From the NCBI GenBank assembly GCA_958009055.1, contig OY253652.1:1116001-1180000 (forward strand): 64,000 bases of DNA, in the 5' to 3' direction. Under the pieces are notes generated by a model, which ran no database searches, was not told the origin of the DNA, and saw nothing but the letters and a program-made list of their open reading frames with translations. The position numbers and the translations under genes were made by a program. Source of the DNA: Choricystis sp. odSpoLacu1 (Eukaryota > Chlorophyta > Trebouxiophyceae). Positions 1-64,000 of the stretch are shown piece by piece (the first letter of the stretch is position 1; each line of letters starts with the position of its first letter).

Positions 1-1
1 C

Positions 2-541
2 GTCGTCGGCCCCTTCCGCCCCAACGTCCCCGTGGACGTCCCCCTGTGGGCCGCCCTGGCCCTGCACGCCATGAAGCGGTGCCGCGTGGTGCCTCCCGCC
101 TGGATGTCCGTGGAAAACCTGGCGGCAGCAGACGAAGCAGAACGCGCGTCGGGCGCGTCGTTCGAACCGCTGCCCCCCACCTTTCTGGAAGTCGGCCGCC
201 GCCTGCTGACCCACTGTCGCTCCGAGTTTGAGACGCGGGATGTGGACGAGGTGGCCGCGCTGCTGGAGTCGGTACGGTCGGCTCGGTACGCCAAGCTGAG
301 GGATGGCGTCGAAGCACTCACCGGCGCGATGGCAGTCAAACTGACCCACATCTCCCCCCTGGAAGTCAACGCGGTGCGCCCCTTCTTTGCGGGTGCGCTG
401 ACCGCGTACGCCGCCGTGGACGGCGTGGCGGCGGAGGCGGCAGGAGAGGGAGAGGGTGGCGACGCGCCGGCTGCGCGCGAGCCGCTGGGTCCAGCAGACG
501 GCCAGGCGACGGTGCGCCGGCTGCGGCGGCGGGATAGGTAG
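2..541 (+). CDS. PSF2: GINS complex subunit PSF2 (5' end outside window)
   Basis: The C-terminal 179 residues of PSF2, a subunit of the four-protein GINS complex of the CMG replicative helicase in the nucleus. The visible protein opens with VVGPFRPNVPVDVPLWAALA, close to the hallmark PSF2 segment (GPF.P..PV.VPLWLA), followed by CRVVPPAWM and the all-alpha core with RYAKLRDGVEAL and ISPLEVNAVRPFF. The family is about 180-210 residues, so roughly the first 40 residues lie off the left edge. The C-terminus carries an acidic/glycine stretch and a basic RRLRRRDR end that animal PSF2 lacks. The gene is convergent with the NVL-like gene, about 205 bp away. Frame 2 is open from the window edge to TAG at 539-541. 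Confidence 0.9.
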   Translation, partial: VVGPFRPNVPVDVPLWAALALHAMKRCRVVPPAWMSVENLAAADEAERASGASFEPLPPTFLEVGRRLLTHCRSEFETRDVDEVAALLESVRSARYAKLRDGVEALTGAMAVKLTHISPLEVNAVRPFFAGALTAYAAVDGVAAEAAGEGEGGDAPAAREPLGPADGQATVRRLRRRDR

Positions 542-745
542 CATCCAGCGTGTGTTTGGTGGTGCACACCCGTGTGTGTGTGTCGCCCTGCCCCTTCATT
601 TTACTCCGCCACGTGATTTTTGTTTTCTTTTCCCAACTCTCCGGAGGTTCCTCCCCTTTCCCCGTCTTTTTTTTCCATCCCGCAATGCAAACATGCACTT
701 GTCCGTGCCAGTTTTCCTGACACACTCAAAAAACAGCAACGAAAA

Positions 746-3568
746 TCAAGGCTCGGCCGCCGCGACGCCGCCCCCCTCTCCACCCTCTCCCTCCACCACC
801 ACCCTCTCCTGTGGTGCGGCTGGGTGGCCCAGCCGAACCCGCATCGAGTCATATCTTCTCGCCTCCCGAGGGGACACGCTGGGCACCACGCTGGCTAGGG
901 CCGCCTGGAAGTGGCGCCCGCACACGGTGGGCGGCGGCGGCGGCGGTGCGCCCCCCTCGCGCGCCGCATCGGCCGCGGCCGACGCGTCCTTGAGCGCGGT
1001 CAGCGATGCCTCCCGCACCAGGGCCGCCAGGTCGGCCCCACTGAACCCGTCGCACGCGGGCGACGCCGCCAGGGCGGCGGGGTCGGTGCCCGGGGCGAGG
1101 GGTGTGCGCCGCGTCAGCGTCGCCATCACCGCGCGCCGTTCTGCGGCCACCGGAAGCGGCACGTACAGCGCCTTGTCCAGCCGCCCCGGCCTCAGCAGGG
1201 CGGGGTCCACCATGTCGGGCCGGTTGGTGGCGGCCACCACGTAGACCGCGCCGCGAGGGGTGAGGCCGTCGAGCTCTGTCAAGAGTTGGTTGACGACACG
1301 GGCAGCGGCGCCACCATCCGAGGACCCGCCCTCCCCGCCACCACGGCGGGGGGCGAGAGCATCCAACTCGTCAAAGAACAGGATGCAGGGGGCGGCGGCC
1401 GAGGCGCGCGCGAAGAGGCGGCGGACGGCGGCCTCCGACTCGCCGACGTATTTTGACAGGAGTTCAGGGCCCTTGACCGACACAAAGTTGGCCCCAGACT
1501 CGGCCGCCACCGCGCGCGCCAGCAGCGTCTTGCCGCACCCGGGGGGACCGTGCAGCAGCACGCCGGCGGGGGTGGCCAGGCCGAGGGCGGCAAAGGGGGC
1601 GGGGTCGCGGATGGGGCGGGTGATGGCATACTCCAACGCATGCCGCACCCCCGCCAACGCGCCCACGTCGTCCCACGTGGCGGCGGGGGCCGTGGTGAAG
1701 CCTTCCCGGCGCACGGAGGGTTGGACGCGACCCAGGGCGGCGTCAAAGTCGGTGGGTTCGATGGCCAGGGTGGACAGTTCGGCGGGGGTGAGGGGGCCCG
1801 CGCCGAGGCGGGGGGGTGGAGGAGGGGCGGAGGTGGTGGCAGCAGGCCCATCGGTGTCCATGGCGGCAGCGCTGGTGGTGCCAGCCTCGCCGCCAGCAGC
1901 GACGGCCGCCGTTTTTTCCAGCGCCTCAAACGCGCGCGTCGCGGCCACCGCGGCTGCCTCCTTGGCCAACGCCTCCAGGTCCGCCCCCACATACCCGGGC
2001 GTCCGCCCCGCCAGCACGTCCACATCCACGGCCGCCCCCAGGCGCAGGCGGCGTGTGACGACGCGCAGGATGGCGGCCCGCGCCGCGGCGGTGGGGATGG
2101 CCAGCGCGATCTCTCGATCAAACCTCCCCGCCCGCCGCAGGGCGGCGTCCAGGGCGTCGGGGCGGTTGGTGGCGCCCATGACGATGACGTGACGGGCGGT
2201 GGTGGTGGAGGCGGCAGTCGCGGCGGCGGCGGCAGCGTCAGAAGGGGGGGCGCTGTCGCCATCACCGCCCCCCCCCCCCCTCTTCCCCACCCTCTTCCCC
2301 CCCCTCCTCCCCACCCACCGCGCTCAAATCGTCCATGCACGTCAACAGCTGGGCCACAATGCGCCTCTCCATCTCGCGCGCGCCCTCCCGGTCCCGCTTG
2401 GGGGCCAGGGCGTCGATTTCGTCGATGAAGATGAGGGAGGGAGCAGCAGCCGCAGCGGCACCAAAAAGGTCCCTGATCTTTCCCTCCGACTCGCCCGACA
2501 CGCCCGCCACCAACTCGGGGGCGGCCACCCCGAAGAACGGGACCCCCAGCTCGGTGGCGATGGCGTGAGCGAGGGCGGTTTTGCCGGTGCCGGGGGGGAC
2601 CGTGCAGCAGCACGCCGCGCGGAGGGGGGACGCCAAGCCACGCAAACACCTCTGGGTGGCGCAGGGGGTACTCCACCAGCTCCCGCACAGAGTGGAGCAC
2701 GGTGTCCACGCCCCCCAGGTCGGCGTAGCGCACGGAGCGGGGGCGGGAGGGGGTGACGGCGGCGGAGGAGGGGCGCGCGGAGGGAGCGCCGCGCGGCGGC
2801 GCTCGCGGACCGCCGACGCGGGCGCGCTTGGCGGCGGGGCGTGAGAGTGGAGCCGGGCCAGCGGATTGACCACCATTCACAGGCGTGTGTGGTGGCGGTG
2901 GCGGCGGCGGGCGGGACGCGTAGGAGGCGAGGAGTGTCGTGTTGACGCCGCCCCCCGGCGCAACGCGGCGCGCACCCGCCTCCCCGCCCAACGCCGCCGC
3001 GGCCGCCGCGTCGGACACGGGGTCGACGTCGGCCCGCGCGTCTCCGTCGACCGCGGCGGCAGCGTCTCCGTCGGAGGAGGGGGAGGAGGAGGTTGCTCCA
3101 GACGACGACGAAGACGAAGGCCCATCTTCTTTAACACTGCCACCGCCGCCTCCGCCTCCCGCCAGGGCCACCGCCAACGCACGGGCCACCATGACGCGAA
3201 ACGGGGCGGCGGGGCGGCGCCTGTACTCGGGGTGGGCGTCACGCAGCGCGGCAGCGAGCGTGTCGGCGCCGCCCGCGGCCAGGGCGGGGGAGGCCTGGAG
3301 GAAGGACGGGGGGAACGGTGAGTCAGTGCATAGTTTGAGGCGACGGTCCCACATCTGTGGCTGGAGCAAGGCGGCGAGGCAAGGAGGGCGGGCGGCACCG
3401 GCCAGCGAAATGCTGCCGCCGCCGGCTGCTCGCCCCTCTCGCCGCCCCCGTCCAACACTCTCTCACCCTGGCCAACGCCTGCACACGGGGCACCAGCTGT
3501 TTGTCCAGCACGTAGCCGGGTTTGGCGCCCACCGCGGCCGCCAGGGAGGAGGCGTTGCGGCGCCCCAT
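746..3568 (-). CDS. NVL: Nuclear VCP-like AAA ATPase (NVL/Rix7), apparent frameshifts
   Basis: A tandem AAA ATPase of the NVL/Rix7 branch of the CDC48 family, which releases assembly factors from pre-60S ribosomes in the nucleolus. Exons are 3568-3467 and 3294-746 (intron 172 nt, phase 0), about 880 aa, matching NVL. The N-terminus ([15 protein letters not shown], then [19 protein letters not shown]) resembles the NVL nucleolin-binding winged helix and an acidic/Ser-rich linker follows. D1 has GPPGTGKT and [11 protein letters not shown]2 has [10 protein letters not shown] and [10 protein letters not shown], and both have [14 protein letters not shown] sensor motifs. The frame breaks twice. 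The first break is in a C7 run inside the D1 Walker A codons (2592-2598, plus-strand G run), where six would keep frame. The second is in a C13 run (2268-2280) within a Gly/Glu-rich insertion between Walker B and sensor 1. I could find no phase-compatible intron at either site. Indel error is likely. Confidence 0.85.
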
Positions 3569-3729
3569 GCTCTGTGTGTGAGCTCTCACTCTTCACCTGC
3601 GAAGAGTGAAAGCGATTTTTCAACATTTTTCTTTTGCTCTTTTTGACTCGCGCGCCCGGGGCGAGGCGCGCCTCTCTCCTCCTCCGTTGACGTCTTCACA
3701 CCACACACACTGCAACCACCACCCCTCAC
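3569..3729. promoter_or_regulatory. Divergent intergenic region NVL / U-box-WD40
   Basis: Only 161 bp separate two divergent start codons, so both core promoters and 5' UTRs must lie here. I see no convincing TATA box. There is a T-rich stretch near 3617-3645. Confidence 0.4.
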
Positions 3730-5662
3730 ATGCGGTGGGACCAGCCGCTGCGCGCCTTGATGCCCGCGGCCGCGCGCGGCGGCACGCGCGACCGAGCGCC
3801 CGGCGACGCCGAGTGCGACGCGGACGGGTGAGTGTGTTTGTGGGTGTGTGTGTTAACCACCAAGGCGTGCTTGGCCGCTCGGGTGCCACCCAATTTGGGG
3901 GCGCCAACAACGTCGAACACGACGAAAACCCGTCCGCCACGCGGGCGGGCACGGAAAAGCGCCTGCTGTGTTTTGCTTTGAGCTCCCCGCCTTTCCCTCC
4001 CACGGAAACAGTGCGGACACGCCACTGATGCATCTGCTCCACCGGCGGCACAAGCGTGGCGAGGGACGACCCGGGGCGTTGCACGAGCGCGCGCACGCGC
4101 GGATTAGGCATATGCCCTCGCTCGAAAAAACGACGCGACATCCAACGCCGACTCCTCTCCCCTTCCTCTCCCATCCCACCAGCCTCGCACCACCCTCTGC
4201 ATCCACATCAACCGACGCGCCGACGCGCGGCGGCGCCACAGACGCCGCTGACGTGCCACCCTCCCCGCCCCCCGTCCCCGCGCCCTTCTGCTGCCCCATC
4301 TCGATGGAGTACATGGCCGACCCCGTCATCCTGGCCACGGGGCACACGTATGACAGGCCCTGCATCGAGAGGTGGCTGGCGGCGGGGCACACGAGCTGCC
4401 CCGCGACAGGGGCGCGGTTGAGGCACCTGGAACTGACACCCAACTTTGCCCTGCGCGACGCCGCGGCCGTGTGGGCCGCGTCCGTCGGGGTGGAGCTGCC
4501 GGGCCCGCCCGATGGGCGGCGCACGGTGGCGGCGGTGGTGTGGAAGGGGGAGAGCGCGAGCGGCGACGCGCCGGCTGCTGCCGAGCTGGCAGCCCCCGCC
4601 CCTGCCGCCGAGGCAGCCGCCGCCGCCCCCTCGCCCCGCACAACCACCGCCACACTCTCCCATCCATCCGTCCTGCACGGCCACAACGAGATTGTGTGGG
4701 CTGTCGAAGCCGCCCCGGGCGGGCGGGCCGTGTCGGCGTCAGCCGACCGCTCCCTGCGCGTCTGGCACGCAGCCTCCCGCCGCTGCGAAGCCGTGCTGGA
4801 CGACCACGCCCGCCCCGTGCTGTGCGTGGCGGTGTGGACGGGGTCCAACACGGGGAGGTCGACCCTGTTTTCTGGGTCGTACGATAACACCATCAAAGCG
4901 TGGTGCCTCTCCCGCCTCGCCCGCACCGCCACTCTGACAGGGCACACGGACGCAGTGCGCGCCCTGCTAGTGGTGGGGGACAGGCTGTGGTCTGCCTCGT
5001 ACGACGGCAGCGTGCGTGTGTGGGACTGCGCGACGGGGGAGGCAGTCGCCACGCTCACAGGCCACACCGGCCCCGTCCGCACCCTGGCCGCCGTCGGGGG
5101 GCGCGTCTTCTCCGGCTCCTACGACCGCACCGTGCGCGCCTGGGAGGACAGTCCTGCACCCACGTCGGCTGGTGTTCTTGCCGGCCACACAGCCGCCGTG
5201 CGCGCTCTGGCCGTCGGCGGCGGCCGCCTCTTCTCCGGGTCGGACGACGCCACCGTGCGCGCGTGGTGCCCCTCCACCGGCCGCTGCACCGCCGTGTTGA
5301 CGGGGCACGCGGGTAACGTGCGCATGCTGGCCGCGTCGTCGACGCGCCTCTTCTCCGGCTCGTGGGATCGGACCGTGCGCGCGTGGTCGCTGACCTCCCT
5401 CACCTGCGACGGCGTGCTGGATGGCCACGGTGAAGCCGTCCTGGCGCTGGCTGTCGGCGACCGCGTGCTGGCATCGGGATCATATGATGCCACTGTGCGG
5501 TTGTGGGATTTGGACACGCTGGCCTGCGTCCGCGTCTGCGGCGGCCACGCGGACGCAGTCCGCGTGCTGGCCGCCGGCGACGGCCGCATCTACTCGGGCA
5601 GCTATGACGGCAGCGTGGGCATGTGGCCAGAGGGTGGCGAGGAGGAGGACGGGATGACGTAG
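3730..5662 (+). CDS. U-box plus WD40-repeat protein (probable E3 ubiquitin ligase)
   Basis: Exon 1 is 3730-3827 (canonical GTGAGT donor) and exon 2 is 4183-5662. The phase-2 junction joins exactly in frame, which is why I prefer this start to ATGs inside the intron. The product is about 525 aa. Residues 60-130 form a U-box: PFCCPISMEYMADPVILATG, HTYDRPCIERWL and CPATGARL. The rest is about eight WD40 blades with the recurring pattern LxGHxxxVRxLxxxxxRLFSGSxDxTVRAW. A U-box recruits E2 enzymes and the propeller binds the substrate, so this is probably a ubiquitin ligase; the target is unknown. The order U-box then WD40 differs from animal WDSUB1 (WD40-SAM-U-box) and resembles TRAF7, which carries a RING instead. 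Confidence 0.85.
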
Positions 5663-5780
5663 AGAGGAGAGAATAACGTGTTTTTCGTGTTTCGTCTTTG
5701 TTCATTCTTCGAGACTCAGTAGGAGCGAAAATTTTAAAAGCACAATGCAGTATACACAACAAAAAAACACACCATTGTCT

Positions 5781-7510
5781 CTACTCCATCAACAAGCTCT
5801 CCCGGCTCAACAGGCTGGTGGCCGATCGCCGCAGCAGGGGCGCCCCCCCCCGCCGGTCAAAGTCGTCGTCGTCGCCGCCATCGCGTTTCGCCAGCTCCCG
5901 CAACGCCTGCGCCTCGTACCCACTCCACACCGCATAGAAATCAGCGGCCGCCGTGCCGCGCGCGCGGTAGGCGTCCACCAGCAGCAGGCCGGGGAGGAGG
6001 CGGGCGACGTCAAGGCGCGCGCCGACGCGCGGCGCGCACGGGCGCGCGGGCGGCAGGTCGAGTGTGGCTGCAGACGATGAGGAGGAAAAGACAGCGCCGT
6101 CCCCGCCTGTCGCAGCAGCATCGGCCATTGCATCCACTTCTGTCACCGCGTCCACGGTGAGGGAGCCGCCGCGTGCCTCCGCGGCGGCTGCCAGCGCGTC
6201 CCACAGCGCGTCCACACTCTCCACTCGCGCGGTGAAGCGGGTGTGGCGCCGCACGGCGGCCACGCCGCCGCCACCGACGCCGGCTTGGCCTGGGGCACCG
6301 TCCAGCAGGCGGGAGAGGTCGAGGGCGGCGGCCAGGAGGGACCAGGCGTCGACCACGGAGCGGGTGGGGACGGGGGGGGGAACCGAGCGCGTCGCGGTCA
6401 GGGGGTCGCTTGGCACCGTGGACACGGTGAGGCTGCTGCCCCGGGACTGGGGGGAGGAGGATACCAGGGTCCAGGGTGCAGAGGCGGCGCCGCCGCGGAT
6501 GCTGGGGTCATCGTCGACTAAAACGGCGGGCGGCGGCGCGACCGCGCGCGGCAGCCGCGCGCCCGCGACCCAGGGGTGGCCCAGCACGCCCTCCGCCGTC
6601 AGGCGGAGGGACGGTTCCACCACCAACAGCTTGGCGATCAAGTCCACCGCGCCGGCGGGGGTCCAGGGGGGCAGCCTGTAGTCTGCGGCCGCGACGCGGC
6701 GGAAGAGGGCAGGGAGGGATGGCCCATCAAAGGGGAGAGCCCCCGTCACTGCGACTGCGAGGGTCACGCCCAGCGACCACATATCGGCGGGGGGGCCGGC
6801 GTAGCCGCCCCGGGCCAGTACTTTGGGCGCCACAAAGGCGGGCGTGCCGCACGCGGTGGTGAGGAGGAAGGAGGGGGTTGCGCCCGCGCCGCCGGCGTCG
6901 CCACCGCTGTCAAACAGCGCCGCCATCCCAAAGTCGCTCAGCTTGACGTCCCCATCCCGGGTCAACAGCACATTCTCAGGCTTCAAGTCACGGTGCACCA
7001 CGCCCGCCGCGTGGCAGTAGGCCAGCGCGTCGGCCAGCTGGTGCGCGAGTCTGCGGGCGGCGGGCTCAGAGAGCGGTCCCTCGGCTGCCACTCTGTCAAA
7101 CAGGTCCCCACCCCCCACAAACTCCATGACAACGCACACGCACGTCGATGACGCCAGCACGTCTCTCAAGCCCACCAGGTTGGGGTGGCGCAGGCGGCGC
7201 AGGATGGAGACTTCGCGCGCGAGCGGCGACGCCGTGCGCGCGGCGGCCGACGGGTCGCCGCTGGCATCCCCCAGGGCGGCGGCGGAGGCCTTGTCCATGA
7301 TTTTGATGGCGACGTCGTCGTTGGTGGTGGCGTGGCGGCCGTACTTGACGGTGGCGTGGGTGCCCTGTGGCAGGATGTGGGGGGATGAGGAGGGTCGGTG
7401 TCGGCCGAACAAAAACGAATAAAAGCAAATACACCACTTGCTTCTCCACCCATCCATACCTCGCCCAGAGTGCGGCCCAAGTAGTAGTCGCCCACCCGCT
7501 TGCGAAACAT
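5781..7510 (-). CDS. CIPK/SnRK3-like serine/threonine kinase
   Basis: Exons 7510-7460 and 7364-5781, 95-nt intron in phase 0, 544 aa. The kinase domain fills about residues 9-270. VAIKIMDK carries the ATP lysine, HRDLKPENVLL the catalytic loop and SDFGMA the metal-binding motif (DFG). The C-terminal half matches CBL-interacting kinases: SVVDAWSLLAAALDLSRLLD aligns with the NAF/FISL motif that binds calcineurin B-like sensors. It is followed by a PPI-like segment (RRHTRFTARVES) and the KA1-like end (LLLVDAYRARG). CIPKs relay calcium signals to ion transporters. Two oddities: the APE motif of subdomain VIII reads APK (codon 6824-6822), and NAF reads DAW. The partner could differ from canonical CBLs. 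It is divergent from chlH. Confidence 0.85.
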
Positions 7511-7814
7511 GGTGGGCGGCGGTGGTGGTGGGGGCAGAACAACGGCACCGCTGCCGCCCGGCCAAAATCACACGCAGGCGAGACGCGGAGGCGGCAGGGC
7601 CAGCACCACGGAGGCGCGCGCAGCAGGAGGCTGTGGCAAACCCGCGCGCCTCCCGGCAGGTCCGCAAACGCAAATGCGAGAGGGAACTTTGAGCGAGCTC
7701 TTTTCTGCGCTTGACCCCGAAAACAAAAAATCACACTTTCACCTTTCTTGTCGCGGTGAGACCCGCTTTTCCTCCTCCTCCCCCTCTCCCCACCACATTC
7801 CCACCCCCGCTCCC
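7511..7814. promoter_or_regulatory. Divergent intergenic region CIPK-like / chlH
   Basis: These 304 bp between divergent starts must hold both promoters. I see no gene. The sequence is GC-rich near the kinase start and pyrimidine-rich (CTTTTCCTCCTCC-like) just ahead of the chlH ATG. Confidence 0.4.
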
Positions 7815-10800
7815 ATGCTGGGCTCCGTCGGTCGCGGCACGCGCGCCCTGGCGCCGGCCCGCCGCGGCGCGCCGGCCCGCCGCGCGCCCGCGCAGACCGT
7901 CGCCGCTATCAAGCCCCCGTCCCCCACGTACGCCAACGACGAGGCGCCCGTCAAGATGCAGATTGGGGAGGGGCCGTCCATTGGTGAGTGTGGGTGATCG
8001 TGTGGTGAGTGGAGAGGAGTGGCTGGCGGTGGGGAGGCGGCGGGCGGCGCCCACGGATTTGCAGCCCCCACCCCCAAACCTTCGTTTCGGGGTCGGACGC
8101 ACCCCGACCGCCCCGACCTCCCGCCGCCCTCCTCCTCGGACACCCCCCACTGGCTGGCCCTGCTCAGCCCACTCGTGTTGGGGGAGGCGCTGGCGCGCGG
8201 CAGTGACGGTGCACGGCGCCAGGCCCTCGCGTGCGCGAGCGCGCACGTGGCGCCGCGAAACGGCTGCGCCGCGGCGCGCGACCCTCCCCGCACCTTATCC
8301 GTGCCCCTCTGGCTCGGTGGTTGGCGCGTGCTGGGGTGTGGTACGTGCACGCAGTGGTCCAGGATGACGTGTGGTGCTCCCCTGGTGGCGCATTGCGGGC
8401 CGAGGGGGCTGGAGGCGCCGGGGGGGCGGGGGAGAGCGGCGGCCTCGGCCCTTCGCGCTTGGCAAGAGGGTGGCTGGCGCGAATTTCCTGCGTCGCCGCA
8501 TCCCCTCTCACCCTCCCTCCCTCCCCTCCCACACCCACACGCTCAGGCGGCGGCCTGTTCACCAACACCGACCCCGAGTCCCGCCGCGTCACGCCCACCG
8601 ACGTCGGCACGCGCACCAAGCTCAAGGTCGTGTACGTCGTGCTGGAGGCGCAGTACCAGTCCGCCCTGACGGCGGCGGTGAAGAACATCAACAAGACGAA
8701 CGTCAAGGTGAGTGGAGAGTGTGGGGGTGGGTGTGGACGGGAGGAGGAGGAGGTGGAGGGCGGCACGCGGCAAAACGACGCGCCGACCCCCTCTTTCACC
8801 TCACCCCCTCCCTTCAGGTCTGCGTCGAGATCATTGGCTACCTGCTGGAGGAGCTGCGCGACCCCGTCTCCTACGCCGCCTTCCAGGCCGACATCGACAC
8901 CGCCAACGTGTTCATCGGGTCGCTCATCTTCATCGAGGAGCTGGCCGACAAGATCACGGCCGCCGTCGGCCCCGCGCGCGACCGCCTGGACGCCGTCCTC
9001 GTCTTCCCCTCCATGCCCGCCGTCATGAAGCTGAACAAGCTGGGCACCTTCTCCCTGGCCCAGCTGGGCGCGTCCAAGTCGCCGTTTGGCGAGTTCATGA
9101 AGAGCCAGCGCAAAAACAACGACAACTTTGAGGAGTCGCTCCTCAAGCTCGTGCGCACGCTGCCCACCGTCCTCAAGTACCTGCCCTCCGACCGGGCGCG
9201 CGACGCCCGCAACTTTGTGACGGCGCTGCAGTACTGGCTGGGCGGCAACGCGGAGAACCTGGAGAACCTGTTGCTCAACGTGGGGCAGGAGTATGTGCCC
9301 GCGCTCAAGGGCGCCGGCATCGCCATCGCCGACCCCGTCGTCTTCCCCGACGTCGGCATCTGGCACCCCCTGGCCCCCCGCATGTTTGAGGATGTCAAGG
9401 AGTACCTCAACTGGTACGACACGCGGCCCGACCTGACCTTCGAGAGGGGCGCCCCCATCATCGGCCTCGTCCTCCAACGCTCCCACCTCGTCACCGGGGA
9501 CGACGGCCACTACGCGGGCGTCGTGTCCAACCTGGAGGCGCGCGGCGCCCGCGTCGTGCCCGTGTTCGCGGGCGGGCTGGACTTCTCCACCCCCGTCAAG
9601 CGCTTCTTCTACGACCCGCTCGGCTCCGGCCGCGCCTTTGTCAACGCCGTCGTCTCCCTCACCGGCTTCGCCCTGGTCGGCGGCCCCGCCCGCCAGGACG
9701 CCCCCAAAGCGGTGGACGCCCTGATGAAGCTCAACGTTCCGTACCTGGTGTCCCTGCCCCTCGTCTTCCAAACCACGGAGGAGTGGAACTCGTCCGAACT
9801 CGGCGTCCACCCCGTGCAGGTCGCCCTCCAAGTCGCCCTGCCCGAGCTGGATGGCGCTCTGGAGCCCATCGTGTTTGCGGGGCGCGACTCGGCGACGGGG
9901 AAGAGCCACTCCCTCCCCGACCGCATCGACGCGCTCGCCGCGCGCGCGATCAACTGGGCCAAGCTCGCCTCCAAGCGCAACGCCGACAAGAAGCTGGCGG
10001 TCACCGTGTTCTCCTTCCCCCCGGACAAGGGCAACGTCGGCACCGCCGCCTACCTCAACGTGTTTGGGTCGATCGCCAAAGTGCTGGCCGACTTCAAAGC
10101 CGACGGCTACGACGTGGGCGACGCCCCGTCCGACTCCACCGCCATCATGCAGTCCGTCCTGGCCGACACGGAGGCCCGCTACAATTCGGCCGACATGAAC
10201 GTCGCGTACCGCATGTCTGTGGACGAGTACCAGCGCCTCTGCCCGTACGCCGACGCGCTCGTCGAAAACTGGGGCAAACCCCCCGGCAACCTCAACTCCA
10301 ACGGCTCCGAACTGTTGATCTACGGCCGCCAGTTTGGCAACGTGTTCATCGGCGTCCAGCCCACGTTTGGGTATGAAGGCGACCCCATGCGCCTCCTCTT
10401 CTCGCGGTCGGCGTCCCCCCACCACGGGTTTGCCGCCTACTACACCTTTGTCGAGAAAGTGTTTGGCGCGGACGCCGTCCTCCACTTTGGCACGCACGGC
10501 TCTCTGGAGTTCATGCCGGGCAAGCAGGTGGGCATGAGCGGGGGGTGCTACCCCGACTCGCTGATCGGCTCCATCCCCAACCTCTACTACTACGCCGCCA
10601 ACAACCCGTCCGAGGCCACCATCGCCAAGCGCCGGTCGTACGCCAACACCATCTCCTACCTGACCCCCCCCGCCGAGAACGCGGGCCTGTACAAGGGCCT
10701 GAAGGAGCTGAAAGAGTTGATCGCGTCGTACCAGGGTCTGCGCGACGGCGGGCGCGGCCCTGCCATCTGCGCCACCATCGTCGAGACTGCGCGCCAGTGC

Positions 10801-12651
10801 AACCTGGACCGCGACGTGTCCCTGCCTGAAGGCGACGACGTGGTGGCCGCCCTGTCGCTGGACGAGCGGGACACGATTGTGGGCAAAGTCTACTCCAAAC
10901 TGATGGAGATCGAGTCGCGCCTGCTGCCGTGCGGCCTGCACGTGGTGGGGGAGCCCCCCTCCGCCACTGAGGCCGTCGCCACCCTGGTCAACATCGCTGA
11001 AATTGACAGGCCCGACGTCGAGCCGCCGGTGCCGGGGCTGCCCGGCATCCTCGCGCGCTCCATCGGGCGCAACATTGAACAAATCTACCAGGGCAACAAC
11101 AAGGGCGACCTGGACGACGTCACCCTCAACGAGACCATCAAGGAGGCGTGCCGCGACATGGTGCGCGCCTTTGTGGAGGACCGGCTGGACGCCAACGGCG
11201 TCGTGTCGGCCGACTCGTTCGCCTCGTTTGCGCGCCGCCTCGGCCTGCAGAAATCGCCGTGGGAGCGCGCGCTCGCGGGCGGCCCCTTTGCCAAGGCCGA
11301 CCCGTCCCAGCTGGCCACCGCGTTCGCCTACCTGGAGGGCTGCCTCGAGCAGATCGTCAAGGACAACGAGCTGGGCGCCCTGCGCCAGGCGCTGCGCGGC
11401 GGGTACGTCGAGCCCGGCCCCGGCGGCGACCCGATCCGCAACCCGGGCGTCCTGCCCACCGGCAAAAACATCCACGCCCTGGACCCTCAATCCATCCCCA
11501 CCGCCGCCGCCGTCAAGTCGGCTGAACTGGTGGTGGAGCGCCTGCTGGAGGCGCAGCGCGTCGAGGCGGGCGGCGCGTGGCCCGAGACGGTGGCCGTCGT
11601 CCTCTGGGGCACCGACAACATCAAGACCTACGGCGAGTCCCTCGCCCAAGTCATGGTCATGGTGGGCGTCCGCCCCGTCGCCGACGCTCTGGGCCGCGTC
11701 AACAAGCTGGAGGTGATGTCCCTGGAGGAGCTGGGCCGCCCCCGCATCGACGTCGTCGTCAACTGTTCGGGCGTCTTCCGCGACCTGTTTGTCAACCAGA
11801 TGAACCTGCTGGACCGCGCCATCAAGCTGGCGGCGGAGCAGGACGAGCCTGAAGACATGAACTTTGTGCGCAAGCACGCGCGCGAGCAAGCCGAGGAGCT
11901 GGGCGTGTCGCTGCGCGATGCGGCCACGCGCGTCTTCTCCAACGCGAGCGGCTCCTACTCGTCCAACGTCAACCTGGCCGTCGAAAACTCATCCTGGCAG
12001 GACGAGTCCCAGCTGCAGGAGATGTACCTGAAGCGCAAGTCGTTCGCCTTCAACTCGGACCGGCCGGGCGCGGGCGGCGAGGCCAACCGGGAGGTGTTTG
12101 AGGCGGCGATGAAGACGGTCGACGTGACGTTTCAAAACCTCGACTCGTCCGAAATCTCGCTCACCGACGTCTCCCACTACTTTGACTCCGACCCCACCAA
12201 GCTTGTCTCCGGCCTGCGCGGCGACGGCCGCGTCCCCGCCTCCTACATCGCGGACACGACGACGGCCAACGCGCAGGTGAGGACGCTTTCCTCCCAAGTG
12301 CGCCTCGACGCGCGCACCAAGCTGCTCAACCCGAAATGGTATGAAGGCTTGCTGTCGTCCGGGTACGAGGGCGTGCGCGAGATCCAGAAGCGGCTGACCA
12401 ACACCATGGGCTGGTCCGCGACGGCGGGCGCGGTCGACAACTGGGTGTATGATGAGGCGAACGCCGCGTTCATCGACGACGGCGAGATGGCCGACCGCCT
12501 GATGCAGGCCAACCCGAACTCCTTCCGCAAACTGGTGGCCACCTTCCTGGAGGCCAATGGGCGGGGGTACTGGGAGGCGACGCCCGACCAGATCGAGAAG
12601 CTGAGGCAGATGTACATGGACGTGGAGGACAAGATCGAGGGCGTGGAGTGA
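7815..12651 (+). CDS. chlH: Magnesium chelatase subunit H (chlorophyll biosynthesis)
   Basis: The porphyrin-binding subunit of the chloroplast ATP-dependent Mg-chelatase, which with ChlI and ChlD inserts magnesium into protoporphyrin IX. Exons are 7815-7983, 8547-8707 and 8818-12651; all junction phases agree. The product is 1387 aa, close to plant ChlH (about 1380). The first 50 residues are Arg/Ala/Pro-rich, as expected of a transit peptide. The mature N-terminus contains [20 protein letters not shown], then the BchH core with [40 protein letters not shown] and [13 protein letters not shown] near the end. Plant homologues (GUN5) also have roles in retrograde signalling. The 3834-nt last exon is intact despite many G/C runs. 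It ends in TGA followed 18 nt later by a G22 tract. Confidence 0.98.
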
Positions 12652-12669
12652 GAGAAGGGGAGGAGGAAA

Positions 12670-12691
12670 GGGGGGGGGGGGGGGGGGGGGG
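12670..12691 (+). repeat. G22 homopolymer
   Basis: 22 consecutive G beginning 18 nt after the chlH stop codon, preceded by a purine-only stretch. It could form a quadruplex in the transcript and its length is probably unstable. Confidence 0.95.
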
Positions 12692-12998
12692 AGTGAAATC
12701 ATCACTCCTCCCCTCTCCCCACCACCACCACCCGCCCACACCGCCCTTAGCTTTTCCCCCCACCCACCCACCCACACATGCACCTGCTTCCTTTTTTTTT
12801 AGCCCCACAAAGGCAACGCCAAACGAATTCTTTTCCCCCCCGTTTCTTTTATTTTCATTTACGCTTTCTAGGCTTTTTTTGCTTTTTTGGCGCGCGCTGA
12901 GAGAGAGAGAGAGTTGCGATGTTGGGAGGGGCGGCGGCGTCCGCGTTCCACCGTGCTGCGCTGCGCACCCGCGCGCGCCGGGGGCGTCGGCGCGTCGT

Positions 12999-13014
12999 CC
13001 CCCCCCCCCCCCCC
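12999..13014 (+). repeat. C16 homopolymer
   Basis: 16 consecutive C in the chlH/ATP synthase intergenic region, followed within a few bases by a GAGAGAGAGAG stretch. Confidence 0.95.
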
Positions 13015-13262
13015 TCGCCAGAGAGAGAGAGGGCAGCGATCTTTTCTTTTGTGTTTGGCGTCCCCTTTCCCCCCACCCCGCAACCCCCACCCCGACCCCT
13101 CCTTCCCCTCAAAAAAACTGTGCGCAGGCTGACCGCGGGTGCGTGCGCGCGCTGGCATTGTGTGTAAACTCATGGTGTGCCTCGCGTATCGAGAAAGAAA
13201 AAGGGTTGGAAGTGACACGGAAGAAAAAAACAAGAAACTAACTCTCTCTCTCTCTGCTTTCC

Positions 13263-13961
13263 TCAGTGGGCGGCCTTGCCTTCCAGCTTGACGGCTTGTT
13301 CAGCCTTCATGTGGGCGTACTCCTGTGTGGTTGTGGTGACGTGGGGAGGAGGGTGAGTGTGAAACAAAAAAAAGGGCGACGCGCGTTGTGCCTCTCTCGC
13401 TCCTCCCCGCCCCGTGCGCCAGTGTTTCCCTCTCGCCCGCCCGCTCCCCCCCTCAATCGGCAGCCCCGTCTGCACCTGCGCCCAAGGGGGTGGCGTGGCG
13501 GCCGGCCGGCTGACTGCGCGAGGCAGGCAGGCACAGCCTTCTGTTCGCCCCCGCGGCGGCCATCTGCGCGCCGCGCGGGGGCCCCGCCCCGCACGCTCCC
13601 GCTCTCCTTCCGGCCCGCTCCCCCGGTGCAGCAGCACGGAACACGCTCCCCTCCTCGTCCGCGCGTCAGCGGCGGCAACCTCCAACGTCACCACACCACC
13701 ACACACACACCACATCCCACTCACCGTCGGCCACGCCAGCGCGTACGCCCCCACAAACAGCAGCGCCATCGTGTTGAACAGCGGCTTGACGGAGCCTGCA
13801 TCCATTTGACTCTTGACGGGGCCGTGGAGGTGCTCGTTGGTGCGAGCGTAAAGCGCGGAGGGCGTCAAGTGCGTGCGCGAGAAGCCGCCCACATAGGCAG
13901 GCAGTTCACCCACCTTGAGGCCTTTGAGGCCGCGCGAGAACTCGGAGACGAGGCGACTCAT
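13263..13961 (-). CDS. Mitochondrial ATP synthase subunit f-like protein
   Basis: Exons 13961-13725 and 13322-13263 with a 402-nt intron in phase 0; 98 aa. The segment KVGELPAYVGGF...LTPSALYARTNEHL resembles animal subunit f (KLGELPSWI...SPSGIFGAF), and SVKPLFNTMALLFVGAYALA resembles fungal subunit f (GKPLWHFALGIIAFGY). A single membrane helix at about residues 62-79 is followed by a charged tail EYAHMKAEQAVKLEGKAAH. Subunit f sits in the membrane Fo part and helps dimer formation. The match is short and by eye, so another small inner-membrane protein is possible. The 3' end shows a GAGAGAGAGAG tract just after the stop. The gene is divergent from the dehydrogenase. Confidence 0.55.
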   Translation of the reverse strand: MSRLVSEFSRGLKGLKVGELPAYVGGFSRTHLTPSALYARTNEHLHGPVKSQMDAGSVKPLFNTMALLFVGAYALAWPTVSGMWCVCGGVVTLEVAAADARTRRGACSVLLHRGSGPEGERERAGRGPRAARRWPPRGRTEGCACLPRAVSRPAATPPPWAQVQTGLPIEGGSGRARGKHWRTGRGGAREAQRASPFFLFHTHPPPHVTTTTQEYAHMKAEQAVKLEGKAAH

Positions 13962-14082
13962 TTGGGGGTGGGGGCGGGGGGGCGGGGGCGCGGAAATCGG
14001 GAGAAAAAGAGGAAAGACGAAGTGAACATAAACACAAAACGACGAAAAACAAAACGTGACCTTGTCGCTTCCCATCGTCGAA
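13962..14082. promoter_or_regulatory. Divergent intergenic region, 121 bp
   Basis: The shared upstream region of the ATP synthase f-like gene and the 2-hydroxyacid dehydrogenase. It contains an A-rich stretch (14004-14060) that contrasts with the GC-rich surroundings. Confidence 0.4.
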
Positions 14083-15141
14083 ATGGGGACGCCGCCCGAC
14101 GAAACGTGGCACGTGTTTTGGGCACACAATGCGTGGCACAGCTTCTTTCAAGGGTGAGCAAAAAAGAAAGCACGCGCGCGTCTCGGAAACGGTGTTGTCG
14201 GCGCCCGCTCCGTTTCCCTCACCCGCTCCGTTTCCCTCACTCTCACACTCTCTCTTTCCCCGCACAGCTTTGCCGCCGCCCTACCACCCTGGGCGACAGC
14301 CACCCAGTACGATCCAGCCCTCCCGGTGGAAAGCCAGGTGGGACCAAACACCCGAGTCATCATCCCCGCGACCGGCCCTCCCTCTGTCGTCGCGGCCGCG
14401 GTTTTTTCGTCGCCACGCCTCGCCCTGATCACGCAGCCCGCCTCCGGCCTCGACAACGTGGACGTGGCCTCAGCCACAGCCCGCCGCATCCCTGTGTGCG
14501 CGGCTCCCGGCGTCAACGCGGCCTCGGTCGCAGAAGCAGCGATCATGAGCCTGCTATGCGTCGCGCGGCGGCTTGACGACGCGCGCGCGGCCCTGCGCGC
14601 GCACTCCCTTGGCGAACCCCTGGGCACCCAACTCGCCGGCAAAACACTGGTTGTGGTGGGCGGATCGGGCGCCATCGGCTCCCGCGTCGCGGCCATTGGC
14701 AGGGCGATGGGCATGGAGGTGACGTGTTTAAGGTCGACGTCGACGCGGGCCGATTTAACGTCCGCGCTCGCGACCGCGGATACCGTCTCCGTCCACATCC
14801 CTCTGACCTCATCCACGCGCCATCTGTTTGATGCGGCTGCATTTGCGGCCATGAAACACGGAGCCCTGTTTGTAAATTACTCACGGGGAGGTGTTGTGGA
14901 TGAGGCCGCCCTGCTGGCCGCTCTGGAAAGTGGGCGCGTCGCGGGTGCTGGGCTCGACGTGTTTTCGTCCGAACCGGTCGACCCGGCCTCCCCGCTCGCC
15001 TCCCACCCGCGCGTGCTGGCGACGCCCCACATCGGGGTGTCGACGCATGAAGTGTGGGCTGCCTACCGAGACCTGCTGGTGGGCAACGTCGTGGCGGCGA
15101 GGAGTGGCGGCGGGCTACAGGGCCAGGTGAATCAATTTTAA
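14083..15141 (+). CDS. D-isomer-specific 2-hydroxyacid dehydrogenase
   Basis: An NAD(P)-dependent D-2-hydroxyacid dehydrogenase, 314 aa. Exon 1 is 14083-14153 (phase 2) and exon 2 is 14268-15141; the split glycine codon restores the frame exactly. The Rossmann motif is VVVGGSGAIGSRVAAIG (about residues 127-143). All three catalytic residues are visible: Arg in FVNYSRGGVVDEAAL, Glu in VFSSEPVDPASPL and His in ATPHIGVST. The substrate cannot be told from the sequence; D-3-phosphoglycerate, glyoxylate/hydroxypyruvate and D-lactate enzymes share this core. The N-terminus (TPPDETWHVFWAHNA) is short and shows no clear targeting signal. It lacks the C-terminal ACT domain of many plant phosphoglycerate dehydrogenases. 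Confidence 0.9.
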
Positions 15142-15259
15142 ATGGCGGGTAAAATGGTGGTGGCGGGGAGTGCAGGGGTCATGCAAAAACTGATTTTAAC
15201 AAAAGGTAAAAACGAAAAAAAAAAAAAAACATTGCCCCCATCACACACAATTCAAACCA

Positions 15260-16696
15260 TCACTCCTTCAACACCCTGTACGCCAGCACTGTCAAGTATT
15301 TTCCCTCTGGATAGCCGGGATCGAGCGTGTGGCAGGGGGCGGCGCCCGCTTCGCGCACGAGGGTGAGGCGCGCGCGCGCGGTAGCTGCACCGCGCTCAAC
15401 CGCGCGCGCGAGCGTGCCTGCCTCCCGCGCCACCGCGCCAGAACACGAGCAAGTCACCAAGAGGCCTCCCGGTTTGACGATGGAGAGAGATGCGGCATTC
15501 AGGGACGCATACTTGCGCAGGGCAGCGGGCAGGGAGGCGCGCGTGGGGGCGAGTTTTGGGGGGTCGAGAATGACGACGTCGAAGGATTCGCCGCGTGCCG
15601 CGGCCGCCGCCGCAAACGCGCCTGCATCCGATTTCTCGGTGGTGATGACGTTGGCAAACCCGTTGGCGGCAGCGTTGGTGGACGCGAGGTCGAGGGCGGG
15701 GACTGACGTGTCCACAGCGACGACGCGGGAAGCACCCGCCGCGGCTGCAGCGACAGCAAACCCGCCGCTGAAGCAGCACAGGTCAGCGACGGTTGCCCCC
15801 GGCCTCACCGCCACGTGGCGTACAAACGCCCTGTTGTCGCGTTGGTCGGCGTAGAAGCCTCCCTTTTGGAAGAGGGGGGGGGAGGCGAAGCGCAGGCCGG
15901 CTTCACTGACAGTGACAGCGGGAGGAGGCGCGGTCTCTGCCTCGCCGCCACCAGCCTCCGCCACCTCCCACCCTTCCTCGGCCGCCACTGCAGCCGACCG
16001 TGTCCACAAGATGGTGGCGCCTGGGGCCACGGAAGCTAGAGCCGTCTCCACAGCCCCTCTGTGCGCCTCCACCCACGCAGCACACGCGGTGACCACCAGG
16101 CACCCAGGGCCCAGCACGTCCACGATCAGGCCGGACAGGCGGTCTCCTTCTGAGTTGATCAGGCGGTAGACGTTTGTGTCGGCGGAGGGGAGGCCCAGGG
16201 AGGCGCGCAGAGAGGCAGCCGCACGCACGCGGGCTGCCAACAGCGCAGGCACGTCCATCGGGGGGGCACCATCAGCGCCGTCACCCACAATGCGCACCCG
16301 GTACAGGGAGTGCGGGTTGTAGAAGCCCCACGCAAACGGGGCGCGGTCGCCGTCGGCCAGCAAGACGGGGGCGCCCGCGTCCGGGGGCGGCCGCCCCAGC
16401 ACAGCGTCCACCGCGCCAGGGAAGACCAGGGGGTGAGCCCTGGCCCCACGAAACAGTTTGGAGTGGCCGCCCTTCAGGATGACGAGGGGGGCGGACCCCT
16501 CAGCCGCCGCGGCAGCCAGCGACGGGTGCGGCGGCGGCGGCGGCGGGCCGCGCGAGTCGCGGCGGTTGGTGGCGTCACCACGGCCGCCGCCGCGAGGTGG
16601 GCGGTCGCGAGAGGTGGCGCCGCCACCGCCCTGGCCGCCGCCAAATGCGGCGACGGTGGCGCGGTGGCGGGCAGCAGCACGGACTGACGGACGCAT
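15260..16696 (-). CDS. RlmI-like SAM-dependent rRNA (cytosine-C5) methyltransferase
   Basis: A single exon, 478 aa. After an Arg/Gly/Pro-rich N-terminus of about 70 residues (probably organellar targeting) comes a PUA-like domain with LKGGHSKLFRGARAHPLVFP. The RlmI core follows: INSEGDRLSGLIVDVLG, QKGGFYADQRDNRAF (family pattern QKTGFFLDQR.NR), the SAM loop VADLCCFSGGFAVAAA, VVILDPPKLAPT and catalytic-cysteine-type VTCSCSG. Bacterial RlmI methylates C1962 of 23S rRNA, so the inferred target here is organellar large-subunit rRNA. The exact base and the organelle are not shown by the sequence. It is divergent from the derlin gene. Confidence 0.88.
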   Translation of the reverse strand: MRPSVRAAARHRATVAAFGGGQGGGGATSRDRPPRGGGRGDATNRRDSRGPPPPPPHPSLAAAAAEGSAPLVILKGGHSKLFRGARAHPLVFPGAVDAVLGRPPPDAGAPVLLADGDRAPFAWGFYNPHSLYRVRIVGDGADGAPPMDVPALLAARVRAAASLRASLGLPSADTNVYRLINSEGDRLSGLIVDVLGPGCLVVTACAAWVEAHRGAVETALASVAPGATILWTRSAAVAAEEGWEVAEAGGGEAETAPPPAVTVSEAGLRFASPPLFQKGGFYADQRDNRAFVRHVAVRPGATVADLCCFSGGFAVAAAAAGASRVVAVDTSVPALDLASTNAAANGFANVITTEKSDAGAFAAAAAARGESFDVVILDPPKLAPTRASLPAALRKYASLNAASLSIVKPGGLLVTCSCSGAVAREAGTLARAVERGAATARARLTLVREAGAAPCHTLDPGYPEGKYLTVLAYRVLKE

Positions 16697-16800
16697 GTGG
16701 TTTCGTTGTGTGTGCCAGCGTCGGAGTCACTCGTCTTCGTTTGTTTTTCGCATTGAAAAGGGCGTGGAGAGCTCGACCGCCCAGCTCCACACACACGCTC
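16697..16800. promoter_or_regulatory. Divergent intergenic region, 104 bp
   Basis: A very short shared upstream region between the methyltransferase and derlin start codons, with a T-rich patch TCGTTTGTTTTTCGCATTG at 16736-16754. Confidence 0.35.
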
Positions 16801-17767
16801 ATGCCGCCCCGCGTCGCCACCCCGGGCGCCGACCCCGGCCTGCTCGACGCCTACCTGTCCGTCCCCCCCGTCACCCGCACGCTGGCGACGGGTGCGACCG
16901 TCCTCACGCTCGCCACCAAGCTGGGCCTGCTGTCGTCCTACGCCCTCGTCATCACGCCCGACCTGGTGCTGGGCAAGCTGCAGGTGAGATTGTTGGGGGT
17001 GGGAAGGAGGAGGGAGGGAGGAAAAGAGAGAGAGGGATGCGAAACGAACACGTTTTCATCGCGCTCCCTCTTCCCACGACCTCCCCAGCTCTGGCGCCTC
17101 GCCACCGCCGCCCTCTTCCTGGGCCCCCTGTCCTTCGGCACCCTCATCCAGCTGGTCTGGCTGGTTCAATACGGCCGCGCCCTGGAGGATGGCGCGTTTG
17201 TGGCGAGTACAGCCGATTTCGCGTGGTGCGTGCTCACAGGCACTGCCGCCCTCGCAGTCGTCGCGCTCGCGGCCCCCATCCTGGGCCTCGTCACGCTGGC
17301 GCCGTCCCTGGTGTTCATGCTGCTGTACGTGTGGGCGCGGCACAATCCCGCCAGTCCGCAGGTGTGTGGGGGGGGGAGGAAGGAGGGAGGGGGGGGGGAA
17401 GGGAGACGCGCGCTCTGCCACCCGCTGACTCCCTCCACCCACACACACTACACAGTCCATCATGGGCCTCATCACCCTGCCCGCCATCTACCTGCCGTGG
17501 GCCTTCCTCGCCCTCGCCTTCTGCGGGGTGGGCGGGTCCCCGTCCGCGGACGGCGCGGGCCTGTTGGTGGGCCACCTCTACTACTTCCTCACCTCCATCC
17601 ACCCCGCGGCGGGGGGGAGGAGGCTGCTGGCCACCCCCGCCTGGCTGGTGCGGGCGCTGGCGGCGCGTGGAGTCGGGCGCGTGGCGGCCCCGGTTGCCGC
17701 GGCTGCGGGGGTGGGGGCGGGCGGCTTCCGCGCGTTTGGGGGGACGGGGCGGCGGTTGGCGGATTGA
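16801..17767 (+). CDS. Derlin (ER-associated degradation channel component)
   Basis: Exons 16801-16983, 17089-17361 and 17456-17767, all phase 0; 255 aa. The Der1/derlin family is recognised by DAYLSVPPVTRTLATGATV, ITPDLVLGKLQ then LWRLATAALFLGPLSFGTL (the family pattern is P.......QIWRL.T.FLFFG), and the later hydrophobic segments with PAIYLPWAFLAL. About six hydrophobic stretches fit a rhomboid-fold pseudoprotease in the ER membrane. Derlins export misfolded proteins to the cytosol with p97/CDC48. Near the C-terminus, GHLYYFLTSIHPAAGGRRLL is the usual GH.Y.F...YP region. Intron 2 starts GTGTGTGGGGGG and ends CCACCCACACACACTACACAG, which are partly complementary. Confidence 0.93.
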
Positions 17768-17889
17768 TTGGGGATGGGTGGTTGTAGGTTTTGTGTGTGT
17801 GAAAAGTGATGGAAACAAGCAGCAAACAAGAGAGAAGGAGGGGGATAGCAACAAAAAGAAAACACAAAACCTTCTCTTCGCGGGCTCAT

Positions 17890-18466
17890 TCACTTGACTT
17901 TCTCCAGCTCTTTGGCCAACTCCCCACTCTGGTGCATGCTCATGAGGATGTCCGCCCCCCCCACAAACTCTCCCGCGACAAACACTTGAGGAATGGTCGG
18001 CCACTCTGAGAACGCTTTCACACCCTCCCGCAGAGCGGGGTCAGCCAGCACGTTGCGGGAGCCGAAGGGGACGCCATAGGCATCCAGGATGCGGCACGCC
18101 ATGTTGGAGAAGCCGCACTGGGGGGCGTCGGGCGAGCCCTGAGTGTGGGGTGTGGGGGTGGGGTGGGGAGGTGGTGTGAGACGACGTGTCGGTCTCGCCA
18201 GCACCTCTCTCTCCTTTTCCTCCTCCCATTCCCTCTCTCTCCATCCTCACCTTCATGTACACAAACACTTTGTGCCCCTGGATGTCGGCCCGAATCGTGT
18301 CGTCCACCCCCCCCGCGCCGTCGCCCTTGGCCACGGGCGCAAAGTCGGAGTGCGAGTCGCCGCCGCCGTCGCCAGCCATTGCGGACGCACGCCACGAAGA
18401 CGACGCGATGGCGCGTGCGGCGAGGCGGGGGGCCAGCGTGCGCAGGAGGGAGGTGGTGGCGAGCAT
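17890..18466 (-). CDS. Monothiol CGFS glutaredoxin, organellar
   Basis: Exons 18466-18251 and 18138-17890, phase 0; 154 aa. The active site [20 protein letters not shown] has the single-cysteine CGFS motif, followed by [20 protein letters not shown], the glutathione-binding TIPQ/GG..D signature. The N-terminus [20 protein letters not shown] is Arg/Leu/Ser/Ala-rich and lacks acidic residues, typical of mitochondrial or plastid import. The closest type is yeast Grx5 / plant GRXS15 or GRXS14, [2Fe-2S] cluster carriers. Mitochondrial versus plastid location cannot be settled by eye. The intron falls just before the active site. Confidence 0.93.
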
Positions 18467-18688
18467 AATGCAAAGGAAGCGTGAGAGCGACGTTGTGTGT
18501 GTGTGTGGTTTGACTCGCTCACTCTGATTTTACGCGCACAGCGTGCGCACACACGCACACGCACACGCACACACGCGCGGCGTCGCTGCTCACCGCTTCT
18601 TCACAAGCCACACGTGAAGGGGCCAGGTTTGGCGCAGCACTCAGAGCCCGTGGTCGCGTTCACATCGCCACAACCACCGTTTTTTCTG
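18467..18688. promoter_or_regulatory. Divergent intergenic region with CA repeat
   Basis: About 220 bp between the glutaredoxin and pfkB kinase starts. It includes a TG run (18494-18506) and an imperfect CA/GC repeat (18541-18577). The kinase frame is open upstream of the chosen ATG, so an earlier start is possible. Confidence 0.35.
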
Positions 18689-20029
18689 ATGTGCGCACAG
18701 ACGCCGCGCCCCCCGCCCGCCCGCCCGCCAGGCGCCCACACACGGCGCCCTGCTGCGCCCAGGCATCTCCCTCGTCGCGCCACGCCACCCGCCGCCGCCG
18801 CCCCCCCTCGCTTCGACGCGGTCGCCCTCGGCAACATTTGTGTCGACGTGTTTGTCTCTGTAGACACCCTGCCCCCTCCCTCCGTCGTCAAAACGGCCGC
18901 CACCCTGGCCAGTCTGCAAGCAACCGCGGGGTCAGGTGCCTCCGCGGGGGCGGCGGCATCGCGGCTGGAGCTGGGCGGGGCCACCAACTTTTTGATCGCA
19001 GCCGCTCGCCTCGGCCTGGCCACCGGCGCCGTCGCCCACGTGGGGGACGACACGGAGGGCTGGTTCGCGCTGGACGCTCTGGCGGCGGAGGGGGTGACGC
19101 GGGTGGAGAGAGTGGCCGACGCGCGGGGCGACGTGGGGGCGCGGGGGACCCTCCTCTGCTACGTCCTGGTACACGAACCCTCCACCCAGCATGCGTTCTG
19201 TTCCGAGTATGATCTGGGGCCCCACCCGTTGCTGGCCCCTGGCGCCACGGATGGGCTGGGGGAGAGCGATGACAATGGCGCGCCGTCCTCCACCACCACT
19301 CCCGTCTCCCTGCCCCCCGCCGCTTTAGACGTCCTCGCGTCCTCCACCGCCATCTTTGTCAACGGGTTTGCGTACGATGAACTGCCGGCGGGCGCCCTGC
19401 TGGCGGGCCTGGCCCGCGCGCGCGCGGCAGGAGCATCAGTCCTCTTTGACCCCGGCCCCCGCGCCGCTGCCCTGGCCGCCCGCGGCGTGCTGCATGCCGC
19501 CCTGGATGTGGCGGACACCGTGCTGCTGACCGAAGAGGAGGCGGAGCCTGTGACTGGGGTGGCGGTGGCGGAGGGCGACGCAGACGCGGCGATCGTTGCT
19601 GCGCGCTCCCTCCTCGCGCATGCCTCCGCCCCCACCACCACCGTCATCGTCAAGCGGGGCGCGGCGGGAGCGCTGCTGGTGAGGCGGGATGGTGCTGACG
19701 CCGGTTCGAGCACCGTCACATCGCGCCCCGCCCCGTCGGTCGACGTCGCCGACACAGTTGGCTGCGGCGACTCGTTTGCCGCCGCCATCGCGCTCGCCGA
19801 CCGCGCAGCCGCCCCCCCGGGCGTCGCCCTGGCCCTGGCCAACGCGGTGGGGGCGGCCACCGCGACGCGGCATGGGGCGGGGCGGGCGGTGGCGGATCCG
19901 AGGACGGTGGCAGGGTTGCTGGAAAGTGATGCTGCAGCTGGTGACGCCGACGCGGCGGCCGCGCTCGCGCTGCTCCACGACTCCAGGCGGCTAGCGGGCA
20001 GGGATGACGGCGTGGCGGCGGCAGCCTAG
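18689..20029 (+). CDS. pfkB-family carbohydrate/nucleoside kinase
   Basis: A single exon, 446 aa from the ATG at 18689. The first 40 residues (TPRPPPARPPGAHTRRPAAP and on) look like a plastid transit peptide. The ribokinase fold follows: FDAVALGNICVDVFV, the glycine motif RLELGGATNFLIAAARLGL (pfkB signature 1), then TVIVKRGAAGALL and SVDVADTVGCGDSFAAAIAL (signature 2), where the Asp of GCGD is the catalytic base. The usual GAGD has become GCGD, with an Ala-to-Cys change next to the anion hole. The sugar or nucleoside substrate cannot be assigned. An in-frame upstream extension to about 18497 exists, but its repeat-derived residues argue against it. Confidence 0.85.
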   Translation: MCAQTPRPPPARPPGAHTRRPAAPRHLPRRATPPAAAAPPRFDAVALGNICVDVFVSVDTLPPPSVVKTAATLASLQATAGSGASAGAAASRLELGGATNFLIAAARLGLATGAVAHVGDDTEGWFALDALAAEGVTRVERVADARGDVGARGTLLCYVLVHEPSTQHAFCSEYDLGPHPLLAPGATDGLGESDDNGAPSSTTTPVSLPPAALDVLASSTAIFVNGFAYDELPAGALLAGLARARAAGASVLFDPGPRAAALAARGVLHAALDVADTVLLTEEEAEPVTGVAVAEGDADAAIVAARSLLAHASAPTTTVIVKRGAAGALLVRRDGADAGSSTVTSRPAPSVDVADTVGCGDSFAAAIALADRAAAPPGVALALANAVGAATATRHGAGRAVADPRTVAGLLESDAAAGDADAAAALALLHDSRRLAGRDDGVAAAA

Positions 20030-20187
20030 TTATTTGTTTTTTGTGTCGTGATTTTTGTGAGCGTCCTGTGTTAGCAGAGCAAACGTCTGAAAGTGAGGAT
20101 GGTGTTTTTTTTCGTCGAAACAAAACGCTGGCGCCGATTTCTCTGAATCTGTGCCGGCGCGACGCCACGCGCCTCTCTCTTCGCACT

Positions 20188-22893
20188 ATGCCGCCCTCCA
20201 CACTATCCACCTCTGCCTCCATCGGGCCTCCCCCTCCATCTCTGGCGGTGGACGCGGGCGCGCTGGCCGCATTCTTGACCCGCAGCGGGGTGCCCGGCTT
20301 CCCCGCGGGCGCACCGTTGACCGTGTCCAAGTTTGAGCATGGCCAGAGCAATCCCACGTACTTGTTGCAGGTTTGTGTCAGTGGGGAGAGAGAGGGCGGG
20401 TGATGAAGATGGAGGGACACCGACCCCCCCCGCCTGGCCAACACACCGACCCCCCCTCTCTCAGGCCGCCTCCTGGCGCGGCGTCCTGCGCAAAAAGCCG
20501 CCCGGCCCCGTTCTGGTGTCTGCGCACGCGGTGGAGCGGGAGGCCGCCCTGCTGCGGGCGCTGGCGGCTGCCCCCACTCGCGGCGCGGCGCGCGTGCTGC
20601 TGCCCACCGTCCTGGCCTCCTGCGACGACGCCTCCGTGCTGGACACCCCATTCTACGTCATGCATTTTGTGGAGGGGCGCGTGTATGTGGACCCGGCCCT
20701 GCCGGACGTCGCGCCAGGGGAGAGGCGCGCGGTCTACACTTCACTCGCCACCGCGCTTGCCGCCCTGCACGCCGTCGACGCCGCCTCCGTTCCCCCCGTA
20801 GCCCGGGCTCTGGGCCGCAGCGCGGCCGAGTATGGCGCCCGCGTGGTGACGACGTGGGATCGGCAGTACAGGGCTCAACTGCCGGGGCACTGCAGTGGAG
20901 GCGCGGCCGCTGCGGTCCTGCCTGAAATGGCTGCCCTCTCCTCCTTCCTGCTGGCGGCCGCCCCTTCCCTGGACGATTATGCCGACACCACCGTCGTGTT
21001 GCATGGCGACTACCGGCTGGACAACGTGGTGTTTGATGGTGAGTGCGTGGGGCAGGGTTGTGGGTCGGGAGGGATGTTTGTGGATAAGAAGCTGTGTGTG
21101 TCAAGTATGTCTTCCCTTCCTTGATCCTCCCGAAACGCTGTCCCCCCGCAGCCACCTCGTCACCACCCACCCCGCTCGCCATCCTGGACTGGGAGCTGGC
21201 CACGGCCGGGCCCGCGATGTCGGACGTGGCCTACATGTGTTTAGCGCACCACCTGCCGGCAGGTGTGCCCGCGCTGCCGTCGTTGCCGTCCCCGCTGCCG
21301 CCCGGCGTCCCCACCGAAGCCGACCTGGTGGCCGCCTACTGTGCTGCAGCCGGTGCGCCCACACCCCCAGCCTCTGTCTGGCGATTCCACGTCGCCGCCG
21401 CCCTGTTCCGCGCGGCCGCCATTCTTGCGGGCGTCGGCGCGCGCGCGGCCGCCGGCAACGCCGCCCACGCCGGCGCTGCAGCAGCGGGTGACGTGACCGT
21501 TGTCAGGGCACTGGCTGGGGCGGGGCTGCGCGTGGTGGCGGGCAGTGTGGCAGCGCCTGGGGTGTCGCTGCCGGCCGCGGGGGCGCCCCCCACCCCCGGC
21601 CTCGCCCCGTCCCCGCGCGCGGCAGCGCTGGCTGGCCGCCTCACCTCCTTCATGCGGGCCCGCGTCCTCCCCCTGGAACCCGCAGCTGATGCACACGCGT
21701 ACTCAGACAGGAGGTGGGAGCCACTGCCGTTCATGGACGCATTGAAGGAGGAAGCCAAACACGCGGCCCTCTGGAACCTGTGGCTCCCCGCCGACTTGGC
21801 GTCCTCCCTCACCTCCCGCCTGGGCGATCGCGCCCCGCCGCCCAGTCTGCTCGGCCCCGGCCTGTCCAACCTGGAGTACGCTCACCTGGCGGCGATCATG
21901 GGAGGGTGTGTCTGGGCCGCAGAAGTTTTCAACTGCTCCGCGCCAGACACCGGCAACATGGAGATTCTTGGGCGGTACGGGACTCATGACCAGGTGCAGC
22001 AATGGCTGGTGCCTCTTTTATCGGGCGTCACGCGGTCCGCGTTTGCCATGACGGAGCCTGCTGTTGCGTCGAGTGACGCGACCAACATCGCTGCTTCGAT
22101 CACACCCTCCTCCAATGGCACCACCCTCACCCTGACCGGATCCAAGTGGTGGATCTCGGGCGCCCTGGACCCACGCTGCTCGTTGGTTCTGTTTCTCGGC
22201 GTGTCGGATGCGCAGGGCCCCCGCCACGCCCGCCACTCGATCGTCGGCGTCCCCCTCCCCCACCCCTCCGTCACCATGCGCCGCGCGCTCACCGTGTTTG
22301 GCTATGACGACGCCCCCCACGGCCACGCTGAAGTGGACTTTGATGGCGTGGTGGTGCCCGCGTCGTCTGTTGTCGGGAAACTGGGCGCCGGCTTTGCGGT
22401 CGCACAAGCTCGCCTCGGCCCGGGGCGCCTGCACCACTGCGCCCGCCTCGTGGGCGCGGGCGACCGCGCCCTGGCCCTGGCTGCGGCTCGTGCATCGTCT
22501 CGTGTTGCGTTTGGCAAGACGCTGGCTGCGCACGGCGCGGTGGGCGCGTCCCTGGCGCGCGCGCGCGTCAGGCTGGAGGGTGCGCGGTTGCTTGTCCTCC
22601 ACGCCGCGGCGTCTCTGGACGCCGCCTCCGGCGACGCCAAAGCGGCGCGCACCCCTCTCGCCGTCGCCAAGATTGCGGCCCCCGCAGCCGCACTGGCCGC
22701 CTTGGACACCGCGATCCAGCTGCACGGCGGCGCGGGGGTCGGCCAGGACACCCCCCTCGCACGCCTGTGGGCGGGGGCCCGCACGCTCAGGCTGGCGGAT
22801 GGGCCGGATGAAGTCCACCTGGGCACGGTGGCGCAGGCTGAGTTCAGGGCGGTGAGGGAGGGGGCGGTCGGGGGGGAGAGGAGTCGGTTGTGA
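20188..22893 (+). CDS. ACAD10/11-like fusion: APH-type kinase domain plus acyl-CoA dehydrogenase
   Basis: Exons 20188-20370, 20465-21038 and 21152-22893, junction phases 0 and 1; 832 aa. The N-terminal half is an aminoglycoside phosphotransferase-like domain: FEHGQSNPTYLL (nucleotide loop), catalytic loop VVLHGDYRLDNVVFD and ILDWELATAGPAMSDVAYM. The C-terminal half (about residue 440 on) is an acyl-CoA dehydrogenase: FAMTEPAVASSDATNI (FAD/substrate motif), GSKWWISGALDPRC and IQLHGGAGVGQDTPLARLW, then RLADGPDEVHLG. ACAD10 and ACAD11 of animals and plant IBR3 share this layout and act in 4-hydroxyacid catabolism or indole-butyric-acid beta-oxidation, the kinase part phosphorylating the hydroxyl group. 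A peroxisomal or mitochondrial place is likely. The last residues are SRL, a possible PTS1-like tripeptide for peroxisomes. Confidence 0.92.
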
Positions 22894-22973
22894 GGTGGGA
22901 GAGAGAGCGAGACTTGTTGTTCATTCAGATTATCTTCCTACACACAAAGCCCCCGCTCTTTCTCTCTCTCTCA

Positions 22974-23324
22974 CTACTCAAACGCTTGGTGGGGCCCGAC
23001 GACGCAGCCGGGTGCGCTCTCGTCTTCGGCGCCGCAGCAGTCCCAGAACCTCATCAACCCTGCGAAACCCAGGCTCTGCTTCGTCCAGGGCGCCCCATCG
23101 CCAGCGCGAAGGAAGCCGATGGCCTTACTGACCTCGCCGCCTGTAAAGAGTGCGGGATGGTGACGGCAGGCGGTGGGCGGGTTGGCGGCCGGGTTGAACT
23201 GTTGTTTGCAGTGGCGGCAGGTGCGCAGGCTGGGCGGTGGAGTTTGTGCATGAGTGGGCTGAGAAGGAAGGCACCGCGCCCGTGTGACAGGCGCAGGCGG
23301 GCGGCGCGGCGTGAGACCACGCAT
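22974..23324 (-). CDS. Small Cys/His-rich CHORD-like conserved protein
   Basis: 116 aa from the ATG at 23324, lying 72 bp after the GH9 gene on the same strand. Conserved-looking core: CRHCKQQFNPAANPPTACRHH, PALFTGGEVSKAIGF, LMRFWDCCGAEDESAPGC and the end VVGPHQAFE. The spacing C..C...F....N....CRHHP.....GG and WDCCG is that of a CHORD-type zinc-binding module, and I recall an uncharacterised plant family with the same FWDCCG.ED..APGC ending. The N-terminal 40 residues are basic and Pro-rich and may be a transit peptide. Function is unknown. The start is the least certain point, because the frame stays open upstream to 23447. A GAGAGAGAGA tract follows the stop codon. Confidence 0.65.
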   Translation of the reverse strand: MRGLTPRRPPAPVTRARCLPSQPTHAQTPPPSLRTCRHCKQQFNPAANPPTACRHHPALFTGGEVSKAIGFLRAGDGAPWTKQSLGFAGLMRFWDCCGAEDESAPGCVVGPHQAFE

Positions 23325-23395
23325 TGAGACCGTCGGCGTCTGGGAAAAAGAAGCGGTTTGACCCGTACAATTCAAACACAATAGAGAAAAATAAA

Positions 23396-25683
23396 TCACC
23401 AGCCCTTGGCCCTCACCTCCCTCACCACGTCCCCCCTCGCCCGGCACGCGGCCAGCGTGTCCTCCGACTGCGTCAGGTAGGCCAGCACCCCAGTGAACCC
23501 CGCGTTGTAGTCGACCGCGACTTCGTTGCGCACGTAGTCGTCGCGGTGATCACTATAGTTGTCGCCGCCGTCAGGGCCACCTGCGAGCGCGCCATACAGA
23601 ACCTGGGGGTTTGGCGACCCCGAGTTGAATTGGCTGAAGTCGCAGGTGGGGCTGTTGGTGCCCCAGGGCCCGGTGACGGTGGGACACGAGGCGGCGCGGT
23701 GGTGCACGCGCTGCGGCGGGTTGTTGCCATACCCCACCACAAATGAGCGCCCCGCATCCCCCAGCGCGTAGCGCAGCTGCCCCCGAGCCCAGCACGTGTA
23801 CCGTCCCGACTTCTTGGGGTCGATGTCGCGGATGGCGTGGCCGTATTGAGCGATGATGAAAGCAGGGCCTAGAACGTTGCGCAGGGAGCCCCACTGGTGG
23901 CGGAAGGCGAGGCCGGTGCCGGTGTACCAGATGGGGGACCCGCCTGGTGTTGTTGGGGTGGTGGGATGAGGGAAAGGGTTGGGACGATGGTTTTTGTTTG
24001 GGGGGGGTGCGTTTTTGTGTTCCCCCACCCCCCCCTCCACCTTTCCACTCACCTTGAATCCACTGCTCCGCAAAGGCATGCAAATCATCACTGTACACCT
24101 GGTCCCCCGTCAGCGTGGCCAGCAGCATGGAGGCCGCCCACGAGTTGGACGACCACGAGTGCTCGTACCGCCACACGCCGCCCGCTTCCTCGCGCTTCAT
24201 CCTGTCGTAATATTTTTTGGCGGCAGCGAGATACTTGGACTCTCCAGTGCGCTTGTACAACCACGCAGAAGCCCAGGCGAGTTGGTCGAGGTAGGTGGTG
24301 GCAGGGTACATGTTGCCGACACCTGGCACGTTGTCGGCGTACCGCCCCTCCCGCCGCGTCGCCGTCAACCACAGCTCGCGCGCGTGGGCTTCCAACATGA
24401 GCGCGTACTCGGGGTCGGAGTCTTCGAACAGCATGGCGGTGGCGGCCAGCATGGCGGAGGTGACGCCCGCGATATCAGAGCCCGGCCGATTCGCGTCGAT
24501 ATTGATGGGGGGGCGGGGGACGTGCATGTCTTCCGGGCGGCCCAGTAGCCGTGATCGGAGCCTTCGGACCCGATCTGTTGTGGTGTGTGGGGGGGTAAGG
24601 TGGGTGAGTTTTGTTTTCTGTCTCTTTTTTTGAGACACCACCACCACTCACTCTTTCCTCCCTTTCTCCCCTTCCTCACCATCGCAATGTACCCAAAATC
24701 ACTAAAGTGGCACTTGACGTAGTAGTCGGCCACATGCTTCAACACGTCCTTGACGTGCTGCGTCTGCCCCGCGAGCGCAAACCCTTTTTTGAACTCAATC
24801 GCGGCCCACGCCAGCTGGCCGGCAGCCCACGCCCCCGGAAAATTGATCTTCAGGTGGTCGCCCGCGTCGTGCATGCCGCCCGCCGCGTCGGCGCCGTTGG
24901 GGGCTTTGTCCCCCAGGTTGGAGTCGTTGCGCCAGCGGATGCGGTTTGTGTCGGGCAGCTTGCCCGACCGCTGAGCCTCGTAGAAGAGGAGGGAGAGGCC
25001 CAGGACGTCGCCGTAGTCGTAGCCTGTGGGGTGGTGTGGGGGGGAGGGACAGGGTGGTGTGTGGTTGGGTAGGCCTTCGCCGCCTCCGATGGCGCGCGCG
25101 CGCGCGCGCCGAAGTGCGGGCGCGAAGAAACCGTCGCTTGGGCCTGCTGCTGCACACGCGTTTCCCCACCCAAAACGCGCCTCGACGCGTGCCAACGAAG
25201 TCTGTCTCGCCACCCAGCCAGGGAAAAGGGCTGGCGTCGCAGGGTGTGCCGCGTGGCGCGGCTCCACACGCCACGCGCGCATGGGGCATGTGTTCCTCCC
25301 CCCTCTTCCCCGCCCACTCCCTCCCTCCCGCACTCACCGTCGGGCGCCCCAACATCACTCTCGGTCATTCCTTCCAGCTCAGTGTCCGTTCCCTCTGCGT
25401 CCGGGCCATCCACACCGCGAGCCGGCACCGCGGGCACCTCCCCGGGGGCCGCGTGTTGGACCGTCGCGTGGGGTCCCGCCTCGGTCACGGCGGGAGGCAC
25501 GCCCCCATCCCACCGCTTGGCAGAGTAGGCCAGCGAGTTGTCCGCCAGTTGGGCGCGGGCGGCGTCGCCCTCGGGGTCGCCGTAGGGGGCGGTCGCCGCG
25601 ACCTCGACCAGCCGCTCGAGCGAGGGGGCAGCGGCAGCGGACACGGCCAGCAGGGCCAGCAGGGCCAGTAGAAGGCGCGCCAT
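23396..25683 (-). CDS. Secreted glycoside hydrolase family 9 endoglucanase (one apparent frameshift)
   Basis: Exons 25683-25338, 25023-24680, 24574-24053 and 23943-23396; about 585 aa. A clear signal peptide, MARLLLALLALLAVSAAAAP, is followed by a 95-residue extension unlike GH9. The GH9 (alpha/alpha)6 domain then starts at YDYGDVLGLSLLFYEAQRSG. The catalytic base pair lies in GGMHDAGDHLKINFP, the signature His in RVHHRAASC, and the acid Glu in DYVRNEVAVDYNAGF, so the active site is complete. These enzymes cut beta-1,4-glucans; in algae a role in remodelling or digesting cellulose is possible. The frame breaks once at 24541-24543: after HGYW one base is missing before the conserved GRPEDM. 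Upstream and downstream frames are otherwise intact. It is divergent from the PP2C gene. Confidence 0.92.
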
Positions 25684-26109
25684 GGTGTTTGGTTGGTTGG
25701 TTGGGGGATGACTTGTGTGTTGTCGCGCGCTCCTCAACGCCGTCGGCGAGTGTGTGAGGAAAAACGTTTTTTTTACCCTGAGCAAAAACCAATCTCTTTT
25801 TCTAATTACGCCACGTTCCCGCCCACACACACCGGCTTCCTTGCGCACAGCAGTGTGTGTGTGTGCCCCTCTCGGCTCACCTGGGCAACAGGTGAGACAG
25901 GCGGACCGTACGAGGAGGAGAGGCACACCCGCGTGTGGCGCGTGTGTGCGTGCGCACAGACCCCCTCCCGCCCTCCCTCCCTCTCCCTTCCCACCCTGCC
26001 CAAACCCAAACACGCTGACCGAAACCATTCTCGCTCCACAGGGACGCAGGACTCGGCGCAACACACGGGCGCCCCCCCCCCGGATCGAAGTGTCCTTCCA
26101 AGCGACCAA
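25684..26109. promoter_or_regulatory. Divergent intergenic region GH9 / PP2C
   Basis: 426 bp between two divergent starts with no gene visible. It contains a T-rich patch at 25766-25815 and a short TG run (25853-25866). Confidence 0.4.
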
Positions 26110-28229
26110 ATGGCGACCACCCCCACGCTGCGCGTCGCCATCGCGTCCCGCCGGGACAAGGGGGAGGACATCATGGTATGCCAGGCGGAAGCACAGCTGC
26201 CGTCTCCGTTGGGTGGAGGTGAGAGAGAGAGAGGGTGGGATTGGTGGGGGAGGGCGCACACGTGCCAAGGGCAAACAGCCCCGACGTGGCATCCCTCACA
26301 CACGCCCTTGATTCTTCTCCCCACACAGCCCCCACCCCTGTCGCCCTGTTTGCCGTGTTTGACGGCCACGGCGGCAAAGCCGCGTCCGCGGCCGCTGGCA
26401 AGCTGATCGTGGCTGAACTGGCGGCCGCGCTGGCGTCCGCGCCCGCGGTTGCTGCGGCCGAAGCTGCTGCGGACGCAGCTGAAACTCTCCACCCGCTCGC
26501 CGCCTCCCTCTCCACTGGCGACGCGCCCCCTCCTGGTGTGCCGCCGTCCACAACCACCGCCTGGCACGCCGCCGACGCGCTGGCAGCCGCACTGCCGTCG
26601 GCAGCGGCGGCCGCGTTCGAGAGTCTGCACACCCGCCTGCGCTCCAACGGCGTGCGCTGCGGCACCACCGCCACCCTGGTCGCCATCATCGACGGCTGGC
26701 GCGTGGTCACCGCCAACGTGGGCGACTCGTTGGCGGTGTTGGACACAGGGTCTGAGGTTGTCACGCTGACTCCCTCGCACCGGCTCGAGGACGCGCCCGC
26801 AGAGGTCGCCCGCGTCGTCGCGGCGGACGCGTCTGTCGGCCCCGCCGACGTCAACGGCGTGCCCGCCGGCCCGCCCCGCGTGTGGCCGGGCGGGCTGGCC
26901 ATGTCGCGCTCATTGTGCGACCCTGACTCGCATGAGGCTGTGTTGGCCACGCCCGACGTCCGTGCTGCCACGCTGCCGCTGTGCGGCGGGCGGATTGTCC
27001 TGGCCTCCGACGGCCTGTGGGACGCCGTCTCCACCCGCGCCGCCGCCCACCGCGCCCGCGGCCTGCCCGCCACCCGGGCGGCGGCAGACTTGGTGCACAT
27101 GGCGCTGCGGTCGCGCGGGCTGAGGGACGACGTGAGCGTGGTCGTCGTCGACATCATCCCTCCCGACGCGGCGGCCTCTGGCGCCCGCCTGCCTCCCTGC
27201 CTCGCCAAAACAGCGGGCGCCCTAGACAGGCGACCCTCTGGGCCCGGTGCAACGGTTGCCGGTATGCCACCATCCACTGTGCTGCACAGGCCGCTGGACG
27301 AAGCGAGCGCGGCCGCGTGGCTCGCTGACGGGTGGGCGCGCCGCGCGGGGGTCGTGGCCGCAGCCGCTGAAATCGATGCCGACGCCGAGGAAGCAGCCGC
27401 CGTGGCGGCCACATTGGCTGCTGCCGCTTCATCGTCGTCAGAGGTGGAGGAGGAGGAAGAAGAGGACGACGATGACGAGTGGGAGGCGGTCGCGCCGCGG
27501 CGGCGCGCGGGGCGCGGTGCGTCGGACGAAACGACGCCGACCCCTCCTGACGCGACGCCGACGCCCGAGTCCATGCCGTCCACGCCGCGCGTCATTTTGG
27601 ATGGGGCGGCGGCGGCTGCTGTCGTGGCTGCCGCGCCTGTGCAGGCGGGCGCTGGTCGCGGTCGCGTGCGTGGCCGCGGCGGCGCGCCGCGCGCTGCGCC
27701 CTCCAAACCGCCGTCGCGCAAGCATCCTCTGTCCACGCCGTCTCCCACCACGGCCGCCACATCGCCCCCCATGCCGCGCGCGACCAAGGGCGCGAGACCA
27801 GGGACTGCCGGGCGCGGGCGCGGGCGCGGGCGGCGGGCAGGGGGCGACGGTGGTGCCGCTGCCGCCCTTGACCCCGTGGTGGCGCCTCTGCCGTCGCCTG
27901 CTGCTGGCGCCGACACGCAGCCGCCGCCCCTTCCCCCCGGCGACCGGTCGGCCGGGCGTGGGCGCGGGGGCGGGCGTGGCGGCCGCGGCCGCGGCCGCGG
28001 CGCGGCTCCCCGCCCCGTCCCCGACGCAGCCCCGCCGTCGCCCGGCGTCCTCATTTTCGGCAGCTTCTCGCCGCCGCCGCCGCCGGGGTTGGTGATGGTG
28101 GCGCCCCCGGTGGCGCCGGCCGCGCCGCCCGCCGACACAGACAAGCCGCGCTGCCGCAACCGGCCGCCGCTTCACATGAGGCGCCACTTCAAGGGCAAGC
28201 AGGGCGAGGCAGCGGCCGAGGCTGCCTGA
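26110..28229 (+). CDS. Plant-type PP2C protein phosphatase with long acidic and RG-rich tail
   Basis: Exons 26110-26218 and 26329-28229, phase 1; 669 aa. The start RVAIASRRDKGEDIMV matches the plant PP2C12 group (SVASKKKKGEDF). Metal-binding motifs are FAVFDGHGG, LASDGLWD and RDDVSVVVVD; WPGGLAMSRSLCD is the usual GGLAMSRS.GD. It should be a Mg/Mn-dependent Ser/Thr phosphatase. The catalytic domain ends near residue 350. The remaining 320 residues are unusual: an Asp/Glu block (about 440-455), a basic RRRAGRG stretch, then Arg-Gly repeats (GRGRGRGRRAGG; GRGGGRGGRGRGRG) and a Pro-rich end with PPLHMRRHFKGKQ. RG repeats often bind RNA, so the tail may direct the enzyme to RNA-protein particles (inference). 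Confidence 0.9.
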
Positions 28230-28239
28230 TTCTTGAGGT

Positions 28240-28261
28240 TGAGAGAGAGAGAGAGAGAGAG
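28240..28261 (+). repeat. GA dinucleotide tract downstream of the PP2C stop
   Basis: An uninterrupted GAGAGA... run starting about 10 nt after the PP2C stop codon; one of many such purine tracts just behind stop codons in this window. Confidence 0.9.
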
Positions 28262-29273
28262 TTTCAAGCACAACGCACCCCCCCCCCTTTGTACCAACCA
28301 CCCCACGCAACGCCCCCCTTTTTTTGCTGTAAGACACACAACACGCCCGACTACATAAAGAGAGAGGAATGGGAGGGTTGGCAGAACCAAAACGGCGCCC
28401 AGTGTTATCTTACACGCGCGTCTCCTCTCGTCTTCCCTTTCCTCTTTTGCCCCCACACCACGTGTGTCCACCCTCTCATTCTCTCTCTCTCTTTTCGCGC
28501 GATCGCGTCACGCCCGCGCCCCGTATGTGCCCGGACCGGCTGTCCCTGTCGAGGGGCGCGTTGCGGGCGGGGAGGGCGTGTGTGTGTGGACACGAGGCAC
28601 GCACCAGAACAAGGGCGGCACTGCACACACAGCAACACAAAAAAGCATCCCCGCAAAAACCGACCAACGCAGGGGAACACAGCCGCGGTAGCCTTGAGGT
28701 GATGGCGGGAAAAAAAGGAATCCCGCAAAACACACACCTGGTTGGCGCGGGGTGGAGTGTGTGTGTGTGCCTTGGAGTGTTGGGAAAGTCGCAACAGGGC
28801 AAAAGGGGGGGCCACAGGGTGGCCCTCTTCTTCCCTCGTCTTTTCATTCACTCCACAAGAGGCACACACACAGGTAAAAAAAAGGACGCGGTCATTTTTT
28901 CGGGTGTTGCGCAACCATCAGCAAACAGAAACGGATCAGCGGGCGCGTGTGTGGAAAAAAAGGGTGGTGTTGTTTTTAGAGTGTCTCTCCTCTCTCTCTC
29001 TGGGACCAGGATTCCAAAAGAGGTTGGGGCGGCAGTGGTGGTTGGGAGTTTAAAATGAGGCAAGGGCGTGCCAAAGGGGGGGCGCGCGCGCAAAGGCCGG
29101 CAAAGGTGGCCGGTCGATAATCCGCCGATGAAAAAAAGCTCTCGTCCGCCCCCCCCTCCCCCCCGCTCCACAGAGTGTGTGGATTGGGAGGGCGAGGGGG
29201 AAGGATTCCATCATCCCAATCCCATCCTCGAATCGATCGTGTGTAAGTTGATAATTCACGTAGAAAAGAAAAG

Positions 29274-29292
29274 CCCCCCCCCCCCCCCCCCC
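29274..29292 (+). repeat. C19 homopolymer (G19 on the coding strand)
   Basis: 19 consecutive C. On the strand of the adjacent Ala/Pro-rich gene it is G19, starting 19 nt after the stop codon and preceded by a GA-rich spacer. This is the same arrangement as at the end of chlH. Confidence 0.95.
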
Positions 29293-29311
29293 TCCTCTCT
29301 CTCTCATCTCT

Positions 29312-31357
29312 TCACGGCTGGGCCGTCGCCGGCTCCACCACACCACCACCCGCCGGCTTCTCGGGAGTGGACACGGTGACCGAGTCCTGGGGCGCAAACG
29401 GGTTGGCCAGCTTGACGCCGGTCGACCCTGTTCCGATGGGGGCAGACTCGGGGGAAACATCGCCCACCGTCAGCAGGGGGGCTTTGGGGGCGACCGCAGG
29501 GCCGGGCACAAAGTCGGTGACCCGGTTGAGGGGGAGCTCGGGCAGGGCGAAGACCTAGTTCTTGAGGTAAAAGGAAAGGGGTGGGGACGGGGTGTGTGGG
29601 TGAGGGTGCGAAACGAGAGCAAAGGAAGGCACACACACCACACACACTCCACCATTTTTGTCAACCACTCACCGACCCGCCGACGGGCACCTCCAGCCGG
29701 GGCAGCGTCAGCACTGGGCCGGACGACGGCTTGACGGGCTGCGTCGCAAACGACAGCGCCTTGGGCGCGGGCATCGGGGAGGCAGCCGCGCGGCGGGGCA
29801 TGGGCGGCACCGCGGGCAGGGGGGCGTCGGTGGCGGCCTCGATGACGTGAGGGGGGAGAGGGGGGGCGTGGGCCGCGTGGGCCGCGTGCGCGTGGGTCGG
29901 GGCGGGCGCAGCGAGCAGCTTGCGGCCGGCGGCGGTGGGGGCGGGGGCGCGGCCGGCGCGAGGGCGGCCGGCGGGGGCACCCAGGCGGCGCACCGACGCC
30001 CAGGCGGCGGGGGGCGGGAGCGGCGGCCGCCTTCTTGGCGGTCTTGACAGCGGCGGCCGGGGGCAGCAGCAGCAGCCTTGGGCGCGACGGGCGCGCCAGC
30101 GCCCGCCACCGCCTCCGCCACCGCGGACACGGCGTCATCCACGGCGGCCGCCACGTCGGCCGCCTGGGAGGCGTCCATGTCGTCGTCGGACGCGTCGACG
30201 GCGGCGGATGCGGCCTCCGTGTCGGCGTCGGCGTCGACAGCTTCACCGAGAGCGTCAGTGGCGTCGGTGACCGCGGCCGCGATGGCCGCCACGTCAGCGT
30301 CGGTCACACCGTCGGCGTCACCAGCAGCATCATCCAGGGCGGCAGAGATGGCGTCGACGATGGCGTCAGTCGCGGCTTCCTCATCCACCGCGCGCAGGTT
30401 GCGGCCCGCGTGGGGCGCCGCGTGGTGGCGGGGGGGGCGGCATCTGTTCCTCGGTGCCGTCCTCCGAGGTGACGGGGGCTGCGTCTTCTTCGGACACAGA
30501 GGGGGCGGCGCGGGAGCGGGGGCCGCCCGCGGCGCGGGGCTGGGGCGCGGCGACCACAGGGACCGGGGGCGACTGCAGCGCTGCCATGATGGCGCCCGGG
30601 TTGATGGGCACGTTCTGGGCGGGCAGGGCGGGCAGGCCCAGCTGGGAGACAGCCCCAAACTCGGGCAGCGGGATGTTGATGGCGCCGGGGGCGGTGGCGG
30701 GGGGCGCCCGCGGGGGACGCGGCCGCGCGCGCGAGCGGGGCACCGCCAACGGACGCCTTGGGCGCGGGCTGGGCCATGGCCGTGGAGGCGGCGTCGACGG
30801 CGGCCGCCATGTCGGCGGCGGCGGTGGTGGCTGGGGTGGGGAAGAGGTGGTGTGTGAGCGAGAGAGGCTTTTCCGTTGTCGCGCGGCCCGCAGAAGCCCG
30901 CGCCTCTCCCGGGCACACACGCAGTCCTCTGTCCTTCCTCCCGCTCTCTTCTCTATCTCTTTGACTCACCAGGGCTGTGTGTGAAGAGGCGCGCGGGGTT
31001 AGGGGGGAGAGAGGGGCGCAACAGCGAGTGAGCCAAACGAACAAAAACCACATGCGCGCGCGCCTGCGCGTCCAACGCGCCCCCACGCCACGCCCTGCCC
31101 ACGGCTTTGGCAGCCTTCCTGCCGCCAGTTTGGGTCACCCCTTATAGCGTAGACCGTGTTGGCGGGTGGCGCGTCCGCGGCGAGGGCCGGACAGCGCGGG
31201 ACTGGGCGGCAGTTTCCGCACGCATGCCGCGCGCGTGCGCGCGTGGTGGTGGTCGTGTTTGCGCGTCCCTCCGCCACCACTCTCCCCCCCACACTCACTT
31301 GGCAACCGGCGCCGCGGCAGCGACGGCCAGCAGCGCGAACAGGGCGAGGACGCGCAT
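29312..31357 (-). CDS. Secreted Ala/Pro/Asp-rich LPxLP protein A, with 5-nt microexon and four apparent frameshifts
   Basis: I do not recognise a family. Proposed exons: 31357-31299 (signal peptide MRVLALFALLAVAAAAPVA), microexon 30974-30970 (CCCTG), 30830-29673 and 29554-29312. The microexon is required to connect phases and has canonical borders. The product, about 485 aa, begins Ala-rich, then has INIPLPEFGAVSQLGLPALP and an Asp/Ala helix-like block (about 90 residues, VDEEAATDAIVDAISAALDD and on). A Lys/Ala stretch and the end LTLPRLEVPVGGS-VFALPELPLNRV follow. Within exon 3 the sensible frame shifts four times, at G/C runs 30709-30714, 30430-30437, 30059-30063 and 30009-30014. Each shift is repaired by removing one base. 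It shares LGLPALP and intron phase with protein D. Wall or matrix location is inferred. It could be a decaying gene. Confidence 0.6.
30970..30974 (-). other. Putative 5-nt coding microexon
   Basis: Coding-strand CCCTG between the acceptor CTTCACACACAG and a perfect donor GTGAGT. A CTAAC branch-point-like motif lies about 25 nt before the acceptor. With it, phase 2 of exon 1 (AA) plus 5 nt leaves one base that joins the two-base start of exon 3, giving Asn-Pro-Ala. Without it the exons are out of frame. Confidence 0.6.
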
Positions 31358-31487
31358 GGTGTGGTTTTGGGGTTGGGGGGAGGCTTTTGGCAGGGACAAA
31401 AACGGGTTTCGAGGTGTGGCGTTTTTCTGTTTCTCCGTCACTCCCTTTTGTCCCCGCGGCGCACGCCCCCTCTCTTTCACCAAGCCA
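31358..31487. promoter_or_regulatory. Divergent region between secreted-protein genes A and B
   Basis: 130 bp shared by two divergent genes that both encode signal-peptide proteins, suggesting co-expression. It has a G/T-rich half next to gene A and a C/T-rich half next to gene B. Confidence 0.45.
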
Positions 31488-32898
31488 ATGACCTCCCGCC
31501 TCCTGCTGCTGGCCGCCCTGGCGGGCTGCGCGGCCGGCTTCAAGGTGCGGGCATGAGGGCGGCGGACAGGGTTGGCGGCATCTTGCGCACTTCGCCGGGG
31601 CGCTCCCTCTGCCCATGCGCCTCACGGCCGTCAAAAAGCAATGATGGAGGAGCCACTGGCAGCTTTGAACGCGTGCGAGGGTGTGGGCGGGCGTGGTGCG
31701 GAGCGCGCGTCACGTGACGCGCCTCAGTCAGCCCACCCCATCCCCCCCCTCTTCACAGCCCCTCAACCTGAACTCCACCCTGGCCACCGGCAACGCGTCC
31801 CTGGCCAGCCTGAAGACGGCGCTGACGACTGCGAATTGGACGAGCCTGAAGGCGGCCGCCCCCCTGCCGGCCATCGACCTGGCCGCCGCGCGGGCCAAGG
31901 TGGTTTCCCAGCTGCCTGCTCCGCCGTCCTGGTTTGTGGACCAAGCGCCCGCCGGCGACATGACGTGCTACGTGGACCCCTCCAGTGGCCGGGTGACGGG
32001 GCTGGCCCAGGGAGGCCAGGTGTTCGGGTACTCTACGTCCAAGGCAGTGAACGTGCCGCTCTCAACATCCACCCTGGTCGACGTCGAGTTCGTGTTGACG
32101 GCGCCCACCACGGTGGGGTCGTTCATGTTTTGGGTGGTGCCCGACGGCGGCAAGAAAGCGGTGCCCGTTCTGTGTGGTGTCAAGCCGCCGACGCCGAAAA
32201 CTGCGTTCAGCGCGGCAGGAGGCGCCACCCACGGCGGCTCCACCATTGTCGAGTTGACGGCTGGCTTCAACCCTCCCACCGCCGCTGGCTCTGGCAGGCG
32301 GCGGCGCCGGCTGGCGCAGACGGGGGGGGCGGGAGGGGGCGCCCCGCTGTCGACGGTCAGCGTGGCGGTCGCGCCCGCGGGCGGGGGCGGCGTCACGACC
32401 AGCGGCGGCGGCGGCGCGTTCAACCTGGTGCCGTCCACCATTCCACTCGACGGTCCCTGCACCGTGCACCAGTACAACGGCCCCGACACAGGGGGCGTAT
32501 CGTGCCAAAACTGTTTGTTCAAGCCGGTGGACCAAAATTCGCAAGTGACTGCAGGTGAGAGGGTTTTTTTGTCTGCCGCTGTGTTTGCGAGGGCGTGTGG
32601 ATCGGCGCACGAGTCTCACTACACGCCCTTGCCATCCTTGCACACAGCCAACTTCAGCAACGTGCCCTCCTACAACGCGCAGTGCGGCAAGTGCCTGCAA
32701 GTTGTCAACCTCAACCAAACCGACGCGCCGCCCCTGTTCTTCACAGTTATTGACTACAAAGGGGACCCAGGTTTGGACCTGAACCAAGGCTACACCTACG
32801 CAAGGTGGTCGTCAATTTATCAGTACGGCAAGGTGCCGTGCAAGTGGGCGTTTGTCGATGCATCGAACTGTCCGTGGACGCCCAACGTGGACAGATGA
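31488..32898 (+). CDS. Secreted double-psi beta-barrel (expansin/RlpA-like) protein B
   Basis: Exons 31488-31544, 31759-32554 and 32648-32898; 367 aa. The signal peptide is MTSRLLLLAALAGCAAGFK. Residues 20-180 are an unknown region with no Cys-rich motif. Then comes a basic motif GSGRRRRRLAQ, a Gly-rich linker and a C-terminal double-psi barrel: GPCTVHQYNGPDTGGVSCQN, SYNAQCGKCLQVVNL, PPLFFTVIDYKGDPGLDLNQ, GKVPCKWAFVDASNCPW. Cysteines are spaced as in expansin domain 1 and barwin. There is no second expansin (CBM63) domain, and the HFD motif of plant expansins is absent, so loosening activity is unproven. Donor 1 is GTGCGG, weaker than the others. Intron 2 (93 nt) is a multiple of three without stops, so its retention would add 31 residues. 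Confidence 0.82.
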
Positions 32899-33269
32899 GA
32901 GTGGGCAAACACGCGTGCCTTCCCCACGCGTTTGCCTTCTGTGCTCGCCATTGTTAGACAAGGGGGTGGCGCCTTGTTAGACTCCGCCGTCCATCCCGCC
33001 ACAACAGGCCTGTTGTGGCGGGATGGTCGGGGAGTAAAGTTTTTTTCCTTTTTTTCATTGAAACAAAAACGTGATGTTCTTTTTTTTGGGGGGTGTTGGG
33101 GAAAAGCCACACGACCCGTGTACACACACAAGAGAGACGTAGACGATGCCAAACACACCACCTTTTCTTCGTGTGCAGAGGAAACTTGCTGCTTTTGACT
33201 TATTTACAAAATTTCCTTGTTACCTCGCACACACAAACACCTCCCCCTTCTCTTCTCAACGACCCACAC
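32899..33269. other. Intergenic region with a strong palindrome
   Basis: A convergent gap between gene B and the EMSY-like gene. Besides the palindrome it holds two copies of TTGTTAGAC (about 32953 and 32976), a small ACAAGG/CCTTGT hairpin between them, and T-rich DNA at 33040-33090. No gene is visible. Confidence 0.6.
32992..33025. repeat. Perfect 34-nt palindrome / hairpin
   Basis: CATCCCGCCACAACAGG is followed directly by its reverse complement, giving two 17-nt arms without a loop. Imperfect pairing extends the arms by about nine bases on each side. It lies about 95 nt after the stop of gene B. It may be a 3'-UTR stem or the remains of a small inverted-repeat element. Confidence 0.9.
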
Positions 33270-34172
33270 TCAATACGCGCCCCGGTAGTCGCCTGCGTAC
33301 GCGGGCGCACCCCCTCCCAAAAAGCCGTCATCATCAAACCCAGAGACCGGGGCCGACGCAAACGCGGCGGCTGCCGCGGCGGCGGCCGCAGACGGCACGA
33401 CGCCGGAGCCCGCGCGGCTGGCGCCGACACCGCGCGCGCGCGCCCGGCCGCCAACACCAGAGGGTGCGCTACCACCACCAGCCACCGCCGCCCGCGGCGC
33501 GGCACGGGCGGCCCCGGGCGCGGGAGGCGGCAGCGACCGCACGTCCACGCGCTCTCTCCCCACGACACACTCGGTGGGGGCCGCCCCCCGTACCCGGAAC
33601 CACTCAAAGGACTCGCGAGCGGTGCCGATATCGTAGACAATGCTGCGGGCGTGGGTGTGTGTGGGGTGAGTGTGTGTGTGTGTGTTGGGGAGAGGGCAGG
33701 CAGCCTTCCCCCCCTCCCCAACCCTCTCTCTCATCTCACCAGTGCTCCCGTGTGGCCGGGTTGTAGTCGGTCAGCACGCCGTCAAACCAGCCGCCATGCT
33801 CGGGCCAGTAGCGCTTGACGCGGTGGCCCAGCAAAGCGTCCACCCCCGGCAGCGCGTCGGCAGCGGGAACGGCACCACCGCTGCCGCCGCCGCGCGCGCG
33901 CGGCTGCCGCCGCCGCCGCGGGCGCCCCCGCTGGCGGACGGGGCGCCCCCGCCGCCACCACCACCACCACCACCCGTCAACCAGGGCGAGTCGACGCCGC
34001 GTTCGACCGCGTCGCGCAGCGCCGCGTGCCGCGCGGGCGGAATCGCCAGCTCCCCCCGCAGCCGGGACAGCATGGCCTCCTTCTGCATGGAGTACTCGCC
34101 CGCCAGGAAGCAGCGCACGACGCGGCAGTAGGCTTCCTCGCGCAGGGCGCGCAGCGCGTCGGCGGCGGACAT
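33270..34172 (-). CDS. EMSY-like protein: ENT domain plus Tudor/Agenet domain (one apparent frameshift)
   Basis: Exons 34172-33740 and 33642-33270, about 270 aa. Residues 5-60 are an ENT domain: LREEAYCRVVRCFLAGEYSM, QKEAMLSRLRGELAIP. After a Gly/Ala-rich linker comes a Tudor-like domain: LLGHRVKRYWPEHGGWFDGV, LTDYNPATREH, then IVYDIGTARESFEWFRVR, closely like plant EML proteins (RYWPEDG.WFEAVITDY; VYD..T..E..E...L). Plant EMLs read histone H3 marks in the nucleus and act in defence and development. The C-terminal 90 residues are Ala/Gly-rich. The frame changes inside the Gly linker (about 33880-33975, GGT/GGC repeats). I tested the available GT/AG pairs and none fits the phases, so a repeat-length change or assembly error is likely. 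Confidence 0.85.
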
Positions 34173-35031
34173 GAGAGTGTGGGTGGGTTTGGGTGGTGCG
34201 AAAAGACAGAGAGAGTGTGGGTTTCACACAAAACCACGCCCACGGTGTGTCCCGCTGTGTGGCTTGTTGATCAGCTGAGGCAGAGTGAGAGGGGGAAGGG
34301 GGAATAGGTGAAGCGGCACGGGTTCGCGGGGTGGAGGCGGCGGGCCGGGGGCGTGTGGTCCCAAAACCACCTGTCCTCCCCTTCCCCCACCCCCTCGCGA
34401 GTCACAGGCGGCGCTACACAGCACGCATGCGGGCCACAGCGCAGGGCGCGGGGCTGGGTGGTTCGCGTACACGCGGGGCGGCCGGCCGACGCGGACGGCG
34501 AGCGGATGCGCAAAGAAAACACGCACGCTGGCGACAGGCCACTCACCTGGCGGCACGCGATGTGTGCCTGGCTGTGATCAGGGAAGCACGCAGGCGGGTG
34601 TGCGTGCGTGGGGGTGCGTGCCGCGTGTCGCGCGGGGGAGGCGAGAAGCGAGACACAGAGTGTGAGTTTTTTTTTTTCCCTCCGCGTCTCCCCACAGTCC
34701 CTCTTTTTCGCCTTCGCTTCAGGTGCGCGCCCGTGTGGGCCTCCCCCGCGGCATGCGGCCTTGTTTGCTGCCACCACACGCCTCTCCTTGCCCCTCCACG
34801 TCGCCCACAGGTGGCGTTGTCCGAGTCGGGCCGCGCTTTTGGGGCCAACCTCCCCGCGCCATTGCCGCGACACCCGCGCCCACTCCCTCCACGCCTCCCG
34901 CCCACACGCACACTCCCCCTCCACACCGCAGGTCGCGCGTGGGCATACACGCCAACTGTGTCCAGGGGAGCGTTTCCTCTCGCGGTCCCCCTCTTCGCAC
35001 ACCCCCTCCCTAGCTTCCGCATTTTGCGCCA
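34173..35031. other. 0.86-kb intergenic region without recognised gene
   Basis: The divergent gap between the EMSY-like gene and secreted-protein gene C. Open frames on both strands lack family motifs and show Arg/Ala/Pro composition typical of shadow frames in GC-rich DNA. It probably contains the 5' UTR and promoter of gene C; untranslated exons are possible. Confidence 0.5.
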
Positions 35032-37083
35032 ATGCGTGCCAACGTGGTGAGTCTGGCCGGGGCGGGGTGTCACGCGCGTGTTTCCTGGTCTGCTTCCCCT
35101 TTAGTACGAAGCCAACTGCGTACTAGCGTGGACTAGCGGCAGCAAAAGTCGGGGAAACGGGGGAGGTGGCGCCCACGGGGCCCCACGTGCAAAAGCAGGA
35201 AGGCACCTTCTCCCCCACCACCCACCACAACACAGGCCGCCCTGGCGCTGGCCGCCCTGCTGCTGACGGCGGGCGGTGTGGCCGGCAAAGACAAGTGAGT
35301 GTGTGGTCGACTATTTTTGTTTGGACACGTGGTGGAGGCGCGCAGGCCGGCTTGTTTTTCCTCACCACCCTTTTCCCCGCCACCCTCTCGCAGCAAAAAA
35401 ACCAAGCACGCCGCCCCCGCCCCCGCCCCGTCCGCCCCCGCCCCCGCCCCCCGGGCGGCGGCGGCCAAAGCCGTGGCTGCGTTCCCCGCGCTGGCGGTGA
35501 CGCAGGCTGCTCCTGCCGCGCCACGCCTGCCCCCCCCCTTCCTCTCGGCCGCCGCCCAGCAGCCGCGCCCGCCCGCACTCAACGACGGCGCGCTGCAAAC
35601 CGCCGCCGACGCGGCCGCCGCCACCGCGTCCGACGCCCTGCCCAAGGCGGCAGCCTGGGTGGCTGCCCACCCTGAGGTCAAGACTCAAGTGGAGACGCTG
35701 GCGGCGACAGGGGTGCCCGGGTTTAACAAGACGAGCTTGAAATTGTCGCCGAATGACGTCGGCACCCTGTCCCAGGCGGCGGCCGCCGCCAACACGGTGA
35801 AGACGTTTTTGAAGGCGTTGCCGGCGGCCACGAGTGAGCTTCCGGGGGCGTCCACGGCGGCGGTGCCTCAGCCGGGGGTGTTTCAAACCGCGCCGTCGCC
35901 CACGGGGAGGTTCACCGTCGGCTCACCCTCGGCCGCCATGACCTTCAACACGGGCACCTCCCCCATGCCCGCCCCCGCGGCACAAGCGATCAACCAGATG
36001 CTGACCGCGGTCACGCCCAATGTGGAGGCGGCGGCGTCGTTCCTGGAGAATGTGGTGCCGTCGCCCCCGCCGCCGCCGCCGCCGGCCGCGGGCACCGAAC
36101 TCTTTGCCCCCGTCGCCCAGGCGGCCGCCGCCAAGCTGTCGGGGCTGCTGGATGGTGTGGCGGCAGACGCGGGGGCGCCGCGCGTCACCAAGGTGACGAG
36201 CCAGCCGATGTCGACGTCGGCGTTTGGGCGGCGGCGGTTTCTGGCGGTTTCGGCTGCGCTGCGCCAGCCCTCCCTCGCGTCCCTGGCAGCGGTGGAGGAC
36301 CCCGCGCCGACGACGGCAACCCCTGGTGTGCCTGTGTTGCTGCCCGCGGGGACGCCGGGCCAGCCGGCCATGCCCCAGCGGCCGGTGGTGGTGGCGCCCG
36401 CGCCCGCGGCTGGTGTCGTGGCGCAGCCTGCCGCTGTTCAACAACCAGTGACAACGGTCGCCACCGCGCCGCAGGCGCCCACCCTGGCCGCGCCACAATC
36501 TGTGCCCGCTGCCGCGGAGGCGGTCGACCCCACCCCTGCCGCCCCCACCCTACCCGCCCCCGCTGCCCCCGCCCCCGCGCCGCGGCGCACGTTTGAGCTG
36601 CCGCGCCTGCCCGCCCCGCCCCGCCCCGCCCCCCTGCCCCTGGGCGCACTGCCCCCCGCCACCGCGCCCACCGCGCTGGAGCTGGATGCGGCTCGGCCGA
36701 GGCCCGCGTTGCCCCCCGCCGCCGCCCCCAACCCGCGCCGCGCCGACACGCTGACCACGCTGGCCGACGCGCTCGGCTCCGCCTTTGTCGCGCTGTCCCC
36801 CTCGGTGGCGCCCGCCCTGGGCCCTCTGCCCGTCAACGGCAAAGTCGAGTTCAAAGAGGTGGCCCCCTCCCCCGGGTCGGGCCCCGCGCTGCCAGAGGTG
36901 GTCGTCCCCACCGCCCGCGCAGGCACCATCACCCTGCCCGCCGCCGCCCTGCCGGCGCCCGGCTCCCTGGACCTGGCCAAGATCAATCCCAAGGGCGACC
37001 TGATCTGGACCAATCCTGGGGGCGGGACGGCGGGCGGGGCGGCGTCCATGGCGGCGGGGGGTGGGTCGGTGGGGGCGGGGTGA
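35032..37083 (+). CDS. Secreted Ala/Pro-rich LPxLP protein C
   Basis: Exons 35032-35046 (15 nt), 35236-35294 and 35394-37083; 587 aa, no frame breaks. The signal peptide MRANVAALALAALLLTAGGV is spread over two exons. The codon at the second junction is split AA|C (Asn), exactly as in gene A. The mature protein has a (PA)n block, an Ala-rich helical region with DALPKAAAWVAAHPEVKTQV, NDVGTLSQAAAAANTVKTFL and a Pro8 stretch. A basic FGRRRFLAVSAAL site, Pro/Val-rich repeats and LPRLPAPPRPAPLPLGALPP follow. It ends GDLIWTNPGGGTAGGAA. No known family. High Pro/Ala and secretion suggest a hydroxyproline-rich-type wall or matrix protein, but typical SPPPP/pherophorin domains are absent. Confidence 0.75.
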
Positions 37084-37590
37084 GGGCGAGAGAGAGAGAG
37101 CGTGTGTGTTTTTGGTTTTCTTTGCTCTCATTTTTCCTTTTAACAACTGCTGAAAATCGTGAACACAAGGCTTTTGCTTGAAAAGCCTCCGTGTGTGCGG
37201 GAGACGGCGACGGCGGCGCGAGAGTGGTGTGCGAGTGAAGCGTTCTTTTTTTCACGCACAAAAAAACAGCCACACTCTCTTCTGCTTTCTTCTTGAACCT
37301 GGCCCCCCAATCTGGCCCGCCGCCGCACGCGCGCGCCTTGTAATCCAGGTAAGCACACAACGCAAGGCAGGGACGGGGAGGAGGAGGGTGGCGTGTTGGG
37401 CGGGGCGCGAGCGCGCGCGTTGGCACCGCGGGCGATGGGGCGGGTGGGGGCGGCCCGCGCCACCGCGCTTGCGGCCGCCTCCCGCTCTGTGTGTGCGACA
37501 CTAAAGCTCACTCACTCTGACAACACACACAACAGCTCACAGATTCCACCGCCGCCTTCCCTTTTTTGTACGACAAAAAAAGGACTCCCA
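37084..37590. other. Intergenic region between tandem genes C and D
   Basis: 507 bp: a GAGAGAGAG tract right after the gene C stop, T-rich DNA, a perfect hairpin (37168-37188), and the upstream region of gene D with an A-rich stretch just before its ATG. No further gene is seen. Confidence 0.55.
37168..37188 (+). repeat. 8-bp hairpin in the gene C 3' region
   Basis: AGGCTTTT, loop GCTTG, AAAAGCCT: a perfect 8-bp stem with a 5-nt loop, 85 nt after the stop of gene C. The distance is similar to the palindrome behind gene B. It may mark a 3'-UTR structural element. Confidence 0.7.
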
Positions 37591-38795
37591 ATGCGCCACG
37601 CCGCCACCGTGGTGCTGGCCGCCAGGTGAGTAAAGAGACGGCACTCTCTCCATAACTGCTGCCTGAGTCGATGCTCTAGCTTGTATGGCACTGTGTAGTG
37701 GGGACGGGAGGCCGGCGCAGGACAGGAGGAGGGCGGTACCCAGCCGACAGCGCCCCACGAGCCCCGTCAACCATCCCACCACCCCACCCCACAGCCTGCT
37801 CGCCTCCCTGGCCGCCGCCACCCCCATCAAAGTGTCATTTGTGGCCACCAAGCCCACCCCCCCCGCCCCCGCCCCCCACGCCATCGTGGCCGCCCCGCGC
37901 GGGGGGGCAACGTCTTTTGCGACGACGGCGCGCCACGCGGCGCCCGCTCCGGCCCCCACGCCGCTGCGTGCCAAGAGTGCAGTCGCGGCCAAGAGCGCGG
38001 CTCCTGCGCCCGCGCCTCTGAAAGCGGTGGCGCACGCGCCGGCGCCGGCGGCCCTGGCCGCCAAAACTGTGCCGCTGCCGGCGCTGCCCGCAGTCGGCTC
38101 CCTGCCCGCCCTGCCCGCGCTGGCCCTCCAGACGGGCCGCAAAATGCTGGAAGCCGCCGACCCGGACGACGACCAGACGACGCTGACGGATGTGCTGCTG
38201 CTGCCGGAGCCTGCCAAAACGCCGTCGTCCGCCCCCGCGGCCCCCGCCCCCCCCGCCCCAACCCTCCCGCGCTGAGACGCGGCGCGCCCGCAACGCGGGC
38301 CTGGCCAAAGTGGTGGGCAGCGCCATTGTGAACGCGGTGGCGCCCGTGGATGCGAGCGCGCCCGCGCCGCCGCCGGCAGAGGTGCCTGCTGTTACTGACG
38401 CCCAGCGCGCCGCTGTGCGCGGCCTGAGTGTCACCGACGCCCCCTCCATCAATGTGCCGGGTGCCATCGTGCCGCGCGGCATCGACACGCCTGGAGAGGA
38501 AGGGTTTGTACTGCCCAGCGACGCGGAGCAAGCGGGCGCCGACGCAGAGGCGCGCGTCGCGGCAGGCGGCTCCGCCGCCGCCCCCGCCCCTGCCCCACCC
38601 AAGCGCACGGTCAAGCTGCCCGCGCTGCCGGCGTCCTCCAACCTGGGCCTGCCGGCTCTGCCCCCGGTGGCTGTGGGGGTGGACCCCGCGGCGATCCCAA
38701 AACCGCCGGCGCGGCGGGAGGGGGCGCCGGTTGATGAGGAAGTCGCGTCCGTGGATGGTGTGGATGTTGGCGGTGCTGCGGCTGTGGCGCCGTGA
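37591..38795 (+). CDS. Secreted Ala/Pro-rich LPxLP protein D (one apparent frameshift)
   Basis: Exons 37591-37625 and 37795-38795, phase 2, split codon AG|C; about 344 aa. The signal peptide is MRHAATVVLAASLLASLAAA. The mature part is (APAP)n-rich, with VPLPALPAVGSLPALPALAL, TGRKMLEAADPDDD and, after the frame change, LAKVVGSAIVNAVAPVDAS, SINVPGAIVPRGIDTPGEEG and VKLPALPASSNLGLPALPPV. The last segment aligns with SQLGLPALPAQNVPINPGAI of protein A, so A and D are related. The frame changes at about 38231-38260, within a C-rich stretch with a C8 run. Dropping one C joins both halves. The first frame would otherwise end at TGA 38273-38275. No known family; the role is unknown. Confidence 0.65.
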
Positions 38796-39162
38796 GAAGA
38801 AGGGAAGCACAGAGTTTTCCCGTTTTTTTTTTTTTTTTTTCGCTTCTGTTTTTCTGCTCCTGGTCCCCTTCTGCCTCTCTGCCCCCCGGCCCGCCTTGTC
38901 TTTTTCCGAAAAAAGAAACACAGAACACGCGTGGCGACCGCGTGCGCGCGTTCTCTGGTCTTTTCTTTTTGCCACAGCTCTGTGATTGCTTTGTTATGTG
39001 TGGGGGTCAAGGGGTGGGGTGAAAAAACCGCGCGTGTGCAAAAAAAACACACACACGTGGGGACGCGACTTTTTTTACAGCGTCGCCTTTCCTCCTCTCT
39101 TCCCTGTGTGCGTGTTACCAAAGAAAAAAGACAGACTCCATGCACAGACAAGACAATCAGCA
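38796..39162. other. Convergent intergenic region, no gene
   Basis: 367 bp between gene D and the At4g15545-like gene, with a T18 tract (38823-38840), a short CA run and other A/T patches. Probably the two 3' UTRs. Confidence 0.55.
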
Positions 39163-40049
39163 TCACAAGTGGCGGGCCAAGAGTGATTCAAACTCGGGCA
39201 CCAGGTGCCGCCCCTCCTCCCCCAGCGCCGCCGCCGCGGCCGCCACCGCGCCCGCGGCCCCGGTGTCGCCCGCGTTGAGGGCGCGCACGGCGGCCAGCAG
39301 GGCGTCGTAGCGGTGGGCGGGGATGGTGGCGCGCGCGGCTTTGAAAAAGGCGCGCCCGTCGGCGGGGGGGGGCGACGCAGTGGCGGCGGCGCCACGCGAC
39401 GCCGACGCCGCCGCCGCATACCGGGGCGGCGAGACCGGCGTCGTGGTGGCAGGCAAGCGCTCGCGGTCGACCGCGTCGCGCCAGCGGTCGACAGTCGAGC
39501 GCGGCGCGCAGCCGCTCGGCGGCGGCAGCGCGTCTGGCCACGGCGTCACCCCGCCGTCGCCAAGGCTGCCGCCCTCACAACCCTCACCTCCACCCCCTTG
39601 CTGCAGAGAGCGCAGCAGCGCGCGGCGCACGCCCTCCGCGCGCGCGACCTCGGCTTTCAGCGCCCTCACCTGCCCGCCCAACGCCTCATTCTCCCGCCGA
39701 GCGGCGGCAGCAGCATCCGCCGCCCGGGCCGCCCTCTCCTCCGCGTCGCGCGCGTCCAGGCGCAGGGCGGCGAGGCGGGTCTCGAGGGCCGCGACGCGGT
39801 CGTCGCGGTCGGCGAGCGCGGCCCGCGCGCGCGCGGCGTCGGAGGCGAGGGAGGACGCGCGGGAGGCAAAGGCCGTGTTTGCGATCCTGAAGGCAAGCTG
39901 CAGCTGGTCGGCGGGGTCGGGGGGCAGGGCGGCCAGGAGCTGAGGAGGGGAATGGGACGGTCTAAAAAAAGCGCGAGCGCGAAACAGCGTGCGTTTGCTC
40001 TCTCTCCTCCCTCCTGCACACGTACATCGCGAGGCAAGGCACTGTCCAT
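39163..40049 (-). CDS. At4g15545-like coiled-coil protein
   Basis: Exons 40049-40026 (8 codons) and 39939-39163, phase 0; 266 aa. The N-terminus LPPDPADQLQLAFRIANTAF matches the Arabidopsis At4g15545 family (LPSDPYEQLDVARKITSIAL). A coiled coil follows over about residues 35-125, ending ENEALGGQVRALKAEVARAE, GVRRALLRSLQQ, as in the plant proteins. After a Pro/Ala linker, the conserved C-terminal module reads FFKAARATIPAHRYDALLAA, VRALNAGDTG, then HLVPEFESLLARHL. The family is found in plants and algae. Its function is poorly known; a link to membrane or microtubule trafficking has been proposed for relatives, and I would not assume it here. The first intron uses a GTACGT donor. Confidence 0.85.
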
Positions 40050-40231
40050 GGTGTGTGTGTGTGTGGGGAATGTGCTGTTGTGGGAAGGCGCGTGCGCGGT
40101 TGGAGAGACGACCGTTGTCTCTCTGCGAAGACGAAAGGACTGTACGTTGTTTTTTTTCGTTCAACGCTCACTCTCCGCGCCCCATTCGCTTCGCTCGTTC
40201 CCTCCCACGCCCCCACACCTCTCTCTTTTGC
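40050..40231. promoter_or_regulatory. Divergent intergenic region, 182 bp
   Basis: Between the At4g15545-like and oligopeptidase starts. It contains a GTGTGTGTGTGTG run next to the first and T-rich DNA (40150-40158). Confidence 0.35.
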
Positions 40232-42915
40232 ATGCGCGCCACCTCGCGTGCTGCAGTGCGCCTGGTCGCCCCTCAGCTCCGCACCTCCACCCGCCGCGCC
40301 GCCACAGTCGCCCCGCGCCGGTTGCCCCTGCCGACTCCCGCCCCTGCTCCCCGCCGCGCTGCCCCGCTGCGCGCCTCCTCCACGATGGCGTCCGACGCTG
40401 CCCCCGCTGATGTTGCGGGCAACCCTCTGCTGGACGTGTGTGTGTGTGTGTGAGAGTGTGTGTGTGTGTGTGAGCGGACGCGTGTTGGGGCTCCCCCGCC
40501 TCAATCCACCCGACGTGGCTTCACCTCACAACTTTCCCCCCTCCTCCACCTCCTCAGGACACCGTCCTGCCCGCCTTTGATCGCATCCAAGCGTCCCACG
40601 TCGTCCCCGGCATCCGCCATCTGCTGACCTCGCTGGGCGCTGAGCTCGACAAAATCGAAGCATCTGCGTCGGCGGCGACCGCGCCCGGCGGCTCCGGCGT
40701 CACCTACAAGTCGCTGGTGGAGCCGCTGGAGGCGTTGACTGACCGCCTGGGGCGCGCCTGGGGCGCGGTGCAACATTTGAAAGGTGTGTGTGGTGTGCGT
40801 GGGGGGGCGTGTGTGTGGGGGCGTGTGTGTGTGCCACCGTTTTTCCTGTTTCACAACTCACACACCCTCCCTTTTCCTCCCCACACCCCTACAGCCGTCA
40901 AAGACTCTGAAGCCCTGCGCGCCGCCGTGGACGAAGTCCAGCCCGACCGCGTCGCCTTCTCCCTGCGCCTCGCCCAGTCGCGCCCCCTATATGAAGGGTT
41001 CAAAGCCCTCAAAGACGGCCCCGCGTGGGCCGCCCTGTCCCCCGCCCAACGCCGCGTCGTGGACAACGAGCTACGCGACTTTGAGCTGGGGGGCGTGGGG
41101 CTGGATGGGGAGGCCAAAGCGAGGTTCAACGAGATTCAGCAGGAGCTGAGCCAACTTTTGACCGCCTTTTCGAATAACGTGCTTGACGCAACCAAGAAGT
41201 ACTCTAAAGTAAGTGTGGGGGGGGGGGGGGGGGTTGGGGTTCAGGCGGCGGTGGGGGAGTGGAGGGAAAGTTTATTGAGAGAAAAGAACGTGCACCCCCT
41301 CTCGAACACTCCCACCCACCACCCACACCACACCACACCTTAGCTCGTCACCGACCCCGCCGTCATCGACGGCCTGCCCCCCTCCGCCCGCGGCCTGGCC
41401 GCCCAGCAAGCCGTGGCTGCCGGCCACGACGGCGCGACCGCCGACGCCGGCCCCTGGCTGCTCACGCTGGACGCGCCCTGCTACCTGCCCATCATGACGC
41501 ACGCCAAGGACCGCAGCCTGCGTGAAGAATTCTACAAAACCTACATCACGCGCGCGTCGCCCGAGTCTGGGGCGGAGGGTGGGGGCGACAACCTGCCCAT
41601 CATCGACAAATCGCTGGCCCTGCGCAAAGAGAAAGCCGCCCTGCTCGGTTTTGACTGTTTCGCCGACCTGTCCATGGCCTCCAAGATGGCCACCCTGACG
41701 ACGGCGCGGGGGCTGCTGGACCGGCTGGCGGCCGCGTCGAGGGCGGCGGCGGAGAAGGAGAGGGCGGAGGTGACCGAGTTTGCGCGCGCAGAGTGTGGGT
41801 GGCCGGCCGACCAAGGCCTGGCTCACTGGGACACCCCCTTCTACGCGGAACGGCTGCGCGAGGCCCGGTACGACCTGACCGACGAGGCCCTGCGTCCCTA
41901 CTTCTCCCTCCCCCGCGTGCTGGAAGGGCTCTTCAGCCTGGTAAGCCGCATCTTCGGCGTCGAGATCGAGCCGGCCGACGGTCAAGCCCCGATCTGGCAC
42001 CCAGACGTCCGCTTCTTCAAGGTGACACGCGACGGCGCCCCCGTCGCCTCCTTTTACCTCGACCCATACTCCCGCCCGGCTGAAAAACGGGGGGGCGCCT
42101 GGATGGATGAAGTGGTGGGGCGGTCGGCCGTGTGTGCTCCCCCCGACCAATTCATTCGCCTGCCCGTCGCCCACATGGTGTGCAACCAGTCCCCCCCGGT
42201 GGGAGACAAACCCTCTCTCATGACGTTCCGCGAGGTGGAGACCCTGTTCCACGAGTTTGGGCACTCCGCGCAGCACATGCTGAGCCAACAAACCGAAGGC
42301 CTGGTCGCCGGCATCCGCGGCGTCGAGTGGGACGCGGTGGAGCTCCCCTCCCAGTTCATGGAAAACTTTTGCTATGACAAGCGCACGCTGGACTCGTTCG
42401 CCCGCCACGTGGACACGTGGGAGGCGCTGCCGGACGACATGTTCAAGCGGCTGCTCGCCGCGCGCACGTTCCGCGCTGGGTCCATGGTCCTGCGCCAAGT
42501 CAACTTTGCAGCTACCGACCTCTTCCTGCACTCTGACTACGACCCCGCGTCCCCGGGCGGCGTCTATGGGTCCGGCGCCCTGGACGCGGTCAACGCGGCC
42601 ACTACCATCGTCCCCCCCCTGCCGACCGACCGCTTCCTGGCGGGGTTTGCCCACATATTTGCGGGCGGCTACAGCGCGGGCTACTACTCGTACGCGTGGG
42701 CGGAGGTGCTGTCTGCAGACGCGTTCGAAGCGTTCACCGAGGTCGGGCTGGACGATGAAGCCGCGGTCGCGGCCACGGGGAGGCGCTTTGCCGAGACTGT
42801 GCTCGCCCTCGGCGGCGGCGCCCCCCCCGCCGAAGTGTACCGCGCGTTCCGGGGGCGCGACGCGACCCCCGATGCGCTGCTGCGGTCCAAGGGGCTGGCG
42901 CCGGTGGCGGCTTGA
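40232..42915 (+). CDS. Organellar M3 oligopeptidase (thimet/oligopeptidase A type)
   Basis: Exons 40232-40435, 40558-40783, 40895-41208 and 41344-42915, all phases consistent; 771 aa. The first 50 residues are Arg/Ala/Pro/Thr-rich without acids (dual plastid/mitochondrial-type transit peptide), as in plant organellar oligopeptidase. The zinc site HEFGH lies at about residues 551-555 (42250-42264) within REVETLFHEFGHSAQHML, with the third-ligand glutamate in VEWDAVELPSQFMENF. The C-terminal substrate-binding region HIFAGGYSAGYYSYAWAEVL is present. These enzymes degrade short peptides, including cleaved transit peptides. Intron 2 (111 nt) is a multiple of three and open, so its retention would insert 37 residues. 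Intron 3 contains a G17 run and ends in a TAG acceptor. Confidence 0.95.
40436..40474 (+). repeat. TG repeat at an intron 5' end
   Basis: GTGTGTGTGTGTGTGAGAGTGTGTGTGTGTGTGAG immediately at the donor of oligopeptidase intron 1. Which GT is used is decided only by the reading frame. Confidence 0.85.
41217..41233 (+). repeat. G17 homopolymer in an intron
   Basis: 17 consecutive G near the 5' end of oligopeptidase intron 3, directly after the GTAAGTGTG donor. Confidence 0.95.
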
Positions 42916-43046
42916 GTGGAGAGGGAGGGGGAGAGAGAGAGAGAGAGAGCAACACGTGTAGGCAAAACCACACCTCCCTTACTCAAGAGCAACGCCCTCT
43001 TTCTCCCTCACTCGCTGCCTTCACACCACACACACAAAACCACCTC

Positions 43047-43256
43047 ATGCCACCCCGCACGCCGACCGCGCCACGCCCCCCGCCTCCCACCCCCACCCGC
43101 CCGCGCACCTGGCGCTGCGCGTGCGGCGCCGACGCGGCGCCCCCCGAGTGCGCCGCGTGTGGGCGCCCTGTGGCGACGCCGCCGACGGTGGAGGGCGGTC
43201 GCAACAGCGATGGCGAGAGCTCGCCCAAGAGGCGGCGGGTGTCGAGGGAGGGGTGA
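43047..43256 (+). CDS. Small putative zinc-finger protein
   Basis: 69 aa, single exon. Residues 1-20 are Pro/Thr/Arg-rich. Then TWRCACGADAAPPECAACGR has Trp-x-Cys-x-Cys and Cys-x-x-Cys, the layout of a RanBP2-type zinc finger (W.C..C...N......C..C) but with a shorter first loop and without the Asn. A nuclear-localisation-like PKRRRVSREG ends the protein. It may be a small nuclear RNA- or protein-binding factor, or a chance frame. The compact position between two well-defined genes (131 bp after one stop, 119 bp before the other) gives only moderate support. Confidence 0.45.
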   Translation: MPPRTPTAPRPPPPTPTRPRTWRCACGADAAPPECAACGRPVATPPTVEGGRNSDGESSPKRRRVSREG

Positions 43257-43374
43257 TAGGAGGGAGAGGGTGGCAGTTTTTGTGTGGGGGTTGTTTTTAA
43301 TCAGTTTCATGTCAACATCCCGCTGCACGCTAGATCACACATGCAGTAAATCAAACACACACAAACGTATCCCT

Positions 43375-45466
43375 CTACCTCGCCGCCACCGCTGCCGCCC
43401 TGCCGCTGGCCGCGCGTGCCATCAGGGCCAGGCACCCCGCGCTCGCCACCGCCACCGCGCCCTGCGCCACAAAGGCCGCCCTCTCCCCCGACAGATTGAC
43501 GCTGGGGGCGATGGGCAGGATGGGGGGACCGGCGCGGCGAGGGTGGGTGGCAGGTGTGTGTGTGTAGGGGGACACCGGCTGCGGGTCGGCGTGTGCGGTC
43601 GTGGCGGCCGCGTGTGGCTCCACCTCCCTCACGGTTCTGGCCGGCGTGGCGACAGCCACAGCAGCAGCAGTCGCCGGGGGCTGTGTTGTCGCCGCCGCCG
43701 CCTCAGGCGTCAGCGTCAATGCAACCTCGCCGCCTCCCTGCGGCCCACTGCGCACCGCCACCACGCCCTCCGCGCCCGCCCACCCGGGCGCCGACGCGAC
43801 CAGCGTGTAGTTGCCGGGCGCCAGCGGCCGCCAGAAGGCCCCCGTCACGGGGTGGGGGCGCACCGCGGGCGCGCCCTTGAGCCCACGCACACGCACAGCG
43901 GCGCCGGGCGGGGGTGAGGCATCCCCGTTCCCACGCACCGTGCCGCGCGCGCCCGCGGTGGCGACCAGGGGGAACGCCAGCAACGAGTCCAGGTTGTCGT
44001 GGAACAGCCCCGGCAGCGCGGGTGGCGGAGGCCACTTGCTCTCAGACAGCTCCAGTGTCAACTCAAAGCACCCGCCCGCCAGATAGTTCCAGTCCTGCAT
44101 GCCGCCCCGCAGCGGATACCAGGCGGCGCCATTGGTGGTACCCTGGGTGGCCGCAAACTCGCGGGAGGTGACCATGGTGGGGGAGCGCGACGCATAGTCG
44201 TGGGCGAGCGTTTTGAAGGTGGCGTCGTCGGGGCACGCCGCGTACCGGGTGGCGGAGTCGGGGGTGCCGTCCCACGGGTAGTTGGCCACGATAGCGCCCT
44301 GGGGGATGGTGTGTGTGTGGGGTGGGTGGGTGCGAGCTTTCTTTAATGTTTCCTTCTGCTCATCCTTCCCAACACCCCTCCTTCCCAACACCTCACCTCG
44401 TGCATCGCCGCCGACGCCACAAACCCGGTGTCCAGGATCCACCGCATGATGGCCGCCGTCTCGGGCTGCTCCCTGCCCGAGGGCGTGAGAAAGTCGGCGT
44501 CGTCGGCGTCTGGATCGGGCGAGAGCCCTTTCGCCGCGTGCGCGTCGCTCGCGCCGCCACCAACCGGCACGTTGCTCCGCCTGTCCAGCGGGTCGGGAAA
44601 GTCGCGGTTGAGGTCCACACCCGCCGCGTTGGACCGCGACCGCACGGTGAAGCCGTCCGGGTTGAGGGCGGGGGCGAGGTGGAGGGCGACACGGTCGAGC
44701 AGTGCGGTGACGCGTGCGTCGGGCGGCGTGCTCGCCCCGGGCGCCGAGTGTGCGCACACATACTCGGCCAACGCCAGCAGCAACTGGCGCCCGCTGGGCT
44801 CGTCGCCGTGCAGTCCCGCCACGTATTTCACGTTGGGCCTCCCGAGCGGCGACGCCGCCGCCCCACGCGACGCCAGCGCCACCACCAACAGGTCGGCGCC
44901 CTTGACCGAGGTGCCGATGGGTTGGACGCTGACGTTGAGGTGGGGGCAGGCCGACGGCAGGGCGCGCACGGCGGCGTTCTGTGGAAAGGTTGAGAGGGAG
45001 GTGAGACGCGGGTCGGTGTCGCGTGCCACCCTTTATTTCTTTTCCCCTGCCCCCAAAACCACGACACCACACACACACGCACCAGCTCTTCATTGCTCAG
45101 GTAGCCAGCCAGCGCGGTCGCCACCCGGGGCGGCAGCGTCGCGTTCGCGGCGGCGTCGCGGGCCGCGTCTTGGAGCAGGGTGCGAGAGCGGTGGACGGAG
45201 TACGCCTGAGCAGGAAAGGGGATTGATGCCGGGAATGATGGTCAGCAAGGGAGCAAGAGGGAGAGAGGCGCGGAGGGTGCGGGCGTCTCTGCCAGCGTGT
45301 TCCAATTCCGAGGCTTCGCAGTGCGCAGCAGCTGCCCCGCTCCTGCCACCCCGCCACCCTTCCCCATCCAACCGCTCACATCGCACGGCGTCACCGCCAG
45401 CAACGCCAGCAGGGCGACCGACGCGGCGGCCGCCGCGCGGCGGGGTCGCAGGTTGGGCAAAGGCAT
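43375..45466 (-). CDS. Carboxypeptidase D/N-type M14 metallocarboxypeptidase, membrane-anchored
   Basis: Exons 45466-45380, 45205-45083, 44978-44397 and 44298-43375, all phase 0; 571 aa. The N-terminus has basic residues followed by a hydrophobic stretch (AAAAASVALLALLAVTPCD), a signal peptide or anchor. The M14B core begins TALAGYLSNEEL. Zinc ligands are seen in VAGLHGDEPSGRQLL (His, Glu) and SAAMHE-GAIVANYPWDG (His, spanning an exon junction). LNPDGFTVRSRSNAAGVDLN, RDFPDPLDRR carries the substrate-binding Asn-Arg, and FELTLELSESKWPPP the catalytic Glu. A transthyretin-like domain follows (about 400-480), and the C-terminus has a hydrophobic segment FVAQGAVAVASAGCLALMA. The family trims C-terminal Arg/Lys from secreted proteins, including after furin/kexin-like cleavage. 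It has one catalytic domain, unlike animal CPD with three. Confidence 0.92.
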
Positions 45467-45616
45467 CGCGCGCCTTTTCTCGCTCTCGCGCCGCGTCGGG
45501 TGTGAGTTGCAAAAAACGTGGGCTCTGCCTCTCTCGTCTTGTGACCGTCTGCCTCTTGCGTCTTGCGTGTGCCTCTTGCCGCCCCGCACATGAAAAGACT
45601 CTCACAGCAAAAGACA

Positions 45617-45632
45617 CACACACACACACACG
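45617..45632 (+). repeat. CA repeat downstream of UGGT
   Basis: ACACACACACACACAC just after the UGGT stop (GT repeat on the coding strand). Confidence 0.85.
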
Positions 45633-45638
45633 CACTCT

Positions 45639-48600
45639 CTACAGCTCATCGTGCGCCGCCACCGCCCCCTCCCCTCCCCCCACACCACCCTCCTCCACGC
45701 CCGCCCGCTCCGCCGCGATGGCCGCCTCCGCCCTCGCCGTCGCGGCCGCCGCCTCCCGGTCGTACTCCACCCACTCAGGCGCAATGCGGCGAGCAGCATC
45801 GAGCTTGGGCTCCTTGGTCAGAGGGTTGTTGCACAGGTCGATCGTTTTGGCGGCCCCATTCGTCGCGTTGCCGCACCACGTCTCGCACCACAACCACTCC
45901 TGGGGCAGCGAGTGGATGGGCACCGCGTGCTGCGCATAGTTGGGCAGGTCTTGGTCCAGGTTGGCCAGGGAGGCAGGGTCGCGGGACAGGGAGTCATACT
46001 GCACGCGCAGCCTGTCGCCCGCGGCCAGCGACCGAAAGCGCGCCAGGTCCACCACGTACAGCGCGGAGATGTGGTAAGGTTTGCCCGCCAGGTGGGTGGC
46101 CCAAAACCCCGTCTTCCAGAAGCGGAAGCCGTCCATGTGCTTGTTGTTGTCGCAGAAGGGGACATACGCGTAAGGCGCCCCCTTCAAATCCATCCTCCAC
46201 AACTCACCAAAATCGGCCCTCACAACCTGGTCGGAATCCACAAAGATGACTTTCTTGAGGTTGAGTGGGAACAGGGCGTCCAGGAACAGAATTTTGTAGG
46301 CCCAGATGATGCGCTGTTTTTCTGTTTGTTTGTGCAGCCAGTGTGGCCACTTGTACGTGACAAACGCGTATTCAAACCCTTTCTCGGCCGCGATGCGGGG
46401 CAGCACCGCCCGCATGGAGGGCGACATGTAGTTTTTGATAAACCAAAACTTGACGCGCGAGTGGGTGTGGGCCAGCGTCGACAGCGCCATGATTTTCTGC
46501 AGGCGTTCATACATGTGGCCCGACGCCACGGTGAAGATGTGGATGCAGTCGGGGTCGTCCTCGGCGGACAGGGCGTGGTGAGTGTGGGAGGAAGAGGGCG
46601 AGGGCGACATCTTGTGACCGCCACCAAACAGCGCGCTCCACCCGCTGCGACCGCCACCAGCCGCCAGCACGTCTTCATGCTCCTTGCCCGCCCGCTTCCT
46701 CAGCCGCAGCGCGATGTGGCGCCCGGACAGCGACTCCACCGCCACCGTGACGGTGGTGTCGTCAGTGGTCGGCAGCGCGGCGCCGCGCGCGCCGCCGAGC
46801 GGGCGCCCGTCTGCGGGCCCCGTCGCGTTCGAGACGGTGTACAGGTCGGCCGACCGCCCGCCCGCCAGGGCCAGCGAGTACACGCGCGGCGTGGAGGCTT
46901 GCAGCTGGAAGTAGCCCAGGTTGGCCATGACGAGCGTGTCGGCGACTGTGGTGGCGCGAGAAGGGGAGGGGGTGGCGGGCCCGTGCGCGCCTGCTTTCTC
47001 AACCGCCCTCAACTGCAGCTGCACGCCGCGCGGGGTGACCGCGTCCCGGGTGACGGCGGTCACATCCACGCAGGACCCGGTCAACAGCAACGCCTCCAGG
47101 TCGAACGACGCGGTGAGCGACGCGCCGGGCAACCGCCCCAGCACCAGGTTGTCCAGGTCGGCCCCGCCCGACACGTCCACCGCTTCCGCCAGCCAGCCTT
47201 CGGGCACGTGCAGGTTGAGCGTCAGAATCTTGGAGGCGGGCAGGCCGGTCGCCACGGCGGCGGGGGGCAGCGGCTCGCCGAGCGGCGCCGCGTCGGTCGT
47301 TTTCGGCTCAAACGTCGGCAGCGCGGCAGCATAAAATGTGGTCAACGGCAGCGCGGTCGCGTCCAGTGCCGGATTGAGCACGATGCGCAGGGTGGCCGGG
47401 GCCAGGCCGTCCCGCAGGGACAGGAGCAGGGGGGCCAGGCGCTGGGCGGTGGGGGAGAGCGGGTCGACGACGGCGACTATATCAAGGGGGGCAGCGCTCC
47501 CCTCCTCCTCGCTGCCAGCATCAAACGCCAGTGGAGACGCAGTGACCGCGTCCACCGCGTCCACGGCGGCGGCACCGCGGGTCGTGGCGGCGGCCACCGG
47601 GTTGGGGGGGGCGGCAAGAAGTTCTGCGACGGCCGCGGCGGTCACGTCGCACGCGCGGCAGTCGGTGTCGTCACCGCCAGCCGCCGCCCCAATCGTCTTC
47701 AACTCGGCCGCCGTCAGGAACGCCAGCTTTCCCGCCACCGAATGCGACTCAAGCAAATGCACGTCGGCCGGGGTGAGGGCGGCCGGCCCCTCGCCATCCA
47801 GCACCAGGTGCCCGTTGGACACCAGGGCGCGGGCGCCCGGGGCCAGGCCCAGGCCGGCAGCGCACAGGGCGGCTTGGGCGGTGAGCTCTGCGTCGGCGGT
47901 GGCCAGGGCGGCGACGGCGGGGGCGGCGTCAGCGCCGGCGGCCGCGGCCGCCGCCCGCAGCGTGGCGGTGGCGTCCTTGTCGGTCGCCACGCCGGCCGCC
48001 ACGCCTTCATCCAGCAGGGCCGCCAGCAGCACGCGCCGCGCGGCGCCAGGGAGAGGCTTGCGGCCGGGCGCGGTGGCGGCGGCGGCGGCGACGACCGCGC
48101 GCGCGAGCGGTGGCACACCGCCACCACAGTGCAGCACGGCACCCCGCCCGCCCACCGCGCGGGGAGGCGGAGGAGGGGGCGCCCCCGGCCGCACCGTCAC
48201 CTTGGCGGGAGCGTCGGGCGGGGAGGCGAGGTGGGTGAGGAGCGCGCGCGCGAGCGCGCGGCCTGCAGTGGTGCCCACATCAACAGCCGCCCAGTGCGTC
48301 ACCGCGTCGCCGGCGCCCGTGTCGGAGGTGGCGTACCGCAGGCGGGCCAGGGCGGGGGTGGAGAAGTTGAGGAGCGGGCCCGTCAGGCACAGCTGGCGGG
48401 GAGGGGGGAGGCCAGTGGCAGGCGGGGCGGGGGCAGAGGCAGCGCGACCGTCTGCGACGCCGCGCGCCGTCACGCGCGGGTTGAACCTCGGCAGCGCACC
48501 CGCCACAGTCAGAATGCGGGCCAGCAGGTGGGTGCCGTCATCGTCATCATCATCCTCGTCTTCGTCATCGTGTGAGTCGGGGACGCCGTCCGCGTCGGCC

Positions 48601-50863
48601 TGCGTGATTTCGCCATAATACACCCAGGCGCCGACTGCCGCGACCTCGGTCTGCACTCCCCACGCCAGCAGGCGCCGCGCGTCGCCTCCCGCGTCCGCCA
48701 CAGCCGGCAGCAGCACGCCATTGAGCCAGACGGACGCGCCGGAGTGGGGGGCGGGGGCGAGGCCGGCGGCGGCAGCGCCCACGAGCGCGGCGGCAGCGAC
48801 GGCCGCCGCCGCGGGCGTTTCGGCTGCCGCGAGCGCAGTGTCCGCTGCGGCGGCTCCGCCCGCGCCACGCCCCCGCATGGAGGCACGCAGCGCGTCCGCA
48901 AACGCGGCCAGGGTGACAGGCTTGCCGTCCAGGGCGGCCAGGGCGGCCAGGCCGGCGCGCGAACCGGGGGCGGTCGCGGCCGTCAGCGCGCGGCCGACGC
49001 GCGCGCACTCGCCCGCGTCCGCCCACGGGGCGCCGCACTCGTCACCCGCCAGCGCCAGCAGCCCCACGCGCAGCGGCCAGCGCGATGCCAGCGCGTCGGC
49101 GGCGGCGGCGGCCAGGGACGGGGCGCCGCGCGCGCACGGGTCGAGGAGCAGCACGGCTGAGAACGCGTTGAGCCCGATCGTGGGCAGCTGCCCCGGAAAC
49201 GACGGTTGCAGCAGGGTGCGCAGGGAGGACGGCCACCCCGCGTACGCGTCATCCGTCTCCAGGTCGTTGGCCCAGGCGATGGCGGGGCGGGCGGGGGTGG
49301 ACAGCAGGTCGACCCGCGGCGCTTGGGGGACGGCGCCGCCGTCGCCGTCGCCATCATCCAGCCCCGCGCGAGACCGCAGCCTCAGCACGGCCGCCACACT
49401 GCCCCCGGACGGCACGCCCGCATCCGCCAGGGCGGCCGCCAGCCTGATCTCATGGCGGGCGGCGTCGACAGCGTCCGAGAGTTCGATGGAGGAAGCGTCG
49501 GCAAGCAGGCCGTTGATGGCCAGCAGGGAGGCGCCAGGGGCGAACCTGCGCCCAGCGGCAGCCGTGGCGGCGGCACGCAGAGGCGCAGGGACGGGCGTCT
49601 TGACGAGGCGGGGGGCGGCTGCAGGGAAGGTGGCGGCACTGGTGGCCAGCGCGCGCAGCGGGTCGGGGGCCGCCAGAATCCGAGCGGCGGCCTGCAACCC
49701 CACGTCTTTCAAGTCCCACGCCTTGATGGGGGCGTCGTCGGCCCGGGCGGCGGTGTCCAGCAGGCGGTCGCGCAGGGCGTCCAGGCCGGCGGAGGCGGCG
49801 GGAAAGCGGGACTTGAGGGTGGAGAAGACGAGGCCGTCGACCGTGTCGGGAAGAGAGGCGTCTGCGCCACTCTTCTCCTCCCCTTTCCCCTCGCCCTCCT
49901 TCTTGGCGTCGTCCACCGCCAGGTATTCCGTCGACTTGAGCGCGTACTCTGCCCCGAAGCCGGGCAGGGCCAGGCGGCCGCCTGCCCCCAGGGCGAGGCA
50001 GCCGCCCGCGTCGGCGCACGCGGGCGTCGGGAGCGTCGGGCGCCACGCATAAGACAGAGCGACCAGCGCTTTTGTGTCCTTCACCGCCGTCACCAACGCC
50101 GCGTGCATGGGGGCAAAGCAGGGCACGCCAGGAGGCGCGTACAGGACGACCGCCGCGGGCGGGCGGGGATCGGACGAGGGAGAGGGAGAGGCGGGGTGGA
50201 CGTGGTCAAACTCATATAGAGCGGGTGAAGCCGCCGACGCCGACACTTTCGCCAACGCCTGTGCCAGTCCCTCCGCCTCCGTCACCACGCCCCCACCCGG
50301 CACCACCGCCACACAGCACGCGCCCGTCTTGGACGCAGCCGCGGCCGCGGCGGGGGCGTCGTCCGGCAGCAGGGAGGCTGTCAACGCGACGCGCGCCGAG
50401 TAGTGGCGCGCGCCGAGAGCGTAGAGCAGCGCGCGCGCCAGGGGGGGCGCCAGCCCCGCCCCGCCCACGCGGGCCAGGGCGGACCAGCAGGTCTCGTTGG
50501 GGGTGGTGGTGGGGGTGGGAGTCCACGCGTCCGCAAACGCCCACAGGTGGGCGGGCGACTCGTCGGCCTGTGGGCGTGGAGTTGAAGGCGGTCGATCGTT
50601 TGATGGGAGGGAAAAGAGGGCGCCGATCTCTGCAGCACACGCCGCCGTCTCCTCCTCCCCATTCTCTCTCAATGTGTGCAATTCATCAGGCAGCACTTGC
50701 TACCCCAATCACTCACCAAAAACTCGGCCACCTCCAGCACGAGCGGCGCGGCGTCCCACCCCGCGCTCAGCGTCACGGTGGCTGACCCGGTGCGCGGTGG
50801 CGAGACTGCCGCCAGGGCTGGCGCCAGCAGGGCCAGCAGCGCCAGCGGCGCGAGGCGAGGCAT
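45639..50863 (-). CDS. UGGT: UDP-glucose:glycoprotein glucosyltransferase (ER folding sensor)
   Basis: Exons 50863-50717 and 50567-45639, phase 0; 1691 aa. The signal peptide is MPRLAPLALLALLAPALAAV. The long N-terminal region holds the thioredoxin-like folding-sensor domains (VLEVAEFL-ADESPAHLWAFAD start; LNLHVPEGWLAEAVDVSGGA further on). The last 300 residues are the GT24 catalytic domain: CIHIFTVASGHMYERLQKIM, KFWFIKNYMSPS, the DxD motif VIFVDSDQVVRADFGELWRM, PFCDNNKHMDGFRFWKTGFW and LANLDQDLPNYAQH. The protein ends in HDEL, the ER-retention signal. UGGT adds glucose to N-glycans of misfolded glycoproteins so that calnexin/calreticulin rebinds them. The 4.9-kb exon is uninterrupted despite very high GC. 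It is divergent from the INTS2-like gene, 196 bp away. Confidence 0.97.
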
Positions 50864-51059
50864 CGCGCTGAGGATACGACGCGGGCAAAGAAAAAGGGAG
50901 CGAACCAATGGGCAAAAGAAAAAAACGCGGCACAGACCTCCCGCCGCATTCGGCCTTGTGTAGGAGAGGGAGGCTGGGACTCTCGCGCCAGAGTCTGGGT
51001 CGCCCCCCTTACCAGACACGCACGAAGCCAGCGTGTCTCTGGCCTGCGCGTCGCCTCCA
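50864..51059. promoter_or_regulatory. Divergent intergenic region UGGT / INTS2-like
   Basis: 196 bp between two divergent starts. An A-rich patch (50889-50927) is flanked by GC-rich DNA. No gene. Confidence 0.4.
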
Positions 51060-54000
51060 ATGGAAACCGACCCCCTCGCCTCCGCGCTGGCCGGCGACGT
51101 CGGCCCCCTCGCGACCGCCTCCCCCACCGCCGCGTCCCCCTTCCTGCACCGCCTGGCGGCCGCAGCCGTCACACACAGGCTGCCACATGCTGGTTTGGTT
51201 ACCCTGCGTGCCATTCCAGGCGCCCGCCACGCGGTGCGTGCAGCGTCGTTGTTTGCGTCTGCAGACGCGGCCGACTGGACGCCTCCAGCCGACGCAGTCG
51301 ACGATGCAGCCGCCCTGGCGGATGCGGCAGCCTCTGCGTTTGAAGCGGCGGAGGATGGCGCAGCGAGGGCAGGCGCCGCACTGGCTGGGTTGAGAGCAGC
51401 AGTTGACGTGAGTGGTCAAAGTGAGCGCGTGCGCGGCCTGTTTGACCGTGGCGACGACGACGACGACGCCCACGATGACGAACTCACACTGGAACTGGCC
51501 GCCACCGTGGCCGCCGCTCTGGCGACACACTCGCGCGCCACGCCGAGCGATGTGGCGTCCGCGGCACGCGGCCTGCTCTCCTCCCCCGCCGTCGCGGCCG
51601 CCGTCGCGCTCAACGTGGATGGCGCGTTGGATAGCGTGTGCAACGTGCTGGCCCACACGGCTGGTGGCCGTGGCGCGTGCCCACCGCACGCCGCGGCGCG
51701 CGCGGCGTGTGCGCTCGCACGCGTTGCCGCCGCCGCGCCGTGCGCGCGAGCCGCCGCCCTGCGCGCAGTGTGTGACGCAGGGGGGTCGTGTCACCCACTC
51801 ATGACCATCGTCACGCGGTGCGGCGACCCACCCGCCGCCGCGCTGGCGGCTGTGCGCGCTGCGTCCGCGGCGCGCGCGCTGCCCTGGCTCGCGTCCGTAC
51901 TGGCCACCCCCGCCGCGGCGCCGCTGGCGGCAGCTTTAGATGCTGGCGTGACAGCACGTGTGGCCACACCCTGGACCGCTGCCGATGACGCCGACCTGCG
52001 GTGTGGGGCAGCATTGCTGGCTGCCGGCGCGCCGCCAGGCGCAGCCGCGGCGCCTGCTTGGACGGCCCGCATCGCGCGGGTGGGGGCGGGATTGACGCCA
52101 GCATCACGCCTGGTGGCCATCGCCGTCATCTTACTAGGCGGCATCGAGGACCGGCGCACGCTGGCCGCGGCGGCGGCCGGGGTGGTGGGCGCGGGCGCGC
52201 CGTCTGACGACGCGACGTCCGTGTGGCTTTCAGTCCACCTCCTCTTCCGCAGGTGGGGCGCCCTGGCCGACGGCCTGCGCTGTGAGCTGCAGACGAGCGC
52301 CCGGTTTCCAGACACCGCCCTGGCGGCGCTGGCCGACGTGGTGGGCGGGGGCGACGCAGCGAGCGCGCGCGTGCGCGCGGCGCGCGCGGCGGCCGCGCTG
52401 CCTCCGACCGCCGGCCTGGCTGCCGGCGCGCCGCCCGCGGCCGCGCTGGCGGCGTCCGCCGTTGCAGAGGCCTTGCCCGACGTGGCTGCTAAGGCGGCGG
52501 CAGGCAGCGAAACTGCATGCGCTGTGGCTGCTGCGCTGGCCAGAGCCGCCGCGCGCCACACCTTGGCAGCCCGCCTGCCCCTGCACCCCGCCTGCGTGGC
52601 GATTGTGCACGCGGTGGTGGCATCCCCCGGCGTGGCCCTGCCGCCGGACGCGGTGGCGTCGGCGTGTGCTGGCTTGCAGGACAACGCGGCCCCCGCAGTG
52701 CTGGCGTCGACGACGCTGCTGATCGCGCCTGCTGCTGCTGTGTGGCCGCCACCTGCAGAGAGCCTGCCCCTGGCGTCCCTCGCCCCCGTCGTCGCATCAC
52801 CACACGACGGGTGCGACCTCCTGCGTGGCGCGTGGCTGGCGGCAGCGGACGGCGTCGCACCCGGGTGCGTGCCGCGCGCGCTGGCGTGCGTGGCGTGCGG
52901 CCGCCCCCACCCCGCCCTGGCGGCCGCGCCTCCCGTCACGCCAGACGCTGCCGTGGCGCGGTTGTGGGCTGCTACTAGCGACGAGGCTGGCGTCATTGCC
53001 GCCCTCGACGCAGCGCTGCCGACACTCATCGCCCCCACCGCGCCTCGCCGTGCGGCCGACGCGGTCGCCGCCTGGCTGGCCTCCCTGCCTCCCGCCCTGG
53101 CGCGGCTGGCCCGCGGCCGCATCGCGCGGCGACTGGGTTGCGCACTCGATGGGGACGGCAGGACCGCGCGCGCGCGCGCGCGGCGGCCGAGGCGGCCGCG
53201 GCTCCCACCGCCACGCCCGCTGCTGATGACGCCACCGCCCTGCTGGCGGCCCCCCTGCTGGCTCTGGCTCCGGACCCGCACACATGGACATCGCCGTCAG
53301 CCGCTGCCCTGGCGTTTGCGGTCGCGGGGGGCGCGCTGACTGCTGCGCGGTCTGCTGCACGCGCTCTCGCTCCTGCCCTGGACCCAGCCCTTGCCACCAC
53401 CTCCCCCGGCGGCGCCGACGCCACCGTGGACGCCGTCCTGGCGTCCCAAGATGGAGCAGCTGCTTTGCTCATGCTGGAGGTGCTGGCTGGGTGCGCGTCC
53501 GTTGCCCGTGATGCGAGAGCACCTCCCACCGACCGCTCTGCCGCCGCCGACGTCGCTGCGGCCGCCGCCGACGCGCTGCACGCCCACCTGCTGGACGCGC
53601 CCGCCGCGGCCGCGGTGGCCACGGTGCACGGGTTCGATCCCACCCTGACCGCGGCCGCGGTCTCTGCTGTGCCGGCGCTGCACATCGGGGCCGATTTCGC
53701 GGGGCCAGCCACGAGCTCGCCGCGCCACGGCGCGCTCGCGTGCGCGCTGGCGACGGCCCTCGCCTCCACCTACCCCACGCCCTCCACCCTGGATGGAGGG
53801 CGTGCCGCCTTGGCTCGCGCCTCAGCGGCTGCAGACGCGGGGGACGCGGACGGCGTGGCGACTGCGCTGGCTGGGGCGGGGCGCGCGGCGGCTGGACTGC
53901 CCGCGTTGGCACCAGAGGTCACCGCACTCGCCCAAACAGTCTCAGACGCGGTGGCTGCCGCCCGGGGTGCAGACGGCGTTAGGCTGGCGGCTGCGGCGGC

Positions 54001-54076
54001 GAGGGCGGTGGCCGACGTCGCGGCCGCGCGCGTGACGCCCGGGGCGGCGGGCGGGCGGCGCGGGGGCGTGTGGTGA
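51060..54076 (+). CDS. Integrator complex subunit 2-like protein (one apparent frameshift)
   Basis: About 1004 aa, single exon, extremely Ala-rich and predicted all-helical. The assignment rests on by-eye similarity to INTS2. The start PFLHRLAAAAVTHRLPHAGL resembles PFLPCLVRMSLCAPLD, and LTPASRLVAIAVILLGGI resembles ATPAGVRFVSLSFCMLL. Near the C-terminus AALLMLEVLAG, then VHGFDPTLTAAAVSAVPALH and IGADFAGP follow the INTS2 order (VHFQGYPCELLPLTVAGIPS, MHICLDFIPEL). INTS2 belongs to the nuclear Integrator complex that cleaves nascent snRNAs and attenuates transcription. The frame changes once inside a CGCGCGCG repeat at 53163-53179. A length change by one dinucleotide unit joins LDGDGRTARARA to AAEAAAAPTATPAADD. 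The composition makes the family call uncertain. Confidence 0.62.
53163..53179 (+). repeat. CG dinucleotide repeat at a frame change
   Basis: An uninterrupted CG repeat in the INTS2-like coding region, exactly where the reading frame shifts. Confidence 0.85.
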
Positions 54077-54200
54077 TGCATTTTGTTTGTTTTGTTTCGT
54101 AGCTTGTAGCCGACATATTTATCCACCCGTCCACACACATCCATAAGCAGAAGGTGTGTTTCTGTTGCACACACACAAAACAAGAAATCAAACGTTCACT

Positions 54201-57200
54201 TTAAACCTCCACCCGATGCGTTGCCGCCTCTGCGTGCGCGGCCGTCAGCGCGGCCGCCACCGCGCCCCTCCCCCCAGGCGCCGCCCACGCGCACACCTCA
54301 GGCTCCAGGAACGCAGGATCACTTGCCCACACACCAGCCAGGGCACGCACACAGTCCACGCGGCGGGACGTGAGGGCGGCTAGAAGATCGCCCACGCGCC
54401 GCACGCCCGCAGCCGCCGCGTCGGCGGCGGTGGATGGTGGCGCCACCAGCGACCCCGCCACCGCTTTCATGGGGGCCAGCGCAGTACCTGCTAACAAAGC
54501 CGCCGCAAAGGTGGCCACCCGGGTGCATGCGTCAGGGTGCTTGACCGCGCGCGGCGGCAGCGGCCAGTCGCGAGGGCCGTAAGCAGCGGCCGCCATCGTG
54601 CGCACCTCATCCGACCGAGCATCGTACGCGGCGGCAGCGGTGGCAGCTGACGGCAGGGTGACGGTGACCAACGATGGAGCCACGTCGGGCAGCCAGGCCG
54701 GGTCGATGGCGGTCGCGCCAGCCACATAGGTGCGTGCATCCGTTGCGACGAGGTCTGTGTACACGATCCACTCTGGCGGCCGCCTGGCCAGCGAGGACGA
54801 AGGGTGGACGTACACGGCCACAGCAGCACCAGCGCCATCCTCCCCGTCCGCGCCCGCGGTGGCGGGGGCGTAGCGAATGGCGCGGCGCGCAGACACTGGT
54901 GCCCCCGCGCTCGCGACGCCGCGCACGCGCCGCGCGACGCGGTCGGCCCACCCCGCCGCCAGGGTGCGGCGCAGCAGGGCGCGCGTGGCGGACGGCAGCT
55001 TGGTGGGGGGTGGGGAGGACAGGGCGACCAGCTCGTGGGCCGGCAGGAAGGAGACTGCGCTGGTGGCGTCGTCGGCCGCCAGTCGACGCACAATCCCCAC
55101 CAGCTGCCGCCGCAGCGCGGCCGCCTCCGCCAGCCGCCGCCCCGACAGCCCCCTCGACGCGGCCCAGACTTCCCTGGCCTGTACCGGCTTCGTCTCGTAC
55201 GCCGCCAGCGCGGCCAGCGCCGACAGCGCGTCCGACGCGTCGTCCGTGAGCGCGGCCGCGGCTTTGCGTGCTTCCGCACGTGCGGCCTTGGCGGCAGCTG
55301 GATCATCGGACGCGGCGCTAGAACCGCCGCCGGGCGCTCCCTCAAACGGTGTCTCCACGCTGACAGCAGCAGCCAGGGCGATGGCGGCGGCCAGGGCGCC
55401 GCGCAGGACGGTGCCACCGCCGCGCGAAACACAACGAGCGACCTCCACCAGCGCGCGCGCGTGGCGCGGCGACACGGGCAGAGCCGCCAGGGCGGCGCCC
55501 AGGGGGGTGACGACGGGCGGGTCGGCGGTCACGTCAACCGCGCCCAGGGCGGCCAGCACGGCGTCGCCTGCTGCGAGCGCAAGGCGCGGGGGGGCCGTCG
55601 GAAACGGAAACGCGGACGGGCGGTCGACGCCCAGCGCGCGCAGGGTGAGCAGCACGCCCTCCAGGGGGGCTCCCTCCAGCGCGGGTGGCGCAACCTCAGG
55701 AAATTCGTTCTCATGCACCGCCGACGAGTACAGCCGGTACGCAGTCCCGGCACACACGCGCCCCGCGCGCCCCGCGCGCTGCGCAGCCGACGCTTTGGAA
55801 ATCCAGCCCACCCGGTACCGGGCGACCGCAGGGCCGCCCAGCCCCGTGTCCCCACCGTGGGGGCGCAGGGTGCGCACCTTGGCCCGGCCGGCGTCGACGA
55901 CGTAGCGGACGCCGGGCAGGGTGAGCGACGTTTCGGCGACGTTGGTGGCCACGACAATCAAGCGGTGGCCATCCGGCGGAGGCTGGAACACGCGCGCCTG
56001 GGCGGCGCGCGGCAGGGCGGCGTAGAGAGGCAGCACGTGGACGGGGGGTGGTGGAGGGCGGGTGGCGGTGGCAGTGGTGGTGGATGGCGCGCTGTCGTTC
56101 GCCACCGTCGGCGGCGGCAGCACCAGCCCCGTCCTCGCCTCAAACGCGGCCGCCGCGGCCGCCAGCTGGGCAGGGGTGTAGGTGACGCCCCCCTCCCCCC
56201 CCAGCGTGATGGTTGCGTCGTCGTCGTCGTACAGCGCGGCCGCGTCATCGAAATCGTCGCCAGAAGAAGAAGCATCCTCATCGGTCGCGCTGCCGCCACC
56301 GACCTCCTCAGCCGCCTCGGCTTCGTCGCCACCCGACAGGGCGCCGCCGTCGTCGCCACCATCAGTCGTCTTCATCGCCTCCACCCCGCCCCGCTGCCGC
56401 CGCCGCCCGCCACCAAACGTGGACCGCAGCCGCCGCACCGCGTGTTCGACTTCGCGCCGCCCCGTCAAAAACAGCAGGATGCCGCCGGGAGGGGAAGCCC
56501 GGTGCAGGGCGGCCACCTTGGCGACCGCCACCCTCGCGTAGTCGTCCCCGGTGGCGGTGACGCGAGCAAAGTGGACGGTGACCGGGAACTGGCGGGCGGG
56601 GACAGCAATGGACAGCGGCGGCGACGCAAACAGGGCTCGATTGGCCGCAAAGTCGGCCACGCGCAGGGTGGCCGACATGATGATGAGCTTGAGGCGGGTG
56701 GGGAAGGGGGATGAAGTTGACGCTTCAGCCGCCATGCGGCCCCTCAACCGCACCACCCGCGACAGCAGCCCCAGCAACAGGTCCGTCGCCACCGATCGTT
56801 CGTGGGCTTCATCCAGCACGACCGCGCTGTACTCGGACAGCAGAAAGTCGTCCCCCACTTCGCGCAGCAGGACGCCGTCCGTCATGAAGACGCAGCGCGT
56901 GTCGGAGCGCGCCGCGACGGCGTGCCTCACACGGTGACCAACCAGACTCCCTCCCACGCGCACCCCCAGCTCTGCCGCCACGCGGGCGGCAGCCGCGATG
57001 GCCGCCACGCGGCGTGGCTGGGTGACGGCAATGGCGCCCGTCGTGGCAGGGTGGGAGGGGGATCCATACCCCGCCTCCATCAACAACTGGGGCACCTGCG
57101 TCGTTTTGCCGCACCCCGTCTCCCCGCCCAGCAGCAGGACGTCGCCGGACGCTACCGCCTCCATGATCTCTTGCTCCATGGCCAGGATGGGCAGGTCGGC

Positions 57201-58158
57201 CCGGGACGCCGCCATGGCGGGGGGGCGGTGAAAGGCGACGGGGCGCGCGGGCGTGGCTGGCGCGGCGGGGGGGGGAGGGCCTGCGGCTGCTGCGACAGGG
57301 GCGCCTGGAGGGGGCAGCCCCAGTTCGGCGCGCGCGGCAGTCACCGCGGTGCGCAGGGAGGCGGGCGACAGAGCGCGCGGCGGTGGCGGAGGTGAGGGTG
57401 AGGGCGAGGGCGAGGGCGAGAGGCGCGCCGCGGCCGGGGGCGGCGTGTGCGCCCGCTCCTCGCTGCCATCGCTCTCGTCACTGTCGTCGCCGCCATCGGT
57501 CTCACTGTCCTCACCATCCACACTGCGCCGCCGCAGCAGCAGCAAGCCGTCGGGGCGGGGGGGCAGCCCCAGCCGCGCTTCCGCGAGCTCTCGTTTGAGC
57601 CGCGCGCGCTTGGTCTCGCGCTGGCCCAGGGTGCCGGCCCCGCGCAGCAGGGAGCGAGCTGAATCGGGGAGGGCGTGCTGCTGCAGGGTGGCGTAGACCT
57701 GGTGAGGGGTGTGTGGGGAGGAGGAAGGGTTGGGGTTAAGGGTCGTTGCGGCGCTCCCCCTTCCCTGCCCACCATCCAACTCCGTCTTTCTCGCTCTCCT
57801 GCCGCTTGCAACTGCTGCTGCTCCACCACCACCCCTCTCCTCCCCACACACTCACCTGCGCCCTCTCCGCCCACGCCGAGCGGTCCTCCGCCGCGCGCCG
57901 CGCTTTGCGTGCTTGAGACTTGGTCAGCTTGCGAGGGGCGCCGTCGCCGTCGCCGCCAGCAGTGGCCCCATTATCTCTTTTGTCCCGTTTGGGGCGGGCC
58001 GGCAGAATCTCGGCGTTCGAGTCGAACGGGGGCTCCGCATGCGCGGCCGCCGGGGCGACGTCGGAGGCGTCGTCGCACGCGCCGTCGACGGCTGCCCGCT
58101 TGGCGCGCAGAGGCAGAGCATCCTTGGCCTTGCGCGCTCGCTTGGAGCGGGGAGCCAT
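54201..58158 (-). CDS. DHX37: DEAH-box RNA helicase DHX37/Ecm16 (Dhr1) type
   Basis: Exons 58158-57856 and 57698-54201, phase 0; 1266 aa. The basic N-terminus MAPRSKRARKAKDALPLRAK and KLTKSQARKARRAAEDRSAW resemble DHX37/Ecm16. Helicase motifs: I GGETGCGKTTQVPQLL, Ia TQPRRVAA, II VLDEAHERS, III IMSATLR, IV GGILLFLTGRREVEH, V IVVATNVAETSLTLPGVRYV, VI QRAGRAGRV. A long acidic insertion (about 470-560, with ASSSGDDFDDAAALYDDDD) between motifs IV and V is typical of this subfamily. The HA2/OB-fold region follows. Ecm16/Dhr1 releases U3 snoRNA from pre-40S particles in the nucleolus. A second acidic segment lies near residues 145-165. It is convergent with the INTS2-like gene and divergent from trpB. 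Confidence 0.93.
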
Positions 58159-58445
58159 AGTGTGAAGGGGCAGGGAGGGCTAGGGAGGGCTAGGCGGAGG
58201 CACAGATGCGAAGCTCCCCTCTCTCCTGTGTGTCGCCCCGCTCTGATTCTGTCTGGCCCGACGTGTCACAGCGACAGAGGCGACCACGTGTGCCAGCGAG
58301 CGAGGAGCGCTGGCAGAGCCATGGCTGGCGGCTGCTCCGTGCAAAAGTAAAAACAATGTGAGCTTCAGTCGGTCGAGCCCGACGCTCGACACTCGCGTCG
58401 ACACACCGTCGTCGCCCTTCCCTCCCGCGCGCCGGCCTCCAAACT
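58159..58445. promoter_or_regulatory. Divergent intergenic region DHX37 / trpB
   Basis: 287 bp between divergent starts. The short direct repeat AGGGCTAGG occurs twice near 58177 and 58187. No gene. Confidence 0.4.
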
Positions 58446-60061
58446 ATGCACGCCTCCTTCCCCCCGCGCACGCGCGCCCCCCCCACGCGCGCCCACGCAG
58501 CCTCATCCTCCCCCCGCCCCGCGCGCGGCGCCTCCATGCCGCCCCCGTCCGCCGCCCCAGCGTCCGCGCCGGCCGCCACGACGGCGGGCGTGCCCCGCCC
58601 CGACGCGGCGGGCCGATTCGGCCACTTTGGCGGCAAGTATGTGCCTGAGACGTTGATTGCGGCGCTGGCGGAGCTGGAGACGGAGTACGCCAAGGCGCAG
58701 GCGAACCCGGCGTTCAAGGTGCGAGGGGAAGAACGTGCATTGGGGGCGCGAAGCGGTGTGTGTGTGTGCGTGTGTGTGTGTGTGTGTGTGGTGTCGCTGC
58801 TGTCGCGCTGCGGCTCTCGGTCGCGCATGGCGCTGCAGCAGGCTGCAATGCGCGTGTTTGGCGGGGCGTGGGGTGGGAGAGAGCGGGGTAGATGGGAGGT
58901 CGCTTTGCCCGTTTTCACCGTCGTTCCCTCTCTCACCCTTCCCACCCCATACCCTCCCTACCCTCCAACCCACCCCAGGCCGAGTTTGCCTCCATCCTGA
59001 AAGATTACGTCGGCCGCCCCTCCCCCCTGTACCGCGCCGACAGGCTGACCGCCCACTACGCCCGCCCCGACGGCACCGGCCCCGAAATTTGGCTCAAACG
59101 CGAAGACCTCAACCACACCGGCGCCCACAAGATCAACAACTCGTTGGGCCAGGTGCTGCTGTGCCTGCGCATGGGCAAACGCCGCATCATCGCGGAGACG
59201 GGGGCGGGGCAGCATGGGGTGGCCACCGCCACTGTGTGTGCCAAGTATGGCCTGCCCTGCATCATCTACATGGGCGCCAAAGACATGGAGCGGCAGGCGC
59301 TTAACGTGTTCCGCATGCGGTTGATGGGGGCGGAGGTGAGGCCGGTGCATTCGGGCACGGCCACGTTGAAGGATGCGACGTCTGAAGCGATTCGCGACTG
59401 GGTGACAAACGTCGAAGACACGCACTACATTCTCGGCTCGGCCGCCGGCCCCCACCCCTACCCCATGCTGGTGCGCGACTTTCAGTCGATCATTGGGACT
59501 GAGACGCGGGCCCAGTGCGCGGCTGCGTGGGGTGGCCTGCCCGACGTCCTGCTCGCGTGTGTCGGCGGCGGCTCCAACGCGATGGGCTTGTTTCACGAAT
59601 TCGTCGACGACGCCTCCGTCCGCCTCATCGGGGTGGAGGCGGGTGGTGAGGGCGTGGACACCGACAAACACGCGGCCACGCTGACCAAGGGGTCGCCGGG
59701 CGTGCTGCATGGATCATTTTCGTACTTGCTCCAATCGGAAGACGGCCAAGTCATCGACCCCCACTCCATCTCTGCGGGGCTCGACTACCCCGGCATCGGC
59801 CCCGAGCACGCCTTCCTCAAGGACGCCGCCCGCGCCGAGTATGCTGCCGTGACGGATGCGCAGGCGTTGGACGCGTTTGTGCGCGTGTCGCGGTTGGAGG
59901 GCATCATCCCCGCGCTCGAGACGTCCCACGCGCTGGCCTACCTGGAGACGCTGGCGCCCACGCTGGCGGATGGCACGCGCGTCGTGGTCAACTTCTCGGG
60001 GCGGGGGGACAAGGATGTGATGACGGCGGCCAAGTACCTGGACATTTCGGGCGGGGTGTAA
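58446..60061 (+). CDS. trpB: Tryptophan synthase beta chain, plastid type
   Basis: Exons 58446-58718 and 58979-60061, phase 0; 451 aa. The first 45-50 residues ([20 protein letters not shown] and on) form a transit peptide, then the mature protein starts [20 protein letters not shown]. The PLP lysine lies in [18 protein letters not shown], the phosphate loop is [16 protein letters not shown], and the substrate motif [20 protein letters not shown] is intact. It catalyses indole plus serine to tryptophan, normally with the alpha subunit, in the chloroplast. The length of the mature part equals bacterial TrpB. The intron carries a TG repeat (about 58757-58790) and ends CCAACCCACCCCAG. Confidence 0.97.
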
Positions 60062-60129
60062 AGAAATGGGTTTTTTGAAAAAGGGTTTTGTTTTTCACAC
60101 GCAAGGACTTGCTACTGCTTCTCACGGTC

Positions 60130-60492
60130 TCACGCGGCGTCGTCATCAACCACTAGCCGCCCCTCGACCGCGCCCGCCACCACCAGCCGCGCCGCGTCGG
60201 GGTTGATCTCCACCAACGCTGCGGCTGCTGCTTCCACAGCCGCTAGTTTTTCGTCCAGCCCCGCCAGTGCGGCGACAGCCGCAGCCAGCGCGGTTTCTGA
60301 GGCGGCGGCAGGGTCGTCGTCGTTCGTGGTGGAGGCTGACGCCGCAGCGCCGCGCGCTGCCGCCGTGTCAGCGAGGGCGGCGCGCAGCGGGTCCAGCGCG
60401 GCGCGGGCTTCGGGGTCAGGGGCACCGCCCGCTGCTTCCAGGCTGACCAGCACAGCCTCCAGCGACGCGACGGAGGGAGATGGCTCGGTCAT
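60130..60492 (-). CDS. Small Ala-rich hypothetical protein
   Basis: 120 aa, single exon. Residues 5-40 (SVASLEAVLVSLEAAGGAPD, then a helix) and 70-105 (ALAAAVAALAGLDEKLAAVE, AAAAALVEINPDA) predict helices with heptad-like Leu/Val spacing, so a small coiled-coil or helical-bundle subunit is likely. The end RLVVAGAVEGRLVVDDDAA is acidic. I recognise no family. Codon positions favour GC in the third base as in neighbouring genes, and the start lies only 76 bp from the divergent tRNase Z start, supporting a real gene. It could be a small adaptor of a larger complex. Confidence 0.6.
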   Translation of the reverse strand: MTEPSPSVASLEAVLVSLEAAGGAPDPEARAALDPLRAALADTAAARGAAASASTTNDDDPAAASETALAAAVAALAGLDEKLAAVEAAAAALVEINPDAARLVVAGAVEGRLVVDDDAA

Positions 60493-60568
60493 TCAAAGGC
60501 AAATGTTGGCGTTTTGTGGTGTGAGCGCTTCAGAATTTTTTTCCTCCGCGCGGGGCTAGCGGCTCGCG
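60493..60568. promoter_or_regulatory. Very short divergent intergenic region, 76 bp
   Basis: The only space between the small hypothetical gene and tRNase Z; the two promoters must overlap. It contains an ATTTTTTTCC patch (60534-60543). Confidence 0.4.
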
Positions 60569-63199
60569 ATGCGCCCTCCCTCTGACGCCGACGGCGCCAG
60601 CTCGTCCAACACGAGCTGCTATCTGCAGGTATGAGGAAAGGCTGCGCCCTTGGGCGGTATGCGACTGCCGGGGACCCGACCCCCGCATTCGCGGCGGCCA
60701 GCCGTCCCCCCGCCCGACCGTCGCTGCCGCCGTCCCTCCTCTGGCCCACGAAACAATCACACTTACTCAACACACACACACTCACACAGGTCCTGGGCCT
60801 CGGCACCGACACCGACGACGCGTCCCCCTGCGCCCTCCTGTTTTTCGACAGGCGCCGCCTCCTGTTCAACGCGGGGGAAGGGTTTCAACGCTTTGCTGTG
60901 GAACACGGCGTCCGCTTGGCCAGGGTGGGCGATGTGCTGCTCACACGCACCGATGCCGCTGCGGCGGGTGGCTTGCCTGGCCTCTGCTTGACACTCGCCG
61001 ACCCGTCTGGCGGCAGCGTGCGCGCCGACGGAGGGGCCCCGGTGCGCGTGTGGGGGCCGCCGGGGTTGGCCACGCTGGCCACCGCGGTGCGCTCGTTTGT
61101 GGACACACGGGTGTCGGTCATTGAGCCGAGGGAGTTTGGGGGGGGGGGGGGGGTGTGAAGGTGACGATGCCACCGCCTCTGTGCGTGTGCTGCCACCCAT
61201 CGTGCAGGGCGACGTGTTCTCGGTGTCGCCAGTGCTGGTGACGCCGGATGACGAGGGCAGTGATGACTGCCAGGCCGCCCTGCCCACCCCAACCGCTTGC
61301 AGCAGCGCGTTGGACAACGCGCCGCCCGCTGCCAAGCGTGCACGCTCCGACGCCCGCCCCCGCACCACTCCACCCTGCACCGTCTACATCGTGGCCCTGG
61401 CCTCCGTCGCGGGCAAGTTGAAACCGGACGCTGCCGCCAAGGCGGGCGTGCCGCGGGGTCCCCTGCTTGGCAGGCTGAAAGCTGGGCACGCCGTCACCCT
61501 GCCCGACGGCCGTGTCGTGCAACCCGGCGACGTGTGCGAGCCTGGCGTCCCAGGCCCCGTCGTGCTGGTGGCGGACGCGCCCACGCGCGCCCACGCGCGC
61601 GCGCTTGCGTCCTCACCCGCGCTCGCCCCCTGGCAGCACGGCGGCGCCGACGCCAAACGCGTGGCCACCGTGCTGCATTTAGCGCCAGCCAGCGTCATCG
61701 CCACCCCCGAGTATGGCGAGTGGGCGGCGCGCTTTGCAGGGACCCACATGTTTGCCAACGCGGCCGCCACAGCGCGCGCGCCCGTCGCGGTCGCGGCGGC
61801 CACGCTGGCCGCCCGCCTGGCCGCGGTGGATGGGACCCTGTTTCCATTGCACCAGGTGGGTGGTGGGGGTGCAGGCGAGGATGGTGGTGGTTTGGCAGGG
61901 TTTCCGGCCACGCTGCCGCAGGGAGACACCGTCGTCGCGGGGCGCAACCTGCTCAAATTCCATCTGCGCCCGCCGTCGCGCGCAGGCCTGGACGCGGGCA
62001 GTGTGCCTCCTGTGTTGGATGTAGCCGCTGTGCAAGCCGGGCTGGCGGCCGACCACGGCGCCGCGCTGGAGGCGGCGCGCGCTGCAGTCGCGGCTGCGCG
62101 CGCCGCGCCGCCGCGCGCCGACGCGCCGCCCTGCCTGCACCCCCACCGCCGTGGAGAGCTGGAGGTCGTGTTCCTGGGCACGGGGGCGGCCCAACCCTCC
62201 AAGTATCGCAACGTCAGCGCCACGCTGGTGCGGACGAGGCGGCGGGAGGGCGGTGGTGCTGCCGACACCCCGCCTTCCGTCGATGGAGGCGCCACCCTCC
62301 TCCTCGACTGTGGCGAAGGCACCGCGGGTCAGATGGTGCGTGCCCTGGGTGCGCCGGCCTCCCGTGCCGCGTTGACATCCCTGGCGGCGGTGTGGGTGTC
62401 CCACATCCATGCGGATCACCACGCGGGGCTGCCGGGCGTGCTGGCGGCACGGGCGGCCGCGTTTGCGGCGTCCGCGTCCGCCACCCCTCCTCCTCCTCTC
62501 CTCGTCATCGGACCCCGCCCCTTTCGCCGCGTGCTGGCCGCCTATGATGCCCTCGCCCCCACGGGCGCCGTGTTCCTGGACTGTGCTGATGTGACGACCG
62601 CGACGGCCGACGTCGATGCCATCACCGCCGACCCCGCCTCGCCCGCCGCCCTGTTGGCGGCCGCCAAAGCCGCCCTGGGCCTGGCCCACCTGGCCACCGT
62701 GCGCGTGCACCACTGCGCCCACGGGTTTGGCCTAGTGCTGCGGTCGGTGTCGCCAGCCGCGGAGGGAGGGTGGACAGCCGCCTTTTCAGGCGACACCACG
62801 CGCTGCCCCGCCCTGGATGCTGCAGCCAAAGATGCACATTTATTCGTGCACGAAGCCACATTCGAGGATGGGATGGAGGGGGAGGCCGCCGCCAAGCGCC
62901 ACTCGACAACGGGCGACGCGCTGGCGTCCGCCGCGGCGGCGGGGGCGCACGCCACCGTGTTGACCCACTTCAGCCAGCGCTATCCCAAAGTGCCAGCGTT
63001 GATGAGTGGGGGGGGTGGGGTGGAGGGCGGGGACGGCACAGCAGCTGCCCCCACCCCATCCGTCGGCGTCGCGTTTGACCTCATGCGCCTGGACCTGGCG
63101 GACGCGGCGTGCCTGCCGTCACTGACGGGGCCGTTGGCCACGCTGATTGATGCGCTAGAGTTGGCCAAGGACAAGGCGGCTGGAGCGGCGGAGCCGTGA
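60569..63199 (+). CDS. Long-form tRNase Z (ELAC2/TRZ type), one apparent frameshift
   Basis: Exons 60569-60628 (20 codons) and 60790-63199; about 822 aa. The N-terminal pseudo-beta-lactamase half begins CYLQ-VLGLGTDTDDASPCA, then RRLLFNAGEGFQRFAVEH, like ELAC2 (YLFNCGEGVQRL). The catalytic half has VVFLGTGAAQPSKYRNVSAT, LLLDCGEGTAGQMVRALG, the zinc motif WVSHIHADHHAGLPGVL, FSGDTTRCP and FVHEATFEDGMEGEAAAK, ending THFSQRYPKVP. It removes 3' trailers from precursor tRNAs in nucleus and organelles. The frame breaks in the G16 run at 61138-61153: 15 G would read EFGGGGGCEGDDA and stay open, while the present length gives TGA at 61156-61158. No intron fits. Assembly error or a hypermutable site. 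Confidence 0.92.
61138..61153 (+). repeat. G16 homopolymer in the tRNase Z coding region
   Basis: 16 consecutive G at a Gly linker of tRNase Z; its length decides the reading frame. Confidence 0.95.
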
Positions 63200-63299
63200 T
63201 TTGTGTAAAAGAAACGAAAACAAAACAAAGAAAAATACACTTCTATCACATATATACGCACCAAATCGGGCGCTACTAAGACAACAAACAAATAACAAA

Positions 63300-63905
63300 T
63301 CACTTTTCGTGCGGGCTGCCAGGCAGCGTGACCGGCAGCACGGGCGGCGCCGCCACAAGCGATAAAACACAGTTCCAACAAATCGCGATCGCATTCACAT
63401 ACAGCACGCGCAGGTGCAGGGGGACGCGGGCAAAACCGAACGCGTGAGCAGGCACCCACACAGCGCACGACATCAGCCAGGTGCGGGGCAGGCGGGCGCC
63501 GATGGCGCGTAGAGCAGCGGTTGTCGTCGCACCGCCCGTGAGCTGCATCCACCCGATGGCAGCAGCCAGTAAAAGTGGTGTGAAAAAGGCACGATCAACC
63601 GCGATCTTGACGGCCACCGTACCAGCCGATGTGGACGGCAGCACCCCATCCAGCGCCTCAAAAAAGGCGGCGCACGCGGGCGCGTGGATGGTGGCGCCGA
63701 AGAGTGCAAACCGCGCCGACCGGTGCCACGTGGCGGGTGGGGAGCGGCGGGCTCGGCGGCGGCGACGATTAGATAGGGCTTGGGCGGCCGCGTCAGACAG
63801 GAAGAACAGGACAAAAAAGGTGGCCGACCGCACGGTGTGTGGGTGGGTTGAGAGGGCGGTGAGGTAGTCGCTCCAGAGAGCCAGGAGGGCGGCGGTCAAG
63901 AGCAT
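63300..63905 (-). CDS. Mpv17/PMP22 family membrane protein
   Basis: 201 aa, single exon. Family features: the N-terminal LWSDYLTALSTHPHTVRSAT (pattern W..Y...L..HP..T....), a Gly-poor loop with RSARFALFGATIHAPACAAF, then IAVDRAFFTPLLLAAAIGWM (pattern D....P), and the C-terminal signature APVNFxxVPxxxRxxYxNxxxxxWNxxLS, here FGFARVPLHLRVLYVNAIAI, CWNCVLS. Four hydrophobic segments fit a small channel of the mitochondrial or peroxisomal inner membrane. Related proteins include yeast Sym1. The in-frame upstream codons to 63947 could extend the start, but MLLTAALLALWSDYL is the family-like beginning. Nothing further is seen to the right edge. Confidence 0.9.
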   Translation of the reverse strand: MLLTAALLALWSDYLTALSTHPHTVRSATFFVLFFLSDAAAQALSNRRRRRARRSPPATWHRSARFALFGATIHAPACAAFFEALDGVLPSTSAGTVAVKIAVDRAFFTPLLLAAAIGWMQLTGGATTTAALRAIGARLPRTWLMSCAVWVPAHAFGFARVPLHLRVLYVNAIAICWNCVLSLVAAPPVLPVTLPGSPHEK

Positions 63906-64000
63906 CGTCGTGTGTGGATATCTCTTTGTCTCGCGCGCCCCACACACGCGCTCCCGCTGCGTGGCTGTGACTGGGGAGACGCGGCGAGGGCGAGGAGCCG

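Follow-up and report, generated by a model that had tools for sequence, protein, structure and literature searches.

In small trebouxiophyte algae, to our knowledge, the proteins of wall and matrix have been poorly catalogued. The closest described systems for the gene cluster presented here are the AGP/HRGP glycoproteins (in the MAAB class without GPI anchor), the Barwin family (PF00967), the expansins (PF03330 as domain 1), and a set of diatom wall proteins. The thresholds used for AGPs, 45% PAST and 15% motif coverage, come from PMC8471777, and algal matrices are treated in PMC10762512. For diatoms, PMC5501833 describes silaffin-, cingulin- and SiMat7-like proteins of the wall pathway that carry a signal peptide and an RXL cleavage site.

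The window, which is the whole stretch of 64,000 nucleotides that was analysed, belongs to chromosome 4 (C4:1116001-1180000) of Choricystis sp. odSpoLacu1, which accompanies the sponge Spongilla lacustris as an algal cobiont. The genome comprises 14,593,115 bases in 19 contigs, with 1,225,090 bases for chromosome 4 (published as 1.23 Mb) and a GC content of 70%. The four genes of the initial annotation, A to D, are present at about the places given there, and the EMSY-like gene reported among them has an ENT domain scoring 32.6 bits against a Pfam cut-off of 28.5; an apparent frame change in a GC-rich stretch was seen by eye in this gene. The genes, in window positions, are as follows.

29312..31357, minus strand: gene A, a signal-peptide-like exon (31299-31357) and Ala/Pro-rich pieces in several frames
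about 30708-30829, 30439-30707, 30015-30438 and 29668-30014, minus strand: coding pieces of gene A, its last exon ending at 29312
31358..31487: intergenic stretch of 130 bp separating the start codons of A and B, which point away from each other
31488..32898, plus strand: gene B, 367 aa, exons 31488-31544, 31759-32554 and 32648-32898; N-domain at aa ~33-237 and Barwin-like double-psi-barrel at aa ~251-367
33270..34200, minus strand: EMSY-like gene with ENT domain, inside the cluster and outside the secreted set
35032..37083, plus strand: gene C, 587 aa, intact, exons 35032-35046, 35236-35294 and 35394-37083
37591..38795, plus strand: gene D, exons 37591-37625 and from 37795 on

Clean GT-AG splice models were obtained for B, whose first intron is in phase 0, and for C, whose introns are in phases 0 and 2. 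The model of B is supported because its relative P0002 reads through the second junction without that intron, and the main exon of C is backed by the relatives P0004 and P0005. These relatives came from large-database searches with B, C and D as queries, in each of which scoring covered about 8,000 candidates, those with most words in common with the query, so that low-complexity relatives may escape: B returned only itself and P0002 (72% identity), C (query residues 80-330) returned itself, P0004 (on a 44.5-kb contig) at 93% and P0005 at 61%, and D, with the frame break bridged (residues 100-344), returned itself only. Both relatives of C retain FELPxLPxPP and the blocks PGFNKTxLKxSPNDVGTL and TITLPAAALPAPGSxDLxxINPKGDLIWTNPGGG, while other parts vary. 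The claim that A, C and D fall in no known family held for everything scanned, as no Pfam cut-off was passed by C, P0004 or P0005, by either frame of D, or by the three pieces of A other than its first and last exons.

All four proteins have the signal-peptide-like start that had been claimed, and their secretion is predicted on this basis. The 12-residue Kyte-Doolittle maximum within the first 30 residues was 2.95, 2.51, 2.62 and 2.43 for A, B, C and D, respectively, in comparison to 1.70, 1.46, 2.05 and 1.73 in the remainder, so that the hydrophobic N-terminal stretch exceeds the rest of each protein. Similar to the AGP/HRGP class, A, C and D combine this hydrophobic N-terminal stretch, a putative signal peptide by hydropathy, with high PAST (52.0%, 55.2% and 54.2%, respectively, all over the 45% threshold), AG motifs (coverage 15.8%, 17.0% and 20.3%, all over 15%, with the motif [ASVTG]PP?), and no cysteine as assembled, the composition of A and D being computed on joined frames. 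Both thresholds were passed by 4 of the 136 likely coding ORFs sampled, three of which lie in A, C and D and the fourth in locus L009, which by eye does not look secreted; the PAST threshold alone was passed by 25 of 136, and an ORF in L011 fell narrowly under the motif threshold (14.95%). The AGP reading is tempered by the 70% GC of the genome, which inflates Ala and Pro (17% and 9%, respectively, in 87 long ORFs used for training), and since the cluster had been chosen for its composition these counts are a description and no independent test. The three proteins differ from the class by the conserved non-repetitive blocks in C and the LPALP module in A and D. By eye C has no C-terminal hydrophobic anchor signal, and the hydroxylation and glycans of A, C and D are putative. 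A literature search on Choricystis, cell wall and arabinogalactan gave no mention of Choricystis among the matches listed. The initial annotation's assignment to wall or matrix agrees with an AGP-like composition, whereas the role itself is something that we infer.

The results showed that detectable kinship within the cluster is limited to A and D. Their best ungapped segment spans 61 residues with 26 identical and a score of 107, which none of 2000 double shuffles reached (maximum 105), bearing out the alignable stretch that had been noticed. The module shared by A and D lies at the following places.

30588..30701, minus strand: module in A, PATAPGAINIPLPEFGAVSQLGLPALPAQNVPINPGAI (ungapped comparison, reciprocal best match)
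38583..38696, plus strand: module in D, PAPAPPKRTVKLPALPASSNLGLPALPPVAVGVDPAAI (ungapped comparison, reciprocal best match)

In the sampled sequence, with its 2598 six-frame ORFs, the best match of the 38-residue module of A apart from itself was D (83, next 51), and the best match of the D module was A (76, next 55). A weaker second copy at aa 101-127 of D is possible, with a score of 10.5 against the two-sequence profile that was matched or exceeded in 3 of 300 shuffles and by 8 of 300 Markov sequences, and as an ungapped query it did not recover the main module copies among the 2598 ORFs. For C, ungapped comparison gave 169 of 300 (A-C) and 38 of 300 (C-D) shuffles as good, the A module scored 33 against C (1411 of 2000 shuffles as good), and the C blocks as queries among the 2598 six-frame ORFs returned noise only. 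Gapped whole-length alignments are dominated by composition, with 33 of 300 shuffles as good for A-D and 36 of 300 for A-C. The proposal of one family of A, C and D was thus not sustained by the all-against-all alignment, in which C shares nothing beyond composition. The LPxLP motif on which it had partly rested occurs 2, 1 and 4 times in A, C and D, respectively, and not in B; it exceeds chance in A and D (0.0007 and 0 of 20000 by composition shuffle, 0.014 and 0.0014 by the stricter Markov control), while the single copy in C is at chance level (0.12 and 0.31). Literature searches with LPALP/LPxLP gave only papers unrelated by title and the start of the abstract.

The shared phase-2 introns that had been reported are present in D (37626-37794) and in C, alongside the phase-0 intron of the latter. 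In A, the AA|C junction (donor 31298, acceptor before 30830) enters a frame that scores -4.1, and the coding-looking frame behind it, scoring +11.4, requires a different phase. By eye, likely early phase-2 donors also occur in two other genes of locus L036, after 17 and 59 nt, one of which presumably encodes an RNA polymerase subunit, judging by resemblance, the other being small and of no recognised kind. Early phase-2 introns are non-specific, and a common phase as a mark of descent was rejected. Nor is there a sign of an expanding set, as own-genome searches with the second part of D, its 36-residue module (one candidate scored), the middle piece of A, and two pieces of C gave no convincing paralog. 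Six further weak matches of the A piece (E 0.005 to 0.08, elsewhere or on the other strand) were taken as low-complexity by their extent, and matches of C fragments to loci L036, L037 and L039 (E 0.0013, 0.019 and 0.098, respectively) were judged chance low-complexity hits. The set was also called lineage-specific, and the few relatives found in the searches made fit this description, a restriction to the lineage being possible.

For gene B, a double-psi barrel like that of expansins had been proposed. The Barwin profile matches B at 18.9 bits for the whole protein and 22.8 bits for the isolated domain (cut-off 21) and P0002 at 21.3 bits and, for the domain cut out, at 24.2 bits, so the barrel is marginally backed, with the core CGKCLxVxN...IxDxxxxPGLDLN over the cut-off when the domain is scored alone. 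The match differs from the Barwin family in that the aligned part is confined to the middle of the profile (positions 53-93 of 119) and that B adds an unrecognised N-domain. A canonical expansin was not borne out, as neither PF03330 nor the expansin C-terminal domain was found in B, and the locus is absent from the seven PF03330 matches of the genome, in which five other loci exceed the PF03330 cut-off. Against barwin structures, P0002 reaches no better than E 0.12-0.13, and the predicted structure of P0002 (mean pLDDT 29, from two sequences) is unusable. The N-domain recurs at 32% identity at C4:526092-526697 (E 2e-5) and C13:213454-214062 (E 1e-4), where the neighbouring ORFs of both loci contain a weak BNR repeat under the cut-off. 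Signal-like stretches were seen by eye ahead of these two BNR-like loci. A literature search on barwin, green alga and expansin found nothing.

A further feature, missed in the initial annotation, is the motif GR[RK]{1,4}x?[LMF], or GR[RK]xL in short, of which each of the four proteins has exactly one copy.

29913..29927, minus strand: GRKLL in A
32293..32313, plus strand: GRRRRRL in B, before the barrel domain and late in the region shared with relatives
36226..36243, plus strand: GRRRFL in C, a form kept in both relatives
38135..38149, plus strand: GRKML in D

In composition shuffles, 140, 353, 407 and 231 of 20000 held the motif for A, B, C and D, respectively; as it was spotted by eye afterwards, no joint significance is claimed. 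The motif is kept in both relatives of C and in P0002, and the two BNR-like relatives of B carry it at the same aligned place. Two other ORFs carry it as well: one lies upstream of a subtelomeric lipase domain, and the other, which is Lys/Ala/Pro-rich and has a signal-peptide-like start, adjoins a fasciclin gene. The motif is absent from the lipase strand of L045, L046 and L047 (1.8-kb loci with possibly incomplete genes) and, to the extent that the fasciclin frames in L042 to L044 could be placed, from these too, and it is thus not general. No enrichment was seen in the bulk coding sample (14 in comparison to 11.0 expected by shuffle, and 3 for the reversed motif), and an unbiased search for common residue-class words of 5 to 7 in A to D found none. 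Given the discovery of the motif by eye and its lack of enrichment in the bulk sample, cleavage is put forward as a hypothesis. A to D resemble the diatom RXL proteins in the signal-like start and a basic residue shortly before Leu; they differ in lineage and composition, and cleavage is here a prediction. A literature search combining RRLL, Chlamydomonas, signal peptide and secreted found nothing.

As assembled, A and D do not form intact reading frames. According to a codon-usage Viterbi model trained on the 87 long ORFs, A changes frame at 30014/30015 and 30438/30439, with a further change near 30707, and D at about 38264/38265, shortly before the in-frame stop at 38273-38275, after which the coding signal goes on in another frame to 38795. 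One explanation is that A and D are decaying duplicates and that only B and C are working genes. The at least three frame changes in A, the stop and frame switch in D, and the lack of any D relative in the large-database search would fit decay, as would the published consensus quality of 51.1 (PMC12141999), which argues against several errors within 10 kb. Against this, sequence before and after each of the switches at 30014/30015, 30438/30439 and 38264/38265 still has coding signal, one frame change of A lies within the similarity to D, which passes it without a gap, and the switches coincide with G/C runs of 5 to 8. The EMSY-like gene seems likewise affected, and the assembly was built on 16x long reads. 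We regard the frame breaks as probably assembly errors and decay as unlikely.

It may also be supposed that the likeness of A, C and D is purely compositional, that is, that a GC-rich genome contains independent secreted proteins rich in Ala and Pro, which have become neighbours by chance and share no joint role. The failure of C to align with A or D beyond shuffles, the unremarkable gapped alignments, and the early introns seen in other genes all agree with this, but it does not account for an ungapped A-D module that beats every shuffle and is a reciprocal best match, nor readily for the finding that, of the four AGP-like ORFs in the sample, three lie within 9.5 kb, though the cluster was picked for composition; on balance we consider it rather improbable. 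We favour, with a probability of roughly 0.55, the reading that A, C and D are AGP-like wall or matrix glycoproteins and B is a Barwin-like wall protein. Under this AGP-like reading, A, C and D would be glycoproteins related in kind to AGP/HRGP: secreted, free of Cys, rich in Ala and Pro, and probably disordered over most of their length. They would enter the ER through their signal peptides, receive O-glycans on hydroxylated prolines of AP, TP, SP and VP dipeptides, perhaps undergo cleavage at their one GR[RK]xL site, and then be incorporated into the wall or extracellular matrix. A and D would be joined by the LPALP module, with C as a companion without detectable kinship. B would be a secreted two-domain protein: its Barwin-like barrel would most likely act on wall glycans by binding or loosening them, and its N-domain is a putative binding or anchoring module. 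Joint action of the four may be presumed, and the 130-bp stretch between A and B is a possible common promoter, which would allow joint control. A more specific version, in which A to D are co-secreted proproteins that are processed at a one-copy GR[RK]xL site, the equivalent in green algae of the diatom RXL code, and together build a Choricystis-specific surface coat perhaps relevant at the contact with the sponge, is speculative and in our estimate quite unlikely.

In general, the analysis suggested that the grouping of these apparently secreted, wall-like genes is real, and their proteins look like ordinary though little-known components of the outer coat of the cell. It yields two protein sets without known family, namely C, and A plus D, together with an unrecognised N-domain found in two settings, alongside a Barwin-like barrel and alongside BNR-like parts, and GR[RK]xL offers a processing motif that can be tested. 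Frame breaks at G/C runs can conceal such genes from annotation. As the alga was sequenced as a sponge cobiont, its surface proteins are candidates for the interface with the host.

The N-domain of gene B was also found in two BNR-like proteins encoded at the following loci of this genome:

C4:524592-528197, BNR-like protein locus (L004)
C13:211954-215562, BNR-like protein locus (L005)

Both proteins have signal-like starts and carry GGRRLTAA late in the N-domain that they have in common with B, and their translated ORFs are almost the same when compared by eye, which suggests that one locus was recently copied from the other between chromosomes 4 and 13.

Related motifs were observed at two other sampled loci, and another gene was observed in the window together with intron 2 of B:

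L042, about 2611-3318, Lys/Ala/Pro-rich ORF
L017, 2200-4594, lipase class 3 match (65.2 bits)
L017, about 4850-5090, telomere repeat at the end of chromosome 4
Window 32555-32647, (+), intron 2 of B
Window 45642-50699, (-), UDP-glucose:glycoprotein glucosyltransferase ORF (PF18404, 458 bits)

The L042 ORF, which adjoins a fasciclin-domain gene, has a signal-like first exon (MARTLILAAVAALAAVVAVTG) and carries SSGRRRLEQ. TGRRRLTAA lies in an ORF upstream of the lipase match, which itself adjoins the telomere; the repeat there is (CCCTAA)n, i.e., the TTAGGG type, and differs from TTTAGGG, the common plant type. The glucosyltransferase is one long ORF. Intron 2 has no counterpart in P0002, an outside relative of B; either the intron was gained or lost between the relatives, or the P0002 sequence comes from a cDNA-like source.

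In a profile search of the genome's contigs, five loci exceeded the cut-off for PF03330 (expansin domain 1):

C8:275161-275397
C10:428170-428367
C7:782739-782936
C9:57525-57695
C9:59852-60019

Judged by these profile matches, the five loci may be true expansin/RlpA-like genes of this alga.
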